Part shown: piece by piece, positions 1 to 64,000 of the stretch
Position numbering within the stretch: position 1 is the first letter of the stretch
How the letters are laid out: each line of letters opens with the position of its first letter
DNA from: Modestobacter sp. VKM Ac-2984
Lineage (GTDB): Bacteria; Actinomycetota; Actinomycetes; Mycobacteriales; Geodermatophilaceae
DNA length: 64,000 nucleotides
NCBI RefSeq assembly: GCF_026967985.1
Contig: NZ_JAPVBJ010000005.1
Location: forward strand, 206,564 to 270,563
Direction of reading: 5' to 3'
Made by a program: the position numbers and the translations under genes
Notes under the pieces: generated by a model
The model's input: only the letters and a program-made list of their open reading frames with translations
What the model was told of the DNA's origin: nothing
Databases searched by the model: none

Positions 1-1
1 G

Positions 2-679
2 AAGGGCCGGCTCGAGATCGAGCTGGTCGTCGAGCGTGGCCGCGGCTACGTGCCGGCCACCCAGAACAAGCAGCCCGGCCAGGAGATCGGTCGCATCCCC
101 GTCGACTCCATCTACTCGCCGGTGCTCAAGGTGACCTACGCGGTCGAGGCGACCCGTGTCGAGCAGCGCACCGACTTCGACCGCCTGGTGGTCGACGTCG
201 AGACGAAGCCGTCGATGGAGCCCCGCGACGCCATCGCCAGCGCCGGCTCGACGCTGGTCGAGCTCTTCGGGCTGCTGCGCGAGCTGAACATCGACGCCGA
301 GGGCATCGAGGTCGGGCCCAGCCCGGCCGAGGCCGCCGACATCGCCAACTTCTCGATGCCCATCGAGGACATGGACCTCACCGTCCGGTCCTACAACTGC
401 CTCAAGCGCGAGGGCGTGCACACCGTCGGTGAGCTCGTCACCCGCTCCGAGGCGGACCTCCTCGACATCCGCAACTTCGGTGCCAAGTCGATCGACGAGG
501 TCAAGCTCAAGCTCGCCGCGATGGGCCTGGCACTGAAGGACAGCCCGCCCGGGTTCGTCCCCACCTCGGTCGAGAGCTACGACGAGGGCTACGAGACCGA
601 CGCCTACCAGGGCGACGCTGCCTTCGGCGATCCGGCCACGCTGGACGAGGGCACCTACCAGGAGACCGAGCAGCTCTGA
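2..679 (+). CDS. rpoA: RNA polymerase alpha subunit, 3' part
   Basis: Alpha subunit of RNA polymerase, the assembly platform for beta and beta' and a contact site for activators and UP elements. The reading frame is open from base 2, so the N-terminal part lies outside the window. What remains is the end of the dimerisation/insert region, then a linker, then the helix-hairpin-helix alpha-CTD (about 360-560), with the typical stretch from [14 protein letters not shown] through [11 protein letters not shown]. The acidic tail after the CTD is usual for actinobacteria. rplQ follows after about 170 bp, the standard rpoA-rplQ order. Confidence 0.97.
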
Positions 680-848
680 CAGGCTGTTCGTGATCCGGGG
701 CGCGGCCGGCGGGGGAGACCCTGTCGGCCGAGCCCCGCACCGAGCACTGAGCACTGGCCATCCCACGGTGGCCCAGCAGCACGCAGCACTGCGATGTGGA
801 CGACGCAGCCGGCACACGCCCCGCCCGGCCGCCTGAGGAAGGACCGAC

Positions 849-1568
849 ATGCCCACCCCCACAAAGGGCCCCCGTCTCGGCGGCTCCCCCGCGCACGAGC
901 GGCTGATGCTGGCCAACATGGCCACCTCGCTGTTCGAGCACGGGCGGATCACCACCACCGAGGCCAAGGCCAAGCGGCTGCGGCCGCTGGCCGAGAAGCT
1001 GGTCACCTTCGCCAAGCGCGGTGACCTGCACGCCCGTCGGCAGGTGCTGACGACGATCCGGGACAAGGACGTCGTGCACCACCTGTTCGCCGAGATCGGC
1101 CCGCGCTTCGCGGACCGTCCCGGTGGCTACACGCGCATCGTCAAGGTCGGTCCCCGCAAGGGCGACAACGCACCGATGGCGATCATCGAGCTGGTCGAAG
1201 GCCAGACGGTGGCGCAGCAGGCCGTCGGCGAGGCCGAGCGTGCTCGCGGCACCCGGTTCGCGGCCGGCGCTGGCGCGTCGGCAGCCGCCGGCGAGGTGAC
1301 CGCGGACGCGGTCGCCACGGACACCGACGAGTCCGCCGAGGCCGAGGAGGTCGTCACCGACGTCTTCGTGCCCGACGGCGAGCGCCAGGACGACGGCGAC
1401 GTCACCCCGGAGCCGACATCGGAGAACCTCGCCGTCGTCGACGACCCGACACTCAGCCCCGACGTGGCCGCTGCGGCCGCTGCCGAGGTCGAGGCCGCCG
1501 AGACCACGGATGCGGCAACCGCGGGCGCCCAGGCCCCCGGTGGCGAGCCGGCCACCGACCCGAAGTGA
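849..1568 (+). CDS. rplQ: 50S ribosomal protein L17 with long C-terminal extension
   Basis: Large-subunit ribosomal protein L17. The core (about residues 1-120) has the family start [13 protein letters not shown], the segment around [13 protein letters not shown], and GGYTRIVK. The protein is 239 residues, roughly twice the bacterial norm of about 120. The extra half is an Ala/Glu/Asp/Thr-rich, low-complexity acidic tail. Actinobacterial L17 proteins often carry such tails, but this one is long. The start is the ATG after a GAGGAAGG ribosome binding site. It belongs to the rpoA transcription unit; truA follows after 28 bp. Confidence 0.97.
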
Positions 1569-1596
1569 GTTGAGACCGTCCCCGACGGTCCACCCC

Positions 1597-2442
1597 ATGC
1601 AGGACATGCGCGCTGACGAGCCCGCCACCGACCTCGGTGGCGGGCTCGTCCGCGTCCGGCTGGGCATCGCCTACGACGGGACCTCGCTGCACGGATGGGC
1701 CCGTCAGCCCGGCCTGCGCACCGTGCAGGGAGAGCTGGAGCTGGCCCTGGCCACCGTGCTGCGGGCCGACGTGGACCTGACCGTGGCAGGCCGCACGGAC
1801 GCCGGCGTGCACGCCACCGGCCAGGTGGCCCACACCGACCTGCCGCGAGAGCTCTTCGCTGCTCATCAGGACCGGCTGCTGCGACGGCTGCGGGGCGTGC
1901 TCGCACCGGACATCGCCGTGACCTCAGCCGTGGCGGTCACGCGCGACTTCGACGCGCGTTTCTCCGCGTTGGCCCGCCACTACGTGTACCGGCTCACCGA
2001 TGCTGACGCCGGGCCACCACCGCTGCGCCGGGCCGACACGGTCGGTTGGTCGCGCCGGGTAGACGCCGACGCGATGCAGACCGCCGCGCGACTGCTGCTC
2101 GGGCAGCAGGACTTCGCAGCGTTCTGCCGCCGCCGCGAGGGGGCGACGACGATCCGCACCCTGCTCGCCCTGGACGTCCGGCGAGACGGTGACCTGGTGC
2201 AGGTCCACGCGTCGGCCGACGCCTTCTGCCACTCGATGGTCCGCAGCCTCGTCGGGGCCCTCGGCGCCGTGGGCGAGGGACGCCGGCCGCCGGAGTGGCC
2301 GGCGTCCCTGCTCAGCCAGAGCGAGCGGGCCAGTGACGTGCCCGTCGCCCCGGCCGGTGGCCTGACGTTGCTGCGGGTCGACTACCCGGACGACGCGGAG
2401 CTCGCGACCCGTGCGCAGGTGACCCGGGCGAAGCGCAGCTGA
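1597..2442 (+). CDS. truA: tRNA pseudouridine(38-40) synthase TruA
   Basis: Isomerises uridines 38-40 in the anticodon stem of tRNAs. The conserved motif [14 protein letters not shown] contains the catalytic Asp (D68 from this start). The family features [17 protein letters not shown] near the N-terminus and [11 protein letters not shown] near the C-terminus are present. Length is 281 residues. The start is unusual: the only in-frame starts near the conserved region are ATG 1597 and ATG 1606, and both lie upstream of a perfect 17-bp hairpin (1615-1650) that is therefore translated. The position after rplQ is the normal actinobacterial one. Confidence 0.93.
1615..1650 (+). terminator. Perfect terminator-like hairpin inside the truA 5' coding region
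   Basis: Bases 1615-1631 are the exact reverse complement of 1634-1650, with 2 nt between them: a 17-bp GC-rich stem. It begins 47 nt after the rplQ stop and shows no T-tract. In position it looks like the ribosomal operon terminator, yet truA codons 7-18 run through it. It may terminate part of the transcription or throttle truA. Confidence 0.6.
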
Positions 2443-2481
2443 CCGCTGCCAGCCGCTGCACGGCGGGCCGGGGTCCGGCCG

Positions 2482-3147
2482 TCAGGGGAGCGCTCGGACG
2501 GCCTCGGCGATCGGGGTGTCGCCGGTGAGCAGCTCCACCACGGTGCCGTCCTTCGGGTCGTCGAGCAGGGCCAGCAGGACGGCGGCGACGTCATCGCGGG
2601 GCACCTCGCCGCGGTCAGTGGTGTGCTCGAGGCGGACCCGGCCGGTGCCGGGGTCGTCGGTCAGGCTGCCCGGCCGGATCACCATGGGGGACAGGCCCTC
2701 GCGGGAGAGCACATGCTCCTCGGCGGCCAGCTTGGCCCGCAGGTAGGCGACGAAGACCTCGTCCATGTCCTCCGGGGGTGCGTCGCCGGCCACCATCTCG
2801 ACGCCGATCGAGGAGATCAGCAGGTAGGGGCTGACGCCGGCGGCGACGGCCGCGTCCGCCAGCAGCACGGCGGCGCCGCGGTCGACCGAGTCCTTGCGCT
2901 CGATGCCGCTGTCCGGGCCACCGCCGGCGGCGAACACCACGGCGTCGGCGCCGGAGACGACGGCGGACAGCTCCTCCACCGAGGCCTGCTCCAGGTCCAG
3001 CACCACCGGCTCGACCCCGTCGGCCTCCAGGTCGGCACGGTGGTCGGGGTTCCGGACGATGCCGACGGCGGTGTCCCCCCGTTGGCTCAGCAACCGGCCG
3101 AGGCGGCGGGCGATCTTCCCGTGGGCTCCTGCTGTGACAACGCGCAT
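2482..3147 (-). CDS. NAD(P)H-binding (atypical SDR) protein
   Basis: A 221-residue Rossmann-fold protein of the NmrA/YwnB-like atypical short-chain dehydrogenase group. The N-terminus MRVVTAGAHGKIARRLG is a glycine-rich nucleotide-binding turn (GxxGxxxR variant). It is followed by an acidic strand end (VVLDLEQ), the segment VVFAAGGG, and a central LLISSIGVE. No classic catalytic YxxxK is evident, so it may be a regulatory or flavin/NADPH-binding protein rather than a dehydrogenase. It ends 39 bp from truA in convergent orientation. Substrate unknown. Confidence 0.8.
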   Translation of the reverse strand: MRVVTAGAHGKIARRLGRLLSQRGDTAVGIVRNPDHRADLEADGVEPVVLDLEQASVEELSAVVSGADAVVFAAGGGPDSGIERKDSVDRGAAVLLADAAVAAGVSPYLLISSIGVEMVAGDAPPEDMDEVFVAYLRAKLAAEEHVLSREGLSPMVIRPGSLTDDPGTGRVRLEHTTDRGEVPRDDVAAVLLALLDDPKDGTVVELLTGDTPIAEAVRALP

Positions 3148-3205
3148 GATGCGGGCCTACCCGGGGCCGGCCGCTCCCACGCAGGCCGGCTCCGTGGCGA
3201 ACGGC

Positions 3206-3793
3206 TCACTCGCTGGTCGGTGCGGCGCGGGCGCGGGCCAGGTCCGCCGGGGTGTCGCAGTCGGTCCACGGCGCCGGACGGCCGGGCGTCGTCCCCGGCC
3301 GGTGACGGCCCACCGAGAGCGGGGACAGGACGGCCCGCAGCGGGGTGTGCGGGCGGGGGTCCCGGACGGCGTCGCGCAGGGCCGCGGTCCGCCAGACGCC
3401 GAGCAGGAGCTGGTCCCGGCCGGTGTCGTCGACCACCAGCATGCCGTCCTCGGCCAGCTGCCGGCGCAGGGCGGTGACCAGGTCGCGGGTGAGGAAGGGC
3501 AGGTCGGCGGCGAGGACGGCGACCACCTCGGCGTCCCCGACCGCGGCCAGCCCAGCGGCGAGCGCGGGCACCGGACCGCCACCGGCGGGGACCTCGCGGA
3601 CGAGCACGACGCCCTCGGGGACGGGCTGGGGCGGTCCGACCACGACGACCGGGTCGGCGTTCCGGACGGCGGCCAGGACGGCGGCGAGCATGGTGCGTCC
3701 GCCGACGTCCAGCTGCGGCTTGGGCTGCCCGCCGAGCCTGGCTGCGCGGCCGCCGGCCAGCACGACGGCCGCGAAGGGCGGGAGCGAGGTCAT
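3206..3793 (-). CDS. mobA: MobA-like molybdenum cofactor nucleotidyltransferase
   Basis: NTP-transferase-like protein (195 residues) that probably attaches GMP to molybdopterin, or CMP if it is MocA-like. The N-terminus has the signature [19 protein letters not shown] (LAGGxxxRxGxxK type nucleotide loop). LAADLPFL supplies the metal-binding Asp region and [10 protein letters not shown] the conserved C-terminal segment. The ATG at 3793 follows a TACCGT -10 hexamer at 3802-3807 on this strand with an 8-nt spacer, suggesting a leaderless transcript. Neighbours fdhD, mogA, moaC and moeA support a molybdenum cofactor role; GMP versus CMP specificity cannot be read here. Confidence 0.87.
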
Positions 3794-3801
3794 GGCCGCC
3801 A

Positions 3802-3807
3802 ACGGTA
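3802..3807 (-). promoter_or_regulatory. -10 element of mobA-like gene (leaderless type)
   Basis: TACCGT on the minus strand, 8 nt before the ATG at 3793. It lies in the same 43-bp divergent gap as the fdhD -10 element. Confidence 0.5.
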
Positions 3808-3823
3808 GGGCGCGGGCGGTGAG

Positions 3824-3829
3824 TACCGT
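3824..3829 (+). promoter_or_regulatory. -10 element of fdhD (leaderless type)
   Basis: TACCGT followed by exactly 7 nt and GTG 3837. This supports GTG 3837, rather than GTG 3819, as the fdhD start. Confidence 0.55.
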
Positions 3830-3836
3830 CATCGGC

Positions 3837-4667
3837 GTGGGACGAGTCACCAGCCGCACCCCGGTGCTGCGCATCCGCGGCACCGTGCACACCCGACGGC
3901 CCGACACGGTCGCCTCCGAGGAGCCCCTGGAGATCCGGCTGGGCGGCACCCCCCTCGCGGTGACGATGCGGACGCCCGGCGACGACTTCGACCTCGTGCA
4001 CGGCTTCCTGACCACCGAGGGCGTGATCGCCTCGGCTGCGGACATCGCCGGGCTGCGGTACTGCAACTCCGTCGACGACGAGGGCCGCAACACCTACAAC
4101 GTCGTCGACGTCGACCTGGCGCCCGGCGTCGAGGCCCCGGACACCGCGCTGGACCGGAACTTCTACACGACCAGCTCCTGCGGGGTCTGCGGCAAGGCCA
4201 GCATCGACGCGATCCGGACGAAGACCGCCTACGACGTCGCCGCCGACGACACCCGGCTGACCCTGGAGACGCTGCTCGCGTTGCCGGACCGGCTGCGCGC
4301 CGCCCAGCAGGTGTTCGACAAGACCGGAGGGCTGCACGCCGCCGGTCTGTTCACCGCCGAGGGCGAGATGGTCGCGCTGCGCGAGGACGTCGGCCGGCAC
4401 AACGCGGTGGACAAGGTGGTCGGCGACGCGGTGCGCGAGGGCCGGGTGCCACTGGCCGGGCACGTGCTGATGGTGAGCGGCCGCTCGTCCTTCGAGCTGA
4501 CCCAGAAGGCGGCGATGGCCGCGGTGCCCGTGCTCGCCGCGGTGTCGGCACCGAGCTCGCTGGCCGTGGAGCTGGCCCAGGAGGTCGGCATCACCCTGAT
4601 CGGCTTCCTCCGCGGCGACGGCTGCAACGTCTACACCCACCCGGAACGCCTGGTCCTGCCCGACTAG
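3837..4667 (+). CDS. fdhD: Formate dehydrogenase accessory sulfurtransferase FdhD
   Basis: Transfers sulfur from a cysteine desulfurase to the molybdenum/tungsten bis-MGD cofactor, which formate dehydrogenases need for activity. The 276-residue product starts [15 protein letters not shown], like other actinobacterial FdhD proteins. It contains the family motif [12 protein letters not shown] with the persulfide-carrying pair C115-x-x-C118, plus conserved GLHAAGLF and VGRHNAVDK. The GTG 3837 start is favoured because a TACCGT -10 lies 7 nt upstream. It is divergent from the mobA-like gene. No formate dehydrogenase gene lies in this window, so the client enzyme is encoded elsewhere. Confidence 0.95.
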
Positions 4668-4726
4668 GCACACCGAGCCGGGCACGAGCACGGACACGGC
4701 TCAGCGCAGGCCGGGACGGCTCCTGG

Positions 4727-4742
4727 CCGCGCTGGAGCGCGG
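4727..4742. terminator. Weak convergent hairpin between fdhD and mogA
   Basis: 7-bp inverted repeat (CCGCGCT / AGCGCGG, 2-nt gap) in the 85-bp space between two convergent genes. No T-tract on either strand. Confidence 0.3.
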
Positions 4743-4752
4743 CAGCGCGAGA

Positions 4753-5246
4753 TCAGACATGGTCCCCGCCGCGCAACTGGCTGACCACGTGCGGCAGGAG
4801 CGGCCCGAGGACGGCCAGGCCGTCACGGACGCCGCCGGTGGAGCCGGGCAGGTTGACGATCAGGGTGCGGCCGGCGGTGCCGGCGACCCCGCGGGACAGC
4901 ACCGACGTGGGCACCTTCCCCTCGCCGTACCGGCGCACCGCCTCGGCGATGCCGGGGGCCTCGCGCTCCAGCACCGCCCGGGTGGCCTCGGGGGTGACGT
5001 CGGTGGGCGAGAGCCCGGTGCCGCCGGTGGTGAGGACGACGTCGGCCCCGCCGGCCACGGCCTCCCGCAGCACCTCGGTGAGCGCCGCGACGTCGTCCGG
5101 GCGCACGTGCGGGCCCTCCACGGTGAAGCCGAGCCCGCGCAGCCCGTCGGCGAGCGCCTGCCCGGAGCGGTCCTCGTAGACCCCGGCCGAGGCGCGGTTG
5201 GAGGCGGTGAGCACGACGGCCCGGGCGTCGCCCGGCAGGTCGGAGC

Positions 5247-5250
<4 letters not shown>
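4753..5250 (-). CDS. mogA: Molybdopterin adenylyltransferase (MogA/MoaB family)
   Basis: Activates molybdopterin by adenylation before molybdate insertion. The 165-residue protein has the MPT-binding family pattern: AVVLTASNRASAGVYEDRSG at the N-terminus, VLTTGGTGLSPTDVTPEA in the middle (the GGTG loop), and LIVNLPGSTGGVRDGL near the C-terminus. Its ATG (5250) overlaps the moaC stop in an ATGA arrangement, indicating translational coupling. It is the last gene of the moeA-moaC-mogA operon on the minus strand. Confidence 0.92.
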
Positions 5251-5746
<496 letters not shown>

Positions 5747-5750
<4 letters not shown>

Positions 5751-6961
5751 TGCAGTGCTCCTTCGATCAGGACGACGGTGATCCGGGCGCCCTCGGGCAG
5801 GTCGGTGACGTCCTCGGGGACGACGACCAGGCAGTTGGCCCGGGCGAGGTGGGCGACCAGGTGCGAGCCGGGCCCGCCGACCTGGTCGACGACCTCGCCG
5901 TCGAACCAGCCGCGGAGGAACTGCCGGCGGCCGGCGGGGGAGCGCAGCGGGGCGGTGAGCCGGGCGCTCGTGCGCAGCCGGTCGGGGGAGCTGTGGCCGA
6001 GGGCGCGGCGCAGTGCGGGCCGGACGAACACCTCGAAGGAGACGAAGGAGCTCACCGGGTTGCCGGGCAGCGTGATCACCGGGACGCCGTCGACCGTGCC
6101 GGCGCCCTGCGGGCCGCCCGGTTGCATGGCGACCTTGCCGAACTCGACCGTGCCGAGCCCGGCGAAGGCGTCCTTGACCACCTCGTAGGCGCCGGCGCTG
6201 ACCCCGCCGCTGGTCACCAGCAGGTCGGCGCCCGGCAGCTCGGCGCGCACGGTGGTGAGGAACTGCTCGACGTCGTCGGGCACGAAGTGCAGCGTGCGCG
6301 CCTCGCCGCCGGCCTCAGTGACGGCGGCGGCCAGCAGCACCGAGTTGGACTCGTAGATCTGGCCCGGCTGCAGCGGGCGGCCCGGTTCGACCAGCTCGCT
6401 GCCGGTGGAGAGGACCAGCACCCGGGGGCGGCGCCGCACCGGCACGGTGTCGTACCCGACCGCGGCGGCGAGCCCCAGCTGGGCCGCGCCGAGCGCGGTG
6501 CCGGCGGGCAGGGCCAGCTCGCCGGCCCGGATGTCCTCCCCGGCGTGCCGCAGGTGGGTGCCGGCCGGAGGGGAGGAGCTGATGGTGACGACGTCGGTGC
6601 CGGCGTCGGTGCGCTCGACCGGGACGATCACGTCCGCGCCGTCGGGCACCGGGGCGCCGGTCATGATGCGGTGCACCGTGCCGGCCGACAGGGGCGGCAC
6701 GTCGGTGCGCCCGGCCGGCAGGTCGGCGCCGACCGGCAGCCTCACCGGCACCTCCGCGGTGGCGGCCCCGACCTCGGCGTGCCGGGCGGCGTAGCCGTCC
6801 ATCGCGGAGTTGTCGAAGCCGGGCAGCGCCACCCGTGCGGTCAGGTCGCGGGCGAGCACCCGTCCGGCGGCCGCGGCGAGCGGGACGTCCTCGACCGGCA
6901 GCGGGGCGAGCAGCCCGGCGACCGCTGCCTGGTGTTCCTCGACGGTGCGCACGCCGCCCAT
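5747..6961 (-). CDS. moeA: Molybdopterin molybdenumtransferase MoeA
   Basis: Inserts molybdate into adenylated molybdopterin. The protein is 404 residues, the family length. The N-terminal domain has LPGFDNSAMDGYA, the middle domain has GAPVPDGADVIVPVE, and the MogA-like domain has VTSGGVSAGAYE and TLPGNPVSSFVSFEVFVRP. The ATG at 6961 is preceded by a possible GTG two codons upstream. It is the first gene of the overlapping moeA-moaC-mogA operon. About 150 bp without a gene separate it from the divergent sugar kinase. Confidence 0.95.
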
Positions 6962-7114
6962 CCTCACCGATGCCCCGGCAGCGCGTCGCGGCGCGGGCCG
7001 GGGCGGCGCCGGGTCCGGTGGTGCACGGCGGGTGGTCGCACGACCGAGCGCGAGCGGGCAGGCTGGCCGGTGACCGACGTCGCGCGCCTGGCGCGGCGTG
7101 GACGAGGAGGAAGC

Positions 7115-8080
7115 GTGCCAGTTCCGGAGGGCCCCGCCGTCGTCGTCGGCCAGGTGGGCCGGGACCTCGTGCTGGAGGTCGACCGGCTGCCGCCCGGCGG
7201 CCGGAGCACCGACGTCCGCCGCCGCCGGGAGCTGCTCGGCGGCAAGGGCGCGAACCAGGGCGTCGCGATGGCGCAGCTGGGCTGGCCGGTCGCGCTGGTC
7301 GGGGTGCTCGGCGACGACCCGCCGGGTGACCTCGTCCTCGCCCAGGCGGTCGCCGACGGCCTGTGGGTCTCCGGGGTGGTCCGCCGCCACGGCGCCGAGA
7401 CCGCCCTGCTGGTCGACCTGGTGGAGGCCGACGGCACCCGGCGGCTGCTGGAGGACGTGCCGGCGGCCACCCTGCTGACCACCGCCGACGTGGCCGCGGT
7501 CGCACCCTCGTTCGCGCGGGCGTCGGCCGTCGTCCTGCAGCTGCAGCAGCCGGGCGACGCCGTCCGCGCCGCGCTGGCACGGGCTCCCCGGGACGCGCTG
7601 ACGGTCGCCGACGGTGCGCCGCCGGACGACGAGACCCGGGACGCGCTGCTGGGCCGGGTGCAGGTCCTCCGGGCCGACGCGGTGGAGGCCGGGCTGTGGG
7701 TGGACGGCGAGCTGGCCGGGCTGGCCGACGTGCGCGACGCGGCCCACCAGCTGTGCGCGGCCGGTCCGCGGGTGGTCTGCCTGGCGGCCGGGGAGGACGG
7801 CGACCTCACGGTGTGGCGGGAGCCCGGCGGCCGGTTGCGCGAGGAGCTGGTGCCGCTCCTCGGCCCGGACCCGGTCGACCCGACCGGCGCCGGGGACAGC
7901 GTCGTGGCGGCCCTCACCGTCGCGCTGCTGCGCGGGGCGGACCCGGGGACGGCGGCCTGGCAGGCGGGGGCCGCTGCGGCCCTGACGGTGGACCGGCTGG
8001 GCGGGCGGCCGGCGCTGGACCCGGAGCAGGTCACCGGCCTCGCGGCGGAGTGCCGGGAGCGCGGCGGTGCGGGCCGCTGA
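7115..8080 (+). CDS. PfkB family carbohydrate kinase (ribokinase-like)
   Basis: A 321-residue ribokinase-fold sugar kinase. PfkB signature 1 appears as LLGGKGANQGVAMAQLG near residues 40-57. Signature 2, DPTGAGDSVVAALTVALL, is near the C-terminus with the catalytic Asp in the GAGD turn. The start is GTG 7115 after GAGGAGGAA. The substrate (ribose, fructose phosphate or a nucleoside) cannot be decided from the sequence. It stands alone between the molybdenum operon and carbonic anhydrase. Confidence 0.88.
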   Translation: MPVPEGPAVVVGQVGRDLVLEVDRLPPGGRSTDVRRRRELLGGKGANQGVAMAQLGWPVALVGVLGDDPPGDLVLAQAVADGLWVSGVVRRHGAETALLVDLVEADGTRRLLEDVPAATLLTTADVAAVAPSFARASAVVLQLQQPGDAVRAALARAPRDALTVADGAPPDDETRDALLGRVQVLRADAVEAGLWVDGELAGLADVRDAAHQLCAAGPRVVCLAAGEDGDLTVWREPGGRLREELVPLLGPDPVDPTGAGDSVVAALTVALLRGADPGTAAWQAGAAAALTVDRLGGRPALDPEQVTGLAAECRERGGAGR

Positions 8081-8090
8081 CCCGTCGCGC

Positions 8091-8096
8091 TAGCGT
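8091..8096 (+). promoter_or_regulatory. -10 element upstream of carbonic anhydrase
   Basis: TAGCGT, 27-36 nt before the possible carbonic anhydrase starts at 8124 and 8133. It predicts a short leader rather than a leaderless transcript. Confidence 0.4.
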
Positions 8097-8132
8097 TCGC
8101 CGGGACACGAGGCGGACGCAGAGGTGGTGCAG

Positions 8133-8687
8133 GTGACCGAGATCGACCGGATGCTCGCGGCGAACGAGGCCTGGCTCGGGGAGTTCCCGGGCGACCTCCC
8201 GGTGGCCCCCGACCGCAAGGTCGCCGTCGTGGCCTGCATGGACTCGCGAATGCCGCTGTTCGGGATGCTCGGCCTGGCCGTCGGCGACGCCCACGTCATC
8301 CGCAACGCCGGCGGCGTCGTCACCGAGGACACCCTCCGGTCGCTGGCCATCTCCCAGCACGTCCTGGGCACCCGTGCGGTCGTGCTCGTGCACCACACCG
8401 ACTGCGGGCTCAACAAGGCCACCGACCAGGAGGTCGCCGACCTGGTGGAGCGGACCACCGGGCACCGGCCGCCGTGGGTGGCGCGCACCTTCACCGACGT
8501 CGACGCCGACGTCCGGGAGTCGATGCAGCGGATCCGGGAAACGCCCTACCTGCTCAGCACCGAGGTGCGCGGCACCGTCTACGACGTCGCCAGTGGCCGG
8601 CTCCGCGAGATAGAGGGCCCTGCTGCCCCCCACCCCTCGCAGGCTGGCGGCGGGTCCCTGCAGCAGGGCCAGGAGTCGGGTTCGTAG
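8133..8687 (+). CDS. Beta-class carbonic anhydrase with repeat-derived tail
   Basis: Zinc enzyme interconverting CO2 and bicarbonate. The motif ACMDSRM gives C35, D37 and R39; HHTDCG gives H88 and C91. These are the zinc ligands and the Asp-Arg dyad of beta-carbonic anhydrases. The protein resembles the short mycobacterial Rv1284 type, whose members end soon after a segment like TVYDVASGRLREI. Here about 20 further residues follow, encoded by a 54-nt hairpin repeat (8618-8671). The tail is therefore probably acquired and not functional. Two adjacent starts (GTG 8124 and 8133) are possible. Confidence 0.9.
   Translation: MTEIDRMLAANEAWLGEFPGDLPVAPDRKVAVVACMDSRMPLFGMLGLAVGDAHVIRNAGGVVTEDTLRSLAISQHVLGTRAVVLVHHTDCGLNKATDQEVADLVERTTGHRPPWVARTFTDVDADVRESMQRIRETPYLLSTEVRGTVYDVASGRLREIEGPAAPHPSQAGGGSLQQGQESGS
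8618..8671 (+). repeat. 54-nt dispersed hairpin repeat, copy A
   Basis: Matches 58048-58101 at 48 of 54 positions without gaps. The ends form an 11-bp perfect stem (8616-8626 with 8660-8670) around a C-rich then G-rich interior. This copy is in frame with the carbonic anhydrase gene and encodes most of its last residues. Confidence 0.85.
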
Positions 8688-8839
8688 CTGGCGCTGGTAC
8701 CGTGTTCCGTTGGTGCGCGATGCCGGTTGGTGCGCGCGTGTCCGGGGCTCCGATCTGATCGGGTCCGCCCAAGTCTCCCGTGCTCGGTGAGGCGATCCCA
8801 CCAGCCACCCGCCCGACGACGACAGGACAAGTGAGCCTC

Positions 8840-9283
8840 GTGCGCACGTACAGCCCCAAGCCCGGTGACATCACCCGGGCCTGGCACGTCATCGACGCCA
8901 CCGACGTGGTGCTCGGTCGACTCGCCAGCCAGACCGCGATCCTCCTCCGCGGCAAGCACAAGCCCCAGTTCGCGCCGCACGTCGACGCCGGCGACTTCGT
9001 CGTCATCGTCAACGCGGGCAAGGTGGCCCTGACCGGCTCCAAGCGCGACACCAAGGTCGCCTACCGCCACTCCGGCTACCCGGGTGGTCTCCGGACGATC
9101 AACGTCGGCGACGAGCTGAAGACCCGTCCCGACCGCGTCGTCGAGCGCGCCGTCAAGGGGATGCTGCCGCACAACACGCTGGGCCGGCAGATGCTCTCCA
9201 AGCTCAAGGTCTACGCCGGGCCCGAGCACCCGCACGCCGCCCAGCAGCCCCAGACCTACGAGATCAAGCAGGTGGCCCAGTGA
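8840..9283 (+). CDS. rplM: 50S ribosomal protein L13
   Basis: Large-subunit protein L13, 147 residues from GTG 8840, which gives the family N-terminus [20 protein letters not shown]. Conserved [29 protein letters not shown] and [12 protein letters not shown] are present. A second GTG at 8831, three codons upstream, sits nearer to AGGACAA and could be the true start. Its stop overlaps the rpsI start (GTGA), the usual coupled rplM-rpsI pair. Confidence 0.96.
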
Positions 9284-9699
9284 CCAGCGCACTGACCGTG
9301 ACCGACGCCGACGGGCGTCCCATCCAGACCGTCGGCCGCCGTAAGGAGGCCATCGTCCGGGTGCGTCTGCTCCCCGGCACCGGCGAGTTCAAGCTCAACG
9401 GCCGCACCATCGAGCAGTACTTCCCCAACAAGGTGCACCAGCAGCTCATCCGTGAGCCGTTCGTGATCCTGGAGAAGAACGAGCAGTACGACGTCGTCGG
9501 CATCCTGCACGGTGGCGGCGTCAGCGGCCAGGCCGGCGCGCTGCGCCTGGCCATCGCCCGCGCGCTCATCGAGATCGAGCCCGATGACCGTCCGGCCCTG
9601 AAGAAGGCCGGCTTCCTGACCCGTGACCCCCGGGTCACCGAGCGCAAGAAGTACGGCCTGAAGAAGGCCCGCAAGGCGCCTCAGTACTCGAAGCGCTGA
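9280..9699 (+). CDS. rpsI: 30S ribosomal protein S9
   Basis: Small-subunit protein S9, 139 residues. It has the family motif [17 protein letters not shown], the central [19 protein letters not shown], and the basic C-terminus [17 protein letters not shown], whose final Lys-Arg reaches the decoding site in ribosomes. It is translationally coupled to rplM. glmM starts 10 bp downstream, so the two ribosomal genes and glmM are probably co-transcribed. Confidence 0.98.
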
Positions 9700-9709
9700 C
9701 GGTACGTCC

Positions 9710-11065
9710 GTGGGTCGGCTCTTCGGGACCGACGGCGTCCGGGGCCGGGCCAACGCCGAGCTGACGCCGGAACTGGCGCTCTCGGTGGCTCGGGCTGCCG
9801 CCAGCGTGCTCGCCGACCGCGACGGGACCTCGCGTCCCGTCGCGGTCGTCGGGCGCGACCCCCGCGCGAGCGGGGAGATGCTCGAGGCCGCCGTCGTGGC
9901 CGGCCTGGCGAGCGCCGGCGCCGAGGTGCTGCGCGTCGGGGTCCTCCCGACGCCAGCGATCGCGCACCTGACCGGCCGCACCGGCGCGGACCTGGGCGTG
10001 ATGCTCTCCGCGAGCCACAACCCGATGCCGGACAACGGCATCAAGCTGTTCAGCCGGGGCGGGCACAAGCTGCCCGACGCCGTCGAGGCCGCCATCGAGC
10101 GGCGGGTGACCGGTGCCGACGACGGCGATCCCCGCGGCGACCACCGGCCGACCGGCGGGGGCATCGGCCGGGTCCGCGACCTGGCCGGCGCCGCGGAGGA
10201 CTACGCCACCCACGTCCTCTCCGCGCTGCGCGAACCCCTGCGGAACCTGCGCGTCGTCGTCGACTGCGCCCACGGGGCCGCCTACCGCTGCGCCCCGGAG
10301 GTCTACCGCCGGGCCGGTGCGCAGGTGCACGTCATCGGTGGCGAGCCCGACGGCTGGAACATCAACGACGGCATCGGGTCCACCCACCTGCGGCCGCTGA
10401 TCGACGCCGTCGCGCGGCACGGTGCCGACATCGGCATCGCCCACGACGGGGACGCCGACCGCTGCCTGGCCGTGACCGCGCAGGGTGACGTCGTCGACGG
10501 CGATGCGATCCTGGCGATCTGCGCGCTGGCGCTGCACGAGAGCGGCAACCTGGCCGACGACACGGTCGTCGCCACCGTGATGAGCAACCTCGGCTTCCAC
10601 CACACCATGCGCGCCGCCGGCATCGCCGTGCAGACGACCGCCGTGGGCGACCGCTACGTCCTCGAGGCGCTGCGCTCGCGTGGGCTCTCCCTGGGTGGCG
10701 AGCAGAGCGGCCACCTGGTCTTCCTGGACTGGGCGACCACCGGCGACGGACTGCTCACCGGGCTGGCGCTGCTGTCCCGGATGAGCGCCACCGGCGCCTC
10801 GCTGGCCGAGCTGGCCTCCGTCGTCCAGCGGCTGCCGCAGACCCTGGTCAACGTGCCGGTGACCGACCGGCTCGCCGTCGTGGAGAGCGACGAGGTGGCC
10901 CAGGCGGTCAACGCGGTCGAGGCCGAGCTCGGCGACACCGGCCGGGTGCTGCTGCGCCCCTCGGGCACCGAGCAACTGGTGCGGGTGATGGTCGAGGCTC
11001 CCACCCAGGAGGAGGCCGACGCCGTCGCCACCCGGCTGGCCGACATCGTCGCTGCCGTCACCTGA
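9710..11065 (+). CDS. glmM: Phosphoglucosamine mutase
   Basis: Converts glucosamine-6-phosphate to glucosamine-1-phosphate for UDP-GlcNAc and peptidoglycan. The protein is 451 residues. The N-terminus is [12 protein letters not shown] (GTG start). The phosphoserine loop [12 protein letters not shown] places the active Ser at S102, as in E. coli GlmM. The metal-binding loop is [11 protein letters not shown], the sugar-binding loop [10 protein letters not shown] and the phosphate-binding loop [14 protein letters not shown]. It pairs with glmS, which starts 84 bp downstream and makes its substrate. Confidence 0.97.
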
Positions 11066-11136
11066 CGGCTGCTCGGCACCCGGGGCGCGCCCGCTCGTCC
11101 CGACCGAGGTCACAGGTGGCCGGCCTGAGCCCCCGG

Positions 11137-11142
11137 TATCGT
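11137..11142 (+). promoter_or_regulatory. -10 element of glmS (leaderless type)
   Basis: TATCGT followed by 7 nt and the ATG at 11150, so glmS can be transcribed separately from glmM without a 5' UTR. Confidence 0.5.
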
Positions 11143-11149
11143 CGGGGGA

Positions 11150-13012
11150 ATGTGCGGCATCGTGGGGTACGTCGGCCCGCAGGACTCGTTGGACGTCGTC
11201 CTGGAGGGCCTGCGTCGACTCGAGTACCGGGGCTATGACTCGGCCGGGGTGGCGGTGCTGGCCGACGGCCGGCTGGCCACCGCCAAGAAGGCGGGCAAGC
11301 TCGCCAACCTGGAGAAGGAGCTCGCCGAGGCCGGGCTGCCGGCCTCGACCATCGGCATCGGGCACACCCGCTGGGCCACGCACGGCGGGCCCACCGACCG
11401 CAACGCCCACCCGCACGTCTCCGCCGACGGCACGGTCGCGGTGATCCACAACGGGATCATCGAGAACTTCGCGTCGCTGCGTGCCGAGTGCGAGGCCGCC
11501 GGCATCGAGTTCTCGTCCGAGACCGACACCGAGGTCGTCGCCCACCTGCTGGCCGCCGTCTACCGGGAGACCGCGGAGGGGCCCGACCGGCTCGCCGAGG
11601 CGATGCGGACCGTCAGCCGGCGCCTGCAGGGTGCCTTCACCCTGGTCGCCAGCCACGCCGCCGAGCCCGACCGGCTGGTCGCCTCCCGGCGCAACAGCCC
11701 GCTCGTGGTCGGGGTGGGCGACGGGGAGTACTTCCTCGGCTCCGACGTGGCCGCCTTCATCGGGCACACCCGCCGGGCGCTGGACGTCGAGGAGGACCAG
11801 GTCGTCCTCCTGGACCGCCAGCACGGGGTGACGGTCACCGACTTCGCCGGCACCGTCGTCGAGCCGGTGACCCGCACCGTCGACTGGGACGCCGCCGCCG
11901 CCGAGAAGGGCGGCTACGACTGGTTCATGCTCAAGGAGATCGCCGAGCAGCCGCAGGCCGTGGCAGACACCCTGCTGGGCCGGCTCGGTGAGACCGGCGA
12001 GCTGGTGCTCGACGAGGTCCGGCTCTCCGACCAGGAGCTGCGCGACGTCGACAAGATATTCGTCGTCGCCTGCGGCACCGCCTACCACGCCGGGCTGATC
12101 GCCAAGTACGCGATCGAGCACTGGACCCGGGTGCCGGTCGAGGTCGAGCTGGCCAGCGAGTTCCGCTACCGCGACCCGGTGCTGGACCGCAGCACGCTGG
12201 TCGTGGTGATCAGCCAGTCCGGCGAGACGATGGACACCCTGATGGCACTGCGGCACGCCCGGCAGCAGAAGGCCAAGGTCCTGGCGATCTGCAACGCCAA
12301 CGGGTCGACGATCCCGCGGGAGTCCGACGCCGTCCTCTACACCCACGCCGGGCCCGAGGTCGCCGTCGCCTCGACCAAGGGGTTCCTCACCCAGGTCGTG
12401 GCCTGCTACCTGGTGGGGCTGTTCCTGGCCCAGGTGCGCGGGGTCAAGTACGCCGACGAGGTCGCCGCCATCGTCGAGGACCTGCGGGCGCTGCCGGCCC
12501 AGGTGACCGAGGTGCTGGGCACCATGGAGCCGGTGCGGGAGCTCGCCCGCGACCTGGCCACCGAGAACACGATCTTGTTCCTCGGCCGGCACGTCGGCTA
12601 CCCGGTGGCCCTGGAGGGGGCGCTCAAGCTCAAGGAGCTCGCCTACATCCACGCCGAGGGGTTCGCCGCCGGGGAGCTGAAGCACGGCTCGATCGCGCTC
12701 GTCGACCAGGGGACGCCGGTGGTGATCGTCGTCCCGTCGCCGCTGAGCCGGGAGTCGGTGCACGGCAAGGTGGTGAGCAACATCCAGGAGGTGCGCGCCC
12801 GCGGGGCCCGCACGATCGTGATCGCCGAGGAGGGCGACGACGACGTGCTGCCCTACGCCGACCACCTGATCCGGGTGCCGCGCACCCCCACCCTGCTCGC
12901 GCCGGTCGTCACCACCGTGCCGCTGCAGGTGCTGGCGTGCGAGATCGCCGCCACCCGCGGTCTGGACGTCGACCAGCCGCGCAACCTCGCCAAGAGCGTC
13001 ACCGTCGAGTAG
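11150..13012 (+). CDS. glmS: Glutamine-fructose-6-phosphate aminotransferase (isomerising)
   Basis: Makes glucosamine-6-phosphate from fructose-6-phosphate and glutamine, the entry step of amino sugar synthesis. The 620-residue protein begins MCGIVGYVG, whose Cys2 is the glutaminase nucleophile. The class II glutamine amidotransferase domain covers about residues 1-220 (GHTRWATHG present). Two SIS domains follow, with VVISQSGETMDTL and the C-terminal end DQPRNLAKSVTVE. No glmS ribozyme-like leader is present; a -10 element sits right before the ATG. Confidence 0.98.
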   Translation: MCGIVGYVGPQDSLDVVLEGLRRLEYRGYDSAGVAVLADGRLATAKKAGKLANLEKELAEAGLPASTIGIGHTRWATHGGPTDRNAHPHVSADGTVAVIHNGIIENFASLRAECEAAGIEFSSETDTEVVAHLLAAVYRETAEGPDRLAEAMRTVSRRLQGAFTLVASHAAEPDRLVASRRNSPLVVGVGDGEYFLGSDVAAFIGHTRRALDVEEDQVVLLDRQHGVTVTDFAGTVVEPVTRTVDWDAAAAEKGGYDWFMLKEIAEQPQAVADTLLGRLGETGELVLDEVRLSDQELRDVDKIFVVACGTAYHAGLIAKYAIEHWTRVPVEVELASEFRYRDPVLDRSTLVVVISQSGETMDTLMALRHARQQKAKVLAICNANGSTIPRESDAVLYTHAGPEVAVASTKGFLTQVVACYLVGLFLAQVRGVKYADEVAAIVEDLRALPAQVTEVLGTMEPVRELARDLATENTILFLGRHVGYPVALEGALKLKELAYIHAEGFAAGELKHGSIALVDQGTPVVIVVPSPLSRESVHGKVVSNIQEVRARGARTIVIAEEGDDDVLPYADHLIRVPRTPTLLAPVVTTVPLQVLACEIAATRGLDVDQPRNLAKSVTVE

Positions 13013-13045
13013 CGGCACCACCCGGTGCGGGCGGACGGCGCCAGG

Positions 13046-13051
13046 CAGACT
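13046..13051 (+). promoter_or_regulatory. -10 element of acpS (leaderless type)
   Basis: CAGACT followed by 6 nt and GTG 13058. The same hexamer stands before folD. Confidence 0.4.
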
Positions 13052-13057
13052 GGGCCG

Positions 13058-13435
13058 GTGATCATCGGGATCGGTGTCGACGTCTGCCCCGTGGAGCGGT
13101 TCGCCGCCTCGCTGGTCCGCACCCCGGGGCTGCGGGACCGGCTGTTCACCCCGGCGGAGCAGCGCACCCCGGCCGGCGCCGAGCGCAGCGGTGAGTCCCT
13201 GGCTGCCCGCTTCGCCGCCAAGGAGGCGCTGGCCAAGGCGCTGGGCGCGCCGGGCGGGCTGCGCTGGCACGATGCCGAGGTGGTGGTCGGGGAGCGCGGG
13301 CGCCCGCACCTGGAGGTCCGCGGCACGGTGGCCCGGTGCGCGGCCGAGCTGGGTGTGACCTCCTGGCACGTGTCGTTGAGCCACGACGGGGGCATCGCCT
13401 CGGCCATGGTGATCGCCGAGGGAACTGCCCCGTGA
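13058..13435 (+). CDS. acpS: Holo-[acyl-carrier-protein] synthase
   Basis: Transfers 4'-phosphopantetheine from CoA to acyl carrier protein. The 125-residue product has the family start [14 protein letters not shown], with the metal-binding Asp at residue 8. The second signature is [12 protein letters not shown], with the catalytic Glu. The GTG 13058 start gives the normal length. Its stop overlaps the nnr start (GTGA). The location between glmS and nnr is conserved in actinobacteria. Confidence 0.94.
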
Positions 13436-14868
13436 TCGGGCTGCACACGGCCGCGCAGGTGCGGGACGCCGAGCAGGCCGTGCTGGCCGGGCTCCCGGCG
13501 GGCGCGCTGATGCAGCGGGCCGCGACCGGGCTGGCCACCGTCTGCCTGGGGCTGCTGGGCCGGGGCCACGGCGTCCGCGTGGTGCTGCTGGTCGGGTCGG
13601 GCGACAACGGCGGCGACGCGCTCTTCGCCGGCGCACTGCTGGCGCGGCGTGGGGCGGCCGTCACCGCCGTCCTGCTCACGCCGGAGCGGGCACACGCGGG
13701 AGGTCTGGCCGCGTTCCGCCGGGCCGGGGGGCGGGTGGCCGACGCGGCCGACGCCGGGCTGCACCGGGCCGACCTGGTCCTCGACGGGATCATCGGTCTC
13801 GGCGGCAGTGGCGGGCTGCGGGAGCCGGCGGCCGCGCTGGTCCGGGAGGCGACCGCCGGGCCGGGGCTGCTGGTCGCGGTCGACCTGCCCAGCGGCGTCG
13901 TCGCCGACACCGGGGAGGTGCCGGGCGACGCCTTTCCCGCGCAGCACACGGTCACCTTCGGCGCGGTCAAGCCCGGGCTGGTGGTCGGCGCCGGGCGCCG
14001 GCAGGCCGGCACCGTGCACCTGGTCGACATCGGGCTCGGTCCCGCGCTGGCCGAGCCGGCGGCCCGGCAGCTGACCGACGCCGACGTCGTCCCGCACCTG
14101 GACGCCCCCGCACCCGACGACGACAAGTACTCGCGCGGCGTGGTCGGCGTGCTGGCCGGTTCGGCCACCTACCCCGGCGCCGGGGTGCTCTGCACGGGAG
14201 CCGCGCTGCGCACCCGGCCGGGCCTGGTCCGGTACGCCGGCACCGCCGCGGAGGGCGTGCGCGCCTCCTGGCCGGAGGCGATCGTCACGTCCGGCCGCCC
14301 GGGGGACGCCGGACGCGTGCAGGCCTGGGTGGTCGGCCCGGGGATGGGCACCGACGACGACGCCGCGAGCGTGCTCGCCGAGGTGTTGGCGACCGACCTG
14401 CCGGTGGTGGTCGACGCCGACGGGCTGACCCTGGTCTCCCAGCGGCCGGAGCTGGTGGGCGAGCGGACCGCGCCCACCGTGCTCACCCCGCACGACCGCG
14501 AGTTCGCCCGGCTCTTCGGTGACGTCGGCACCGACCGGATGGCCGCGGCCCGCCGCGGCGCCGCGGAGCTGGGCTGCACGGTGCTGCTCAAGGGCGATGC
14601 CACCGTCGTCGCCGACGCCGCCGGCAACACCTTCGTCAACGGCACCGGGACCCCGTGGCTGGCGACCGCCGGCACCGGCGACGTGCTCGCCGGGGTGCTG
14701 GGTGCGGTGCTGGCGACCGGGCTGCCGGCCGCGGAGGCCGCGGCCGTCGCCGCCCACCTGCACGGCCGGGCCGGTCAGCTGGCCGCCGAGCAGGGACCGC
14801 TGATCGCCGGTGACCTGGTCCGCCGGCTGCCGGAGACGCTGGCCCGGTTGCGCGCCGGCGCCGGCTGA
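13432..14868 (+). CDS. nnr: Bifunctional NAD(P)H-hydrate epimerase / ADP-dependent dehydratase
   Basis: Repairs damaged NAD(P)H hydrates. The N-terminal YjeF-N epimerase domain (about residues 1-210) includes [18 protein letters not shown] and [16 protein letters not shown]. The C-terminal ribokinase-like dehydratase domain (about 220-478) includes [24 protein letters not shown] and [16 protein letters not shown]. The 478-residue fused form is the typical bacterial arrangement. Start GTG 13432 overlaps the acpS stop; alr follows after 27 bp. Confidence 0.95.
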
Positions 14869-14882
14869 CCGCGGCGGCCTGG

Positions 14883-14888
14883 GACAGT
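14883..14888 (+). promoter_or_regulatory. -10 element of alr (leaderless type)
   Basis: GACAGT followed by 7 nt and GTG 14896. This spacing favours 14896 over the GTG at 14887 as the alr start. Confidence 0.45.
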
Positions 14889-14895
14889 GGGCGGT

Positions 14896-16047
14896 GTGAC
14901 GCAGGTGCAGCAGGTGCTGGGCAGCCGGGCCGAGGTGGTCGTCGACCTCGACGCGATCGCGGAGAACACCGCGGCGCTGCGTGCGCGCGCCGGCCGGCCG
15001 CTGATGGCGGTGGTCAAGGCCGACGGCTACGGCCACGGGCTGGTCCCCGCTGCCCGGGCGGCGCTCGCCGGCGGGGCCGACGCCCTCGGGGTGACGGTGC
15101 TGGAGGAGGCGCTGGCGCTGCGCGCCGCGGGTGTCACCGCACCCCTGCTGTCCTGGCAGCACGGGCCGGGGGAGGACTACGCCGCGGCGCTGGCCGCCGA
15201 CGTCGAGCTGTCGGTCAACGCGGAGTGGGCGCTGACCGAGGTGGTCGACGCCGCCCGCGCCGGCGGCCACCTCGCCCGGGTGCAGCTGTTCGCCGACACC
15301 GGCCTGTCCCGCGAGGGGGCGACCCCGGAGGCGTGGCCCGGGCTGGTGGCTGCGGCGGTGCGCGCCCAGGCCGACGGCGACCTCGTCGTGACCGGGCTGT
15401 GGAGCCACCTCGCCTACGCCGACGCCCCCACCCACCCGACCATCGGCCGCCAGGTACAGGTCTTCGAGGAGGCGGTGGCGCTGGCCCGGCGGGCCGGGCT
15501 GAGCGACGTCCGCCGGCACCTGGCCAACTCGGCGGCCACGATCGCGCTGCCGGAGACCTGGTACGACATGGTCCGGCCGGGCGTGGCGGTCTACGGCCTG
15601 GACCCGCTGGGCGGCGACCCGGGGCAGTACGGGCTCCGCCCGGCGATGACGGTGCAGGCCCGGGTGGCGCTGACCAAGCGGGTGCCGGCCGGGGCCGGCG
15701 TCTCCTACGGCCACACCTACTCCCCGGAACGCGAGACGACGCTGGCCCTGGTGCCCGTGGGGTACGCCGACGGGGTGCCCCGCGCCGCCGGCAACCGGGC
15801 GCCGGTGCTCGCCGCCGGGGCGCAGCGGACGATCGCCGGCCGGGTCTGCATGGACCAGTTCGTCCTCGACGTGGGCGACGACCCGATCGCACCGGGCGAC
15901 GCGGTGGTGCTGTGGGGCTCGGGGGCCGCCGGCGAGCCGACCGCCCAGCAGTGGGCCGATGCGGTCGACACCATCCACTACGAGCTCGTCACCCGGGTGG
16001 GCGGTCGCTTCCGCCGCCGCTACGTCGGCACCGCCGGGGTCCTCTGA
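14896..16047 (+). CDS. alr: Alanine racemase
   Basis: PLP enzyme that makes D-alanine for peptidoglycan. The PLP-binding Lys is K41 in AVVKADGYGHG. The second catalytic base is the Tyr in AGVSYGHTY. MVRPGVAVYGLDP and GRVCMDQFVLDVG are further family motifs. Length is 383 residues. A GTG at 14887 would add three residues. The stop overlaps the next start (TGATG), coupling it to the downstream hydrolase. Confidence 0.96.
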   Translation: MTQVQQVLGSRAEVVVDLDAIAENTAALRARAGRPLMAVVKADGYGHGLVPAARAALAGGADALGVTVLEEALALRAAGVTAPLLSWQHGPGEDYAAALAADVELSVNAEWALTEVVDAARAGGHLARVQLFADTGLSREGATPEAWPGLVAAAVRAQADGDLVVTGLWSHLAYADAPTHPTIGRQVQVFEEAVALARRAGLSDVRRHLANSAATIALPETWYDMVRPGVAVYGLDPLGGDPGQYGLRPAMTVQARVALTKRVPAGAGVSYGHTYSPERETTLALVPVGYADGVPRAAGNRAPVLAAGAQRTIAGRVCMDQFVLDVGDDPIAPGDAVVLWGSGAAGEPTAQQWADAVDTIHYELVTRVGGRFRRRYVGTAGVL

Positions 16048-17234
16048 TGGGCCCGCACGGCAGCCTCCACCTGAGCCGCACGGCCGGCCTGGTCGGCGCC
16101 GCGGTCGGTCTGGCCGCAGCCGGCACGGCGGTCGGTGTCGCCGTCACCCGGACGGCGACGTCCCGGGTCCGGGCCGGCCAGCTGGCCGGCCGGCGCGGGG
16201 AGGACGGCCGCCCGGTCGAGGACGTGCCGGTGAACCAACTGCGCCGGGAGGACCCGCTGGGCTCCGGCCGCCGTTCCGCCGACCGCACGATGGCGGTGCG
16301 AGCCGAGGACGGGGTCGCGCTCTGGGTCGAGGAGGTCGGCCCGACCGATGCGCCGCTGACCGTCGTCTTCGTGCACGGCTATGCGCTGTCCATGGCCTCC
16401 TGGACGTTCCAGCGCCGCGACCTGGGCGAGCAGCTGGCCACCGCCAACGGTCACCGCCCCACCGCGCGCCTGGTCTTCTACGACCAGCGGGGGCACGGCG
16501 CCTCCGGCCGCGGTGCGGCCGAGCGCTCGACGATCGACCAGCTGGCCGCGGACCTGGAGTCGGTGCTCACCGCCCGGGTACCGCGCGGGCCGGTGGTGCT
16601 GGTCGGTCACTCGATGGGCGGGATGACGGTGCTCGCGCTCGCCCGGCGCCGGCCGGAGCTGTTCGGGACCCGGATCGCCGGGGTGGCGCTGGTGTCCACC
16701 TCCAGCGGCAACCTCGGCGAGCTGGACTTCGGGCTGCCCGCGCTGCTGACCCGGGTGCGCGCCACGGTGCTGCCGGTGGCGGTCTGGGCCATGCGTCGCA
16801 GGCCCGGGCTCGTCGAGCGCACCCGGCGACTGGCCAAGGACGTCGTGTCGGCGGTCACCTGGTCGATGTCGTTCTCCTCCACCGGCGTCGACCCGGCGCT
16901 GGGGCGCTACGTGGACGCGATGATCGCCGGGACCCCGGTCGACGTGGTGGCCGAGTTCTACCCGGCGATCGCCGGACTGGACGTCAGCGGCGCGATCGAG
17001 CCGTTGCGCCGGGTGCCGACCGTGGTGCTCACCGGGGACGCGGACAAGCTGATCCCCAAGGCGCACAGCGAGCGGATCCGGGAGCGGCTCGAGGAGATCG
17101 GCGGGGGTCCCGTCGAGTACGTCGCCGTCCCGGACGCCGGGCACCTGGTGCCGCTGGAGCACCCGTCGCAGGTGACGGACGTGCTGGCCAGTCTGGTCCG
17201 CCGGGTCGTCGCCCGGCAACGCCCCACCGGCTGA
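16047..17234 (+). CDS. Membrane-anchored alpha/beta hydrolase
   Basis: A 395-residue alpha/beta hydrolase with an N-terminal hydrophobic helix (about residues 11-33), probably a membrane anchor or signal. The hydrolase fold begins with VVFVHGYALSMASW (oxyanion loop). The nucleophile elbow is VGHSMGGMT, the acid is likely in VLTGDADKLIP, and the His lies in DAGHLVPLEHP. This gene is commonly found after alr in actinobacteria. The substrate is not known; an ester or lipid substrate is only a guess. It overlaps the alr stop by one base. Confidence 0.88.
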   Translation: MGPHGSLHLSRTAGLVGAAVGLAAAGTAVGVAVTRTATSRVRAGQLAGRRGEDGRPVEDVPVNQLRREDPLGSGRRSADRTMAVRAEDGVALWVEEVGPTDAPLTVVFVHGYALSMASWTFQRRDLGEQLATANGHRPTARLVFYDQRGHGASGRGAAERSTIDQLAADLESVLTARVPRGPVVLVGHSMGGMTVLALARRRPELFGTRIAGVALVSTSSGNLGELDFGLPALLTRVRATVLPVAVWAMRRRPGLVERTRRLAKDVVSAVTWSMSFSSTGVDPALGRYVDAMIAGTPVDVVAEFYPAIAGLDVSGAIEPLRRVPTVVLTGDADKLIPKAHSERIRERLEEIGGGPVEYVAVPDAGHLVPLEHPSQVTDVLASLVRRVVARQRPTG

Positions 17235-17254
17235 CGGCCGGCTCGGCCCGGCCG

Positions 17255-17260
17255 TAGGGT
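17255..17260 (+). promoter_or_regulatory. -10 element of udg (leaderless type)
   Basis: TAGGGT followed by 6 nt and GTG 17267. Confidence 0.5.
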
Positions 17261-17266
17261 CTGCCC

Positions 17267-17893
17267 GTGGTCTCCGCCCGTCCGCCGCGCCTCGACGCGG
17301 CCGCCACCGAGGTGGCGGCGACCGCCGCTGCCGCGCCGGACTGGGGCGCGCTGGCCGACGTCGCCCGCTCCTGCGTCGCCTGCCCCGAGCTGGCCGCCAC
17401 CCGGCAGCACGTCGTCGTCGGGGACGTGCCGGTGACCGGCCGGCCGCGGCTGGTGGTCGTGGGGGAGGCCCCCGGCGCCACCGAGGACGAGACCGGCCGG
17501 CCGTTCGTGGGCAGGAGCGGCGCGCTGCTGGACCTGCTGCTCGGCGAGGCCGGGCTGCCTCGTGCGGAGGTGGCCGTGCTCAACATCGTGAAGTGCCGCC
17601 CGCCGGCCAACCGGACCCCGAAGGCACCCGAGGTCGCCCGCTGCAGCGGCTGGCTGCGTCGCCAGCTGGACCTGCTGGACGCCTCCGTCGTGGTGGCCCT
17701 CGGGCTCTCCTCGGCGAAGTGGTTCCTCGGCCCGCGCACCGTGCTCGGCCAGGTGCGGGGCCGGGCGCACGACGTCGACGGGCGGGCGGTGTGGGTCACC
17801 TACCACCCGTCGGCGGCGATCCGGTTCGGTCCGAACGGCGCCCCGCGGGCCGCGCTGGCCGCCGACCTGCACGCCGTGGCGGCCTCGCTGTGA
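17267..17893 (+). CDS. Family 4 (iron-sulfur) uracil-DNA glycosylase
   Basis: Removes uracil from DNA. The 208-residue product has the family 4/5 active-site motif GEAPGATEDETGRPF and the C-terminal motif TYHPSAAIR. Cysteines C36, C39, C110 and C126 have the C-x2-C ... C-x15-C spacing that holds the 4Fe-4S cluster in UdgA-type enzymes. It has an Ala-rich N-terminal extension. It is leaderless by its -10 position, and its stop overlaps the tsaE start. Confidence 0.92.
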   Translation: MVSARPPRLDAAATEVAATAAAAPDWGALADVARSCVACPELAATRQHVVVGDVPVTGRPRLVVVGEAPGATEDETGRPFVGRSGALLDLLLGEAGLPRAEVAVLNIVKCRPPANRTPKAPEVARCSGWLRRQLDLLDASVVVALGLSSAKWFLGPRTVLGQVRGRAHDVDGRAVWVTYHPSAAIRFGPNGAPRAALAADLHAVAASL

Positions 17894-18342
17894 GGCGCGC
17901 GCACGAGCTGCCCACCGTCGCCGACACCCAGGCGTTCGGCCGCGAGCTGGCCGGGCTGCTGCGGGCCGGCGACCTGGTCGTGCTGGCCGGTCCGCTGGGT
18001 GCGGGGAAGACGGCCCTCACCCAGGGGATCGGCGCTGGCCTCGGGGTGCCCGGCCCGGTGACCTCACCGACCTTCGTGCTCGCCCGGGTCCACCGCGGCG
18101 GGCGGGTGCCGCTGGTGCACGTCGACGCCTACCGGCTGGCCGGCATGGCCGACGTCGACGACCTGGACCTCGACGCCACCACCGAGGAGGCGGTCACGGT
18201 CGTCGAGTGGGGGCACGGCCTGGTCGAGCAGCTGGCCGACGAGCACCTGGTCGTCGAGCTCGACCGCCGGGACGACGACGTCCGCACCGTCCGGCTGGTG
18301 CCCGTCGGCCCGGGCTGGGAGCAGCGGCTCCCCGAGGGCTGA
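17890..18342 (+). CDS. tsaE: tRNA t6A biosynthesis ATPase TsaE
   Basis: ATPase that drives the TsaBDE cycle for N6-threonylcarbamoyladenosine at tRNA position 37. The 150-residue protein has a Walker A motif GPLGAGKT (residues 34-41), SPTFVL (switch-like region) and HVDAYRL with the conserved Asp. Start GTG 17890 overlaps the udg stop. tsaB, rimI and tsaD lie 0.8 kb downstream, separated by a gene on the other strand. Confidence 0.95.
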   Translation: MRRAHELPTVADTQAFGRELAGLLRAGDLVVLAGPLGAGKTALTQGIGAGLGVPGPVTSPTFVLARVHRGGRVPLVHVDAYRLAGMADVDDLDLDATTEEAVTVVEWGHGLVEQLADEHLVVELDRRDDDVRTVRLVPVGPGWEQRLPEG

Positions 18343-18345
18343 GGC

Positions 18346-19026
18346 TCAGCCGGCCCGCTCGACGATCGGGCGCAGCAGCGCCGCCAGCTCTGCCGGTGCG
18401 GCCAGGAACGGTGAGTGGCCGGCGTCCAGCCGGAGCACGGTGCCGGCGCGGGCGGACATCGCCTCCTGGGCGGCCACCGGGATGGCCCGGTCCTGCTCGC
18501 AGACGACGTAGGTGCTCGGCAGCTCCGTCCAGGCGGCGCGGCTCAGCGGCTGGGTGAGCGCGGCCGTGGACTGCAGCTGCAGCTCGGCCACCGCCTGCCG
18601 GGTGAGCTCCGGGGGGACGCCGTTGTAGAAGACCTCCTCGGGCGTGGTGACCCGCACGTGCGTCGGGTGCAGCTCCTGCCAGGACGGGACCTGCCCGCCC
18701 AGGCTGCTCACCAGCGAGTCGCCCACGTCGAGCTGGAAGGCGCACAGGTAGACCAGGTGCGCCACGCCCAGCTCGGCGGTGGCCGCCTCGCTGATCGGGA
18801 TCCCGCCGTAGGAGTGCCCCACCAGGACGACGGGCCCCTCGACCCCGGCGAGCGCGTCCCGGACGGCCGCGGCGTCGGCGGTGAGGTCGCCGAGCGACTG
18901 CGGGTCGGTGCCGGAGCTGGGCAGCGCGACGCGGACGACGTCGACGCCGGGCAGGTGGTCGACCAGCGGCTGCCAGCACCACGGGGAGTGCCAGGCGCCG
19001 TGGACCAGGACCAGGGTGGCGGGCAT
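18346..19026 (-). CDS. Alpha/beta hydrolase (salicylate esterase/EstC-like)
   Basis: A 226-residue soluble alpha/beta hydrolase. The N-terminus TLVLVHGAWHSPWCWQPL is typical of the MES/EstC-like group. The nucleophile is in VGHSYGGIP, the acid probably in CEQDRAIP, and the His in LDAGHSPFLAAP. It lies on the minus strand between tsaE and tsaB and so interrupts an otherwise co-oriented t6A cluster. It has its own ribosome binding site (GAGGAAC). Substrate unknown. Confidence 0.88.
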   Translation of the reverse strand: MPATLVLVHGAWHSPWCWQPLVDHLPGVDVVRVALPSSGTDPQSLGDLTADAAAVRDALAGVEGPVVLVGHSYGGIPISEAATAELGVAHLVYLCAFQLDVGDSLVSSLGGQVPSWQELHPTHVRVTTPEEVFYNGVPPELTRQAVAELQLQSTAALTQPLSRAAWTELPSTYVVCEQDRAIPVAAQEAMSARAGTVLRLDAGHSPFLAAPAELAALLRPIVERAG

Positions 19027-19122
19027 GGTGGTTCCTCGTCGTCGGGGGGGCGGTGGACGCGCAGTCGATCAACAAGGGGGCCTCCGGCGCAACCGCCCGG
19101 CCGCTGACGACGGGGGCGCATC

Positions 19123-19128
19123 TACCCT
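19123..19128 (+). promoter_or_regulatory. -10 element of tsaB (leaderless type)
   Basis: TACCCT followed by 8 nt and GTG 19137. It gives tsaB-rimI-tsaD a promoter independent of tsaE. Confidence 0.5.
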
Positions 19129-19136
19129 CGACGGTC

Positions 19137-19766
19137 GTGCTCGTCCTCGCGCTCGACACGGCCACCCCGACCCTCGTGGTCGGCCTCGCCCGCTGGACCG
19201 CCGGTGGACCCGCCGAGGTGCTCACCGAGCGCGGGCTGCCCTCGGGCAATCGGCACGCCGAGCTGCTCACCCCTGCGATCCGGGAGGTGCTCAGCACGGC
19301 CGGCGTCGCGATGGCCGACCTGGACGCCGTCGTGGTCGGCCTCGGACCGGGACCCTTCACCGGCCTGCGGGTGGGCATCGTCACCGCAGCCGCCCTGGGG
19401 GACGCCCGCGGGGTCCCGGTGCACGGGGTCTGCTCGCTGGATGCGGTCGGCGACGGCGCCCGCTCCGTCGTCACCGACGCCCGGCGCAAGGAGGTCCACT
19501 GGGCCACCTACGACGACGCCGGGGTGCGGCTCTCCGGCCCCGGCGTGGACCGGCCGGAGGACGCCCCGGTCGCCGACCCGGTCGTCGGGGACGTGCGGTT
19601 CGCCGATCGGCTGGGGCGCGAGGTCATCGCCGCGGAGGTCACCACCGCCGGGCTGCTGCGCGCCGCCGTCTCGCTGCTGGACCGGCCACCGGCGCCGCTG
19701 GAGCCGCTGTACCTGCGCCGTCCCGACGCGGTGCCCTCGGTGACCCGCAAGCCGGTGTCGCAGTGA
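19137..19766 (+). CDS. tsaB: tRNA t6A biosynthesis protein TsaB
   Basis: Non-catalytic ASKHA-fold partner that dimerises with TsaD for t6A37 synthesis. The 209-residue protein begins VLVLALDTATPTLVVGL and contains VVGLGPGPFTGLRVGIVTA, the standard TsaB signature. Start GTG 19137 follows a -10 element by 8 nt. Its stop overlaps the rimI start (GTGA). The tsaB-rimI-tsaD order is the common actinobacterial one. Confidence 0.94.
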   Translation: MLVLALDTATPTLVVGLARWTAGGPAEVLTERGLPSGNRHAELLTPAIREVLSTAGVAMADLDAVVVGLGPGPFTGLRVGIVTAAALGDARGVPVHGVCSLDAVGDGARSVVTDARRKEVHWATYDDAGVRLSGPGVDRPEDAPVADPVVGDVRFADRLGREVIAAEVTTAGLLRAAVSLLDRPPAPLEPLYLRRPDAVPSVTRKPVSQ

Positions 19767-20212
19767 CGGTGCAGCTGCGCGACATGACGGTCGACGACCT
19801 GACCGCGGTGATGGCGCTGGAGGAGGAGCTCTTCGCGCCGGACACCTGGACCGAGTGGATGTACCGGGACGAGCTCGACCGCCCCGACACCCGCCACTAC
19901 CTCGTCGCCGTCGATGCCGACGCCGTCCTCGGCTACGCGGGGCTGATCAGCTACCCCTACGAGGCGCACATCGCGACCATCGGGGTCACCGGCACCCGGC
20001 AGCACGAGGGGATCGGCGCACTGCTGCTGGACGCCCTGCTCACCGAGGCGGACGGGCGGAGGACGCCGGTGCTGCTGGAGGTCCGTGAGGACGACGAGGC
20101 GACCCAGGCGTTCTACCGCCGGCGCGGGTTCACCGAGATCGGCCGCCGCCCGAACTACTACCCGCTCAGTGGGAAGGACGCCGTCGTGATGCTGCGGGAG
20201 GTGCGGCGATGA
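19763..20212 (+). CDS. rimI: Ribosomal protein alanine N-acetyltransferase (RimI family)
   Basis: GNAT acetyltransferase of 149 residues. It has the acetyl-CoA binding segment [20 protein letters not shown] (a diverged Q/RxxGxG/A loop) and the C-terminal [18 protein letters not shown] typical of RimI. In E. coli RimI acetylates S18; mycobacterial RimI has broader N-terminal activity, so the substrate here is open. It is coupled by 4-nt overlaps to both tsaB and tsaD. Confidence 0.88.
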
Positions 20213-21243
20213 GCCAGCCGCTGGTGCTGGGGTTCGAGACCTCGTGCGACGAGACCGGCATCGGGCTGGTGCGCGGGCAGACGCTGCTCTCCGACGCGCT
20301 GGCCACCAGCATGGCCGAGCACGAGCGTTTCGGCGGGGTGGTCCCGGAGATCGCCAGCCGGGCGCACCTGGAGGCGATGGTCCCCACCGTGCACCGGTCG
20401 CTGGCCGACGCCGGGGTGACCCTCGGTGACGTCGACGCGATCGCGGTCACCGCCGGCCCGGGGCTGACCGGCGCGCTGTTGGTGGGGGTGGCGGCGGCCA
20501 AGGCCTATGCGCTGGCCCTCGACGTCCCGCTGTACGGGGTGAACCACCTGGCCGCGCACGTCGCCGTCGACGAGCTGGAGCACGGCCGGCTGGCCGAGCC
20601 CTCGATCGCCCTGCTCGTCTCCGGCGGGCACAGCTCCCTGCTGCTGGTGCCCGACCTCGCCCAGGAGGTGCAGGAGCTGGGCCGGACGATCGACGACGCG
20701 GCGGGGGAGGCCTTCGACAAGGTCGCCCGGGTGCTCGACCTGCCCTTCCCCGGTGGTCCGCCGATCGACCGGGCCGCCCGCGAGGGCGACCCGCGGGCCA
20801 TCCCGTTCCCGCGCGGCCTCACCGGCCCCCGCGACGCGGCCTACGACTTCTCCTTCTCCGGCCTGAAGACGGCGGTGGCCCGCTGGGTGGAGGGCCGACA
20901 GCGGGACGGGGAGCCGGTGTCGGTCGCCGACGTCTCCGCGTCCTTCCAGGAGGCGGTGGTCGACGTGCTGACCGCCAAGGCGGTGCGGGCCTGCCGCGAC
21001 CACGGGGTCGACCACCTGGTCATCGGGGGCGGAGTGGCGGCCAACTCGCGGCTGCGCGCCCTGGCCCAGGAGCGCTGCGACGCCGCCGGCATCGTGCTGC
21101 GCACCCCGAGCCCGCGGCTGTGCACCGACAACGGCGCGATGGTGGCCGCGCTCGGGTCGCGGCTGGTCGAGGCCGGCGTGCCCGTGGCGCCGATCGACCT
21201 GGGCGCCGACAGCTCCATGCCGATCGACCTCATCTCCCGCTGA
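20209..21243 (+). CDS. tsaD: tRNA N6-adenosine threonylcarbamoyltransferase TsaD
   Basis: Transfers the threonylcarbamoyl group to A37 of ANN-decoding tRNAs. The 344-residue protein has the N-terminal [14 protein letters not shown] and the iron-binding pair H113 and H117 in NHLAAH. ASKHA nucleotide-binding segments ([25 protein letters not shown]) and the C-terminal [14 protein letters not shown] are present. The ATG overlaps the rimI stop. It ends the tsaB-rimI-tsaD operon at a palindrome at 21245. Confidence 0.97.
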
Positions 21244-21244
21244 A

Positions 21245-21268
21245 CCACCAAAATGGCCATTCTGGTGG
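21245..21268. terminator. 24-bp palindrome between convergent tsaD and methyltransferase genes
   Basis: Two 12-nt arms, one mismatch, no spacer, and more A/T than its surroundings (centre AATGGCCATT). It fills the 27-bp gap between convergent genes, so a shared bidirectional terminator is the simplest reading; a protein-binding site is possible. Confidence 0.5.
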
Positions 21269-21270
21269 AC

Positions 21271-22536
21271 CTAGTGGGCCGCGCAGACCAGCACGGTCGG
21301 GGCGCCGGCGACGCGGGTGACGACGACGACCGCGCTGCCCTCGCCGGGGCCGCGGAGTTGGCGGGCCAGCGTCTCCGGCTCGATCGGCGACCCCCGCTTC
21401 TTGACCACCACCCGGCCCACCCCGCGCGCCCGCAGCAGCGCCTTCAGCTTCTTGAGGTTGAACGGCAGCACCTCGGTCACCCGGTACGAGCTGACCCACG
21501 GCGAGTCCGCTGTCGCGTCGGAGGTCAGGTAGGCGATCGTCGGGTCGACCAGCGTCGCGTCCAGCTCGGCCGCGGCGAGGGCCACCAGGCCGGAGCGGAT
21601 GACCGCCGGGTCGGGCTCGTGCAGCCACTCGCGCACCGGGCCCGGCTCGGCGTCACCGGGGTCCGTGTCGGCGGTCAGCTCCCGGACCACGCCGTCCCGG
21701 CCGACGACGGTGGCCCGGCGCCAGGTGCGCGACGGCGCGCGCCCCCACAGCAGCGCCTCGACGATCGACCCGCCCACCGACACCCACTCGGCCTCGACCC
21801 CGGCCGGCACCCGGTCGTGGTCCAGCCCTGGAGCCACCTTCACCAGGCAGGTGGGCACGGCGTCGAGCAGCGCCTGCACCGTCGACCACGGTGGGGACCA
21901 GCGGTCCGGGTCGAGCTGGCGGCGCCCGCCGGCCCGCCGGGCGGGGTCCAGGACGGCGGCGTCGCAACCGGCCACCCGGCCCCCGGTCGCGGCGGCCACC
22001 AGCTCGACGGCGTCGGCGTCGCGGACCTCGACGCCGGTGAGCCCGGACGCCGTGGTGTTGAGCCGGGTGAGCTCGCGGGCGACCGGGTCCAGGTCGACGG
22101 CGACCACGGTGGCGCCGGCCCGGGCCAGGGCGATCGTGTCGGTGCCGGCGGCGCAGCCGAGGTCGACCACCGACCGGGCGCCGTCGGCCAGCAACCGGGC
22201 GGCCCGCCGGTCGGCGAGCACCGGGCGGCCGGCCTGCTCCAGCGCGTCGGCGGTGAAGAAGAACCGGTCGGCATCGGCGCCGAACGCCGGCCGGGCCCGC
22301 TCCCGCTGCCGGGCGATGCCCCAGGCCGGGCCGGCCAGCTCCACGCCCACCTCGGCCCGAAGCCGGGTCAGTGCGGTGACCGCGTCGGCGCGTCCGGCCA
22401 GCAGCTCCCGCGCGCGGGTGAGCGCCGCCGCGCCGGCCGGGGTCGCGAGGGCCTGGAGCTGGCGCACCGTCTCCGCGGCCTGCCCGCCGGGCTCGTCGTC
22501 GTGGGGGTCGCCGGGCACCGCCACAGCCTGGTGCAT
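21271..22536 (-). CDS. Class I SAM-dependent methyltransferase with THUMP-like C-terminus
   Basis: A 421-residue protein. The central Rossmann methyltransferase fold has motif I VVDLGCAAGTDTIALA, the acidic strand VVAVDLDP, and a DPARR motif in place of the usual catalytic loop. The C-terminal region (VSSYRVTEVLPFNLKKLKA and later) resembles the THUMP-like domain found in a family of putative RNA methyltransferases. The target is unknown. The ATG 22536 start is chosen so that the gene begins outside the groES operator; GTG at about 22548 is an alternative. Confidence 0.82.
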   Translation of the reverse strand: MHQAVAVPGDPHDDEPGGQAAETVRQLQALATPAGAAALTRARELLAGRADAVTALTRLRAEVGVELAGPAWGIARQRERARPAFGADADRFFFTADALEQAGRPVLADRRAARLLADGARSVVDLGCAAGTDTIALARAGATVVAVDLDPVARELTRLNTTASGLTGVEVRDADAVELVAAATGGRVAGCDAAVLDPARRAGGRRQLDPDRWSPPWSTVQALLDAVPTCLVKVAPGLDHDRVPAGVEAEWVSVGGSIVEALLWGRAPSRTWRRATVVGRDGVVRELTADTDPGDAEPGPVREWLHEPDPAVIRSGLVALAAAELDATLVDPTIAYLTSDATADSPWVSSYRVTEVLPFNLKKLKALLRARGVGRVVVKKRGSPIEPETLARQLRGPGEGSAVVVVTRVAGAPTVLVCAAH

Positions 22537-22564
22537 CGCCGTCCCCACCTGGGCAGGACCCCGG

Positions 22565-22594
22565 TTGAGCGGCTGGCACTCACGTGGGTAGAGT
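22565..22594 (+). promoter_or_regulatory. groESL promoter (sigma-A/HrdB-like)
   Basis: TTGAGC (22565-22570), an 18-nt spacer, then TAGAGT (22589-22594). The -10 lies inside the CIRCE operator, so HrcA binding would block polymerase. Confidence 0.6.
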
Positions 22595-22599
22595 GCCAA
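22573..22599 (+). promoter_or_regulatory. CIRCE operator (HrcA-binding) of groESL
   Basis: CTGGCACTC-N9-GAGTGCCAA matches the CIRCE consensus TTAGCACTC-N9-GAGTGCTAA, with perfect 8-bp inner arms. It lies about 110 bp upstream of groES. HrcA is not encoded in this window. Confidence 0.93.
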
Positions 22600-22708
22600 T
22601 CGACACGGGCCGGGCCCCGACCCCCGCGACGGCGAGGCCCAGCCCCCGTGCCACAGCATCAGCACCATCCATCGAGAGCCCGTCCGACACCGAAGGGGGC
22701 GTCACGAC

Positions 22709-23017
22709 GTGACGACCGCTACCAAGGTCAACATCAAGCCGCTCGAGGACCGCGTGGTGGTCCAGGCCAATGAGGCCGAGACCACCACCGCCTCCGGTCT
22801 GGTCATCCCGGACACCGCCAAGGAGAAGCCCCAGGAGGGCACCGTCATCGCTGTCGGCCCCGGCCGCGTCGACGACAACGGCAACCGGGTCCCGCTCGAC
22901 GTGAACGTCGGCGACGTGGTCATCTACTCGAAGTACGGCGGCACCGAGGTGCGCTACGGCGGCGAGGACTACCTCGTCCTCTCCGCGCGCGACCTGCTCG
23001 CCGTCGTCTCCAAGTAG
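22709..23017 (+). CDS. groES: Co-chaperonin GroES
   Basis: Heptameric lid of the GroEL chaperonin. The 102-residue product has [14 protein letters not shown], the mobile-loop region with [14 protein letters not shown], and [15 protein letters not shown]. It starts at GTG 22709. CIRCE control upstream indicates heat-shock induction through HrcA release. groEL follows after 131 bp that contain a strong hairpin. Confidence 0.98.
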
Positions 23018-23062
23018 GAGACCCCCGGCCCCTGCTCGGGGCCGCGCACGACACAGCACGAC

Positions 23063-23101
23063 ACCGCCCCGGCGACCCGTACCACCGGGTCCCGGGGCGG
23101 T
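23063..23101 (+). terminator. Hairpin between groES and groEL
   Basis: A 10-bp outer stem (23063-23072 with 23092-23101) and a 5-bp inner stem, with a small internal loop. No T-tract. It could reduce groEL read-through, or end a monocistronic groES transcript and stabilise it. Confidence 0.55.
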
Positions 23102-23136
23102 CGTCGTCTGCCCCCGTCTTCCTCCGCACCACCTGA

Positions 23137-24789
<1,653 letters not shown>

Positions 24790-24810
24790 GCTGAGCGCGA
24801 CCGGCTGACC

Positions 24811-24844
24811 TCCGCCCCCGTTCCCGCCTGGGAGCGGGGGCGGA
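24811..24844 (+). terminator. Terminator hairpin after groEL
   Basis: A 10-bp stem (24811-24820 with 24835-24844) that continues inward through TTCCC/GGGAG (one G-T pair), with a 4-nt loop, 22 bp after the groEL stop. No T-tract. Confidence 0.65.
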
Positions 24845-24933
24845 CCGGTTCCCGGCCGCGGGGCGTACACCCCGTGCGGGTCAGCCCGCCGAAGCCGGGT
24901 TCAAGGTGTCCGCGTGGCGGTCGATGGGGTGGT

Positions 24934-26547
24934 GTGCACGCCACGGAGGCCGGTGAGAGGGCAGCGTCCCTCTCCTCTCCGGCGACCGCTGCGGACGCCG
25001 CCGAGCTGGCGGTCGCCCTCGGCGAGCTCGAGGCGCTGTCGCGTTTCGACCACGACGGCATCGGGAAGCGGGCGCAGGCAGCGCAGGACGCCGCCCGTGC
25101 ACTGGACGCCCCGGAGCTGGAGCTGCGGGCGCGACTGGTGTCGGCCGACCTGGCCCGCCGACGCGGCGACGTGGCCGAGGCCGGCCGGGTCGCCCGCGAG
25201 GTGCAGCGCTGGGCCACCGACGCGGGGTCCCGGCACGTGCTGTCCCGCAGCCACTTCCTGCTGGCGGCCGTCTTCCAGGAGCTGGGCGACCTGTCGCTCG
25301 CTCTGGAGCACGCCGTCCAGTCGGTGGACCTCCTCGGTGACGACGGGCCCCCGGCGCAGCGGATCGACCACCTCGCCCGGCTGGCCGACTGCCAGGGCCT
25401 GCAGGGTGACGAGGGAGCGCGCGAGCGGTACGCGGAGGTCCTCGGTCTCGCCGCACAGCTCGGTGACGTGGACCGGCAACTGCTGATCCTGAACAACTGG
25501 GCCTACGTGGAGACGATCGCCGGCCGGTACGACGGTGCCCTGACCCTGAGCACGAAGCTGCAGGCGCTCTCCGATGAGCACGGGGTGGTGTTGCACGTCG
25601 GGCGGCTGGACACCATCGCCCGCGCCCTCCTCGGCCTGGGGCGGCTGGAGGAGGCGGAGAGCGCCCTCGCGCCGGGCACCCGGTCCGGGGCGCTGGACGC
25701 CTCCTCGGACGGGGACGCCGGCGCCGACTTCCTGCTCACCCTGGCCGAGGTCCGTCGTCGGCGGGGGCGCGTGGCAGAGGCTCAGGAGGCGCTCGACGAG
25801 TGCGTGCGCCGGTGCGAGCAGCACGGGCTGACCGCCATCCGGGTGCGCGCCCGGCGGGAGCAGGCCGAGCTGCACGCGGCAGGTGCTGACTACCGGGCGG
25901 CGTTCGAGGAGCACCAGCTGTACTGCCAGGCGGCGCTGGACCTGCAGTCCGTGCAACGCGATGCCCGGGCCCGGGCGCTGCAGGCGATGTACGAGACCAC
26001 CGAGGCGCGGCGGCAGAGCCGGCGCTACCGCGAGCTCTCGCTGCGTGACCCGCTGACGGGCCTGTACAACCGTCGCTTCGTCGACGACCAGCTCCCGCGG
26101 GTGCTGGACCGGGCGACCACGACCGACGAGGTCGTCTCCGTGGCGCTGGTCGACCTGGACCACTTCAAGCGCGTCAACGACACGTGGTCCCACGACATCG
26201 GGGACCAGGTGCTCCGTGCGGTGGCGGCGAGGCTCGAGGTCGCCGCCTCCGGCTCCGCCGTGCCGGGTGGCTTCGCCGCCCGGATGGGGGGCGAGGAGTT
26301 CCTGCTGGTGCTCGTGGGCGGGGACCTGCGGAGCACCGTCCGGCAGCTGGAGGACCTGCGCCGGGAGGTCGCCGCCCACCCGTGGGGCGAGTTGGCCGAC
26401 GACCTGGCGGTGACGCTGAGCGCCGGGGTGGCCACAACCGCCGGGGACGCCGGCGCGACGATCGCCGGCCTGCTCAGCCGCGCCGACGAGCACCTGTACG
26501 GGGCGAAGACCCGGGGGCGGGACCTGGTCGTCAGCGACCTGGGCTGA
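24934..26547 (+). CDS. TPR-GGDEF diguanylate cyclase (soluble)
   Basis: Probable c-di-GMP synthase. Residues about 20-370 form alpha-helical TPR-like repeats (several A/L-rich 30-40-residue hairpins). They are followed by a linker helix and a GGDEF domain from about 385. The domain has DPLTGLYNRRF, LVDLDHFKRVND and the active-site loop RMGGEEF (GGEEF at residues 452-456), so it should be catalytically competent. No RxxD inhibitory site precedes the loop and there is no membrane segment. The start is uncertain: GTG 24934 was chosen, and GTG 24874 would add 20 residues. Confidence 0.87.
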   Translation: MHATEAGERAASLSSPATAADAAELAVALGELEALSRFDHDGIGKRAQAAQDAARALDAPELELRARLVSADLARRRGDVAEAGRVAREVQRWATDAGSRHVLSRSHFLLAAVFQELGDLSLALEHAVQSVDLLGDDGPPAQRIDHLARLADCQGLQGDEGARERYAEVLGLAAQLGDVDRQLLILNNWAYVETIAGRYDGALTLSTKLQALSDEHGVVLHVGRLDTIARALLGLGRLEEAESALAPGTRSGALDASSDGDAGADFLLTLAEVRRRRGRVAEAQEALDECVRRCEQHGLTAIRVRARREQAELHAAGADYRAAFEEHQLYCQAALDLQSVQRDARARALQAMYETTEARRQSRRYRELSLRDPLTGLYNRRFVDDQLPRVLDRATTTDEVVSVALVDLDHFKRVNDTWSHDIGDQVLRAVAARLEVAASGSAVPGGFAARMGGEEFLLVLVGGDLRSTVRQLEDLRREVAAHPWGELADDLAVTLSAGVATTAGDAGATIAGLLSRADEHLYGAKTRGRDLVVSDLG

Positions 26548-26560
26548 GCGGTGCCGGACA

Positions 26561-26606
26561 GCCGAGAGGGCCGGTCCGACGCGTTCGTCGGACCGGCCCT
26601 CTCGGC
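26561..26606. terminator. Perfect 21-bp bidirectional terminator
   Basis: 26561-26581 and 26586-26606 are exact reverse complements around the loop CGTT. It lies between the convergent GGDEF and whiD-like genes. Confidence 0.85.
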
Positions 26607-26641
26607 GTCTCGTCAGCGGGGGAGGTCTCCCGCCAGCAGGA

Positions 26642-26941
26642 TCAGACCGCGGCGGCGATGGCGGCGGGTTCGGCGGCGATCAGCCGCGCGCGCTCCTCCT
26701 CGCTCATGCCGCCCCAGACCCCGTAGGGCTCGCGGACCGACAGGGCGTGCTGGAGACAGGACTCGATCACCGGACAACGTCCGCAGACGGCTTTGGCGGC
26801 GGCCTGGCGGCGAGCACGGGCCGGCCCGCGCTCACCGTCGGGGTGGAAGAAGAGCGACGTGCTCTCGCCCCGGCAGGAACCGTGCAGCTGCCAGTCCCAG
26901 ACCTCGGCCACGGGGTTGGGCAGTCGGCGGATGTCAGCCAT
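26642..26941 (-). CDS. whiD: WhiB-family Fe-S regulator, WhiD/WhiB3 type
   Basis: A 99-residue Wbl protein. Cysteines C23, C53, C56 and C62 would bind a redox/NO-sensitive 4Fe-4S cluster. The turn GVWGG (residues 74-78) is the sigma-factor/DNA contact region. The N-terminus MADIRRLPNPVAEVWDWQL and the segment LFFHPDGERGPAR match Streptomyces WhiD and mycobacterial WhiB3 far better than WhiB1, WblA or WblE types. The ATG follows GAGGAGG. It is divergent from the bldM-like gene, as whiD and bldM are neighbours in Streptomyces. In this non-Streptomyces genome the role may be stress or morphology. Confidence 0.9.
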   Translation of the reverse strand: MADIRRLPNPVAEVWDWQLHGSCRGESTSLFFHPDGERGPARARRQAAAKAVCGRCPVIESCLQHALSVREPYGVWGGMSEEERARLIAAEPAAIAAAV

Positions 26942-27308
26942 TGGACCTCCTCGGCTCGGTGCACCGGGGGGTCTGCCCGGTCGCTTCCGGCCCGATGCCC
27001 GCTGCCGAGCAGCCGCAAACACGACCGATCGTGCTCGTCCTGCGAGATCGGCCGAGTTGTGCTTCAGCCGTCGCCCGATCACGGGTCGTCACCCGCGGGG
27101 GTGACGGCCACTGTTGCTGCGCTACCCAGCGGATCAAGGTGGTCACAGTGAGTGCCGACCACCAGGGTGGGGGACACCCCGCCACCCGTCCGGGAGACCG
27201 GGGGTGCCGGCGCTCCCGGGAGCGGGGGGACACCCCGCTCCGGCCACCCGCCCGGGCGACGCCCGGTCGGTACGCCGCCGGCTCCGACCGGCGCAGACGG
27301 GAGCAGTC
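26942..27308. promoter_or_regulatory. Divergent whiD-bldM intergenic region
   Basis: A 367-bp region with no supportable gene; open frames across it have no recognisable start or homology. It must contain the promoters of both regulators. A 9-nt palindrome TCACAGTGA lies at 27143-27151 in a somewhat less GC-rich stretch and is a candidate operator. Closer to bldM (27180-27290) the sequence is strongly biased GC with short repeats of GGGGACACCCCG type. No confident -10/-35 pair was identified. Confidence 0.5.
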
Positions 27309-28067
27309 GTGATCGAGGACAGGGCGCGGGGCAACGGCAGCGGTGGATCCGTCGTCTGGGTGTTCGACGAGCGCCGCCGGGTCCGGGACGACGTCGCCGG
27401 CCGGCTGCTGGCCCTGCCGTTCGTCAGCCGCGTCGAGGCCGTCGCCGACCCCGCGTCGCTGATGGCCCGGCTGGACAACCGGGTGCCCGACGTCCTGCTC
27501 GTCGGCACCCAGCGGGCGACCGACAGCGGGCTGTCGGTGGCCACCCAGGTCCTGCGCGCCCACCCCGCGCTGCCGGTGCTGATGCTGGGGGCGCCGGACG
27601 ACGCCGAGACCGTGCGCGCCGCGGTCTCCCTCGGCGCCCGGGGCTACCTCCGCTGGGACGCCAGCCCGGTGGAGCTCGGGCTCGGGCTGTCCCGCACCGG
27701 CATGCGACCCGAGGGTGGGCGCCTGCCCCACCAGCCGGCCCCTGCGCCGCGCAGCCCGCAGCACACGGGCATGCTCGCCGGCACCCCCGCCGGCTCGAGC
27801 TGGAGCGGCGCCAGCCCGCTGGCCGGCCTGGCCCCGACCACGGTGCGGTCCACGGTCCCCGAGACGCCGCAGGCCGCCCTGTCGGGCCGGGAGATGCAGG
27901 TGCTCACCGGGATGAGCCAGGGCAAGAGCAACGCCCAGATCGGCCGGGAGCTCTACCTGTCCGAGGACACGATCAAGACCCACGCGCGGCGGCTGTTCCG
28001 CAAGCTGGGCGCCAAGGACCGCGCCGAGGCCGTCGCCACCGGCTTCCGCCGCGGCATCATGACCTGA
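27309..28067 (+). CDS. bldM: BldM-like response regulator with degenerate receiver
   Basis: LuxR/NarL-type regulator. The C-terminal helix-turn-helix (about 188-252; GREMQVLTGMSQGKSNAQIG and LSEDTIKTHARRLFRKLGA) is very close to Streptomyces BldM. The receiver half (about 15-125) keeps the fold pattern, but the phosphoacceptor position is G66 (DVLLVG) and the N-terminal acidic pair is reduced. Phosphorylation is therefore unlikely. About 50 Pro/Ser/Gly-rich linker residues separate the domains, making it 252 residues versus roughly 200 for BldM. Start GTG 27309 after GGGAG. Neighbours whiD and guaB match the Streptomyces order. Confidence 0.88.
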   Translation: MIEDRARGNGSGGSVVWVFDERRRVRDDVAGRLLALPFVSRVEAVADPASLMARLDNRVPDVLLVGTQRATDSGLSVATQVLRAHPALPVLMLGAPDDAETVRAAVSLGARGYLRWDASPVELGLGLSRTGMRPEGGRLPHQPAPAPRSPQHTGMLAGTPAGSSWSGASPLAGLAPTTVRSTVPETPQAALSGREMQVLTGMSQGKSNAQIGRELYLSEDTIKTHARRLFRKLGAKDRAEAVATGFRRGIMT

Positions 28068-28094
28068 CCTGACCTGACCCAGCGAGAAGCGCCC

Positions 28095-28128
28095 GAGCGC
28101 GGAGTCCGGACCCCCGGACACCGCGCTC
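28095..28128 (+). terminator. Terminator after bldM-like gene
   Basis: Nested stems GAGCGCGG/CCGCGCTC and TCCGG/CCGGA around a short C loop, in the 121-bp gap between convergent genes. A triple CCTGA direct repeat lies just before it at about 28064-28078. Confidence 0.6.
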
Positions 28129-28188
28129 AGCCGTCTCTCGGGCGCCGTCCCGGCCGCTTGTGGCGGGGCGTGGCGCGGAGGGTCCCGC

Positions 28189-28623
28189 CTAGTCGTCGCG
28201 GGCGTGCCGGCCGCCGGTGCCGTGCCGGCCGGTGGGCTCCTCGCGCTCGGCGAGCGCGGCCACCCCGTCGGCGTAACCGCTGGCGTAGTCCCAGCTGACG
28301 TAGTCGTCGGGGTCGGGGTCGAACGGCGGCTCGTGCCGGCCGGTCTGGCCCTCGTCGAGCAGCTGGCGAAGGTTCGCCTGCATCAGCGCCCAGTCGACGT
28401 GGTGCTCCTCGTCGCAGTCGGGGCAGTCCACGACGATGCCCTTGACCCCGGTCGGCTCCAGCAGCGTGCGGAAGACCTCGAGCTCGGCCAGGTCGTCGAG
28501 CACCCCGGCCCGTTCCTCCATGGTCAGCGGTGGCTGCACCGAGTGGTCACCGGAACCGAGACCGTCCCCGAAGTCCGGGTCGCGATCCGGGGTCGCGCCG
28601 AATGCGTCGTCCCACGCGTCCAC
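28189..28623 (-). CDS. DUF5319 family protein (Rv3412-like)
   Basis: A 144-residue soluble acidic protein of unknown function. It has the conserved segments LTMEERAGVLDDLAELEVFR and VDCPDCDEEHHVDW, where a C-x2-C and His pair could bind metal, and the tail PDDYVSWDYASGYADG. This family is found beside guaB in mycobacteria (Rv3412 next to guaB2) and other actinobacteria. The GTG start follows GAGGAGGACAC. It is divergent from guaB. Function not known. Confidence 0.85.
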   Translation of the reverse strand: MDAWDDAFGATPDRDPDFGDGLGSGDHSVQPPLTMEERAGVLDDLAELEVFRTLLEPTGVKGIVVDCPDCDEEHHVDWALMQANLRQLLDEGQTGRHEPPFDPDPDDYVSWDYASGYADGVAALAEREEPTGRHGTGGRHARDD

Positions 28624-28744
28624 GTGTCCTCCTCGCCGGACAGGCCGGCCTTCTCGGTCAGTGCTGGTCAGCCAGCAGTCGGGCCGGGCGCACCCGGCCA
28701 CCGGACCACGGTAGCGGGGGGCGGGAGCCCACCGGTGCTCCGCC

Positions 28745-28750
28745 TAACAT
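28745..28750 (+). promoter_or_regulatory. guaB -10 element and hairpin leader
   Basis: TAACAT about 62 nt before the guaB ATG. The predicted leader holds a 7-bp hairpin at 28766-28780 (GCGCCTC/GAGGCGC). No purine riboswitch core was recognised. Confidence 0.4.
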
Positions 28751-28752
28751 GA

Positions 28753-30333
<1,581 letters not shown>

Positions 30334-30336
30334 CCC

Positions 30337-31500
30337 ATGCCAGTACGTGACAACGTCGAGATCGGCCTGAACCGCTTCGCCCGCCGGGGCTACGACCTGG
30401 ACGAGGTCTCGATCGTCCCCTCGCGGCGCACCCGCGACCACGACGACGTCTCCACCGCCTGGCAGATCGACGCCTTCCGGTTCGAGATCCCGCTCGTCAC
30501 CAGCCCCAGCGACGCGGTGGTCAGCCCGGGGACCGCGGTCGCCGTCGGGCAGGCCGGTGGCCTGGGGGTGCTGAACGCCGAGGGCCTGTGGGCCCGGTAC
30601 GACGACCCGACCGACGTCTACCGCCAGCTGCGCGACGCCGCCGGGCCCGACAGCGGCCCGCCGACCGCGCTGCTGCAGCGGGTCTACGCCGAGCCGGTGA
30701 AGCCGGACCTGATCGCCGCCCGGATCAAGGAGATGCGGGACGCCGGGGTGACGACGGCGGTCCGCGTCTCCCCGCAGCACACCGTGGCGCTCGCCCCGAC
30801 CGTGCTCGCCGCGGGCGTCGACCTGCTGGTCATCCAGGGCACGATCGTCTCCGCCGAGCACGTCAGCACCGGCGGGGACGCCCTGAACCTCAAGGAGTTC
30901 ATCGCCGACCTCGACGTCCCGGTGATCGTGGGCGGCGCCGCGGACTACCAGACCGCGCTCCACCTGATGCGCACCGGCGCCGCCGGCGTGATCGTCGGCG
31001 TGGGCGCCGACAGCTGGTCGACCGCGGACGCCGTGATGGGCATCCGGGTGCCGCTGGCCAGCGCGATCGCCGACGCCGCGGCGGCCCGCCGGGACTACCT
31101 GGACGAGACCGGTGGCCGGTACGTGCACGTCATCGCCAACGGCCGGATCGAGACCAGTGGCGCCATCGCCCGGGCCCTGGCCTGCGGCGCCGACGCCGTC
31201 CAGCTCGGCGAGCCGCTGCGCACCGCCGCGGAGGCCCCGGCCGGCGGCGTGTGGTGGGACTCGGTGGCCGCGCACCCGCGGCTGCCCCGCGGCGGCACGT
31301 CCGCACCGGCGCAGGCCCGCGGCACCCTCGAGGAGGTGCTGCTCGGCCCGGCCACCGCCGCCGACGGGCGCACCAACCTCTTCGGCGCCCTGCGTCGCAC
31401 CATGGCCAAGACCGGCTACCGGGACCTCAAGGAGTTCCAGCGGGTCGACCTGGTGCTCGGTGGCGGCAGCGACGACGCCCCCGGCCACCTGGCCGGCTGA
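30337..31500 (+). CDS. guaB3: GuaB3, IMP dehydrogenase-related protein
   Basis: A 387-residue TIM-barrel protein of the high-GC Gram-positive IMPDH-related family (TIGR01304 type; Rv3410c-like). It has no CBS domains. Family marks are FEIPLVTSPSDAVVSP, AIADAAAARRDYLDETGGRYVH and GYRDLKEFQRVDLVL. The loop that carries the catalytic Cys in IMPDH and GMP reductase reads GVGADSWSTAD here, with Ser228 at the Cys position. Classical covalent catalysis is therefore not expected. Cyanobacterial GuaB3 was reported as a GMP reductase, but this family may differ. It sits tightly between guaB and guaA. Confidence 0.92.
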   Translation: MPVRDNVEIGLNRFARRGYDLDEVSIVPSRRTRDHDDVSTAWQIDAFRFEIPLVTSPSDAVVSPGTAVAVGQAGGLGVLNAEGLWARYDDPTDVYRQLRDAAGPDSGPPTALLQRVYAEPVKPDLIAARIKEMRDAGVTTAVRVSPQHTVALAPTVLAAGVDLLVIQGTIVSAEHVSTGGDALNLKEFIADLDVPVIVGGAADYQTALHLMRTGAAGVIVGVGADSWSTADAVMGIRVPLASAIADAAAARRDYLDETGGRYVHVIANGRIETSGAIARALACGADAVQLGEPLRTAAEAPAGGVWWDSVAAHPRLPRGGTSAPAQARGTLEEVLLGPATAADGRTNLFGALRRTMAKTGYRDLKEFQRVDLVLGGGSDDAPGHLAG

Positions 31501-31506
31501 CACCAG

Positions 31507-33090
31507 ATGAGCAGCGGTCTGTCGAACATGGACTTCCCGACCGTGCTGGTCGTCGACTTCGGCGCCCAGTACGCGCAGTTGATCGCCCGGCGGATCCGGG
31601 AGGCCGGCGTCTACTCCGAGCTCGTCGGGTCCGACGTGCCGGTCGCCGAGCTGCTGGCCCGCAAGCCCGCGGCGATCGTGCTCTCCGGGGGGCCCTCCAG
31701 CGTCTACGCCGAGGGTGCGCCGCAGGTCGACCCGGCCGTCTTCGAGGCGGGCGTGCCGGCCTTCGGCATCTGCTACGGCTTCCAGGCGATGGCCGCCAGC
31801 CTCGGTGGCACGGTGGCCCGCACCGGCGACCGGGAGTACGGCGGCACCCCGCTGACCGTGACCACGCCGGGGCAGCTGTTCGGTGAGCTGCCCGCCGAGC
31901 AGTCGGTGTGGATGAGCCACGGCGACGCGGTCTCCGCCGCACCGCCCGGGTTCACCGTCACCGCCACCAGCACCGGTGCGCCGGTCGCGGCCTTCGAGGA
32001 CGTCGACCGGCGGCTGGCCGGCGTGCAGTTCCACCCCGAGGTGAAGAACACCCCGCACGGGCAGACCGTGCTCGAGCACTTCCTGTTCGACATCGCCGGC
32101 CTGGAGCCGAGCTGGACGATGGCCAACGTCGTCGACGAGCAGGTGGCGTCGATCCGGGCGCAGATCGGCGACCGGCGGGCCATCTGCGGGCTGTCCGGCG
32201 GGGTCGACTCCGCGGTGGCCGCCGCCCTGGTCCAGCGGGCCATCGGTGACCGGCTCACCTGCGTCTACGTCGACCACGGGCTGATGCGCGAGGGCGAGAC
32301 CGAGCAGATCGAGCGGGACTTCGTCGCCGTCACCGGCGCCGACCTGCGGGTCGTCGACGCCAGCGACCAGTTCCTCGCCGCGCTGGCCGGGGTCAGCGAC
32401 CCGGAGACGAAGCGGAAGATCATCGGCCGGGAGTTCATCCGGGTCTTCGAGCAGGCCGCCCTCGACGTGATCGCCGACGCCAAGGAGCACGGCGAGACCG
32501 TCGACTTCCTGGTGCAGGGCACCCTCTACCCCGACGTGGTGGAGTCCGGTGGCGGCACCGGGACGGCGAACATCAAGAGCCACCACAACGTCGGTGGGCT
32601 CCCCGAGGACCTGACCTTCACCCTGGTCGAGCCGCTGCGCACGCTGTTCAAGGACGAGGTGCGCGAGGTCGGCCGACAGCTGGGCCTCCCCGACACCCTG
32701 GTGCAGCGCCAGCCGTTCCCCGGCCCGGGCCTGGGCATCCGGATCATCGGCGAGGTCACGCGCGAGCGGCTGGACGTGCTGCGCCAGGCCGACGCGATCG
32801 CCCGCGAGGAGCTCACCGCCGCGAAGCTGGACACCGAGATCTGGCAGTGCCCGGTGGTGCTGCTGGCCGACGTCCGCTCGGTGGGCGTGCAGGGCGACGG
32901 GCGCACCTACGGCCACCCTGTGGTGCTGCGCCCGGTGTCCAGCGAGGACGCGATGACCGCCGACTGGACCCGGCTGCCCTACGACGTGCTGGCCAGGATC
33001 TCCACCCGGATCACCAACGAGGTGGCCGAGGTGAACCGGGTCGTGCTCGACGTGACGAGCAAGCCGCCGGGCACCATCGAGTGGGAGTGA
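31507..33090 (+). CDS. guaA: GMP synthase (glutamine-hydrolysing)
   Basis: Aminates XMP to GMP. The 527-residue fused protein has a class I glutamine amidotransferase domain (nucleophile C89 in FGICYGFQ; His/Glu in FHPEV). An ATP pyrophosphatase domain follows, with the PP-loop LSGGVDSAV, and then the dimerisation domain ending [13 protein letters not shown] 31507 is used; ATG 31528 is also possible. It lies 6 bp after guaB3. Confidence 0.98.
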
Positions 33091-33196
33091 TCGGGTAGCT
33101 CCCCGCTGCACTCCATCGGGGGGGCCGGCTGGCGAGATGATCACCAGCGTGGTGAGGTCTTTGCCGGACTGATCGCTCACCCGAGGAGGTTCCCGA

Positions 33197-34219
33197 GTGA
33201 CCACCGGAACGTGGCCACTCTGGCCGAGTGCGCTGGCGCTCGTGGCCATGGCCGTGGTGATCGTGTTCGCCGGTGTCCGGCTGACCCGCGCCGCTGACGA
33301 GCTCGCCGACCGCACCGGTCTCGGGGACGCCGTCGGGGGTGCGCTCCTGCTCGGCGCCGTCACGTCGCTGCCGGGGAACGTCACCGTCCTCACCGGGGCC
33401 CTCGAGGGCGACGCCGGCTTCGCGCTGGCGAACCCGATCGGCGGCATCGCCCTGCAGACGGTCTGGCTGGCCGTCGCCGACCTCGTGTACCGCCGGGCCA
33501 ACCTCGAGCACGCGGCCGCGTCGCTGGAGAACGTGATGCAGTCGGTGATCCTCATGGCGATGCTGTCGCTGCCGGTGATCGCCTACTCCACGCCCCAGCT
33601 GACCCTCGGCTGGATCCACCCGGTGACGCTGCTCATCCCGCTCCTCTACGCCTACGGGCTCGTGCTGCTGCGCCGGATGCACAGCGACCCGATGTGGGTG
33701 CCCACCCACACGTCGGCGACCGCGGACGAGGATGAAGAGGAGGAGGGCTCCGACCGCTCGACCCGCCGGCTGTGGGCCACGCTCGCCGGGCTGGGACTGC
33801 TCGTCGGGGTGGCCGGCTGGATCGTCGGGCAGGCCGGCCTCGGCGTGGCGGCGGGCACCGGTCTGGAGGGCGGCATCATCGGGTTCACGCTGACCACGGC
33901 GGTCAGCTCGCTGCCCGAGCTCGTCGTGCTGGTCACGGCGGTGCGGATGGGGCAGCTGACCCTCGGGGTCGGCAACATCGTCGGGGGCAACGTCTTCGAC
34001 ATGCTGATGATCGCCGTCGCGGACATCGGCTACCTGGAAGGGCCGCTCTACCGGGCTGCCGGGTCGACCAGCCTGGTGCTGCTCGGCGGCACCATGCTGC
34101 TGATCGCCGTCCTCACCGCCGGGCTGGTGATGCGCGACCGGAAGGGCATCGGGTTCGAGGGCCTGCTGATCCCGGTCATCTACGTCGCCACGGTCGCCCT
34201 GGCGGTGATCAGCCGATGA
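33197..34219 (+). CDS. Ca2+/cation antiporter superfamily membrane protein
   Basis: A 340-residue protein with about ten membrane helices and two homologous halves. Each half has an alpha-repeat-like motif: GAVTSLPGNVTVLTGAL near residue 55 and TTAVSSLPELVVLVTAV near 235, the latter followed by GNIVGGNVFD. A glutamate-rich cytoplasmic loop (DEDEEEEGSD) lies between the halves. This is the layout of Na+/Ca2+ exchanger-like CaCA proteins. The first repeat has Asn where the usual acidic ion-binding residue is expected, so ion specificity is unclear. GTG start after GAGGAGG; it appears monocistronic. Confidence 0.85.
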   Translation: MTTGTWPLWPSALALVAMAVVIVFAGVRLTRAADELADRTGLGDAVGGALLLGAVTSLPGNVTVLTGALEGDAGFALANPIGGIALQTVWLAVADLVYRRANLEHAAASLENVMQSVILMAMLSLPVIAYSTPQLTLGWIHPVTLLIPLLYAYGLVLLRRMHSDPMWVPTHTSATADEDEEEEGSDRSTRRLWATLAGLGLLVGVAGWIVGQAGLGVAAGTGLEGGIIGFTLTTAVSSLPELVVLVTAVRMGQLTLGVGNIVGGNVFDMLMIAVADIGYLEGPLYRAAGSTSLVLLGGTMLLIAVLTAGLVMRDRKGIGFEGLLIPVIYVATVALAVISR

Positions 34220-34256
34220 CGAGGGCCCGGGGAGCGGTCGCTCCCCGGGCCCTCGT
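34219..34256. terminator. Perfect 18-bp terminator at the antiporter stop codon
   Basis: 34219-34236 pairs exactly with 34239-34256, leaving a 2-nt gap. The stem starts in the last base of the TGA. The convergent gene ends at 34327, so it may serve both strands. Confidence 0.8.
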
Positions 34257-34326
34257 GGTCGATCTCGCCGTGCCTCGGGTGGGTGCCGGGTGACCCCGCC
34301 CGCCACCGGACCTCCGGCGGCTGCCC

Positions 34327-34611
34327 TCAGCTGCGGCGGCGGGCCTTGCGCCACTCGTTGACCAGCAGCGCGATCCCGGCGCCGATCAGGATGATCCAGG
34401 CGATCCCGTTGCCGAACCAGTCGAGGGACAGGTCCACCCCGGCCATCAGCAGGACCGCCACCAGGATGAACAGCACCCCGGCGACCAGTGCCCCGTTGTC
34501 GACGTCGCGCCGGCGGCCGGACTCCTCCACGGCGGACGCCGTGGAGCTGCCGGTCGTGCCCTGCGGGAAGACCTCGGTGTCCCGCCGTCCATAGGGGTCG
34601 TGCTCAGCCAC
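34327..34611 (-). CDS. Small two-helix membrane protein
   Basis: A 94-residue protein with a polar N-terminal half and two hydrophobic segments (NGALVAGVLFILVAVLLMAG and the region around GNGIAWIILIGAGIALLV), ending in a basic tail. This resembles the membrane part of LiaF/YvqF-like proteins. Its GTG start overlaps the end of the upstream PspC/LiaF-like gene by 8 nt, so the two are co-translated and probably act together in the envelope. Specific function unknown. Confidence 0.8.
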   Translation of the reverse strand: MAEHDPYGRRDTEVFPQGTTGSSTASAVEESGRRRDVDNGALVAGVLFILVAVLLMAGVDLSLDWFGNGIAWIILIGAGIALLVNEWRKARRRS

Positions 34612-35551
34612 GGGACACCTCCACGTCACCCAGACCTGCGTTGATGGTGATCTCGAACTCCGGCTCGGAGTCCCCGGACCAGTCGGCTGTGCCCGAGCCG
34701 GGGAAGAAGCCGGTCTCCACGCTGTCACCGAACAGGTCGGTCTCGCCGAGCCCCTGCACGACCTCCAGCCGCACGTCGGCGGAGAAGGGGACGATGACGT
34801 CGATGTCGCCGAGCCCGGAGTCGATCCGGGTGGTGATCGGGGAGTCCAGGTCCGCCAGCTCCTCCGCGTCGACGCCGCGCAGGTCCAGCAGCAGGTCACC
34901 GACCCCGTTCTCGTAGTCCGACTGCACCGCGGCCGCCGACACCGGGCGCCAGGTGCGGTCGCCCATCTCGCCGCTGGGGACCTCGACCGTCGAGGCGATC
35001 GCGAGCGCCACGGAGAGCACCAGGCCCAGCCCGATGAGGCCGCCCTTGGCGCCCCGGCCGATCCCGGTCAACGCACCGAACACCAGGCCGACGCCGACGA
35101 TCAGCAGCGCGCTGCCCAGGACACCGCGGGCGCCCAGGTCCACGGTGGTGAACTGGTCGAGCATGACCGCGATGCCGGCGATGATCAGCAGCGCCGCGAT
35201 CGTCACCCCGGGCACCGGGGAGCGTGGGCCGGTCCGGGCCTGCTCCGGAGCGCCGGGGTACCCGGGCGGCGCGGCGGGGGCGGCCGGCATGAGCAGCCAC
35301 AGCAGCACGTAGATGATCAGGCCGCTGCCGCCGGCGAGGGTGAGCGCGATGGCGCCCACCCGCCACAGCAGGGCGTCGACGCCGGTGTACTCGGCCAGGC
35401 CGCCGGCGACGCCGCCGATCACCTTGTCGGTGCGGCTGCGGCGCAGCGGCGGCCGGGCGACCGGGCCGGGTGGAGGAGGAGGCGGCGGCCAGGAGCCCGG
35501 CGGCTGCTCGGCCGCCGGGGGCGGGGCGGAGGGAGGGAGTGCTGAGGTCAT
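34604..35551 (-). CDS. PspC-domain protein with LiaF-like C-terminal domain
   Basis: A 315-residue membrane protein. A Pro-rich N-terminus (about 1-38) precedes a PspC domain (TDKVIGGVAGGLAEYTGVDALLWR to IIYVLLWLLMP), two or three further helices, and an extracytoplasmic beta-rich C-terminus. The C-terminus has repeated GLGD/VGDLLLDL strands, as in LiaF/DUF2154 (cell-wall-active antibiotic response) proteins. It probably senses or buffers envelope stress. It is divergent from a PspC-fused histidine kinase (35686), which suggests one stress-response module. Confidence 0.87.
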   Translation of the reverse strand: MTSALPPSAPPPAAEQPPGSWPPPPPPPGPVARPPLRRSRTDKVIGGVAGGLAEYTGVDALLWRVGAIALTLAGGSGLIIYVLLWLLMPAAPAAPPGYPGAPEQARTGPRSPVPGVTIAALLIIAGIAVMLDQFTTVDLGARGVLGSALLIVGVGLVFGALTGIGRGAKGGLIGLGLVLSVALAIASTVEVPSGEMGDRTWRPVSAAAVQSDYENGVGDLLLDLRGVDAEELADLDSPITTRIDSGLGDIDVIVPFSADVRLEVVQGLGETDLFGDSVETGFFPGSGTADWSGDSEPEFEITINAGLGDVEVSRG

Positions 35552-35685
35552 GCCACGAGCCTGCCGACTCCGGGCGCCCCGCGGTATCAGGGAACCCCCT
35601 GGACCGACCCTGATCCGGGCCGGCCGCCCTGCCTCCGGGTGATCACCGGTGTGCGGGGCGCGGCGGCGGTGACACCATCGACACC

Positions 35686-36924
35686 GTGACCACCAGCACC
35701 GAGCCGACGGCCGGGCACCCCGCCCCGTCCGCGGCCCGGTTCCCCGGTGACCGTCCGGCCCGGCCCCCGCTCGTGCGGCCGGCCACGGGGCGGCTGCTGG
35801 CCGGCGTGGTCGCCGGGACGGCCGCGCACCTGCGCCTGGACCCGCTGGTGGTCCGGTTCGTCGTGATCGGGCTGGCGTTCACCGGGGTCGGCGTCGTCGC
35901 CTATGCGCTGCTCTGGCTGACCATGCCGGTCGCCGACCCCTCCGGCGAGGGTGCCACCACGGCCGTGATCGGGGAGCGCCCCAGCCGGCGCCAGCTGATC
36001 CTGCTGGCCCTGCTGTCCTTCGTCGTCTTCGGGCTGGTCTCGCAGCTGCTCACCTTCGGCGGCTACGACGTCGTCCTGCCGCTGGTCCTCGCCGGGATCG
36101 GGCTGGCCGTGATCTGGCGGCAGACCGACACCGACGCCTCGCTCTCCCGCCGCAGCAACCGCTGGGGGCTGGCCGCCGGGGTCGTCGTCGGCGTCGTCGG
36201 CGTGGTGCTGCTGCTGGCCACCACCGGCCAGCTGGCCAACGCCCGCAACGGCTTCACCGCCACCGTGGTGATCCTGGTCGGCGTGGCGCTGGCGACCGCC
36301 CCGCTGTGGCGCCGGCTGCTGGACCAGCGCGCGACCGAGCGGGCCGCCCGGATCCGGTCGGAGGAGCGCGCCGCGGTCGCCGCCCACTTGCACGACTCGG
36401 TGCTGCAGACCCTCGCGTTGATCCAGCGGCACGCGGCCGACCCCACGGTGGTGGGCCGGCTGGCCCGCAGCCAGGAGCGGGAACTGCGGGCGTGGCTGTA
36501 CGAGCCGACCGTCGCCACCGGCGGCACCTGGGCCGGGCTGGTCGCCCGGCTGGTGGCCGAGGTGGAGGCCGACCACGCCGTCACCGTCGACCCGGTCGTC
36601 GTCGGGGACCTGCCCGTCGACGACGCGGTGGCCACCCTCGGTCAGGCCGCCCGGGAGGCGGTGGTCAACGCCGCGAAGCACTCCGGTGCACCGTCCGTCT
36701 CGCTGTACAGCGAGGTGACGCCGGGCGCGGTGACCGTGTTCGTCCGGGACCGCGGCACCGGGTTCGACCCGGCTGGCGTGCCGGGCGACCGGCGCGGGCT
36801 GCGCGACTCGGTGGTGGGACGGCTGACCCGACTGGGCGGCACGGCGACGGTGCGATCCGCACCGGGAGAGGGGACCGAGGTGGAGCTCTGCCTGCCGCGC
36901 GAGCGGACGGAGGCGCCGGCATGA
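35686..36924 (+). CDS. PspC-fused sensor histidine kinase
   Basis: A 412-residue membrane kinase. An N-terminal PspC domain (GRLLAGVVAGTAAHLRLDPLVVRF ...) and about five more helices precede a HisKA_3 dimerisation domain with phosphorylatable H236 in HLHDSVLQTL. A HATPase_c domain follows (N-box EAVVNAAKHSG, G-boxes DRGTGFDP and APGEGTEVEL). This architecture is common in actinobacteria and suggests that the PspC region replaces a separate sensor. It is coupled to the response regulator by a 4-nt overlap. GTG start. Confidence 0.9.
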   Translation: MTTSTEPTAGHPAPSAARFPGDRPARPPLVRPATGRLLAGVVAGTAAHLRLDPLVVRFVVIGLAFTGVGVVAYALLWLTMPVADPSGEGATTAVIGERPSRRQLILLALLSFVVFGLVSQLLTFGGYDVVLPLVLAGIGLAVIWRQTDTDASLSRRSNRWGLAAGVVVGVVGVVLLLATTGQLANARNGFTATVVILVGVALATAPLWRRLLDQRATERAARIRSEERAAVAAHLHDSVLQTLALIQRHAADPTVVGRLARSQERELRAWLYEPTVATGGTWAGLVARLVAEVEADHAVTVDPVVVGDLPVDDAVATLGQAAREAVVNAAKHSGAPSVSLYSEVTPGAVTVFVRDRGTGFDPAGVPGDRRGLRDSVVGRLTRLGGTATVRSAPGEGTEVELCLPRERTEAPA

Positions 36925-37592
36925 CGGCCGCGACGGGGCGCACCCGGGTCTTCCTGGTCGACGACCACGCGATGGTCCGCGCCGGGGTGCGCGCCGAGCT
37001 GGGCGAGGAGGTCGAGGTGGTCGGCGAGGCAGCCGACGTCCCGACCGCGGTGGCCGGCATCCGGGCCAGCACGCCGGACGTCGTCCTGCTCGACGTGCAC
37101 CTGCCCGGCGGCGGGGGCCACGCCGTCCTGGAGTCGCTGCGCGCCGAACTGCCCGCGACCCGCTGGCTGGCGCTGTCGGTCTCCGACGCCGCCGAGGACG
37201 TCATCGCCGTCATCCGGGCCGGGGCCCGGGGGTACGTCACCAAGACGATCTCCGGGGCGGACCTGCGGGACGCCGTCCGCCGGGTCGCCGAGGACGACGT
37301 CGTGTTCAGCCCGCGGCTGGCCGGGTTCGTGCTCGACGCCTTCTCCGCCGGCCCCGCCGCACCCGTGCCCGCCGACGACCCGGCCACCGACCCGGGCCTG
37401 GACCTGCTGTCCGCCCGCGAGCGGGAGGTGATGCAGCTGCTGGCCCGCGGCTACACCTACCGGGAGATCGGCGGGCGGCTGTTCATCTCGGTGAAGACGG
37501 TGGAGTCCCACGCCTCCAACGTGCTGCGCAAGCTGCAGCTGTCCAACCGCAACGAGCTCACCCGCTGGGCGGCCACCAACCGGCTGCTCTGA
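36921..37592 (+). CDS. NarL/LuxR-family response regulator
   Basis: Cognate regulator of the upstream kinase, 223 residues. The receiver domain is intact, with D14-D15, phosphoacceptor D58 in DVVLLDVHLPG, and the Lys in YVTKTIS. The C-terminal LuxR HTH (SAREREVMQLLARGYTYREIG, SVKTVESHASNVLRKL) is typical. Likely targets are the divergent PspC/LiaF-like operon and its own operon; a 7-bp inverted repeat in the divergent promoter region is a candidate site. Confidence 0.93.
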   Translation: MTAATGRTRVFLVDDHAMVRAGVRAELGEEVEVVGEAADVPTAVAGIRASTPDVVLLDVHLPGGGGHAVLESLRAELPATRWLALSVSDAAEDVIAVIRAGARGYVTKTISGADLRDAVRRVAEDDVVFSPRLAGFVLDAFSAGPAAPVPADDPATDPGLDLLSAREREVMQLLARGYTYREIGGRLFISVKTVESHASNVLRKLQLSNRNELTRWAATNRLL

Positions 37593-37594
37593 CG

Positions 37595-37645
37595 GAGGAC
37601 CACCTCCTCCCCGTGCCTCGCAGCCCGGGGGAGGAGGCGGTCCTC
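37595..37645. terminator. Bidirectional terminator between regulator and acetamidase
   Basis: Long imperfect stem (GAGGACCACCTCCTCCC pairing with the GGGAGGAGGCGGTCCTC side, about 15 nt loop) between convergent genes 2 bp after one stop codon and 2 bp before the other. Confidence 0.7.
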
Positions 37646-37647
37646 GG

Positions 37648-39018
37648 TCAGCAGAAGTGGCTCTTCGGGATCAGGCCGTGCACGCCGACGGTGCGGTCCA
37701 CCACCTGGGACACCTCGAAGTCCGCGGCCGCGGACAGGTAGGCGTAGGCGACCGCCCGGTCCATCCCCAGGTCGTTCTCCAGGAAGTCCAGCGCGTTGAC
37801 CACGGCCCGCCGGCTGGCGACGTCCAGGTCACTGCCCTGCCCGTTGCGGGAGCCGTCCGGGTCGGACAACCCGATCGGCACCCAGGCGTCCGGCGTCTCC
37901 CCGAAGGGGTACCGGAAGGCCACCGACGGTGCGTCGCCCGCGCCCGGACGGCAGACGGTGAGCCGGTAGGTGATCCGGAGCGACCCCTCCATCGCGGTCA
38001 GGGCCACCTCGCCGTTGCCCATCGACATGTGCGGGTCGCCGGTGGAGAACAACGCCCCCTCGGCGACCACCGGCACGTAGAAGGCAGAGCCGACGTTCAG
38101 GTGCTTGACGTCGATGTTGCCGCCGCCGAGGGTCGGCGGGATCGAGTTCACCAGCGGGTCGTTGAGCTGCGGGGCGTCTCCGACGGTGGCGACCGCCATC
38201 AGCCCGGCGAACGGGTCCAGCGGCCAGCTGACCTCGCCGCTGGTGCCCACCGGGAGGTGCGCGGTGGGCACCCCCCGACGACCCCGGCGGACCGGGGTGA
38301 AGACCGAGACGTTGCCGTACTGCAGCGGGTCTCCCGTGGCCCGGCCGTCCGGCGTCCGTGGCATCGCCTCGGCGGGGCTGATCCCGTTGTCGGGGGCGAA
38401 CTGGACGGCGAGCGCCCCCTTGCCGTGTCGGCTGGAGATGACGCCGTAGGGCACCCGCGGCATCGCCGAGAGGGGCTCGATCTTGAGCACGTCACCGGGA
38501 CGGGCGCCCTCGACGTGCACCGGACCGGTGACGACGTGTGGCCCGTCGGCGTCGAAGTCGCGCGGGTGCCGGCTGTAGTCGGCGGCGATGGCGACGGCGT
38601 CGTCCAGCACCTGCTCGCGGGGCACGCCCTGACCGGCGAACCACCCCGCCGGATCACGACCCTGGTCCTCGAGCAGCCCCTCGTGGCTCACCGTGTCGAT
38701 GGTGATCGTCTGCCCGGAGCGCATCCGGACGACCGGTGCGTCGGTGGTGCGCGGCAGGTAGCCCCAGAGCACCTCGTCGGGCCGTGAGGGGAGGTACACG
38801 TCCCCGTCGATGGGACCGGTGCCGGGCTGCAGGACCTGCCCGGGCAGCCGGGTCCGGCGCCCACCGGTGGCCGCGGCCGGCGATGCGGTGGCGACACCGG
38901 TCGCCATGACGACGCCGGTGGCCAGGGCGGCCTGGACGAAGGCGCGGCGGCCGAGCCCGCGCTCCAGCAGTGCAGCGGCAGTCGCCGGCTCCGGACCCTC
39001 GTGCGGTGCGTCGGTCAT
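37648..39018 (-). CDS. Tat-exported acetamidase/formamidase family protein
   Basis: A 456-residue FmdA/AmdA-family protein that would hydrolyse short amides to ammonia and a carboxylate. The family core includes VVRMRSGQTITIDT, GPHVVTGPVHVEGARPGD, SMGNGEVALTAMEGSL and AYAYLSAAADFEVSQVVD. The N-terminus has a twin-arginine-like signal (LGRRAFVQAAL followed by a hydrophobic Ala/Val stretch and an AxA-type site near residue 50). This is unusual, since most members are cytoplasmic. ATG start after GGGAGAAC. Confidence 0.88.
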   Translation of the reverse strand: MTDAPHEGPEPATAAALLERGLGRRAFVQAALATGVVMATGVATASPAAATGGRRTRLPGQVLQPGTGPIDGDVYLPSRPDEVLWGYLPRTTDAPVVRMRSGQTITIDTVSHEGLLEDQGRDPAGWFAGQGVPREQVLDDAVAIAADYSRHPRDFDADGPHVVTGPVHVEGARPGDVLKIEPLSAMPRVPYGVISSRHGKGALAVQFAPDNGISPAEAMPRTPDGRATGDPLQYGNVSVFTPVRRGRRGVPTAHLPVGTSGEVSWPLDPFAGLMAVATVGDAPQLNDPLVNSIPPTLGGGNIDVKHLNVGSAFYVPVVAEGALFSTGDPHMSMGNGEVALTAMEGSLRITYRLTVCRPGAGDAPSVAFRYPFGETPDAWVPIGLSDPDGSRNGQGSDLDVASRRAVVNALDFLENDLGMDRAVAYAYLSAAADFEVSQVVDRTVGVHGLIPKSHFC

Positions 39019-39129
39019 CGTGTTCTCCCGGTGCTGGTGAGCGGACCGGGAGAGGTCTACGTGAGCTGTGTTACGGCTGTGCGGCGGGAGGACCGCAGCG
39101 TTCCGGGCCGGTGTCGGGACGAATGTCCA

Positions 39130-39867
39130 TCACGCTGTGTACACGACCTGGAACGCTTCGGCGAGGTGCCCGTCGGGCAGGCCGTGGGTGCGCGCGTTCT
39201 GCCGCATCCAGCCGGTCAGGAACTCCTCCATCTGCCCCTCGGGCCAGTGCGAGACCTGGCTGACGTGCGAGCGCAGCGCGGCGAGCTTGTGGTCCAGCAC
39301 GTCGGTCACGTCCACGGCGTGGTCCGAGCGGGGGCCGCCGCCCAGCCACACCTCCGACACCGTCCAGGCCTCCAGGGCCTCGTCGGCCAGCAGCTCGGGG
39401 AAGGCGAAGGGGTTGCGGGCGTCGGGGTAGACCGCCCGCAGCGTGGACTCGCCCACGGTCATGTGGTCGGGGTGGCTGGCGCCGATCCGCTCCCAGAACC
39501 GCTCGGGCGAGCTGGTCAGGACGCGCTGCGGGCGCACCTGCCGGATCACCCGGCTGATGTCCCGGCGCAGGTCCAGGGTCGGCTCCAGCCGCCCGTCCGG
39601 GTACCCGAGGAAGCGGACGTCGGTGACCCCGACCGCGGCTGCGGCGGCACGCTGCTCGGCCCGGCGCAGCGGCCCCATCTCCTCGCGCGGGGTCTCGTCG
39701 AAGCCACCGGCGTCCCCGTCGGTGACGATGCAGTAGGTGACCTCGGTGCCCGCCGCCGTCCAGCCGGCCACCGTGCCCGAGCTGCCGAAGTCGACGTCGT
39801 CGGGGTGGGCGAGCACGCACAGGGCGCGCTCGACGAACGGGGCAGGGGCCTCGGGCAGCGGCATCAC
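39130..39867 (-). CDS. PIG-L family deacetylase (LmbE/MshB-like)
   Basis: Zinc-dependent N-deacetylase, 245 residues. The motif LAHPDDVDFGSSG gives the zinc ligands H21 and D24 and the base D23. A later SHPDHMTVGE supplies the third ligand. The family includes MshB and Mca of mycothiol metabolism and GlcNAc-lipid deacetylases; the end of this protein does not settle which. GTG 39867 lies 7 nt after TAGGCT on the minus strand, so it is probably leaderless. Its promoter overlaps the stop of the upstream ECF sigma gene. Confidence 0.9.
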   Translation of the reverse strand: MMPLPEAPAPFVERALCVLAHPDDVDFGSSGTVAGWTAAGTEVTYCIVTDGDAGGFDETPREEMGPLRRAEQRAAAAAVGVTDVRFLGYPDGRLEPTLDLRRDISRVIRQVRPQRVLTSSPERFWERIGASHPDHMTVGESTLRAVYPDARNPFAFPELLADEALEAWTVSEVWLGGGPRSDHAVDVTDVLDHKLAALRSHVSQVSHWPEGQMEEFLTGWMRQNARTHGLPDGHLAEAFQVVYTA

Positions 39868-39874
39868 GCGGGCG

Positions 39875-39880
39875 AGCCTA
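39875..39880 (-). promoter_or_regulatory. -10 element of the PIG-L deacetylase (leaderless type)
   Basis: TAGGCT on the minus strand, 7 nt before GTG 39867. It overlaps the TGA of the ECF41 gene (39878-39880). Confidence 0.55.
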
Positions 39881-40792
39881 GGTCGCGGCGCCCGGGCGTC
39901 CGGCCAGGCCCTGCAGCTTGTCGGGGTTGCGGACGACCAGCACCTGCTCGATGAGCCCGTCGGCGACGACGAGCGACATGGTCAGGAACGGCTCGGCGCC
40001 GCTCCAGCCCACGATCGCCGGAGTGCCGTTGACCTCCACGACCTCGATCCGCAGGTCGGGCACGTCCGTGGCCTGCGCGGCGATCCCGACCAGGAACCGG
40101 CTGACCTTCTCCGCGCCGGAGATCGGCCGCAGCGCCGCCTTCGCCTTGCCGCCGCCGTCGGTGACCAGCACGACGTCGGGGGCCAGCGCCGCCAGCAGCG
40201 CGTCGACGTCACCGCCGGCGCAGGCCGCCAGGAAGCGGTCGGTCACCTCCCGCTGGGCACGGCGGTCGGTGTCGAACCGGGGACGGCGGGCCTGCACGTG
40301 CTCCCGTGCCCGGTGCGCCATCTGCCGGACGGCGGACTCGCTGCGGCCCAGCGCGGCCGCGACCTCGGCCACCGGCAGGGCGAAGACCTCGCGGAGCACG
40401 AAGACCGCACGCTCGGCGGGGGAGAGGGTCTCCAGCACGACCAGCAGCGCCAGGGAGACCGCCTCCCCGGTCTCGGCCACCTCGCTCGGGTCGGCCGGGC
40501 CGGGTGCCGCGGCGACCCGGTCTCCCCCGGTGAGCAGCGGCTCGGGCAGCCACGGCCCGACGTAGCTCTCCCGCCGGACGCGGGCGGAGCGGAGCCGGTC
40601 GAGCGCCAGCCGGGTGGTGACCTGCACCAGGTAGGCCCGCGGGTCGGTGACGTCGGTCCGGTCGGCCGCCGACCAGCGCAGCCATGCGTCCTGCACGGCG
40701 TCCTCGGCGTCGGCCACGCTGCCCAGCAGCTGGTAGGCGACGGAGAACAGCAGTCGGCGGTGGTCGGCGAACAGGTCGGCGGCGGCGTTCAC
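39878..40792 (-). CDS. ECF41-type RNA polymerase sigma factor (SigJ-like)
   Basis: A 304-residue ECF sigma factor. The sigma-2 region (VAYQLLGSVADAEDAVQDAWLRW) and sigma-4 region (LSPAERAVFVLREVFALPVAEVAAALG) are followed by a SnoaL/NTF2-like C-terminal domain of about 110 residues. This extra domain defines the ECF41/SigJ group, where it modulates activity instead of a separate anti-sigma factor. It overlaps the upstream carboxymuconolactone decarboxylase-like gene by 4 nt (GTGA), the classic ECF41 partner arrangement. An ECF41-like promoter precedes the partner gene. Confidence 0.92.
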   Translation of the reverse strand: MNAAADLFADHRRLLFSVAYQLLGSVADAEDAVQDAWLRWSAADRTDVTDPRAYLVQVTTRLALDRLRSARVRRESYVGPWLPEPLLTGGDRVAAAPGPADPSEVAETGEAVSLALLVVLETLSPAERAVFVLREVFALPVAEVAAALGRSESAVRQMAHRAREHVQARRPRFDTDRRAQREVTDRFLAACAGGDVDALLAALAPDVVLVTDGGGKAKAALRPISGAEKVSRFLVGIAAQATDVPDLRIEVVEVNGTPAIVGWSGAEPFLTMSLVVADGLIEQVLVVRNPDKLQGLAGRPGAAT

Positions 40793-41352
40793 CGGCCCGG
40801 CACCTCGCACCGTTCCCGGAAGCCCTGGCTGGTCAGCCCGAGGGCGGCGTTGGTCCGCGAGCGGGAGTTCTCCACGGAGATCATCATCGTCAGCTCCACC
40901 AGCTGGGCGTCGTCCAGATCGCGCCGCAGGTCCGCGACCATCTCGTCGGTCACCTGCGGTGGGGTGGCCGTCATGGCCTCCGCGTAGCCCATCACCCGTC
41001 GTTCCAGGTCGCTGTACACCTGGCTGTCCCGCCACCGCGGGACGTCGCGCAGCTTGGCCGGCTCCACCCCGCGCCGGCTGCTCTCCCAGAAGCCGAAGTC
41101 CAGGCACCAGGAACAGCCGATGGTGGCCGCCGAGGACATCACCGCCAGCGCCTTGAGCGTCGGGTCCAGCCGGCGCCACCGGGCCACGCTCTTCTCGTGG
41201 CGGACCTGGCTGAGCAGCACGCGCGGGTGGTGCGCCATCGCCGCGCCCGGGTCGAGCACCGCCCCGTAGGTGCGGCGGGACCACCATTCCGCCACCCGGG
41301 TCAGCGGGGTGCGGGGCGGGTCGAGCGGGATGCGGGCGGTGTCGGTGGTCAT
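40789..41352 (-). CDS. Carboxymuconolactone decarboxylase/AhpD-like protein, ECF41 partner
   Basis: A 187-residue protein of the CMD/AhpD-like fold. The active-site pair C80-x-x-C83 is in IGCSWCLDFG, a redox motif in AhpD-type members. These proteins (COE group) are the usual genomic partners and regulatory targets of ECF41 sigma factors. The ATG 41352 start follows GGAGAGGAC; ATG 41370 is an alternative. It shares an operon with the sigma factor and lies behind a TGTCACG-N17-CGTC promoter. The reaction in vivo is unknown. Confidence 0.9.
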   Translation of the reverse strand: MTTDTARIPLDPPRTPLTRVAEWWSRRTYGAVLDPGAAMAHHPRVLLSQVRHEKSVARWRRLDPTLKALAVMSSAATIGCSWCLDFGFWESSRRGVEPAKLRDVPRWRDSQVYSDLERRVMGYAEAMTATPPQVTDEMVADLRRDLDDAQLVELTMMISVENSRSRTNAALGLTSQGFRERCEVPGR

Positions 41353-41387
41353 GTCCGTCGTCCTCTCCATCGGCTGGTGCCCATGGA

Positions 41388-41415
41388 GACGGGACGGCGC
41401 CCGCAGACGTGACAT
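41388..41415 (-). promoter_or_regulatory. Candidate ECF41-dependent promoter
   Basis: On the minus strand TGTCACG (41409-41415), a 17-nt spacer, then CGTC (41388-41391), about 36 nt before ATG 41352. This is close to the published ECF41 consensus of a TGTCACA-type -35 and CGTC -10, implying autoregulation of the COE-sigma operon. Confidence 0.65.
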
Positions 41416-41455
41416 CCGCCCTCGACCGCACCGCGGATGGGCGAGGAGGACGGCG

Positions 41456-41743
41456 TCAGAGCCGGCCGCGGCCCTGGCGCAGCAGCATCATCCCGAGGGT
41501 CGAGCCGTCCGGGCCGAGGGCGTCGCGGAAGCGGGAGAGCACCCGCTGCTCGCGGGAGAGCGACAGCCGCATGCCACCGCTCGCGGTGCGCAGCGAGCCG
41601 ATCTCCTGGGAGATGGCCAGCCGGCGCCGCACGAGCGCGATGATCTCGGCGTCGCAGGCGTCGATCTCACCGCGCAGCGCGTCGATCCGCGCCGCGGTCT
41701 CGGCGGCCGAGCTGTCGGTGGTGGGGGAGAGGGCGGTGCTCAT
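41456..41743 (-). CDS. aroQ: Chorismate mutase, AroQ-delta type
   Basis: Converts chorismate to prephenate, the branch to phenylalanine and tyrosine. The 95-residue helical protein has DALRGEIDACDAEIIALVRRR, the helix with RTASGGMRLSLSREQRVLSRF, and the C-terminus LGMMLLRQGRGRL. It matches actinobacterial AroQ-delta enzymes such as the mycobacterial Rv0948c, but ends at the Leu of the GRGRL motif. In mycobacteria and corynebacteria this class needs complex formation with DAHP synthase for full activity. The start is the ATG after GGAGGAA. A candidate transcription attenuator lies upstream (41788-41898). Confidence 0.93.
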   Translation of the reverse strand: MSTALSPTTDSSAAETAARIDALRGEIDACDAEIIALVRRRLAISQEIGSLRTASGGMRLSLSREQRVLSRFRDALGPDGSTLGMMLLRQGRGRL

Positions 41744-41787
41744 CGGTTCCTCCGGGGTGCAGGAGGCCGTCGGGACCCCAGAGACGG

Positions 41788-41819
41788 AAAAACGCCCCGG
41801 GGCCGTGGGCCCGGGGCGT
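41788..41819 (-). terminator. Rho-independent terminator upstream of aroQ (attenuator candidate)
   Basis: On the minus strand a 10-bp GC stem (41810-41819 with 41792-41801, 8-nt loop) is followed directly by a run of T (41792-41788). T-tracts are absent from the other hairpins in this window. It lies between a short leader ORF and aroQ, not after any gene on that strand. Confidence 0.75.
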
Positions 41820-41835
41820 CGTGTGCGGTGGCGGT

Positions 41836-41898
41836 TCAGCCAGCCGAGACGGACACCGGAACCCGGTGGCCGTAGGAAAACTCTCGGGGGCTGAGCAC
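41836..41898 (-). CDS. Candidate leader peptide of aroQ (Phe/Tyr codons)
   Basis: A 20-codon ORF on the minus strand, GTG 41898 to TGA 41836. A CACACT -10-like hexamer (41906-41911) lies 7 nt before the GTG, fitting a leaderless start. The middle reads REFSYGHR; Phe is encoded by TTT, rare at this GC content, and Tyr by TAC. Two codons later a 6-bp hairpin begins (CACCGG-GTT-CCGGTG, 41854-41868), and the T-tract terminator follows the stop by 16 nt. This geometry suggests ribosome-mediated attenuation by Phe/Tyr supply; only one codon of each is a weakness. Confidence 0.5.
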   Translation of the reverse strand: MLSPREFSYGHRVPVSVSAG

Positions 41899-41905
41899 GT
41901 CCAGG

Positions 41906-41911
41906 AGTGTG
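41906..41911 (-). promoter_or_regulatory. -10-like element of the aroQ leader
   Basis: CACACT on the minus strand, 7 nt before the leader GTG at 41898; weaker than the TANNNT elements elsewhere. Confidence 0.35.
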
Positions 41912-42000
41912 CCACAGCCCACGGTCCTGGGCCATCGCCGATCACGCCGCCGACCACCCCGCCGACACGCGGGCCGCCCGGAGTCGTCGGTGTCCCGGCT

Positions 42001-42006
42001 TAGAGT
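42001..42006 (+). promoter_or_regulatory. -10 element of pcrA
   Basis: TAGAGT followed by 9 nt and the ATG at 42016, implying a leaderless or nearly leaderless transcript. Confidence 0.45.
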
Positions 42007-42015
42007 GGCGGGGTC

Positions 42016-44307
42016 ATGAGCAGCCCCCAGCACACCCTCCCCGGCACCGCCGCGCTCCCCCGGCACACCTCCGGCCAGACCGGCCGCGAGCTGGACCGGA
42101 TGCTCGCCGGCCTGAACGGCCCGCAGCGCGAGGCCACGGTGCACGAGGGCAGTCCGCTGCTCATCGTCGCCGGCGCCGGCTCCGGCAAGACGCGCGTGCT
42201 CACCCACCGCATCGCCTACCTGCTCGGCGCCCGCGGCGTGCAGCCCGGCGAGATCATGGCGATCACCTTCACCAACAAGGCCGCCGGGGAGATGAAGGAG
42301 CGCGTCGCCGCGCTGGTCGGTCCGCGGGCCCGGGCCATGTGGGTGTCCACGTTCCACTCCATGTGCGTGCGCATCCTGCGGGCCGAGGCCGGCAAGCTGG
42401 GCATGAAGAGCTCGTTCACCATCTACGACCAGGGCGACTCGGTCCGGCTGATGACGATGGTCGCCCGCGACCTGGACCTCGACGCCAAGCGGTATCCCGG
42501 CCGCAGCCTGGCCAACCAGGTGTCGAACCTGAAGAACGAGCTGGTCGACGAGGAGTCCTACGCCCCGCAGACGGCACCGGAGAAGGTGCTGAAGGAGGCG
42601 TACACCCTCTACCAGCGGCGGCTGCGCGAGGCGCACGCCATGGACTTCGACGACCTGATCATGACCACGGTGCACCTGCTCCAGGCCTTCCCCGACGTGG
42701 CCGAGCACTACCGCCGCCGGTTCCGGCACGTGCTGGTCGACGAGTACCAGGACACCAACCACGCCCAGTACGTGCTGGTCCGCGAACTGGTCGGCACGCA
42801 CGGTGGCCCGGTGCCGCCGGCCGAGCTGTGCGTCGTCGGCGACGCCGACCAGTCGATCTACGCCTTCCGCGGCGCGACGATCCGCAACATCGACGAGTTC
42901 GAACGCGACTACCCCGACGCCACCACCATCGTGCTGGAGCAGAACTACCGCTCCACCCAGCGCATCCTGCGCGCGGCCAACCAGGTGATCGCCCGAAACA
43001 CCGCCCGTCGGCCGAAGAACCTGTGGTCCGACGCCGGTGACGGCGAGCTGATCGAGGGCTACGTCGCCGACAACGAGCACGACGAGGCCGCCTGGGTCGC
43101 CGAGCAGATCGACGCGCTCACCGACGAGGGCACGGCCCGGCCGGCCGACATCGCGATCTTCTACCGCACCAACAACGCCTCCCGTGTCTTCGAGGAGGTG
43201 TTCATCCGGGTCGGCATGCCCTACAAGGTCGTCGGCGGGGTGCGCTTCTACGAGCGCCGGGAGGTCCGGGACGCGGTCGCCTACCTCAAGGTGATCGCCA
43301 ACCCGGCCGACGTGGTCAGCCTGCGCCGGGTGCTCAACACCCCCAAGCGGGGCATCGGCGAGCGGGCCGAGGCGTGCGTCGAGCGGTTCGCCGACCGCGA
43401 GCGGATCCCGTTCGCCAGCGCGCTGCGCCGGTGCTCGGAGGTCGGTGACCTGGCCACCCGCTCGCTCAAGGCGATCCAGGAGTTCGTCGCCCTGCTGGAG
43501 GAGTTCGAGCAGCTGGTCGAGACCGGTTCGGGCCCGGCGGCCCTGCTGGAGAGCGTGTTGGACCGCACCGGCTACCTGGCCGAGCTCGAGGCCAGCACCG
43601 ACCCGCAGGACGAGGGGCGGGTCGACAACCTCAACGAGCTGATCTCGGTGGCCGCCGAGTTCGAGGCGGCGAACCCCGGGGGCACGGTCACCGAGTTCCT
43701 CGAGCAGGTCTCGCTGGTCGCCGACGCCGACCAGATCCCGGTCAGCGGCGACGAGGCCGGCGTGGTGACCTTGATGACCCTGCACACCGCCAAGGGCCTG
43801 GAGTTCCCGGTGGTCTTCCTCACCGGCCTGGAGGACGGCGTCTTCCCGCACCTGCGGGCCCTCGGTGACCCGCGGGAGCTGGAGGAGGAGCGGCGGCTGG
43901 CCTACGTGGGCATCACCCGGGCGCGGCAGCGGCTGTTCCTGTCCCGCGCCACCGTGCGCACCAACTGGGGGCAGCCGGCCTACAACCCGCCGTCCCGGTT
44001 CCTCGACGAGCTGCCGACCGACGCCGTCCACTGGGAGCGGCTGGAGCCGGCCCCCAGCAAGCCGATGAGCTCGGCGCAGGCGCGGGTCGCCTCGACGGGC
44101 CTGTCCACCGGGGGGCTCCGCGGCGGTGCCGGCAACCGGGCAGTGATCAGCGTCGACGTCGGCGACCGGGTCAGCCACGACGCCTTCGGGCTCGGCACGG
44201 TGGTCGAGATCAACGGCGCCGGCGACAAGGCGCAGGCCACGGTCGACTTCGGCTCCGGTGGCACCAAGCGCCTCGTGCTCCGCTACGCCCCGCTGGTCAA
44301 GCTCTGA
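42016..44307 (+). CDS. pcrA: ATP-dependent DNA helicase PcrA/UvrD
   Basis: Superfamily 1A 3'-5' helicase for nucleotide excision repair, replication restart and plasmid replication. The 763-residue protein has motif I AGAGSGKT (residues 52-59), motif Ia ITFTNKAAGEM, motif II LVDEYQDTN, motif III GDADQSIYAFRGA, motif IV EQNYRST, motif V LMTLHTAKGLEF and motif VI AYVGITRARQRL. The C-terminal Tudor-like domain (VGDRVSHDAFGLGTVVEI) contacts RNA polymerase in UvrD/PcrA. The 3' end overlaps the convergent GNAT gene by 11 bp. Confidence 0.97.
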   Translation: MSSPQHTLPGTAALPRHTSGQTGRELDRMLAGLNGPQREATVHEGSPLLIVAGAGSGKTRVLTHRIAYLLGARGVQPGEIMAITFTNKAAGEMKERVAALVGPRARAMWVSTFHSMCVRILRAEAGKLGMKSSFTIYDQGDSVRLMTMVARDLDLDAKRYPGRSLANQVSNLKNELVDEESYAPQTAPEKVLKEAYTLYQRRLREAHAMDFDDLIMTTVHLLQAFPDVAEHYRRRFRHVLVDEYQDTNHAQYVLVRELVGTHGGPVPPAELCVVGDADQSIYAFRGATIRNIDEFERDYPDATTIVLEQNYRSTQRILRAANQVIARNTARRPKNLWSDAGDGELIEGYVADNEHDEAAWVAEQIDALTDEGTARPADIAIFYRTNNASRVFEEVFIRVGMPYKVVGGVRFYERREVRDAVAYLKVIANPADVVSLRRVLNTPKRGIGERAEACVERFADRERIPFASALRRCSEVGDLATRSLKAIQEFVALLEEFEQLVETGSGPAALLESVLDRTGYLAELEASTDPQDEGRVDNLNELISVAAEFEAANPGGTVTEFLEQVSLVADADQIPVSGDEAGVVTLMTLHTAKGLEFPVVFLTGLEDGVFPHLRALGDPRELEEERRLAYVGITRARQRLFLSRATVRTNWGQPAYNPPSRFLDELPTDAVHWERLEPAPSKPMSSAQARVASTGLSTGGLRGGAGNRAVISVDVGDRVSHDAFGLGTVVEINGAGDKAQATVDFGSGGTKRLVLRYAPLVKL

Positions 44308-44833
44308 GCTGGTCGGTGGCGAGCTCGTAGACCAGCTCGAGACCGTCCTCGTCGTCCTCCTGCTCACCGACCAGCACGAAGCCGTAGGGCAGCGCGAGGG
44401 CCTGGGACGCGGTGTTGGTCGGGCTGATCGTCACCCGGACGGTGCGGACCGCGGGCTCCGCCCGTGCGCGGCTGAGCAACTGTTCGAAGGCGGCCCGGGC
44501 GTAGCCCCGCCGGCGCCATGCGGGTGCCACGGCGTACCCGATCTCCACCATGCCGTCGCCGTCGGGTGAGCCGTGGAAACCTGCCCGTCCGACTGCCGCC
44601 CGACGGGTGGGGTCCCAGATGACCCGGGTGATCCAGCCGGCGTCCCCGGGCTGGGTGGTCAACTGTGCGGCGCGCCGGCGCCACACGGACGCCCAGTCCG
44701 GGCCGGCGAAGTACCCGGTCAGCGGCACGGGGCTGAGTTCGTCGGCCGTGGCGAGATCACCGGCGGCCAGGGCGGTGAACGCCGCAGCCGAGAGCTGGAC
44801 CAGCCGCACGGACGGCGGGTCGGCGGAGGTCAC
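44297..44833 (-). CDS. GNAT family N-acetyltransferase
   Basis: A 178-residue acetyltransferase. The acetyl-CoA motif is VAPAWRRRGYARAAFEQLL (R-R-x-G-Y/x-A form), and TNTASQALALPYGFVLVGEQ covers the C-terminal beta-bulge region. It resembles the RimJ/GNAT_3 group that acetylates ribosomal proteins or small amines; the substrate is not predictable. It starts at GTG 44833, 30 bp from the M23 gene stop on the same strand. Confidence 0.85.
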   Translation of the reverse strand: MTSADPPSVRLVQLSAAAFTALAAGDLATADELSPVPLTGYFAGPDWASVWRRRAAQLTTQPGDAGWITRVIWDPTRRAAVGRAGFHGSPDGDGMVEIGYAVAPAWRRRGYARAAFEQLLSRARAEPAVRTVRVTISPTNTASQALALPYGFVLVGEQEDDEDGLELVYELATDQLRA

Positions 44834-44863
44834 CGGGCCAGTCTGCCGGGGCCCCGACCTGGG

Positions 44864-45739
44864 TCAGCCGACGGAGACGCCCCGCTCGGCGAGCCAGGCC
44901 TCCGGGTCGATCGGCTTGCCGTTCATCCCACCGCGGTGGATCTCGAAGTGCAGGTGCGGCCCGGTCGACTGGCCCTGGTTGCCGACCTTGGCGATCTGCT
45001 GACCCGCCGAGACGACGTCGCCGGCGGCCACGTCGTAGTAGCGCATGTGCCCGTAGATCTGGACGTTCCCGTCGGCGTCCTGGATGTAGACGGCGTTGCC
45101 GTAGCCGGACGCGGGGCCGGCGCGCAGCACGACCCCGTCCGCCGCGGCGAAGATCGGCGTGCCGAGCGGGGCGGCGAGGTCGAGGCCCCAGTGCATGGTG
45201 CCCCAGCGCTGGCAGAAGCACGTGGTCATCCGGCCGGCGGTGGGCACGACGAAGTCCGGCTCGCGGGCGGCCCGGGATGCGGCGATCTCGCTCAGCCGGG
45301 CCTGGGCCTCCACCTGGCTGATCTCCCCGCGCACGCCCTCCACGTCCACGCCGCCGGCGAAGCTGGCATCGGTCAGGCCCAGCCCGTAGTCCACCCCGGA
45401 GGCCACCGGGGCGGGTGTCGGCTCGCCGAGGCCGCCCATCAGCGAGGTCGCCAGGGCGCCGACGACGGCGACGGCGAGCAGCAGCGGTGCCCGGCGCCGC
45501 GGCGGGCGGGGGACGCGGCGCTGCGGGGCCGCGCCCGCTGAGCTCGGTGGGGTCTCCGCGGGTCCGGCCGGGGTGCCGGTGGCGGTGCCGGGGTCGGTCT
45601 CCTGGGTGGCCGCCCACTCGCGGTCCCAGTCCCAGTCGTCGTCGAACTCGTCGCTCCAGTCGCCGGACGTGCCGGTGAGGGCAGCGGCAGGGACGACCTC
45701 GGACTGCGTGCGGCCGACGAGTTCTCGCAGACGGGACAA
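44864..45739 (-). CDS. M23 family metallopeptidase (LytM-type)
   Basis: Cell-wall endopeptidase. The C-terminal LytM domain (about 165-290) has the zinc motif HWGLDLAAPLGTP (H-x3-D) and the catalytic HxH in TGPHLHFEIH, so it should be active. A basic Pro/Arg stretch and one membrane helix (APLLLAVAVVGALATSLMGG) precede it, so the enzyme faces outside with a short acidic cytoplasmic N-terminus. The start is uncertain: TTG 45739 after GGGAAGG gives 291 residues and MSRLRELVG-like wording. A longer frame to 45898 would run through two hairpins. It is commonly located near sucC in actinobacteria. Confidence 0.85.
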   Translation of the reverse strand: MSRLRELVGRTQSEVVPAAALTGTSGDWSDEFDDDWDWDREWAATQETDPGTATGTPAGPAETPPSSAGAAPQRRVPRPPRRRAPLLLAVAVVGALATSLMGGLGEPTPAPVASGVDYGLGLTDASFAGGVDVEGVRGEISQVEAQARLSEIAASRAAREPDFVVPTAGRMTTCFCQRWGTMHWGLDLAAPLGTPIFAAADGVVLRAGPASGYGNAVYIQDADGNVQIYGHMRYYDVAAGDVVSAGQQIAKVGNQGQSTGPHLHFEIHRGGMNGKPIDPEAWLAERGVSVG

Positions 45740-45786
45740 CGGGCACCTTCCCGGGCAGCACGCCGCGGGCAGCCGGGCGTCGTCGG

Positions 45787-45864
45787 GCACCAGCCGGCCG
45801 CAGGGAGCGGCTGGTGCTGGCACTGCGGTTTCGATGACGCCGACGGAGATCCCATCGGTGTCAT
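45787..45864 (-). promoter_or_regulatory. Structured leader upstream of the M23 peptidase
   Basis: Two stem-loops: a perfect 10-bp stem 45787-45796/45808-45817 with an 11-nt loop, and a 10-bp stem 45834-45843/45855-45864 with one G-T pair on one strand. They would lie in the 5' UTR if TTG 45739 is the start. No c-di-AMP riboswitch core could be recognised. Confidence 0.4.
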
Positions 45865-45971
45865 TCGCGACGCTACGGAGGGGGCCAGGAGCCACCAACG
45901 ACCTGACTGCGCGTGTCGTGGAGCAGTGCTATGAGTGACGACACCCGCAGTTGGCAGGTGTCGACATGTGG

Positions 45972-46880
45972 TCAGGCAGCGGCGACGGGGATGTCGTCGG
46001 TCGCGGTCCGCAGGCCGGCCAGGGTCGCGGCGACCTCGTCCACCACACCCCGGTGGATGGGCAGCGACATGTGGCCCACGCCCGGCACGAGGACGTTGCG
46101 GGCCTGGAGGTCGGGGTGGTCGCAGCGCCCGGCCGACGACGGCACGACCATCTGGTCGAGGTCGCTGTAGACCGCCGTCACCCGGGTCCGGCACTCCGGC
46201 GCCGGCGCGGCGAGCTCCTGGAACAACGCCGACCCCGGTCGGAGCTGGCGCACCAGGCGGGTGGGCAGGACGTGCGCCCACCGGCTCCCACCGTGCGGCG
46301 TCCCGAGGGTGACCAGCGACTCCACCCGCGCATCACCGCCCAGGCGCTGCACGAGGTACCGGGCGACGAGCCCGCCGAGGCTGTGGCCCACCACGTGCAC
46401 CCGGTCGTGACCGGTGGCCCGGCAGACCTCCTCGATGTGCTGGCCCAGCGCCTCGGCGGCGCTCTCCACGTCGCGCAGCAACGGGCTGTAGTTCCACGTG
46501 CAGACCTGGGCGAAGCCGCGTCGTCGGAGACCCCGGCGCATCACCGTGAACACCGACCGGTTGTCGACCAGCCCGTGGACCAGGACCACGGGGATGCGGG
46601 CGGCCAGGGGGTCGGCGGCGAACAGGGCGCGGACGGCGGCCGGCTGCGGGCGGGGGCGGTAGCTCCCGTCGGGGCGCAACCGCTCGGTGCGGGTGCCGAG
46701 TGGGTAGAGCAGCGTGTGTGCCCCCACCCAGGCCAGCTCGGTGAGGCTGCCGGTGATCGCGGCCGGGGAGACCAGCCGGCGGAGGCCGGTGCGCCGGGCG
46801 TTCGCCGGCGGGACGTCGCTGCCTGCCGCGGAGTGCGGGGCGTGCCAGGCTGGTACGGAGGGCAGAACGGGTACCTGCAC
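45972..46880 (-). CDS. Esterase/lipase (PGAP1-like alpha/beta hydrolase)
   Basis: A 302-residue lipase-type hydrolase. IPVVLVHGLVDNRSVF is the oxyanion strand, VHVVGHSLGGLVARYLVQ the nucleophile elbow, TLGTPHGGSRWA a typical triacylglycerol-lipase segment, and the His is in VPGVGHMSLPIHR. YSDLDQMVVP supplies the acid. There is no clear signal peptide. Start GTG 46880 follows GGAGGGAGAA. Homologues often lie near icmB and sucCD in actinobacteria. Lipid substrate inferred only from family. Confidence 0.88.
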   Translation of the reverse strand: MQVPVLPSVPAWHAPHSAAGSDVPPANARRTGLRRLVSPAAITGSLTELAWVGAHTLLYPLGTRTERLRPDGSYRPRPQPAAVRALFAADPLAARIPVVLVHGLVDNRSVFTVMRRGLRRRGFAQVCTWNYSPLLRDVESAAEALGQHIEEVCRATGHDRVHVVGHSLGGLVARYLVQRLGGDARVESLVTLGTPHGGSRWAHVLPTRLVRQLRPGSALFQELAAPAPECRTRVTAVYSDLDQMVVPSSAGRCDHPDLQARNVLVPGVGHMSLPIHRGVVDEVAATLAGLRTATDDIPVAAA

Positions 46881-47043
46881 GCCGTTCTCCCTCCCGTCCG
46901 TCCCGGCACCGCGCCGGGCGGCGCGCCATGGACAGTGGTGTGCTCGGTTCAGGGGACCGTAATGCCCCGTTGTGTTGAAAGTCATACAACCGACACACGA
47001 CACGCGTCCGTGGCCAGACAGCCTGATCCCGAGGAGACCCCCA

Positions 47044-48099
47044 GTGCCCGCCCGTGACCGCGCCCCCGACCGCACCGGCACGCCAGGCCGGCCCGGTGCG
47101 GCGCGCAGCCCCGCGGCCCGTCGCACGGGAGGTCTCCGGGCCGGTGCGACCTCGCCGTCCGCCGCCGCCTCCGACCGGCTCGTCGTCGGGCAGGTCCCGG
47201 TGCTGGCCCGGGCCTGCGGGTTGCTCCTCCTGCTCGCCGGGCTGGCCGGCGCAGCGGCGGCCTTCCCGACCTACCTGGTGGTCGGGGGGACGGCGGTGAG
47301 CCCGGTGCAGGGCGCCCTGGACGCCGTCGTGGCCCTCGTCGCACCGGTCGCCTCGGTCGCGGTCGGTGCCGGGCTGCTCCTCGGGCGCGTGCCGCGGTTC
47401 GGCCTGGCCTATGCAGCGGTCACCGGCGCGCTGGCGGTCGGCCGGCTCCTCATCGAGCTCCATCGTGGACAGGGATCGACCACCCGTCCGGCGGTCGAGG
47501 TGCTGGCCGGCGAGCTGGTGCTCACCAGCTCGGTGGAGGTCGGCGCCGGCTGGGTGCTCGGCGTCGTCGCCCTGGGCCTCGCCGTCCTCGCCGGGCTGAC
47601 CGCCTTCGCCGCCTGGGGTCGCACGGTGATGGAGGACGGCGGCGGTCTGGACCCGCTGCGTCCGGTGCTCGCCGGGGTAGCGGTGCTCCTCGGCGTGGCG
47701 GCGGTGCTCGCCCTCGCGCTGCCGGCGGCCGACGTCCCGGACGAGGTGGTGACCGACCCGCGGAGCGGGCTGGAGGTCGTCGTGGACCAGGAGGGGCCGC
47801 AGGCGCTGCTGGAGCGACCTGGGCTGGCCCTGCTGGGCGGGTTGCTGCTCGCGGGTGCGCTCGTGCTCTCCGCCGTCGTCGCACCGTCGCTGCGGCCCCG
47901 GCTCGCCGCCGTCGGCGGGCTGCTCGCCGTCGCCGTCTTCCTGCTGGACAGCGCCCTGGGCGGGCTCCGCGGCGCGTGGTCCAGCCCGGACCTGGAGTGG
48001 ACCGTCCCGGGCATCGGTCTGCTGGTGCTGGCGCTCGGGGCGGTGGGGCTCACGCTCCTGGCCTGGCGCTGGCGGCGCGGTTCGCCCGCTCAGGGGTGA
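47044..48099 (+). CDS. Polytopic membrane protein of unknown function
   Basis: A 351-residue protein. About 55 basic, Pro/Ala-rich residues are followed by roughly eight hydrophobic segments. One extracytoplasmic stretch ([25 protein letters not shown]) divides helices 5 and 6. No recognised motif. Start GTG 47044 follows GAGGAGACC. It lies between the lipase (divergent) and icmB, which has its own promoter. I do not recognise the family. Confidence 0.78.
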
Positions 48100-48120
48100 C
48101 GTAGGACACCCTGCCGCCCC

Positions 48121-48126
48121 TAGAGT
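48121..48126 (+). promoter_or_regulatory. -10 element of icmB (leaderless type)
   Basis: TAGAGT followed by exactly 7 nt and GTG 48134. Confidence 0.55.
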
Positions 48127-48133
48127 CGCCGGC

Positions 48134-48544
48134 GTGGCAGCCGAGCGCATTCGTGTCGTGATCGCCAAGCCGGGCCTCGACGGCCATGACCGCGGCGCCA
48201 AGATCGTCGCCCGCGCGCTCCGCGACGCGGGCATGGAGGTCGTCTACACCGGGCTGCACCAGACGCCAGAACAGATCGTGGACACCGTCATCCAGGAGGA
48301 CGCCGACGCCGTCGGGCTCTCGGTGCTCTCCGGCGCCCACATGACGCTGTTCCGGCGGCTCGCCGAGCTGCTCCGCGAGCGGGAGGTCGACGACGTCGTC
48401 GTCTTCGGTGGCGGGATCATCCCCGAGGCCGACCTGCCCGAGCTGTCCCGGCTGGGCGTGGCCCGGGTCTTCACCCCCGGTGCGAGCACCGAGGAGATCG
48501 TGGGCTGGGTCCGGGACCACGTGGGTGCCACGGCCGGGGCCTGA
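48134..48544 (+). CDS. icmB: Coenzyme B12-binding mutase small subunit (IcmB-like)
   Basis: A 136-residue stand-alone cobalamin-binding domain. [22 protein letters not shown] contains the DxHxxG motif whose His replaces the lower axial ligand of B12. SVLSGAH and [13 protein letters not shown] complete the S-x-L ... GG pattern. Length and sequence match Streptomyces IcmB, the small subunit of isobutyryl-CoA mutase; a methylmalonyl-CoA mutase partner is an alternative. The large catalytic subunit is not in the window. It sits just upstream of sucCD, as in Streptomyces. Confidence 0.9.
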
Positions 48545-48632
48545 CCCCTCCCTGGTCCCGCTGGGCGGAAGAGACGGGTGAGACGTCCCCCTCGGACGGA
48601 GGGCAGGTGACGCGAGGCGGACCAGGGCGGGC

Positions 48633-48638
48633 TACGGT
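48633..48638 (+). promoter_or_regulatory. -10 element of sucC (leaderless type)
   Basis: TACGGT followed by 8 nt and GTG 48647. Confidence 0.5.
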
Positions 48639-48646
48639 CCTTGCTC

Positions 48647-49807
48647 GTGGATCTCTTCGAGTACCAGGCCCGTGACCTGTTGGCCTCGCACGGCGTGCCC
48701 GTGCTCCCCGGCGGCGTCGCCGAGACGCCCGAGGAGGCGGAGGCGATCGCTCGCGAGATCTCCGCCCCGGTCGTCGTGAAGGCGCAGGTGAAGGTCGGCG
48801 GCCGCGGCAAGGCCGGCGGCGTGAAGCTGGCCGACGACCCCGAGACCGCCAAGGCGCGGGCGCAGGACATCCTCGGGCTGGACATCAAGGGGCACATCAC
48901 CCACAAGGTGATGGTGGCCCAGGCCAGCGACATCGCCGAGGAGTACTACTTCTCCTACCTGCTCGACCGCTCCAACCGCACCTTCCTGGCCATGGCCTCG
49001 GTCGAGGGCGGCGTGGAGATCGAGACGCTCGCCGTCGAGCGCCCGGAGGCGCTGGCCCGCATCCCCGTCGACGCCAGCGTCGGGGTCGACGCGCAGAAGG
49101 CCGCCGAGATCGTCGACGCCGCCGGCTTCCCCGCCGAGGTCCGCGACCAGGTGATCGCCATCGCCGTCCAGCTGTGGGACGTCTTCAGCAAGGAGGACGC
49201 CACCCTGGTCGAGATCAACCCGCTGGCCAAGGCGCCTGACGGCACCGTGCTCGCCCTGGACGCCAAGGTCACCCTGGACGAGAACGCCTCCTTCCGGCAC
49301 GGCGAGCACGACGCCCTCGAGGACGTCGCCGCCGCCGACCCGCTGGAGGCCGCGGCCAAGGAGAAGGGCCTCAACTACGTCAAGCTGGACGGTCAGGTCG
49401 GCATCATCGGCAACGGCGCCGGCCTGGTCATGAGCACGCTGGACGTCGTCGCCTACGCCGGTGAGGAGTTCGGCGGGGTCCGCCCGGCCAACTTCCTGGA
49501 CATCGGCGGTGGCGCCTCCGCCCAGGTGATGGCCGACGGGCTGGGCGTCATCCTGTCCGACCCGGCCGTGAAGAGCGTCTTCGTGAACGTCTTCGGCGGG
49601 ATCACCGCCTGCGACGCCGTGGCCGACGGCATCGTCTCGGCGCTGGGCCTGCTCGGCGACGAGGCCACCAAGCCGCTGGTCGTGCGGCTGGACGGCAACA
49701 ACGTGGAGGAGGGCCGGCGGATCCTCGCCGAGGCCGCCCACCCCCTGGTGACCGTGGTCGACACCATGGACGGCGCCGCCCGCCGCGCCGCCGAGCTCGC
49801 CGCCTGA
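48647..49807 (+). CDS. sucC: Succinyl-CoA ligase (ADP-forming) beta subunit
   Basis: TCA cycle enzyme subunit that binds nucleotide (ATP-grasp domain). The 386-residue protein starts [18 protein letters not shown]. It has [16 protein letters not shown] (nucleotide-binding), LVEINPLAK (metal site) and the C-terminal [18 protein letters not shown]. The GTG start is set by the -10 element and homology. sucD follows after 34 bp. Confidence 0.97.
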
Positions 49808-49841
49808 TCGCCCCGGCACCCGAGAACAGGACACAGCAGAG

Positions 49842-50720
49842 ATGTCGATCTTCCTCACCGAGAACAGCAAGGTCATCGTCCAGGGCATCACCGGATCCGA
49901 GGGCCGCAAGCACACCCAGCGGATGCTCGCCTCCGGCACCGCCGTCGTCGGTGGCGTGAACCCGAGCAAGGCCGGTCAGACCGTGGACTTCGACGGCACG
50001 TCCGTCCCCGTCTTCGGCTCCGTCGCCGAGGCGATGAAGGAGACCGGGGCCGACGTCACCGTCGTCTTCGTGCCGCCGAAGTTCGCCAAGGGCGCCGTCA
50101 TCGAGGCCGTGGACGCCCAGATCGGGATGGCCGTGGTCATCACCGAGGGCATCCCGGTGCACGACTCGACCTACTTCTGGGCGCACGCCCAGGGCGGCTC
50201 GACCCGGATCATCGGCCCGAACTGCCCCGGGCTGATCAGCCCCGGGCGGTCCAACGCCGGCATCATCCCGGCGAACATCACCCAGGCCGGCAAGATCGGC
50301 CTGGTCAGCAAGTCCGGCACGCTGACCTACCAGATGATGTACGAGCTCCGGGACATCGGCTTCTCCACCGCCGTCGGCATCGGCGGTGACCCGGTCATCG
50401 GGACGACGCACATCGACTGCCTCCAGGCGTTCCAGGACGACCCGGAGACCGAGGCGATCGTGATGATCGGCGAGATCGGCGGCGACGCCGAGGAGCGCGC
50501 GGCGGACTTCATCAAGGCCAACGTGACCAAGCCGGTCGTCGGCTACGTCGCCGGGTTCACCGCTCCCGAGGGCAAGACGATGGGCCACGCCGGCGCCATC
50601 GTCTCCGGCTCGGCGGGCACCGCGGCGGCCAAGCAGGAGGCCCTCGAGGCCGCCGGGGTCAGGGTCGGCAAGACGCCGTCGGAGACCGCTCGCCTCATGC
50701 GGGAGATCGTCGGCGGCTGA
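49842..50720 (+). CDS. sucD: Succinyl-CoA ligase alpha subunit
   Basis: Catalytic alpha subunit, 292 residues. The CoA-binding N-terminus is [18 protein letters not shown], the CoA-ligase signature includes [11 protein letters not shown], and the phosphohistidine lies in [25 protein letters not shown] is conserved. It forms the TCA cycle pair with sucC and ends in front of two hairpins. Confidence 0.98.
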
Positions 50721-50740
50721 CGCCACCGACCGCGTCCCAC

Positions 50741-50782
50741 CGCCACTGCCCGGCCCCTCTCCGGAGGCGCCGGGCAGTGGCG
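50741..50782 (+). terminator. Terminator after sucCD
   Basis: Perfect 14-bp stem 50741-50754/50769-50782 with a 14-nt loop, 20 bp after the sucD stop. Confidence 0.7.
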
Positions 50783-50791
50783 TCCCCAGGG

Positions 50792-50820
50792 GTCTCCGCT
50801 GCGCGCGAGACGGCGGAGAC
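50792..50820 (+). terminator. Second hairpin after sucCD
   Basis: 8-bp stem GTCTCCGC/GCGGAGAC with a 13-nt loop, immediately after the first terminator; 40 bp before the next start. Confidence 0.4.
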
Positions 50821-50859
50821 TCCCTGGTGCCCGTCCGCACGCACGCCGAGGAGAGCACG

Positions 50860-51669
50860 ATGACGCCGAGTGGCCCGGCCCAGCCTCCTGTGGGGCCCCA
50901 GCAGCCGGGCGGTCCGCCCTCGGGTGCGCGGGCCGCGGGCTCCGGCTTCGACCGGAGCCGGCTGGGGGCGGCCGACGTGCTGGTGGCCGGGGGAGCCCTC
51001 CTCTACGTGCTCGTCGGCTTCCTCCCGTGGGCCTCGGTCAGCTTCGACTTCGTCGGCCGGATCACCGCCAGCGGGTACGAGTACTCCGGGCTGGTCGTGC
51101 TCAGCGCGCTGTTGCTGCTGGCCGCCGGAGCGTGGGCGTTGCTCCCCGCGGTCCGGCCGGACCGGGGCGGCTCGCTGCGCGCCGCGCCGACCGTCGTCCT
51201 GGCCGCGCTGGCCCTGCTCTGCACGCTCATCGCCTGGCTGCGGAGCGCGGACTACGGCTTCCAGCTCCCCGCCCTGCTCGGTGTCCTCCTCGCCGCCGCC
51301 GTGACCGTCCTGGCCGCGCTGTCCCTGCTGCCCGAGCTCCGCGAGGCGTCCGTCCTCCGGGGTGGGCAGGCCCATCCCGGGGAGGGGGCCGGGGAGAGTG
51401 GGTCGCCGCAGCACCGGCCGGCGTCCGGGTACCGGCCACCGGCGGACCCCGAGCAGCCGCAGTACGGCCGCCCGCACTACGGGCAGCCGGTGGCCTTCGG
51501 GCAGCCGCAGTACGCGCAGCCGCAGCACGAGCCGCCGCAGTACGGGCGCCCGGAGTACGGGCAGCCCGAAGCCCACTGGCAGCGGCCGGCCCCGGCGCCG
51601 TCGGCCGGCGGGGCGACCGCCGAGGACCCGGCGGACCCGGATCGACCACGCCCCGCTGCCGGCCGCTGA
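50860..51669 (+). CDS. Four-helix membrane protein with PQYG-type repeat tail (Rv0954-like position)
   Basis: A 269-residue protein. A Pro/Gly-rich N-terminus, four hydrophobic segments (starting about residues 35, 75, 110 and 135), and a cytoplasmic or external tail with repeats of PQYGRP / PEYGQP type (about 190-250). In mycobacteria the gene between sucD and perM (Rv0954) encodes a similar Pro-rich four-helix protein linked to the division complex. Homology here is by context and architecture. ATG 50860 follows GAGGAGAGC. Confidence 0.82.
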   Translation: MTPSGPAQPPVGPQQPGGPPSGARAAGSGFDRSRLGAADVLVAGGALLYVLVGFLPWASVSFDFVGRITASGYEYSGLVVLSALLLLAAGAWALLPAVRPDRGGSLRAAPTVVLAALALLCTLIAWLRSADYGFQLPALLGVLLAAAVTVLAALSLLPELREASVLRGGQAHPGEGAGESGSPQHRPASGYRPPADPEQPQYGRPHYGQPVAFGQPQYAQPQHEPPQYGRPEYGQPEAHWQRPAPAPSAGGATAEDPADPDRPRPAAGR

Positions 51670-51742
51670 CCCCCCGCCACGGGTCGGGCCGTGACTTGAG
51701 TCGCCCCGGCGCGTGCGCCACGCCGGGCCTCCTGCACCTTGC

Positions 51743-51748
51743 GACAGT
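51743..51748 (+). promoter_or_regulatory. -10 element of the PerM-like gene (leaderless type)
   Basis: GACAGT followed by 6 nt and GTG 51755; same hexamer as before alr. Confidence 0.4.
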
Positions 51749-51754
51749 GAGGGG

Positions 51755-52942
51755 GTGACCTCCCTGCTGGCGCGTCTGCCCTCCGTCGGGTCGGGGGAGC
51801 GTCGCGGTCGGTTCACCGGCCTCCTGGCCGCGGCCGCCGCGCTGGCCGTGTCGGCGCTGGGCCTCGCCGGCCTGACCCTCGCCGTCGTCGTCGTCCAGAC
51901 CCTGGACCCCGACGGCGGGCTGCCCCTGACCTCCTCCGCGCGGGTGGCGGGCCGGCTGTGGCTGCTCGCACAGGGCGCGGAGCTCCGGCTCCCCTCGGGC
52001 CCGCTGCGGCTCGCGCCGCTGGCCCTGACGGTGGCGATCGCCTGGGGGCTCAGCCGGGCCGCGGGCTCGATGGTGGCCCTCCGACGAGTGCGCACCGGCG
52101 GCGGGGCGGCCGCGGTGCTGGCGGTCGTCGTCGCCGTCCACGTCGCCCTCGCCACCGGCCTCGCCCTGGTCCTGGACGCCCCGGGTGCCTCGGTCGCCCT
52201 GCCGCGCGCGGTGCTGGGCGCCGGCGTCGTCGCGCTCGTCGCCGGTGGGCTGGGGGTGCTGCGCGACTCCGGCCTGGGTGCGGAGCTGGTCGACCGGCTC
52301 CCCGGTCCCGGGCGGGTGGTGCTGCGCGCGGTGGCCGCCGGGACCCTGGCGCTGGCCGCCTGCTGCACCGCGGTGATCGCCGTGGCCCTCGTCGACGACG
52401 TGGCGGGGCTCGGCCGGATCGTCACCGGCCTCGGTGGCGCCGGTGCCGGAGCCGCCGGGCAGGTCGGGCTCAGCCTGCTGGTGCTGCCCAACGCCGTCGG
52501 CGCGGTGATGGGCCTGGCCGCCGGCCCCGGCTTCCTGGTGGGCGCCGGGACCTTCGTGTCCACCAGCGGGGTGACGCTGGGCAGCGTGCCCGCGCTGCCG
52601 CTGCTGGCCGCGCTGCCCGACACCCAGGCGGTGCCGCTGCTGGCCTTCCTCTCCCAGGTCCTGCCCGCGGTGGCCGGCCTCGTCGCGGGTGCGGTCATCG
52701 GTCGCCGGCTCGGCGACGACGACGGCGGCACGGTGATCGCGGCCCTGTGGGGCGTGGTCGCCGGGCTGGGCGTGGGCGCCTGCGCCGGGCTGTGGGTGCT
52801 GGTCGCCGGCGGCCGGCTCGGTGATGCGGCGCTGGCCGAGGTGGGTGCGCCGGCCCTGGCCACGGGACTGGCGATCGCCGCGCAGGCGGCCCTCGCCGCC
52901 GCCGTGGCCGCCGCCGTCAGCCGCTGGCGCGCGCGGGGCTGA
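51755..52942 (+). CDS. PerM-like (DUF6350) integral membrane protein
   Basis: A 395-residue protein with about ten hydrophobic segments. It has the DUF6350-like run LLVLPNAVGAVMGLAAGPGFLVGAGTFVSTSGVTLG, and its position directly before purN-purH is the same as perM (Rv0955) in mycobacteria. There PerM supports cell division (FtsB stability) under stress. A role in division is inferred from that context. GTG 51755 is leaderless by promoter spacing. Confidence 0.85.
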   Translation: MTSLLARLPSVGSGERRGRFTGLLAAAAALAVSALGLAGLTLAVVVVQTLDPDGGLPLTSSARVAGRLWLLAQGAELRLPSGPLRLAPLALTVAIAWGLSRAAGSMVALRRVRTGGGAAAVLAVVVAVHVALATGLALVLDAPGASVALPRAVLGAGVVALVAGGLGVLRDSGLGAELVDRLPGPGRVVLRAVAAGTLALAACCTAVIAVALVDDVAGLGRIVTGLGGAGAGAAGQVGLSLLVLPNAVGAVMGLAAGPGFLVGAGTFVSTSGVTLGSVPALPLLAALPDTQAVPLLAFLSQVLPAVAGLVAGAVIGRRLGDDDGGTVIAALWGVVAGLGVGACAGLWVLVAGGRLGDAALAEVGAPALATGLAIAAQAALAAAVAAAVSRWRARG

Positions 52943-52977
52943 GCCCGGCCGCGGTCGGCCCGGCCGGAGGCGACGGC

Positions 52978-52983
52978 TAGGGT
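52978..52983 (+). promoter_or_regulatory. -10 element of purN (leaderless type)
   Basis: TAGGGT followed by 8 nt and GTG 52992; drives purN-purH. Confidence 0.5.
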
Positions 52984-52991
52984 TGGCGAAC

Positions 52992-53630
52992 GTGTCCGCC
53001 GACGCAGCCGTCCCGCGGTCCCGCGTCGTCGTCCTGTTGTCCGGGGCCGGCACGCTGTGCGCGGCGCTGCTGTCCGCCGCGGCCTCGCCGGGCTACCCCG
53101 CCGAGGTGGTCGCCGTCGGCTCCGACCGCGCGGACGCCCCCGGCCTGGCGCACGCCCGCGATGCCGGCGTCCCCACGTTCGTCACCGCCCTGCGGGACGC
53201 CCCCGACCGGCCCGGCTGGGACGCCGCCCTGGCCGCGGAACTGACCCGGCACCGGCCCGACTGGGTCGTCTGCGCCGGCTTCATGAGGCTGCTGGGCGCG
53301 GCCGTCCTGGACGCGTTCGGTGGCCGGGTGCTCAACAGCCACCCGGCGCTGCTGCCGGCCTTCCCCGGCGCGCACGCCGTCCGGGACGCGCTGGCCGCGG
53401 GCGTCCCCACCACCGGCGCGACCGTCCACCTCGTCGACGCCGGCGTCGACACCGGCCCGGTCCTGGCCCAGCGCCCGGTCCCGGTGCTGCCCGGGGACGA
53501 CGAGGAACGCCTGCACGAGCGGATCAAGACCGTGGAGCGGGAGCTCCTGGTGCAGACCCTGGCCGGCCTCGTGGTCCAGGCCGACGGGCTGTCCCCGACC
53601 GACCCACCGACCCAGGAGAGCACCCGATGA
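52992..53630 (+). CDS. purN: Phosphoribosylglycinamide formyltransferase
   Basis: Third step of purine synthesis, using 10-formyl-THF. The 212-residue protein begins with the SGAGTL loop (SGxGTN type), has the catalytic [15 protein letters not shown] (Asn and His) and [13 protein letters not shown] with the catalytic Asp. The usual N-terminal Asn of the SGNGS/T loop is replaced by Ala-Gly, a common actinobacterial form. Its stop overlaps the purH start (ATGA). Confidence 0.95.
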
Positions 53631-55177
53631 GCGACCGCACCCCCGTCCGCCGCGCCCTGCTCGGCGTCTACGACAAGAACGGCGTCGAAGAGCTCGCCCG
53701 CGGGCTGGTGGACGCCGGGGTGGAGCTGGTCAGCACCGGCGCCACCGCGGCCCGGATCGCCGCCGCCGGTCTGCCGGTCACCCCCGTCGAGCAGGTCACC
53801 GGTTTCCCCGAGTGCCTGGACGGCCGGGTCAAGACGCTGCACCCGGCGGTGCACGCCGGCATCCTCGCCGACCGGCGCCGGCCCGAGCACGTCGTTCAGC
53901 TCGACGAGCTCGGCATCGCCGCCTTCGACCTGGTCGTGGTGAACCTCTACCCGTTCAGCGACACGGTGGCCTCCGGTGCCTCGCCGGACGAGTGCATCGA
54001 GCAGATCGACATCGGCGGCCCGGCGATGGTGCGCGCCGCGGCGAAGAACCACCCCTCGGTCGCCGTCGTCGTCGACCCGGGCCGCTACGACGAGGTGGTC
54101 GAGGCGGTCACGGCCGGCGGGTTCACCCTGGCCCAGCGGCGGGAGCTGGCGGCCGAGGCGTTCCGGCACACCGCCGCCTACGACGTCGCCGTCGCCTCCT
54201 GGATGGGCAACGTGCTGGCCCCGGACGACGCGAGCGGCTTCCCCGAGTGGGTCGGCGGGAGCTGGGAGCGCACCGAGGTCCTGCGCTACGGCGAGAACCC
54301 GCACCAGGGCGCGGCGCTGTACCGCAGCGGGCAGTCGGGTCTGGCGGACGCCGAGCAGCTGCACGGCAAGCAGATGTCGTACAACAACTACGTCGACACC
54401 GACGCCGCCTGGCGGGCCGCCCACGACCACGCCGATCCCTGCGTGGCGATCATCAAGCACGCCAACCCCTGCGGGATCGCCGTCGGCGCCGACATCGCCG
54501 CCGCCCACCGGAAGGCGCACGCCTGCGACCCGGTCTCGGCGTTCGGTGGCGTGATCGCGGCCAACCGTGAGGTCGACCTGACCCTGGCCGAGCAGATCTC
54601 CGAGGTCTTCACCGAGGTCGTCGTCGCCCCCTCGTTCACCCAGGACGCCCTCGGCGTGCTGACGGCGAAGAAGAACATCCGGCTGCTGCGCATGCCGGAG
54701 GCGCCGCGGCTGTCGGTGGAGCTGCGCGCGATCAGCGGCGGGCTGCTGCTGCAGACCGCCGACCGGATCGACGCACCCGGCGACGACCCGACCAGTTGGA
54801 CGCTGGCCGCGGGTGCCCCGCTGGACGCCGCCGGGCTGGACGACCTGGTGTTCGCCTGGCGGGCGGTCCGCTCGGTGAAGAGCAACGCCATCCTGCTGGC
54901 GGCCGACAAGGCCACCGTCGGGGTCGGCATGGGGCAGGTCAACCGGGTCGACTCCGCCCGGCTCGCGGTGGCCCGGGCAGGGGAGCGGGCGACCGGCTCG
55001 GTGGCCGCCTCTGACGCGTTCTTCCCCTTCGCCGACGGGCTGCAGGTGCTGCTGGACGCCGGGGTGCGGGCCGTGGTGCAGCCGGGCGGTTCGGTGCGGG
55101 ACGAGGAGGTCGTCGCTGCCGCGCAGGCCGCCGGGGTGACGCTCTACCTCACCGGCACCCGCCACTTCGCCCACTGA
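53627..55177 (+). CDS. purH: Bifunctional AICAR formyltransferase / IMP cyclohydrolase
   Basis: Last two steps to IMP. The 516-residue fusion has an N-terminal cyclohydrolase domain ([39 protein letters not shown]) and a C-terminal formyltransferase domain with catalytic Lys-His in [11 protein letters not shown], and RSVKSNAIL and [10 protein letters not shown]. It is coupled to purN by a 4-nt overlap and to the next gene by a 1-nt overlap. IMP made here feeds guaB. Confidence 0.98.
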
Positions 55178-55797
55178 TGCCGGACCCGCAGCCGCCGGAG
55201 CCGGGCACCGTCTGGGAGGGCGAGGACCTCGCCCGGGTCGACTGGGACTGGGCCCGGCTGGAGCAGGTCACGTTCATCGACTGCCGGTTCGACGACGCCG
55301 ACATGTCCGAGCTGGTCACCACGCGGTGCGTGTTCGAGCGTTGCGTGCTCACCGGGGCGGCGCTGTCGGGCTCCCGGCACGAGGGGACGGCGTTCCTCTC
55401 CTGCCGGTTCGACCGGGCGAAGCTCTCCAACGTCACCTGGACCGGGTGCAAGCTCACCGGCTCGCAGTTCCCCGGCGCCACGCTGCGGCCGATGACCTCG
55501 AGCGAGTGCGACTGGTCCTACGTGTCGCTGCGGGGCGTGGACCTCTCCGGTGTCGACCTCTCCGGCCAGAAGCTGACCGAGGCCGACCTGACCGACACCG
55601 TGCTGACCGACGCCGACCTGACCCGGGCCGACCTGCGGCGGGCCCGGCTGCAGTCGACCCAGCTGCGCGGGGCGGACCTGCGCGGTGCCCAGACCGACGG
55701 CGTCAACTGGCGGGGGTTCGACCCCACCGGGGTGCGGCTGGACCTGGCCCAGGCCGTGCTGTTCACCAGCGCCCACGGCGCCCTGGTGGCCGGCTGA
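55177..55797 (+). CDS. Pentapeptide repeat protein
   Basis: A 206-residue protein with many tandem A(D/N)LxX-like pentapeptides (for example [20 protein letters not shown]), predicted to form a right-handed quadrilateral beta-helix. Some family members (MfpA, Qnr) mimic DNA and bind gyrase, but most have no known role, and the repeats here are irregular in the first half. Its ATG overlaps the purH stop, placing it in the purN-purH operon. Cys is frequent in the first half. Confidence 0.87.
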
Positions 55798-55821
55798 GCG
55801 AGTCCGGCGAGGTGCGTCGGG

Positions 55822-55827
55822 CAGACT
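55822..55827 (+). promoter_or_regulatory. -10 element of folD (leaderless type)
   Basis: CAGACT followed by 7 nt and GTG 55835. Confidence 0.42.
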
Positions 55828-55834
55828 GCACCCC

Positions 55835-56704
55835 GTGGTGGCGACGACTCTGGACGGCAAGGCGACCGCGGCGACGATCCGGGCGGAGCTGACTGAGCGG
55901 GTGGCGGCCCTCGCCGCGGCCGGACGGCGGCCGGGCCTGGGCACCCTGCTGGTCGGTGACGACCCGGGCAGCCGCTGGTACGTCGGCGCCAAGCACTCCG
56001 ACTGCGCGCAGGTCGGCATCGCGAGCATCCAGCGGGAGCTGCCGGCCACCGCCGACCTCGCCGAGGTGCTCGCCGTCGTCGACGAGCTCAACGCCGACCC
56101 GGCCTGCACCGGCTACATCGTGCAGCTGCCCCTGCCGCGGGGCATCGACGAGAGCGTCGTGCTCGAGCGGATCGACCCGGCCAAGGACGCCGACGGCCTG
56201 CACCCGGTGAACCTCGGCCGGCTGGTGCTCGGCGTCCCCGGGGCGCTGCCCTGCACGCCGGTCGGGATCGTCGAGCTGCTCCGCCGCTTCGACGTCCCGC
56301 TGGCCGGCGCGGAGGTGGTCGTGGTCGGCCGCGGCATCACCGTCGGCCGACCGCTGGGTCTGCTGCTCACCCGGCGCACCGAGAACGCGACCGTGACCCT
56401 CTGCCACACCGGCACCCGGGACCTGGCCGCGCACACCCGCGCGGCCGACGTCGTCGTCGCGGCGGCCGGCGTCCCGGGGCTGATCACCGCCGACATGGTC
56501 AAGCCCGGCGCGGCCGTGCTCGACGTGGGGGTCAGCCGGGTCGACGGCAAGATCGCCGGCGACGTCGCCGCGGACGTGCGCGAGGTGGCCGGCTTCGTGG
56601 CCCCCAACCCCGGCGGCGTCGGCCCGATGACCCGGGCGATGCTGCTGGCCAACGTCGTCCTGGCCGCTGAGCAGGCCACCGGGGTCGAGGTGCTGACGGC
56701 ATGA
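55835..56704 (+). CDS. folD: Methylenetetrahydrofolate dehydrogenase / methenyl-THF cyclohydrolase
   Basis: Provides 10-formyl-THF, the cofactor used by purN and purH. The 289-residue protein has [14 protein letters not shown] (catalytic Lys and Tyr region), [10 protein letters not shown], the dinucleotide motif [16 protein letters not shown], and [13 protein letters not shown] near the end. GTG 55835 or the adjacent GTG 55838 is the start. The last 4 nt overlap the DUF3017 start. Confidence 0.96.
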
Positions 56705-57027
56705 CCCGGCCCGCCGGCGGGACCCCACCCACCCGGCCGCCGCTCTACCTGCGCCGACCGCTGCTGGCCGGCTTCCTCCGGCAGTGGCCGCTGCTGGCCG
56801 TCATCGTCGTCGCCGGGGCCGGGCTGCTGCTCGTCGCGGTCGACCGGTGGCGTCCGGGCCTGGTCGTGATGGGGGTCGCGCTGATCGCCGCGGCCACGCT
56901 GCGGCTGCTGCTCCCGCTGCGCCGCACCGGCTTCCTCGCCGTCCGCAGCCAGCGCATCGACGTCGCCCTGACGGGCTCCGCCGGCGTCGCCCTCGTGGTC
57001 CTGGCCCTGGGCATCCCGCCCGCCTGA
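56701..57027 (+). CDS. DUF3017 small membrane protein
   Basis: A 108-residue protein with three hydrophobic helices separated by short Arg-rich loops ([59 protein letters not shown]). This uncharacterised family sits directly after folD across actinobacteria. Its ATG overlaps the folD stop. Function unknown. Confidence 0.9.
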
Positions 57028-57073
57028 CCGGTCCGGTGCGGCCCCCGCATGGCCGGACGACGCCGCTCGGGGC

Positions 57074-57079
57074 TAGGTT
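57074..57079 (+). promoter_or_regulatory. -10 element of mdh (leaderless type)
   Basis: TAGGTT followed by exactly 7 nt and the ATG at 57087. Confidence 0.55.
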
Positions 57080-57086
57080 GGCGGGC

Positions 57087-58040
57087 ATGGCAGAGCGGGC
57101 CCGGAACGGCAAGGTGACCGTGGTCGGTGCCGGTTTCTACGGCTCGACCACCGCATTGCGACTGGCGGAGTACGACCTGTTCGAGACGGTCGTGCTCACC
57201 GACATCGTGGAGGGGAAGCCCGAGGGGCTGGCGCTGGACATCAACCAGTCGCGCCCGATCGAGGGGTTCGAGACCCGGGTGGTGGGGGTCGGCGGCGGCT
57301 CGTACGCGGGCACCGAGGGCTCCGACGTCGTGGTGATCACCGCGGGCCTGCCCCGCAAGCCCGGCATGAGCCGGATGGACCTGATCGAGACCAACGCCGG
57401 CATCGTCCGCCAGGTCGCCGAGAACGTCGCACAGACCTCCCCGGACGCCGTCGTCATCGTCGTGTCCAACCCGTTGGACGAGATGACCGCCCTGGCGCAG
57501 CTGGCCACCGGCTTCCCGAAGGCCCGGGTGATGGGCCAGGCCGGGATGCTGGACACCGCACGCTTCAGCAACAACGTCGCCGAGGAGCTCGGCGTCCCGG
57601 TCGCCTCCGTGCGCACGCTGACCCTGGGGTCGCACGGCGACACGATGGTCCCGGTGCCGTCCCGCTGCACCGTCGACGGCAAGCCGCTGTCCGACGCGCT
57701 GCCCGCCGACCGCATCGCGCACCTGGTCGACCGCACCCGCAACGGCGGGGCCGAGGTCGTGGCGCTGCTGAAGACCGGGTCCGCCTACTACGCGCCGTCC
57801 GCGGCAGCCGCCCGGATGGCCCGCGCCGTGATCTCCGACAGCGGCGCCGTGATGCCGGTGTGCGCCTGGGTCGACGGCGAGTACGGGATCGCCGGGGTCT
57901 ACCTGGGGGTCGAGGCCGAGATCGGCCGAGAAGGTGTCCGGAAGGTCGTCGAGGGCGACCTCTCCGACAGTGAGCTGGCCGGTCTGCGCGAGGCCGCCGA
58001 GGCGGTACGCGCCAAGCAGGCCGATGTAGCCGACCTCTGA
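57087..58040 (+). CDS. mdh: Malate dehydrogenase (LDH-like type)
   Basis: Oxidises malate to oxaloacetate with NAD. The 317-residue protein has [19 protein letters not shown] as the nucleotide fold and an acidic residue at the end of beta-2 ([12 protein letters not shown]) indicating NAD preference. The substrate loop [13 protein letters not shown] carries Arg residues for malate rather than lactate, and the catalytic His is in [10 protein letters not shown]. It belongs to the LDH-like MDH group. Followed by a hairpin repeat and icd. Confidence 0.94.
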
Positions 58041-58047
58041 GAAAGGA

Positions 58048-58101
58048 CCCCGCTGCCCCCCACCGCTCGCACGCTCGCGGCGGGGCCCTGCAGCGGGGCC
58101 A
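58048..58101 (+). repeat. 54-nt dispersed hairpin repeat, copy B
   Basis: 48 of 54 positions identical to 8618-8671, same length. A 9-bp stem (58048-58056 with 58090-58098) flanks the C-rich/G-rich interior. It lies just after the mdh stop and ends 22 nt before the icd start, close to the icd ribosome binding site. Confidence 0.85.
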
Positions 58102-58123
58102 CGAGTGCACAAAGGAGAACGAC

Positions 58124-59338
58124 GTGAGCAAGATCAAGGTCGAGGGCAAGGTCGTCGAGCTCGACGGCGACGAGATGACCCGGATCATCTGGCAGTTCAT
58201 CAAGGACCAGCTGATCCTCCCGTACCTCGACGTCGACCTCGAGTACTACGACCTCGGGATGGAGAACCGCGACGCGACCGACGACCAGGTCACCGTCGAT
58301 GCGGCCAACGCCATCAAGCAGCACGGCGTCGGCGTCAAGTGCGCCACCATCACCCCGGACGAGGCGCGGGTCGAGGAGTTCGGCCTGAAGAAGATGTGGC
58401 GCTCCCCGAACGGGACGATCCGCAACATCCTCGGCGGCGTCATCTTCCGCGAGCCGATCATCATGCAGAACGTGCCGCGCCTGGTGCCGGGCTGGACCAA
58501 GCCGATCATCATCGGCCGCCACGCCTACGGCGACCAGTACCGCGCCACCGACTTCACGTTCCCCTCCGCGGGCACCTTGAAGGTCGTGTTCACCCCCGAG
58601 GACGGCGGTGAGCCGATCGAGCGCGAGGTCTTCCAGGCCCCCGGCGCCGGCGTCTCGCTGTCGATGTACAACCTCGACGACTCGATCCGCGACTTCGCCC
58701 GGGCCTCGCTGAACTACGGGCTCAACCGCGGCTACCCGGTCTACCTGTCCACGAAGAACACGATCCTGAAGGCCTACGACGGCCGGTTCAAGGACATCTT
58801 CGAGGAGGTCTTCCAGGCCGAGTTCAAGGAGCAGTTCGACGCGGCCGGGATCACCTACGAGCACCGGCTCATCGACGACATGGTCGCCGCCTCCCTCAAG
58901 TGGGAGGGCGGCTACGTCTGGGCGTGCAAGAACTACGACGGTGACGTGCAGTCCGACACCGTGGCCCAGGGCTTCGGCTCGCTCGGCCTGATGACGTCGG
59001 TGCTGGCCACCCCGGACGGCAAGACCGTCGAGGCCGAGGCCGCCCACGGCACGGTCACCCGGCACTACCGCCAGCACCAGCAGGGCAAGGAGACCTCGAC
59101 GAACCCGATCGCGTCGATCTTCGCCTGGACCCGGGGCCTGGCCCACCGCGGCGTGCTCGACGGCACCCCCGAGGTGACCCGGTTCGCCGAGACCCTCGAG
59201 CGGGTCTGCATCGAGACCGTCGAGGGCGGTCAGATGACCAAGGACCTCGCGCTGCTGATCTCCAAGGACAGCCCGTGGCTGACCACCCAGGACTTCCTGG
59301 CGGCGATCGACACCAACCTGCAGAAGGCGATGGCCTGA
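58124..59338 (+). CDS. icd: NADP-dependent isocitrate dehydrogenase (type II, dimeric)
   Basis: Oxidative decarboxylation of isocitrate to 2-oxoglutarate. The 404-residue protein is of the eukaryote-like homodimeric type ([54 protein letters not shown]). This differs from the monomeric enzyme of many actinobacteria and from E. coli Icd. The start is GTG 58124 after AAAGGAG. Together with mdh and sucCD it makes this region rich in TCA cycle genes. Confidence 0.97.
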
Positions 59339-59375
59339 CGACAGTTGTCGTGATGACGGCCTGACAGTTGTAGTT

Positions 59376-59416
59376 CAGAACGGCCCCCGCGACCTCTGGT
59401 CGCGGGGGCCGTTCTG
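59376..59416. terminator. Perfect 19-bp bidirectional terminator after icd
   Basis: 59376-59394 and 59398-59416 are exact reverse complements around a 3-nt loop, between convergent icd and the CAP-domain gene. Confidence 0.85.
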
Positions 59417-59454
59417 CGTTGGGGGCGGGCCGAGATCGGGCTGGTGGTGGGGGC

Positions 59455-60354
59455 TCAGGCACCGAAGAGCTGGGTCCACCACGGGCCGCCGGAACCGGTG
59501 GCGACCCCGACCCCCAGCGTGCGCAGGTCGCAGTCGAGGATGTTCTCCCGGTGCCCGGGGCTGGTCATCCAGGCCGCCATCACCGCGGTCGCGTCGGGCT
59601 GGCCGGCGGCGATGTTCTCCGCCCGCGCGTGGCCCAGCCCAGCCGCGCGGGCGCGGGCGAAGGGGTCCAGTCCCTCGGGGTTCACGTGGGAGAAGTAGCC
59701 GCGGTCCCGCATGTCGGCGCTGTGCGCCCGGGCGACCGTGGCCAGGCCGGTGTCCGCGCTGACCGGGGCGCAGCCGGCGGCGGCCCGCTCGACGTTCACC
59801 AGGGCCAGCACCTGCCCCTCGGGCCCGGACGCCGCTGGTGCGGCCGCCGCTGCTGGCCGGGGGGCGGCCGCCGCGGCCGGCGGTGGTGCGGGCGCCGGCG
59901 CTGCCGCGGACGGTGCAGGAGCCCGGGGCGCAGGCGCGGCTGCCGGCGGCGGAGGCGGCGGAGGAGCGGGGGCCGGGCCCGGGGCACGGGCAGGGGCCGG
60001 GGGAGGACCCGGGGCCGGTGGGGGCGGCGGCGCCGGGGCCGCAGAGGTGGTCGCGGCGGTCGGCTCACCCGCACTGCCGGTCACCGGAGCGGGCGCAGTG
60101 CTGGACGGCGCAGGGTCGCTGGGAGAGGCAGGTGGTGCGGCGTCCGCCTGCTCGACGTCCGCGGCCCGGCGCTCGACGTCCGTGGCGCGCTGCTCGACGT
60201 GCGTGGCCTGCGAGGCGTCGTCCAGGCCGGGCAGGAGGCGGCCGCCCAGCACGGTGGTCAGGGCCACCGCGGCGACGACGACGGCGATCAGCAGGAGGAC
60301 CCACCGCGACCGGAGGCGGCCGGCCGAGGACGGCGAGGTGAGGCGGAGCGGCAC
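59455..60354 (-). CDS. Secreted/anchored CAP-domain protein
   Basis: A 299-residue protein. A basic N-terminus and one helix (WVLLLIAVVVAAVALTTVLGG, about 18-38) act as anchor or signal. Next come three imperfect copies of ATDVEQR, then a Pro/Ala-rich linker of about 100 residues. The C-terminal CAP/SCP-like domain (about 180-299) has VNVERAAAGC, HSADMRDRGYFSHVNPEG (first His), AENIAAG and SPGHRENILD (second His), all conserved. Two Cys (in AAGCAP and ILDCDL) may form a disulfide. The role of bacterial CAP proteins is mostly unknown. The start is the GTG at 60354. Confidence 0.88.
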   Translation of the reverse strand: MPLRLTSPSSAGRLRSRWVLLLIAVVVAAVALTTVLGGRLLPGLDDASQATHVEQRATDVERRAADVEQADAAPPASPSDPAPSSTAPAPVTGSAGEPTAATTSAAPAPPPPPAPGPPPAPARAPGPAPAPPPPPPPAAAPAPRAPAPSAAAPAPAPPPAAAAAPRPAAAAAPAASGPEGQVLALVNVERAAAGCAPVSADTGLATVARAHSADMRDRGYFSHVNPEGLDPFARARAAGLGHARAENIAAGQPDATAVMAAWMTSPGHRENILDCDLRTLGVGVATGSGGPWWTQLFGA

Positions 60355-60553
60355 GTCTGCGTCCTCGTCAGTGGGATCGGGTCGTTACCCGGTCGAGGGT
60401 AGCCGTATGCGGACGGTGACCGAGGTGGTCGCGGGAGGGCCGCTGCGCGGGTGGGCCCGGCAGGGAGGCGCGGGCTGGCCCTCGGCCCAGCCACTACCGT
60501 GGGCGACTCCGGGCGTTCCCGGCACACCCCACATCTGGAGGAGCACGCCGCTC

Positions 60554-61885
60554 GTGAGCGACGTCTGGCTCAACATCGTCATGGTCTTCGCCTTCGTGCT
60601 GGTCGGCGGCGCGTTCTCCGGTGCCGAGATCGCGCTGGTGTCCCTCCGCGAGTCCCAGGTCCGAGCCCTGGCCGAGACCGGCCGGCGCGGGCAGGCGCTG
60701 AACAAGCTGCTCGCCGACCCCAACCAGTTCCTCGCCTCCGTCCAGGTCGGCGTCACGCTGGCCGGCTTCTTCTCCGCCGCGTTCGGCGCCAGCACCCTGT
60801 CCGGGCCGCTCGGCGACGTCCTGATCGGTTGGGGGGTGCAGCCCGGTGTGGCCGACCCGCTGTCCTTCGTCGCCGTCACCATCGCGATCAGCTACCTGTC
60901 CCTGGTCGTCGGCGAACTGACCCCCAAGCGGCTGGCCCTGCAGCGGGCCGAGGGCTTCTCGCTGGTGGTCGCCGCCCCGCTCAACGCCATCGCCAAGCTG
61001 TTCCGGCCGATCATCTGGCTGCTGTCGAAGTCCACGAACGTGCTGGTCCGCCTGCTGGGCGGTGACCCCCGGGCGAGCGGTGAGTCGATCAGCCAGGAGG
61101 AGCTGCGCGACCTGGTCGCCGCGCACGAGTCGCTGTCCAGCGACGAGCGCCGGCTGATCGACGAGGTGTTCCGGGCCGGCGACCGGGAGGTGCGCGAGGT
61201 GATGACCCCCCGCACCGAGGTGCACTTCCTGGAGGCCAGCATGACCGCCAGCCGGGCGGCCAAGCAGGTCGCGGACTCCAACTGGTCCCGCTATCCGGTG
61301 GTGGGCCGGAACGAGGACGACGTCGTCGGCTTCGTGCACGTGCGCGACCTGTTCCTGCCCACCCACCCGGCCGGGCGGGCGGCGACCGTGGGTGACCTCG
61401 CCCGCGAGATCAAGCAGCTGCCGGGCACCGCCGGCGTGCTGACCGCCCTGTCCCGGATGCGCAAGGAGAACCGGCACTTCGCGATCGTGGTCGACGAGTA
61501 CGGCGGCACCGACGGCATCGTCACCCTGGAGGACCTCATCGAGGAGGTCATCGGGGACATCTACGACGAGTACGACGAGGACGTCGCGCCCGAGTCCGAG
61601 GAGCCGGCCGAGGGGCCGCACGAGGTGGACGGGCTGCTCAACCTCGACGACTTCGCCGGGGCGACGGGGCTGCAGCTGCCGGAGGGCCCGTACGAGACGG
61701 TGGCCGGCTACGTGCTCGCCGAGCTGGGGCGCCTGCCGGTGGTCGGGGACACCGTGACGGTCGAGGAGCGCACCCTGACGGTGCTCGAGCTCGACGGACG
61801 GCGGATCTCCCGGATCAGCGTCAGCGCCGCTCCGCAGCAGGACGACGACGACGCCGACAGGGCCGCGGAGTCCACCGCAGGCTGA
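60554..61885 (+). CDS. CNNM/CorC-type hemolysin-family transporter
   Basis: A 443-residue membrane protein. The N-terminal DUF21/CNNM transmembrane domain (about 1-180; FSGAEIALVSLRESQVRALAE, LAGFFSAAFGAST, VVGELTPKRLALQ) is followed by two CBS domains (about 205-325; VMTPRTEVHFLEA, FAIVVDEYGGTDGIVTLEDLIEEVIGDI). A CorC_HlyC domain (about 345-430) completes it. The family (YhdP/MpfA-like) is linked to Mg2+ or other cation export. GTG 60554 is used; GGAGGAG lies about 10 nt upstream. Confidence 0.92.
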   Translation: MSDVWLNIVMVFAFVLVGGAFSGAEIALVSLRESQVRALAETGRRGQALNKLLADPNQFLASVQVGVTLAGFFSAAFGASTLSGPLGDVLIGWGVQPGVADPLSFVAVTIAISYLSLVVGELTPKRLALQRAEGFSLVVAAPLNAIAKLFRPIIWLLSKSTNVLVRLLGGDPRASGESISQEELRDLVAAHESLSSDERRLIDEVFRAGDREVREVMTPRTEVHFLEASMTASRAAKQVADSNWSRYPVVGRNEDDVVGFVHVRDLFLPTHPAGRAATVGDLAREIKQLPGTAGVLTALSRMRKENRHFAIVVDEYGGTDGIVTLEDLIEEVIGDIYDEYDEDVAPESEEPAEGPHEVDGLLNLDDFAGATGLQLPEGPYETVAGYVLAELGRLPVVGDTVTVEERTLTVLELDGRRISRISVSAAPQQDDDDADRAAESTAG

Positions 61886-61889
61886 CGGT

Positions 61890-61907
61890 CGGGCCTGCTC
61901 AGGCCCG
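61890..61907. terminator. Convergent hairpin between CNNM transporter and galE
   Basis: 8-bp perfect stem CGGGCCTG/CAGGCCCG with a 2-nt gap, overlapping the galE 3' end; only 13 bp separate the two stop codons. Confidence 0.5.
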
Positions 61908-62855
61908 GCTGTTCGTGAACGCCCAGGCGTCGGCGACGATCTCGCCGAGGTCGGTGTGCTGCGGTGCCCAGCCGAGCTCGTCCTGGATCCGGGCGGAGCT
62001 GGCCACCAGCCGGGCCGGGTCGCCGGGCCGCCGGTCGCCGACGACGACCGGCACCTCGTGCCCGGTGACCTCCCGGACCGCGTCGACCATCTGCTGCACG
62101 GAGAACCCGGTGCCGCTGCCCAGGTTGTAGATGCGGTGCTCGCCCGGCGCCGGGGCCGGCAGCGCCAGCAGGTGGGCCGCGGCGAGGTCCTGGACGTGCA
62201 CGTAGTCGCGGATGCAGGTGCCGTCGGGGGTCGGGTAGTCCGAGCCGTACACGGTGAGCGCCTCGCGGGTGCCGGAGGCGACCTGCAGGGCGATCGGGAT
62301 CAGGTGGGTCTCGGTGGCGTGCCGCTCACCGACGCCGTAGGCCGCGCCGCCGACGTTGAAGTACCGCAGGCTGACCGCGGCGAAGGAGTGGGCCACCGCG
62401 TAGGAGGTCAGCATGGTGTCGACGGCGAGCTTGCTGGCGCCGTAGGTGTTGGTGGGCCGGGTCGGGGCGTCCTCGCGGATCGGCACCTCGTCGGGCTCGC
62501 CGTAGGTGGCCGCGGTCGAGGAGAAGACGATCCGCCGGCAGTCGACCGCGCGCATCGCCTCCAGCAGCGCCAGCGAGCCGCCGACGTTGGAGTGCCAGTA
62601 GACCTCCGGCGCGACCTGGCTCTGCGCGACCAGGCTCTTGGCCGCGAAGTGCAGCACCGCCTCGGGGCGCACGTCGGCCAGCACGGGCGCGGAGTCGTGC
62701 AGCGACGCCCGGACGAACCGGGCGCCTGCGGGGACGGCGTCCTCGTGGCCGGTCGACAGGTCGTCGAGCACCGTGACCTCGTGGCCGGCCTCCAGCAGGG
62801 CCGCCGTGACTACGCTGCCGATGTAGCCGGCCCCACCGGTGACGAGTACGCGCAT
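61899..62855 (-). CDS. galE: UDP-glucose 4-epimerase
   Basis: Interconverts UDP-glucose and UDP-galactose for cell-wall and exopolysaccharide synthesis. The 318-residue extended SDR has [14 protein letters not shown], the catalytic Ser-Ser segment [13 protein letters not shown], YxxxK in [11 protein letters not shown], and [10 protein letters not shown]. The ATG 62855 lies 7 nt after TAGGGT on this strand. It is divergent from the aminotransferase. Confidence 0.95.
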
Positions 62856-62862
62856 GCCGCCA

Positions 62863-62868
62863 ACCCTA
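62863..62868 (-). promoter_or_regulatory. -10 element of galE (leaderless type)
   Basis: TAGGGT on the minus strand, exactly 7 nt before the ATG at 62855. Confidence 0.55.
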
Positions 62869-62915
62869 GTGAGTCGCCCGGAGCAGCTCCGGCAACGACC
62901 GAGGAGGAGGAGTCC

Positions 62916-64000
62916 GTGGTCAGCGCCCGCCCTGCCGTGGCCGCCATGCCGGTCTACCGACCCGGCCGCAACCCCGCCGACCTGGCCCGCGAGATCGGTG
63001 TCGACCGTGCCGTGAAGCTGGCCAGCAACGAGGTCGCCTTCCCGCCGCTGCCGGCCGTCGTCCAGGCGATCGCCGCGACCGCGGGGGAGACGAACCGGTA
63101 CCCCGACAACGGCGCCGTCGTCCTCACCCGGGCCCTGGCCGAGCGCTACGGCGTCGAGCCGGCGCAGGTGGCCACCGGCTGCGGTGCGGTCACCGTCTGC
63201 CAGCAGCTGGCCCAGGCCTACAACGAACCGGGCTCGAGCATCGCGTTCGCCTGGCGCTCCTTCGAGATGTACCCGCTGCTCGCCCAGGTCGCCGGGGCCC
63301 GGGCCCAGCAGGTGCCGCTGGTCCCGGGGACCCCCGGCGGGGCCGCGGACACCCACGACCTGGACGGGCTGGCCGCGGCGATCGACGACACGACCCGGCT
63401 GGTCTTCGTCTGCAACCCGAACAACCCGACCGGGACGGCGGTGCGGCGGCCGGAGCTGGAGCGCTTCCTGGACGCCGTCCCGGCGCAGACGCTGGTCGTG
63501 CTGGACGAGGCCTACCGCGAGTTCGTCACCGACCCCGACGTCCCCGACGGGGTCGAGCTGATGCGGGGTCGGCCCAACGTCGCCGTGCTGCGGACGTTCT
63601 CCAAGGCCTGGGGCCTGGCCGGCCTGCGGGTGGGCTACCTGCTCGCCGAGGACCCGGCCGTGGCCGACGCCGTCCGTCGTACCCAGGTGCCGTTCAGCGT
63701 CTCCTCCCTCGCCCAGGCCGCGGCGGTCGCGGCGCTGGCCAGTGAGGCCGAGGTGCGCGAGCGCTGTGCCGCCGTCACCACCGAACGCGCCCGGCTCACC
63801 GGGGCGCTGCGCGAGCGCGGGCTGTCGGTGGCCGACAGCCAGGCAAACTTCGTGTGGCTGCCGCTGGGGGAGCGTGCCGCCGAGGTCGCCGCTGCGCTCG
63901 AGGCGCGTGCGGTGATCACCCGGCCGTTCGCCGGTGAGGGGATCCGGGTCACCGTCGGCACCCCCGAGGAGGACGACGTCTTCCTCGGCGCGCTGGACGA
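62916..64000 (+). CDS. pat: Aromatic aminotransferase (HisC-like, Pat/HisC2), 3' end beyond window
   Basis: PLP-dependent fold type I aminotransferase, at least 361 residues, running off the window end. The wording [55 protein letters not shown] and [15 protein letters not shown] (PLP Lys) matches actinobacterial phenylalanine/aromatic aminotransferases such as Rv3772 (HisC2) more than HisC of the his operon. It would act on phenylpyruvate or prephenate-derived keto acids, downstream of the aroQ product in this window. Start GTG 62916 follows GAGGAGGAGG. Confidence 0.9.

Follow-up and report, generated by a model that had tools for sequence, protein, structure and literature searches.

Whether the short region ahead of aroQ in this genome is a ribosome-mediated transcription attenuator, through which the chorismate mutase gene would sense charged tRNA-Phe and tRNA-Tyr, was the question raised by this locus, and the analysis makes such an attenuator very probable. 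The window, by which we mean the whole stretch of DNA analysed, comprises 64,000 nt of Modestobacter sp. VKM Ac-2984 (Geodermatophilaceae; contig NZ_JAPVBJ010000005.1, assembly GCF_026967985.1). The leader region occupies the minus strand between aroQ (41743-41456) and a divergent gene that starts at 42016 on the plus strand and that we take, from its own sequence, to be pcrA. The aroQ product was identified as chorismate mutase with NCBIfam NF005894 (103.6 bits; cut-off 73) and Pfam PF01817 (40 bits; cut-off 27). The following elements were located:

41906..41911, minus strand: -10-like box CACACT, 7 nt ahead of the leader start (sequence)
41836..41898, minus strand: leader ORF MLSPREFSYGHRVPVSVSAG, GTG start at 41898, 20 codons plus TGA, predicted to be leaderless
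41878..41880, minus strand: Phe control codon TTT, a rare codon
41872..41874, minus strand: Tyr control codon TAC, at the base of P1
41849..41873, minus strand: hairpin P1, arms 41873-41863 and 41859-41849, loop GTT (covariation, folds)
41852..41857, minus strand: GGTGTC in the P1 3' arm, predicted antiterminator partner of GACGCC (41820-41815)
41788..41820, minus strand: intrinsic terminator GACGCCCCGGGCCCACGGCCCCGGGGCG, then TTTTT (41792-41788)
41747..41753, minus strand: Shine-Dalgarno sequence GGAGGAA of aroQ (sequence)
41456..41743, minus strand: aroQ, chorismate mutase, 95 aa, ATG at 41743 (NCBIfam and Pfam)

A first-pass annotation of the same DNA had reported the -10 box, the GTG-started ORF, a hairpin, the terminator, GGAGGAA and the aroQ ATG, and all were found where it had placed them. 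Two details were revised: the Phe and Tyr codons, described as adjacent, are separated by one Ser codon (order F-S-Y), and the hairpin, described as 6 bp long and starting two codons later, is a 10-bp stem with one mismatch (ACGG.CACCGG/CCGGTG.CCGT) that begins at the Tyr codon itself. The remark that TTT is rare here was borne out, given that it accounts for 1 of the 318 Phe codons (317 TTC) in the 43 CDS-like ORFs of the window, which were selected by composition and not by annotation. The terminator had also been called the only one with a T-tract in the window, and indeed, apart from its TTTTT, neither strand of the 64 kb contains a run of five or more T. A generic promoter and terminator scan of 35000-48000, which accepts short loops and unbroken stems only, returned 0 sites. 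Folding of the 177-nt leader gave a z-score of -2.9, with one of 200 shuffles equally stable. When the genome itself was searched with the pattern of the leader core, an exact match was obtained at one site, the leader, and matches with up to three mismatches were no commoner than those of the reversed control.

In the proposed mechanism, transcription would start at the leader GTG, as suggested by its spacing of 7 nt past the -10 box, so that ribosomes would bind directly at the 5' end, with no Shine-Dalgarno sequence involved. When Phe and Tyr are abundant, the ribosome would reach the stop codon and occupy the P1 3' arm, whereupon formation of the terminator would halt transcription ahead of aroQ. 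Without translation, P1 would fold alone, which would likewise leave the terminator free. Were Phe- or Tyr-tRNA uncharged, translation would halt with TTT or TAC in the A site, and the footprint of the stalled ribosome would cover the P1 5' arm, the 10 nt that follow TAC. The freed P1 3' arm would then pair with the terminator 5' arm (GGUGUC with GACGCC in the window), and this would preclude the terminator and let transcription continue into aroQ.

Conservation of the leader was assessed upstream of chorismate mutase genes in other genomes. An aroQ match was found in 58 of the 59 genomes searched, including the genome under study, and the leader was present in all 30 loci L001-L030. It was likewise found in 19 of 19 named actinobacterial loci (L031-L049; hairpin unscored), which include Modestobacter, Geodermatophilus obscurus DSM 43162, Blastococcus, two Streptomyces and one Mycobacterium MAG; some of these are the same genomes as numbered loci, and the count covers 19 of 29, with L050-L059, from other phyla or distant, left out. 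All chorismate mutase matches outside the class Actinomycetes were weaker than E=1e-8.

A joint leader and hairpin criterion was then formulated, after the sequences had been seen, and comprised a -10-like site that precedes the start by 5-8 nt, an ORF of 8-40 codons with two aromatic codons within three, and a hairpin of at least 8 bp that begins between 1 nt upstream and 6 nt downstream of the first base of the second aromatic codon, G-T pairs and at most two mismatches being allowed. It was passed by 74 of 96 chorismate mutase upstream regions versus 0 of 1920 dinucleotide-preserving shuffles, although, as the relatives' sequences are not independent, this and the other shuffle and swap counts reported here are no probabilities. 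None of the 96 reverse complements passed. L078 was given a wider upstream stretch because its gene start is misplaced, and G039, the second matches of G046 and G151, both matches of G089, and G079 were left out of the locus set (E>=9e-6 for those of G151, G089 and G079). The 22 misses comprise regions in which a leader is visible yet the script fails (L072, L076, L079, L109, L110 and L128), two that are too short upstream (L112 and L132), one doubtful case (L077), second copies (L126 and L127), more distant chorismate mutases (L129-L131 and L133-L136), and four genomes of family f8 from which the leader is absent (L075, L089, L090 and L095); f8, f30 and f31 are arbitrary family labels of the genome set. 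L075 and L089 retain a short ORF after a -10-like site, without the aromatic cluster. Applied to 750 overlapping segments of the window, the criterion was passed by three, of which one is the aroQ leader and two, overlapping, contain an unrelated Trp-rich short ORF at 33228 on the plus strand (MRWRSWPWPW), probably by chance.

For further comparison, 78 leaders with at least two aromatic residues were chosen by hand, named loci excluded. NANNNT lies 6 or 7 nt ahead of the start in 76 of the 78, which is the spacing of a leaderless transcript, and leader lengths range from 17 to 32 residues. Examples from relatives are MLATVSFFYGHRDPVSVTAG, MLDKRRFFYGYRSAVPVV (f8), MTRRSYEFFYGYRSPATV, MLTHPTFLFTYGDRPTGCHGRAA (f31) and MESSRTSRPGALLPPFYGDRARSPLHR (f30). 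An F-x-Y-G-x-R core recurs in many families, and the parts flanking it differ in sequence. What is conserved before chorismate mutase is an ORF, predicted to be translated, with codons for Phe and Tyr, as expected of an attenuator that reads the end products of the pathway. The alignment proposed in the first-pass annotation, which was to look for the small ORF, its Phe/Tyr codons and both hairpins in related genomes, came out in its favour for the ORF, its Phe and Tyr codons and P1, all kept across the family and in most of the class members examined. For the second hairpin the outcome was mixed, as the terminator is conserved in most relatives and no clear T-tract terminator was found in family f30 (L109, L110, L111, L114-L116, L124 and L125). 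Members of f30 have a longer leader that ends in FYG and the hairpin, and control may be exerted there at another step.

The secondary structure was analysed in an alignment, A1, of 41 leaders. Thirteen of the 78 had been omitted before, and 11 near duplicates, nine sequences of family f31 and four divergent rows were dropped from the remaining 65 references. P1 and the terminator pair in 90.9% of the cells of A1, and changes on both sides affect 10 pairs and 46 cells, versus 5.6 and 13.7 in shuffles, which reached the observed numbers in 1/500 and 0/500 cases, respectively; slid versions gave at most five double-changed pairs and nine cells. RNAalifold, run on A1 with no further input, recovered core pairs of both hairpins. 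In 76 of 78 leaders, no more than 4 nt separate the opening of the P1 stem from base 1 of the last aromatic codon, which places the stem where a ribosome stalled at the control codons would disrupt it. The terminator combines a GC stem with TTTTT in the window, its stem covaries in A1, and it is predicted to end transcription. Apart from these, a small hairpin, P2, lies around the leader stop codon (e.g. L005, L071 and L081) in 35 of 78 leaders versus 726 of 3900 shuffled ones; it is suggestive, and weak in the window itself.

Genomes were searched with R1, a model built from A1. At E<=5.1e-10, matches were obtained in 85 of 97 genomes, and in 31 of the 36 newly drawn, previously unused ones (G173-G208). 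Chorismate mutase adjoins all 20 of the matches that were fetched as loci. Sixteen weaker matches were also fetched, of which five precede a DAHP synthase gene and two lie at aroQ (L171 and L172). The other nine (L160, L162 and L164-L170) were set aside, as by eye they resemble ends of ordinary genes or tRNA regions.

The weaker matches revealed that the same layout occurs, in other families, before genes of type I-beta DAHP synthase (341-403 aa, with both NF006421 and TIGR01361 above cut-off). This enzyme is patchily distributed, being found in 40 of 150 genomes of the order, and 30 of the 40 matches were fetched as loci. Twelve of the 30 possess a leaderless-type leader with clustered aromatic codons, with a hairpin in 11 of the 12, and 18 have no such leader. 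Leaderless-type Phe/Trp/Tyr leaders before type I-beta DAHP synthase are L157, L158, L159, L161, L163, L175-L181, L190, L194, L198, L201 and L202, exemplified by MRFWYGYFRPPGADQVAERVPR and MQQRFYFWYGYRPGSPRRLVALH, and those that were folded have a hairpin and a GC terminator. They retain the layout and alter the aromatic set, mostly by addition of Trp.

Codon content follows this division. Trp is present in 2 of the 78 chorismate mutase leaders, whose aromatic content is partly selected by the way they were chosen, versus 12 of 14 DAHP synthase leaders, among which L159 is close to L175; it also occurs in the chorismate mutase leaders of two named Streptomyces that do not belong to the 78 (L048 and L049). 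DAHP synthase supplies all three of Phe, Tyr and Trp and chorismate mutase just the first two, so the codons for the most part match the products. The window's leader has only one Phe and one Tyr codon, which the first-pass annotation had named as its weak point. The count stands, and the objection has lost some of its force, because the single Phe codon is the rarest one and many relatives' leaders read FFY, FYY or FYFY. The Phe codon is TTT in 33 of the 34 leaders of the family, and this rare codon may sharpen the sensitivity of the Phe step.

The antiterminator was examined by folding, covariation and arm swapping. When the P1 5' arm was masked, the P1 3' arm and the 5' arm of the terminator shared five or more pairs in 62 of 65 folds, and in the window the predicted pairing joins GGUGUC (41857-41852) to GACGCC (41820-41815). 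In register 27-32/71-76, 85.0% of cells pair (35-58% when slid) and the covariation score exceeds that of all 500 shuffles; the double-changed pairs, at 2 versus 1.6 in shuffles, are no better, and slid versions reach up to 3 of them and, in cells, up to 8, equal to the observed number. In the register considered first there was little covariation, with two double-changed pairs versus 2.3 and a score that 15 of 500 shuffles reached. The arms of each leader's own P1 and terminator outpaired permuted arms, which matched them in 0 of 2000 permutations of 43 sequences, for which the script mislocated the terminator arms of L099 and L104, and in 5 of 10000 permutations of 16 representatives. This advantage is clearest where the terminator arm has drifted (L069, L074, L082, L083, L085 and L093). 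No gain was seen in duplex energy over shuffled 3' arms (mean z -0.06; 3 of 65 below -2), and in the arm swap 12 of 15 foreign arms pair better with the window's own sequence. From the folds and swap tests we take an antiterminator to be likely, its signal being weak in the window's own sequence.

Weak antiterminator thermodynamics in the window are what would be expected if the T-tract hairpin were a plain terminator after a short leaderless transcript, with aroQ expressed by partial readthrough or from a promoter of its own and no sensing by ribosomes. We regard this as very improbable. It leaves unexplained the conserved Phe/Tyr codons, the rare TTT, the position of P1 at the Tyr codon and the Trp codons of the DAHP synthase leaders. 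A separate promoter also finds no counterpart in the spacer between the terminator and the aroQ ATG, which contains no -10-like NANNNT.

The F-x-Y-G-x-R core, found in so many families, could alternatively belong to a conserved micropeptide (FYGYR/FYGHR-like) that has its own function, the hairpins being incidental. Its probability is slightly lower still. The sequence on either side of the core varies, as does the leader length given above, and the conserved residues are largely those whose codons build the P1 stem. The variable ones covary with their partners: at columns 16/30 of A1, GHR leaders pair with C-G and GYR leaders with U-A or U-G. As the third base of Gly and the first base of His/Tyr follow their pairing partners, the peptide core is largely what P1 leaves. 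Moreover, the DAHP synthase leaders switch the aromatic set with the layout unchanged. A riboswitch or T-box-like RNA that senses the amino acid or tRNA directly and free of translation, as two conserved hairpins before an amino acid gene might suggest, is very improbable, because no Rfam 15 model matched at its gathering score across the 64 kb (in the leader region, four unrelated matches far below that score were obtained at E<=10) and the columns conserved in A1 belong for the most part to the codons, P1 and the terminator.

Classical attenuation, on the other hand, explains each of the conserved parts, namely the leaderless start, the control codons, P1 at these codons and the terminator. 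The first-pass annotation had arrived at ribosome-mediated attenuation from the one sequence, and its reading is supported here by observations stronger than its author could see. Beyond this locus, we lean towards a class-wide aromatic attenuator of the Actinomycetes, that is, one leaderless design with P1 welded to the control codons, which would precede chorismate mutase (Phe and Tyr) and, in several families, type I-beta DAHP synthase (Phe, Trp and Tyr). The codons would be matched to the end products of each enzyme, the near-forbidden UUU would act as a tuned Phe sensor, and pathway entry and branch point would be coordinated without a protein regulator.

Ribosome-mediated attenuation is a known kind of control; what would be new is the chorismate mutase target, the wide range and a second matching target, DAHP synthase. 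The nearest described case is the aroR-aroF attenuator of Corynebacterium glutamicum, reportedly characterised by Neshat et al. in 2014. In the passages cited here, its leader has Phe-Tyr-Phe codons before aroF and mediates Phe-responsive ribosome-mediated attenuation, with Tyr reported to be without effect (PMC11802643, PMC4046766). Compared by description with these passages, it resembles the aroQ leader as an actinobacterial leader with Phe/Tyr codons and an aromatic pathway gene downstream, and differs from it in that aroF encodes DAHP synthase, whereas the aroQ leader serves chorismate mutase in much of the class.

The pheA (pheL) and trp leaders of Escherichia coli likewise combine end-product codons, competing hairpins and a terminator ahead of the gene. 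The pheL leader has a Shine-Dalgarno sequence and is rich in Phe codons. The aroQ leader, compared with it by description, is predicted to be leaderless, has few control codons and has P1 abutting them. As stated in the passage cited, E. coli pheA also encodes a chorismate mutase (PMC11802643). Eight leader peptides are listed for Streptomyces lividans (trpE, trpS, leuA, leuS, ilvBHC and others; PMC8079986, Table 4). Like the aroQ leader, these are short ORFs with hairpins and most are described there as leaderless; unlike it, none of the eight serves chorismate mutase or is listed as Phe/Tyr-sensing (PMC8079986). The ilvB1 attenuator of Mycobacterium tuberculosis, as presented in the portion cited, shares a uORF with control codons, an antiterminator and a U-tract terminator, and differs in responding to branched-chain amino acids and in serving another gene (PMC13236596). 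The survey of Actinobacteria by Seliverstov et al. (2005) states, in the part cited, that there were no conserved RNA structures before phenylalanine and tyrosine operons (PMC1262725). A chorismate mutase attenuator in Actinobacteria was not among the full-text matches listed from freely available papers.

If the leader works as proposed, attenuation would govern the aromatic branch point across much of the class Actinomycetes, with the expected difference in control codons between chorismate mutase and DAHP synthase. The aroQ leaders would also offer, as a natural experiment, a way to see how small a number of control codons is enough and which synonymous codon will do. The attenuation model makes predictions that can be tested in Streptomyces, and it is relevant to strain engineering because aromatic flux feeds many actinomycete products.

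Class II DAHP synthase was found in 61 genomes of the order, and none of the 30 loci inspected has the leader. Nor was one seen by eye within 420 nt of the genes for class II DAHP synthase and prephenate dehydratase in the genome under study. These two genes themselves (L173 and L174) look leaderless, with TACCCT a few nt before GTG/ATG. In several families, the genes for type I-beta and class II DAHP synthase are neighbours, lying about 0.1-5 kb apart in opposite orientation (G053:C92, G046:C1, G195:C25, G203:C1, G210:C7, G225:C40, G042:C401 and G055:C55).
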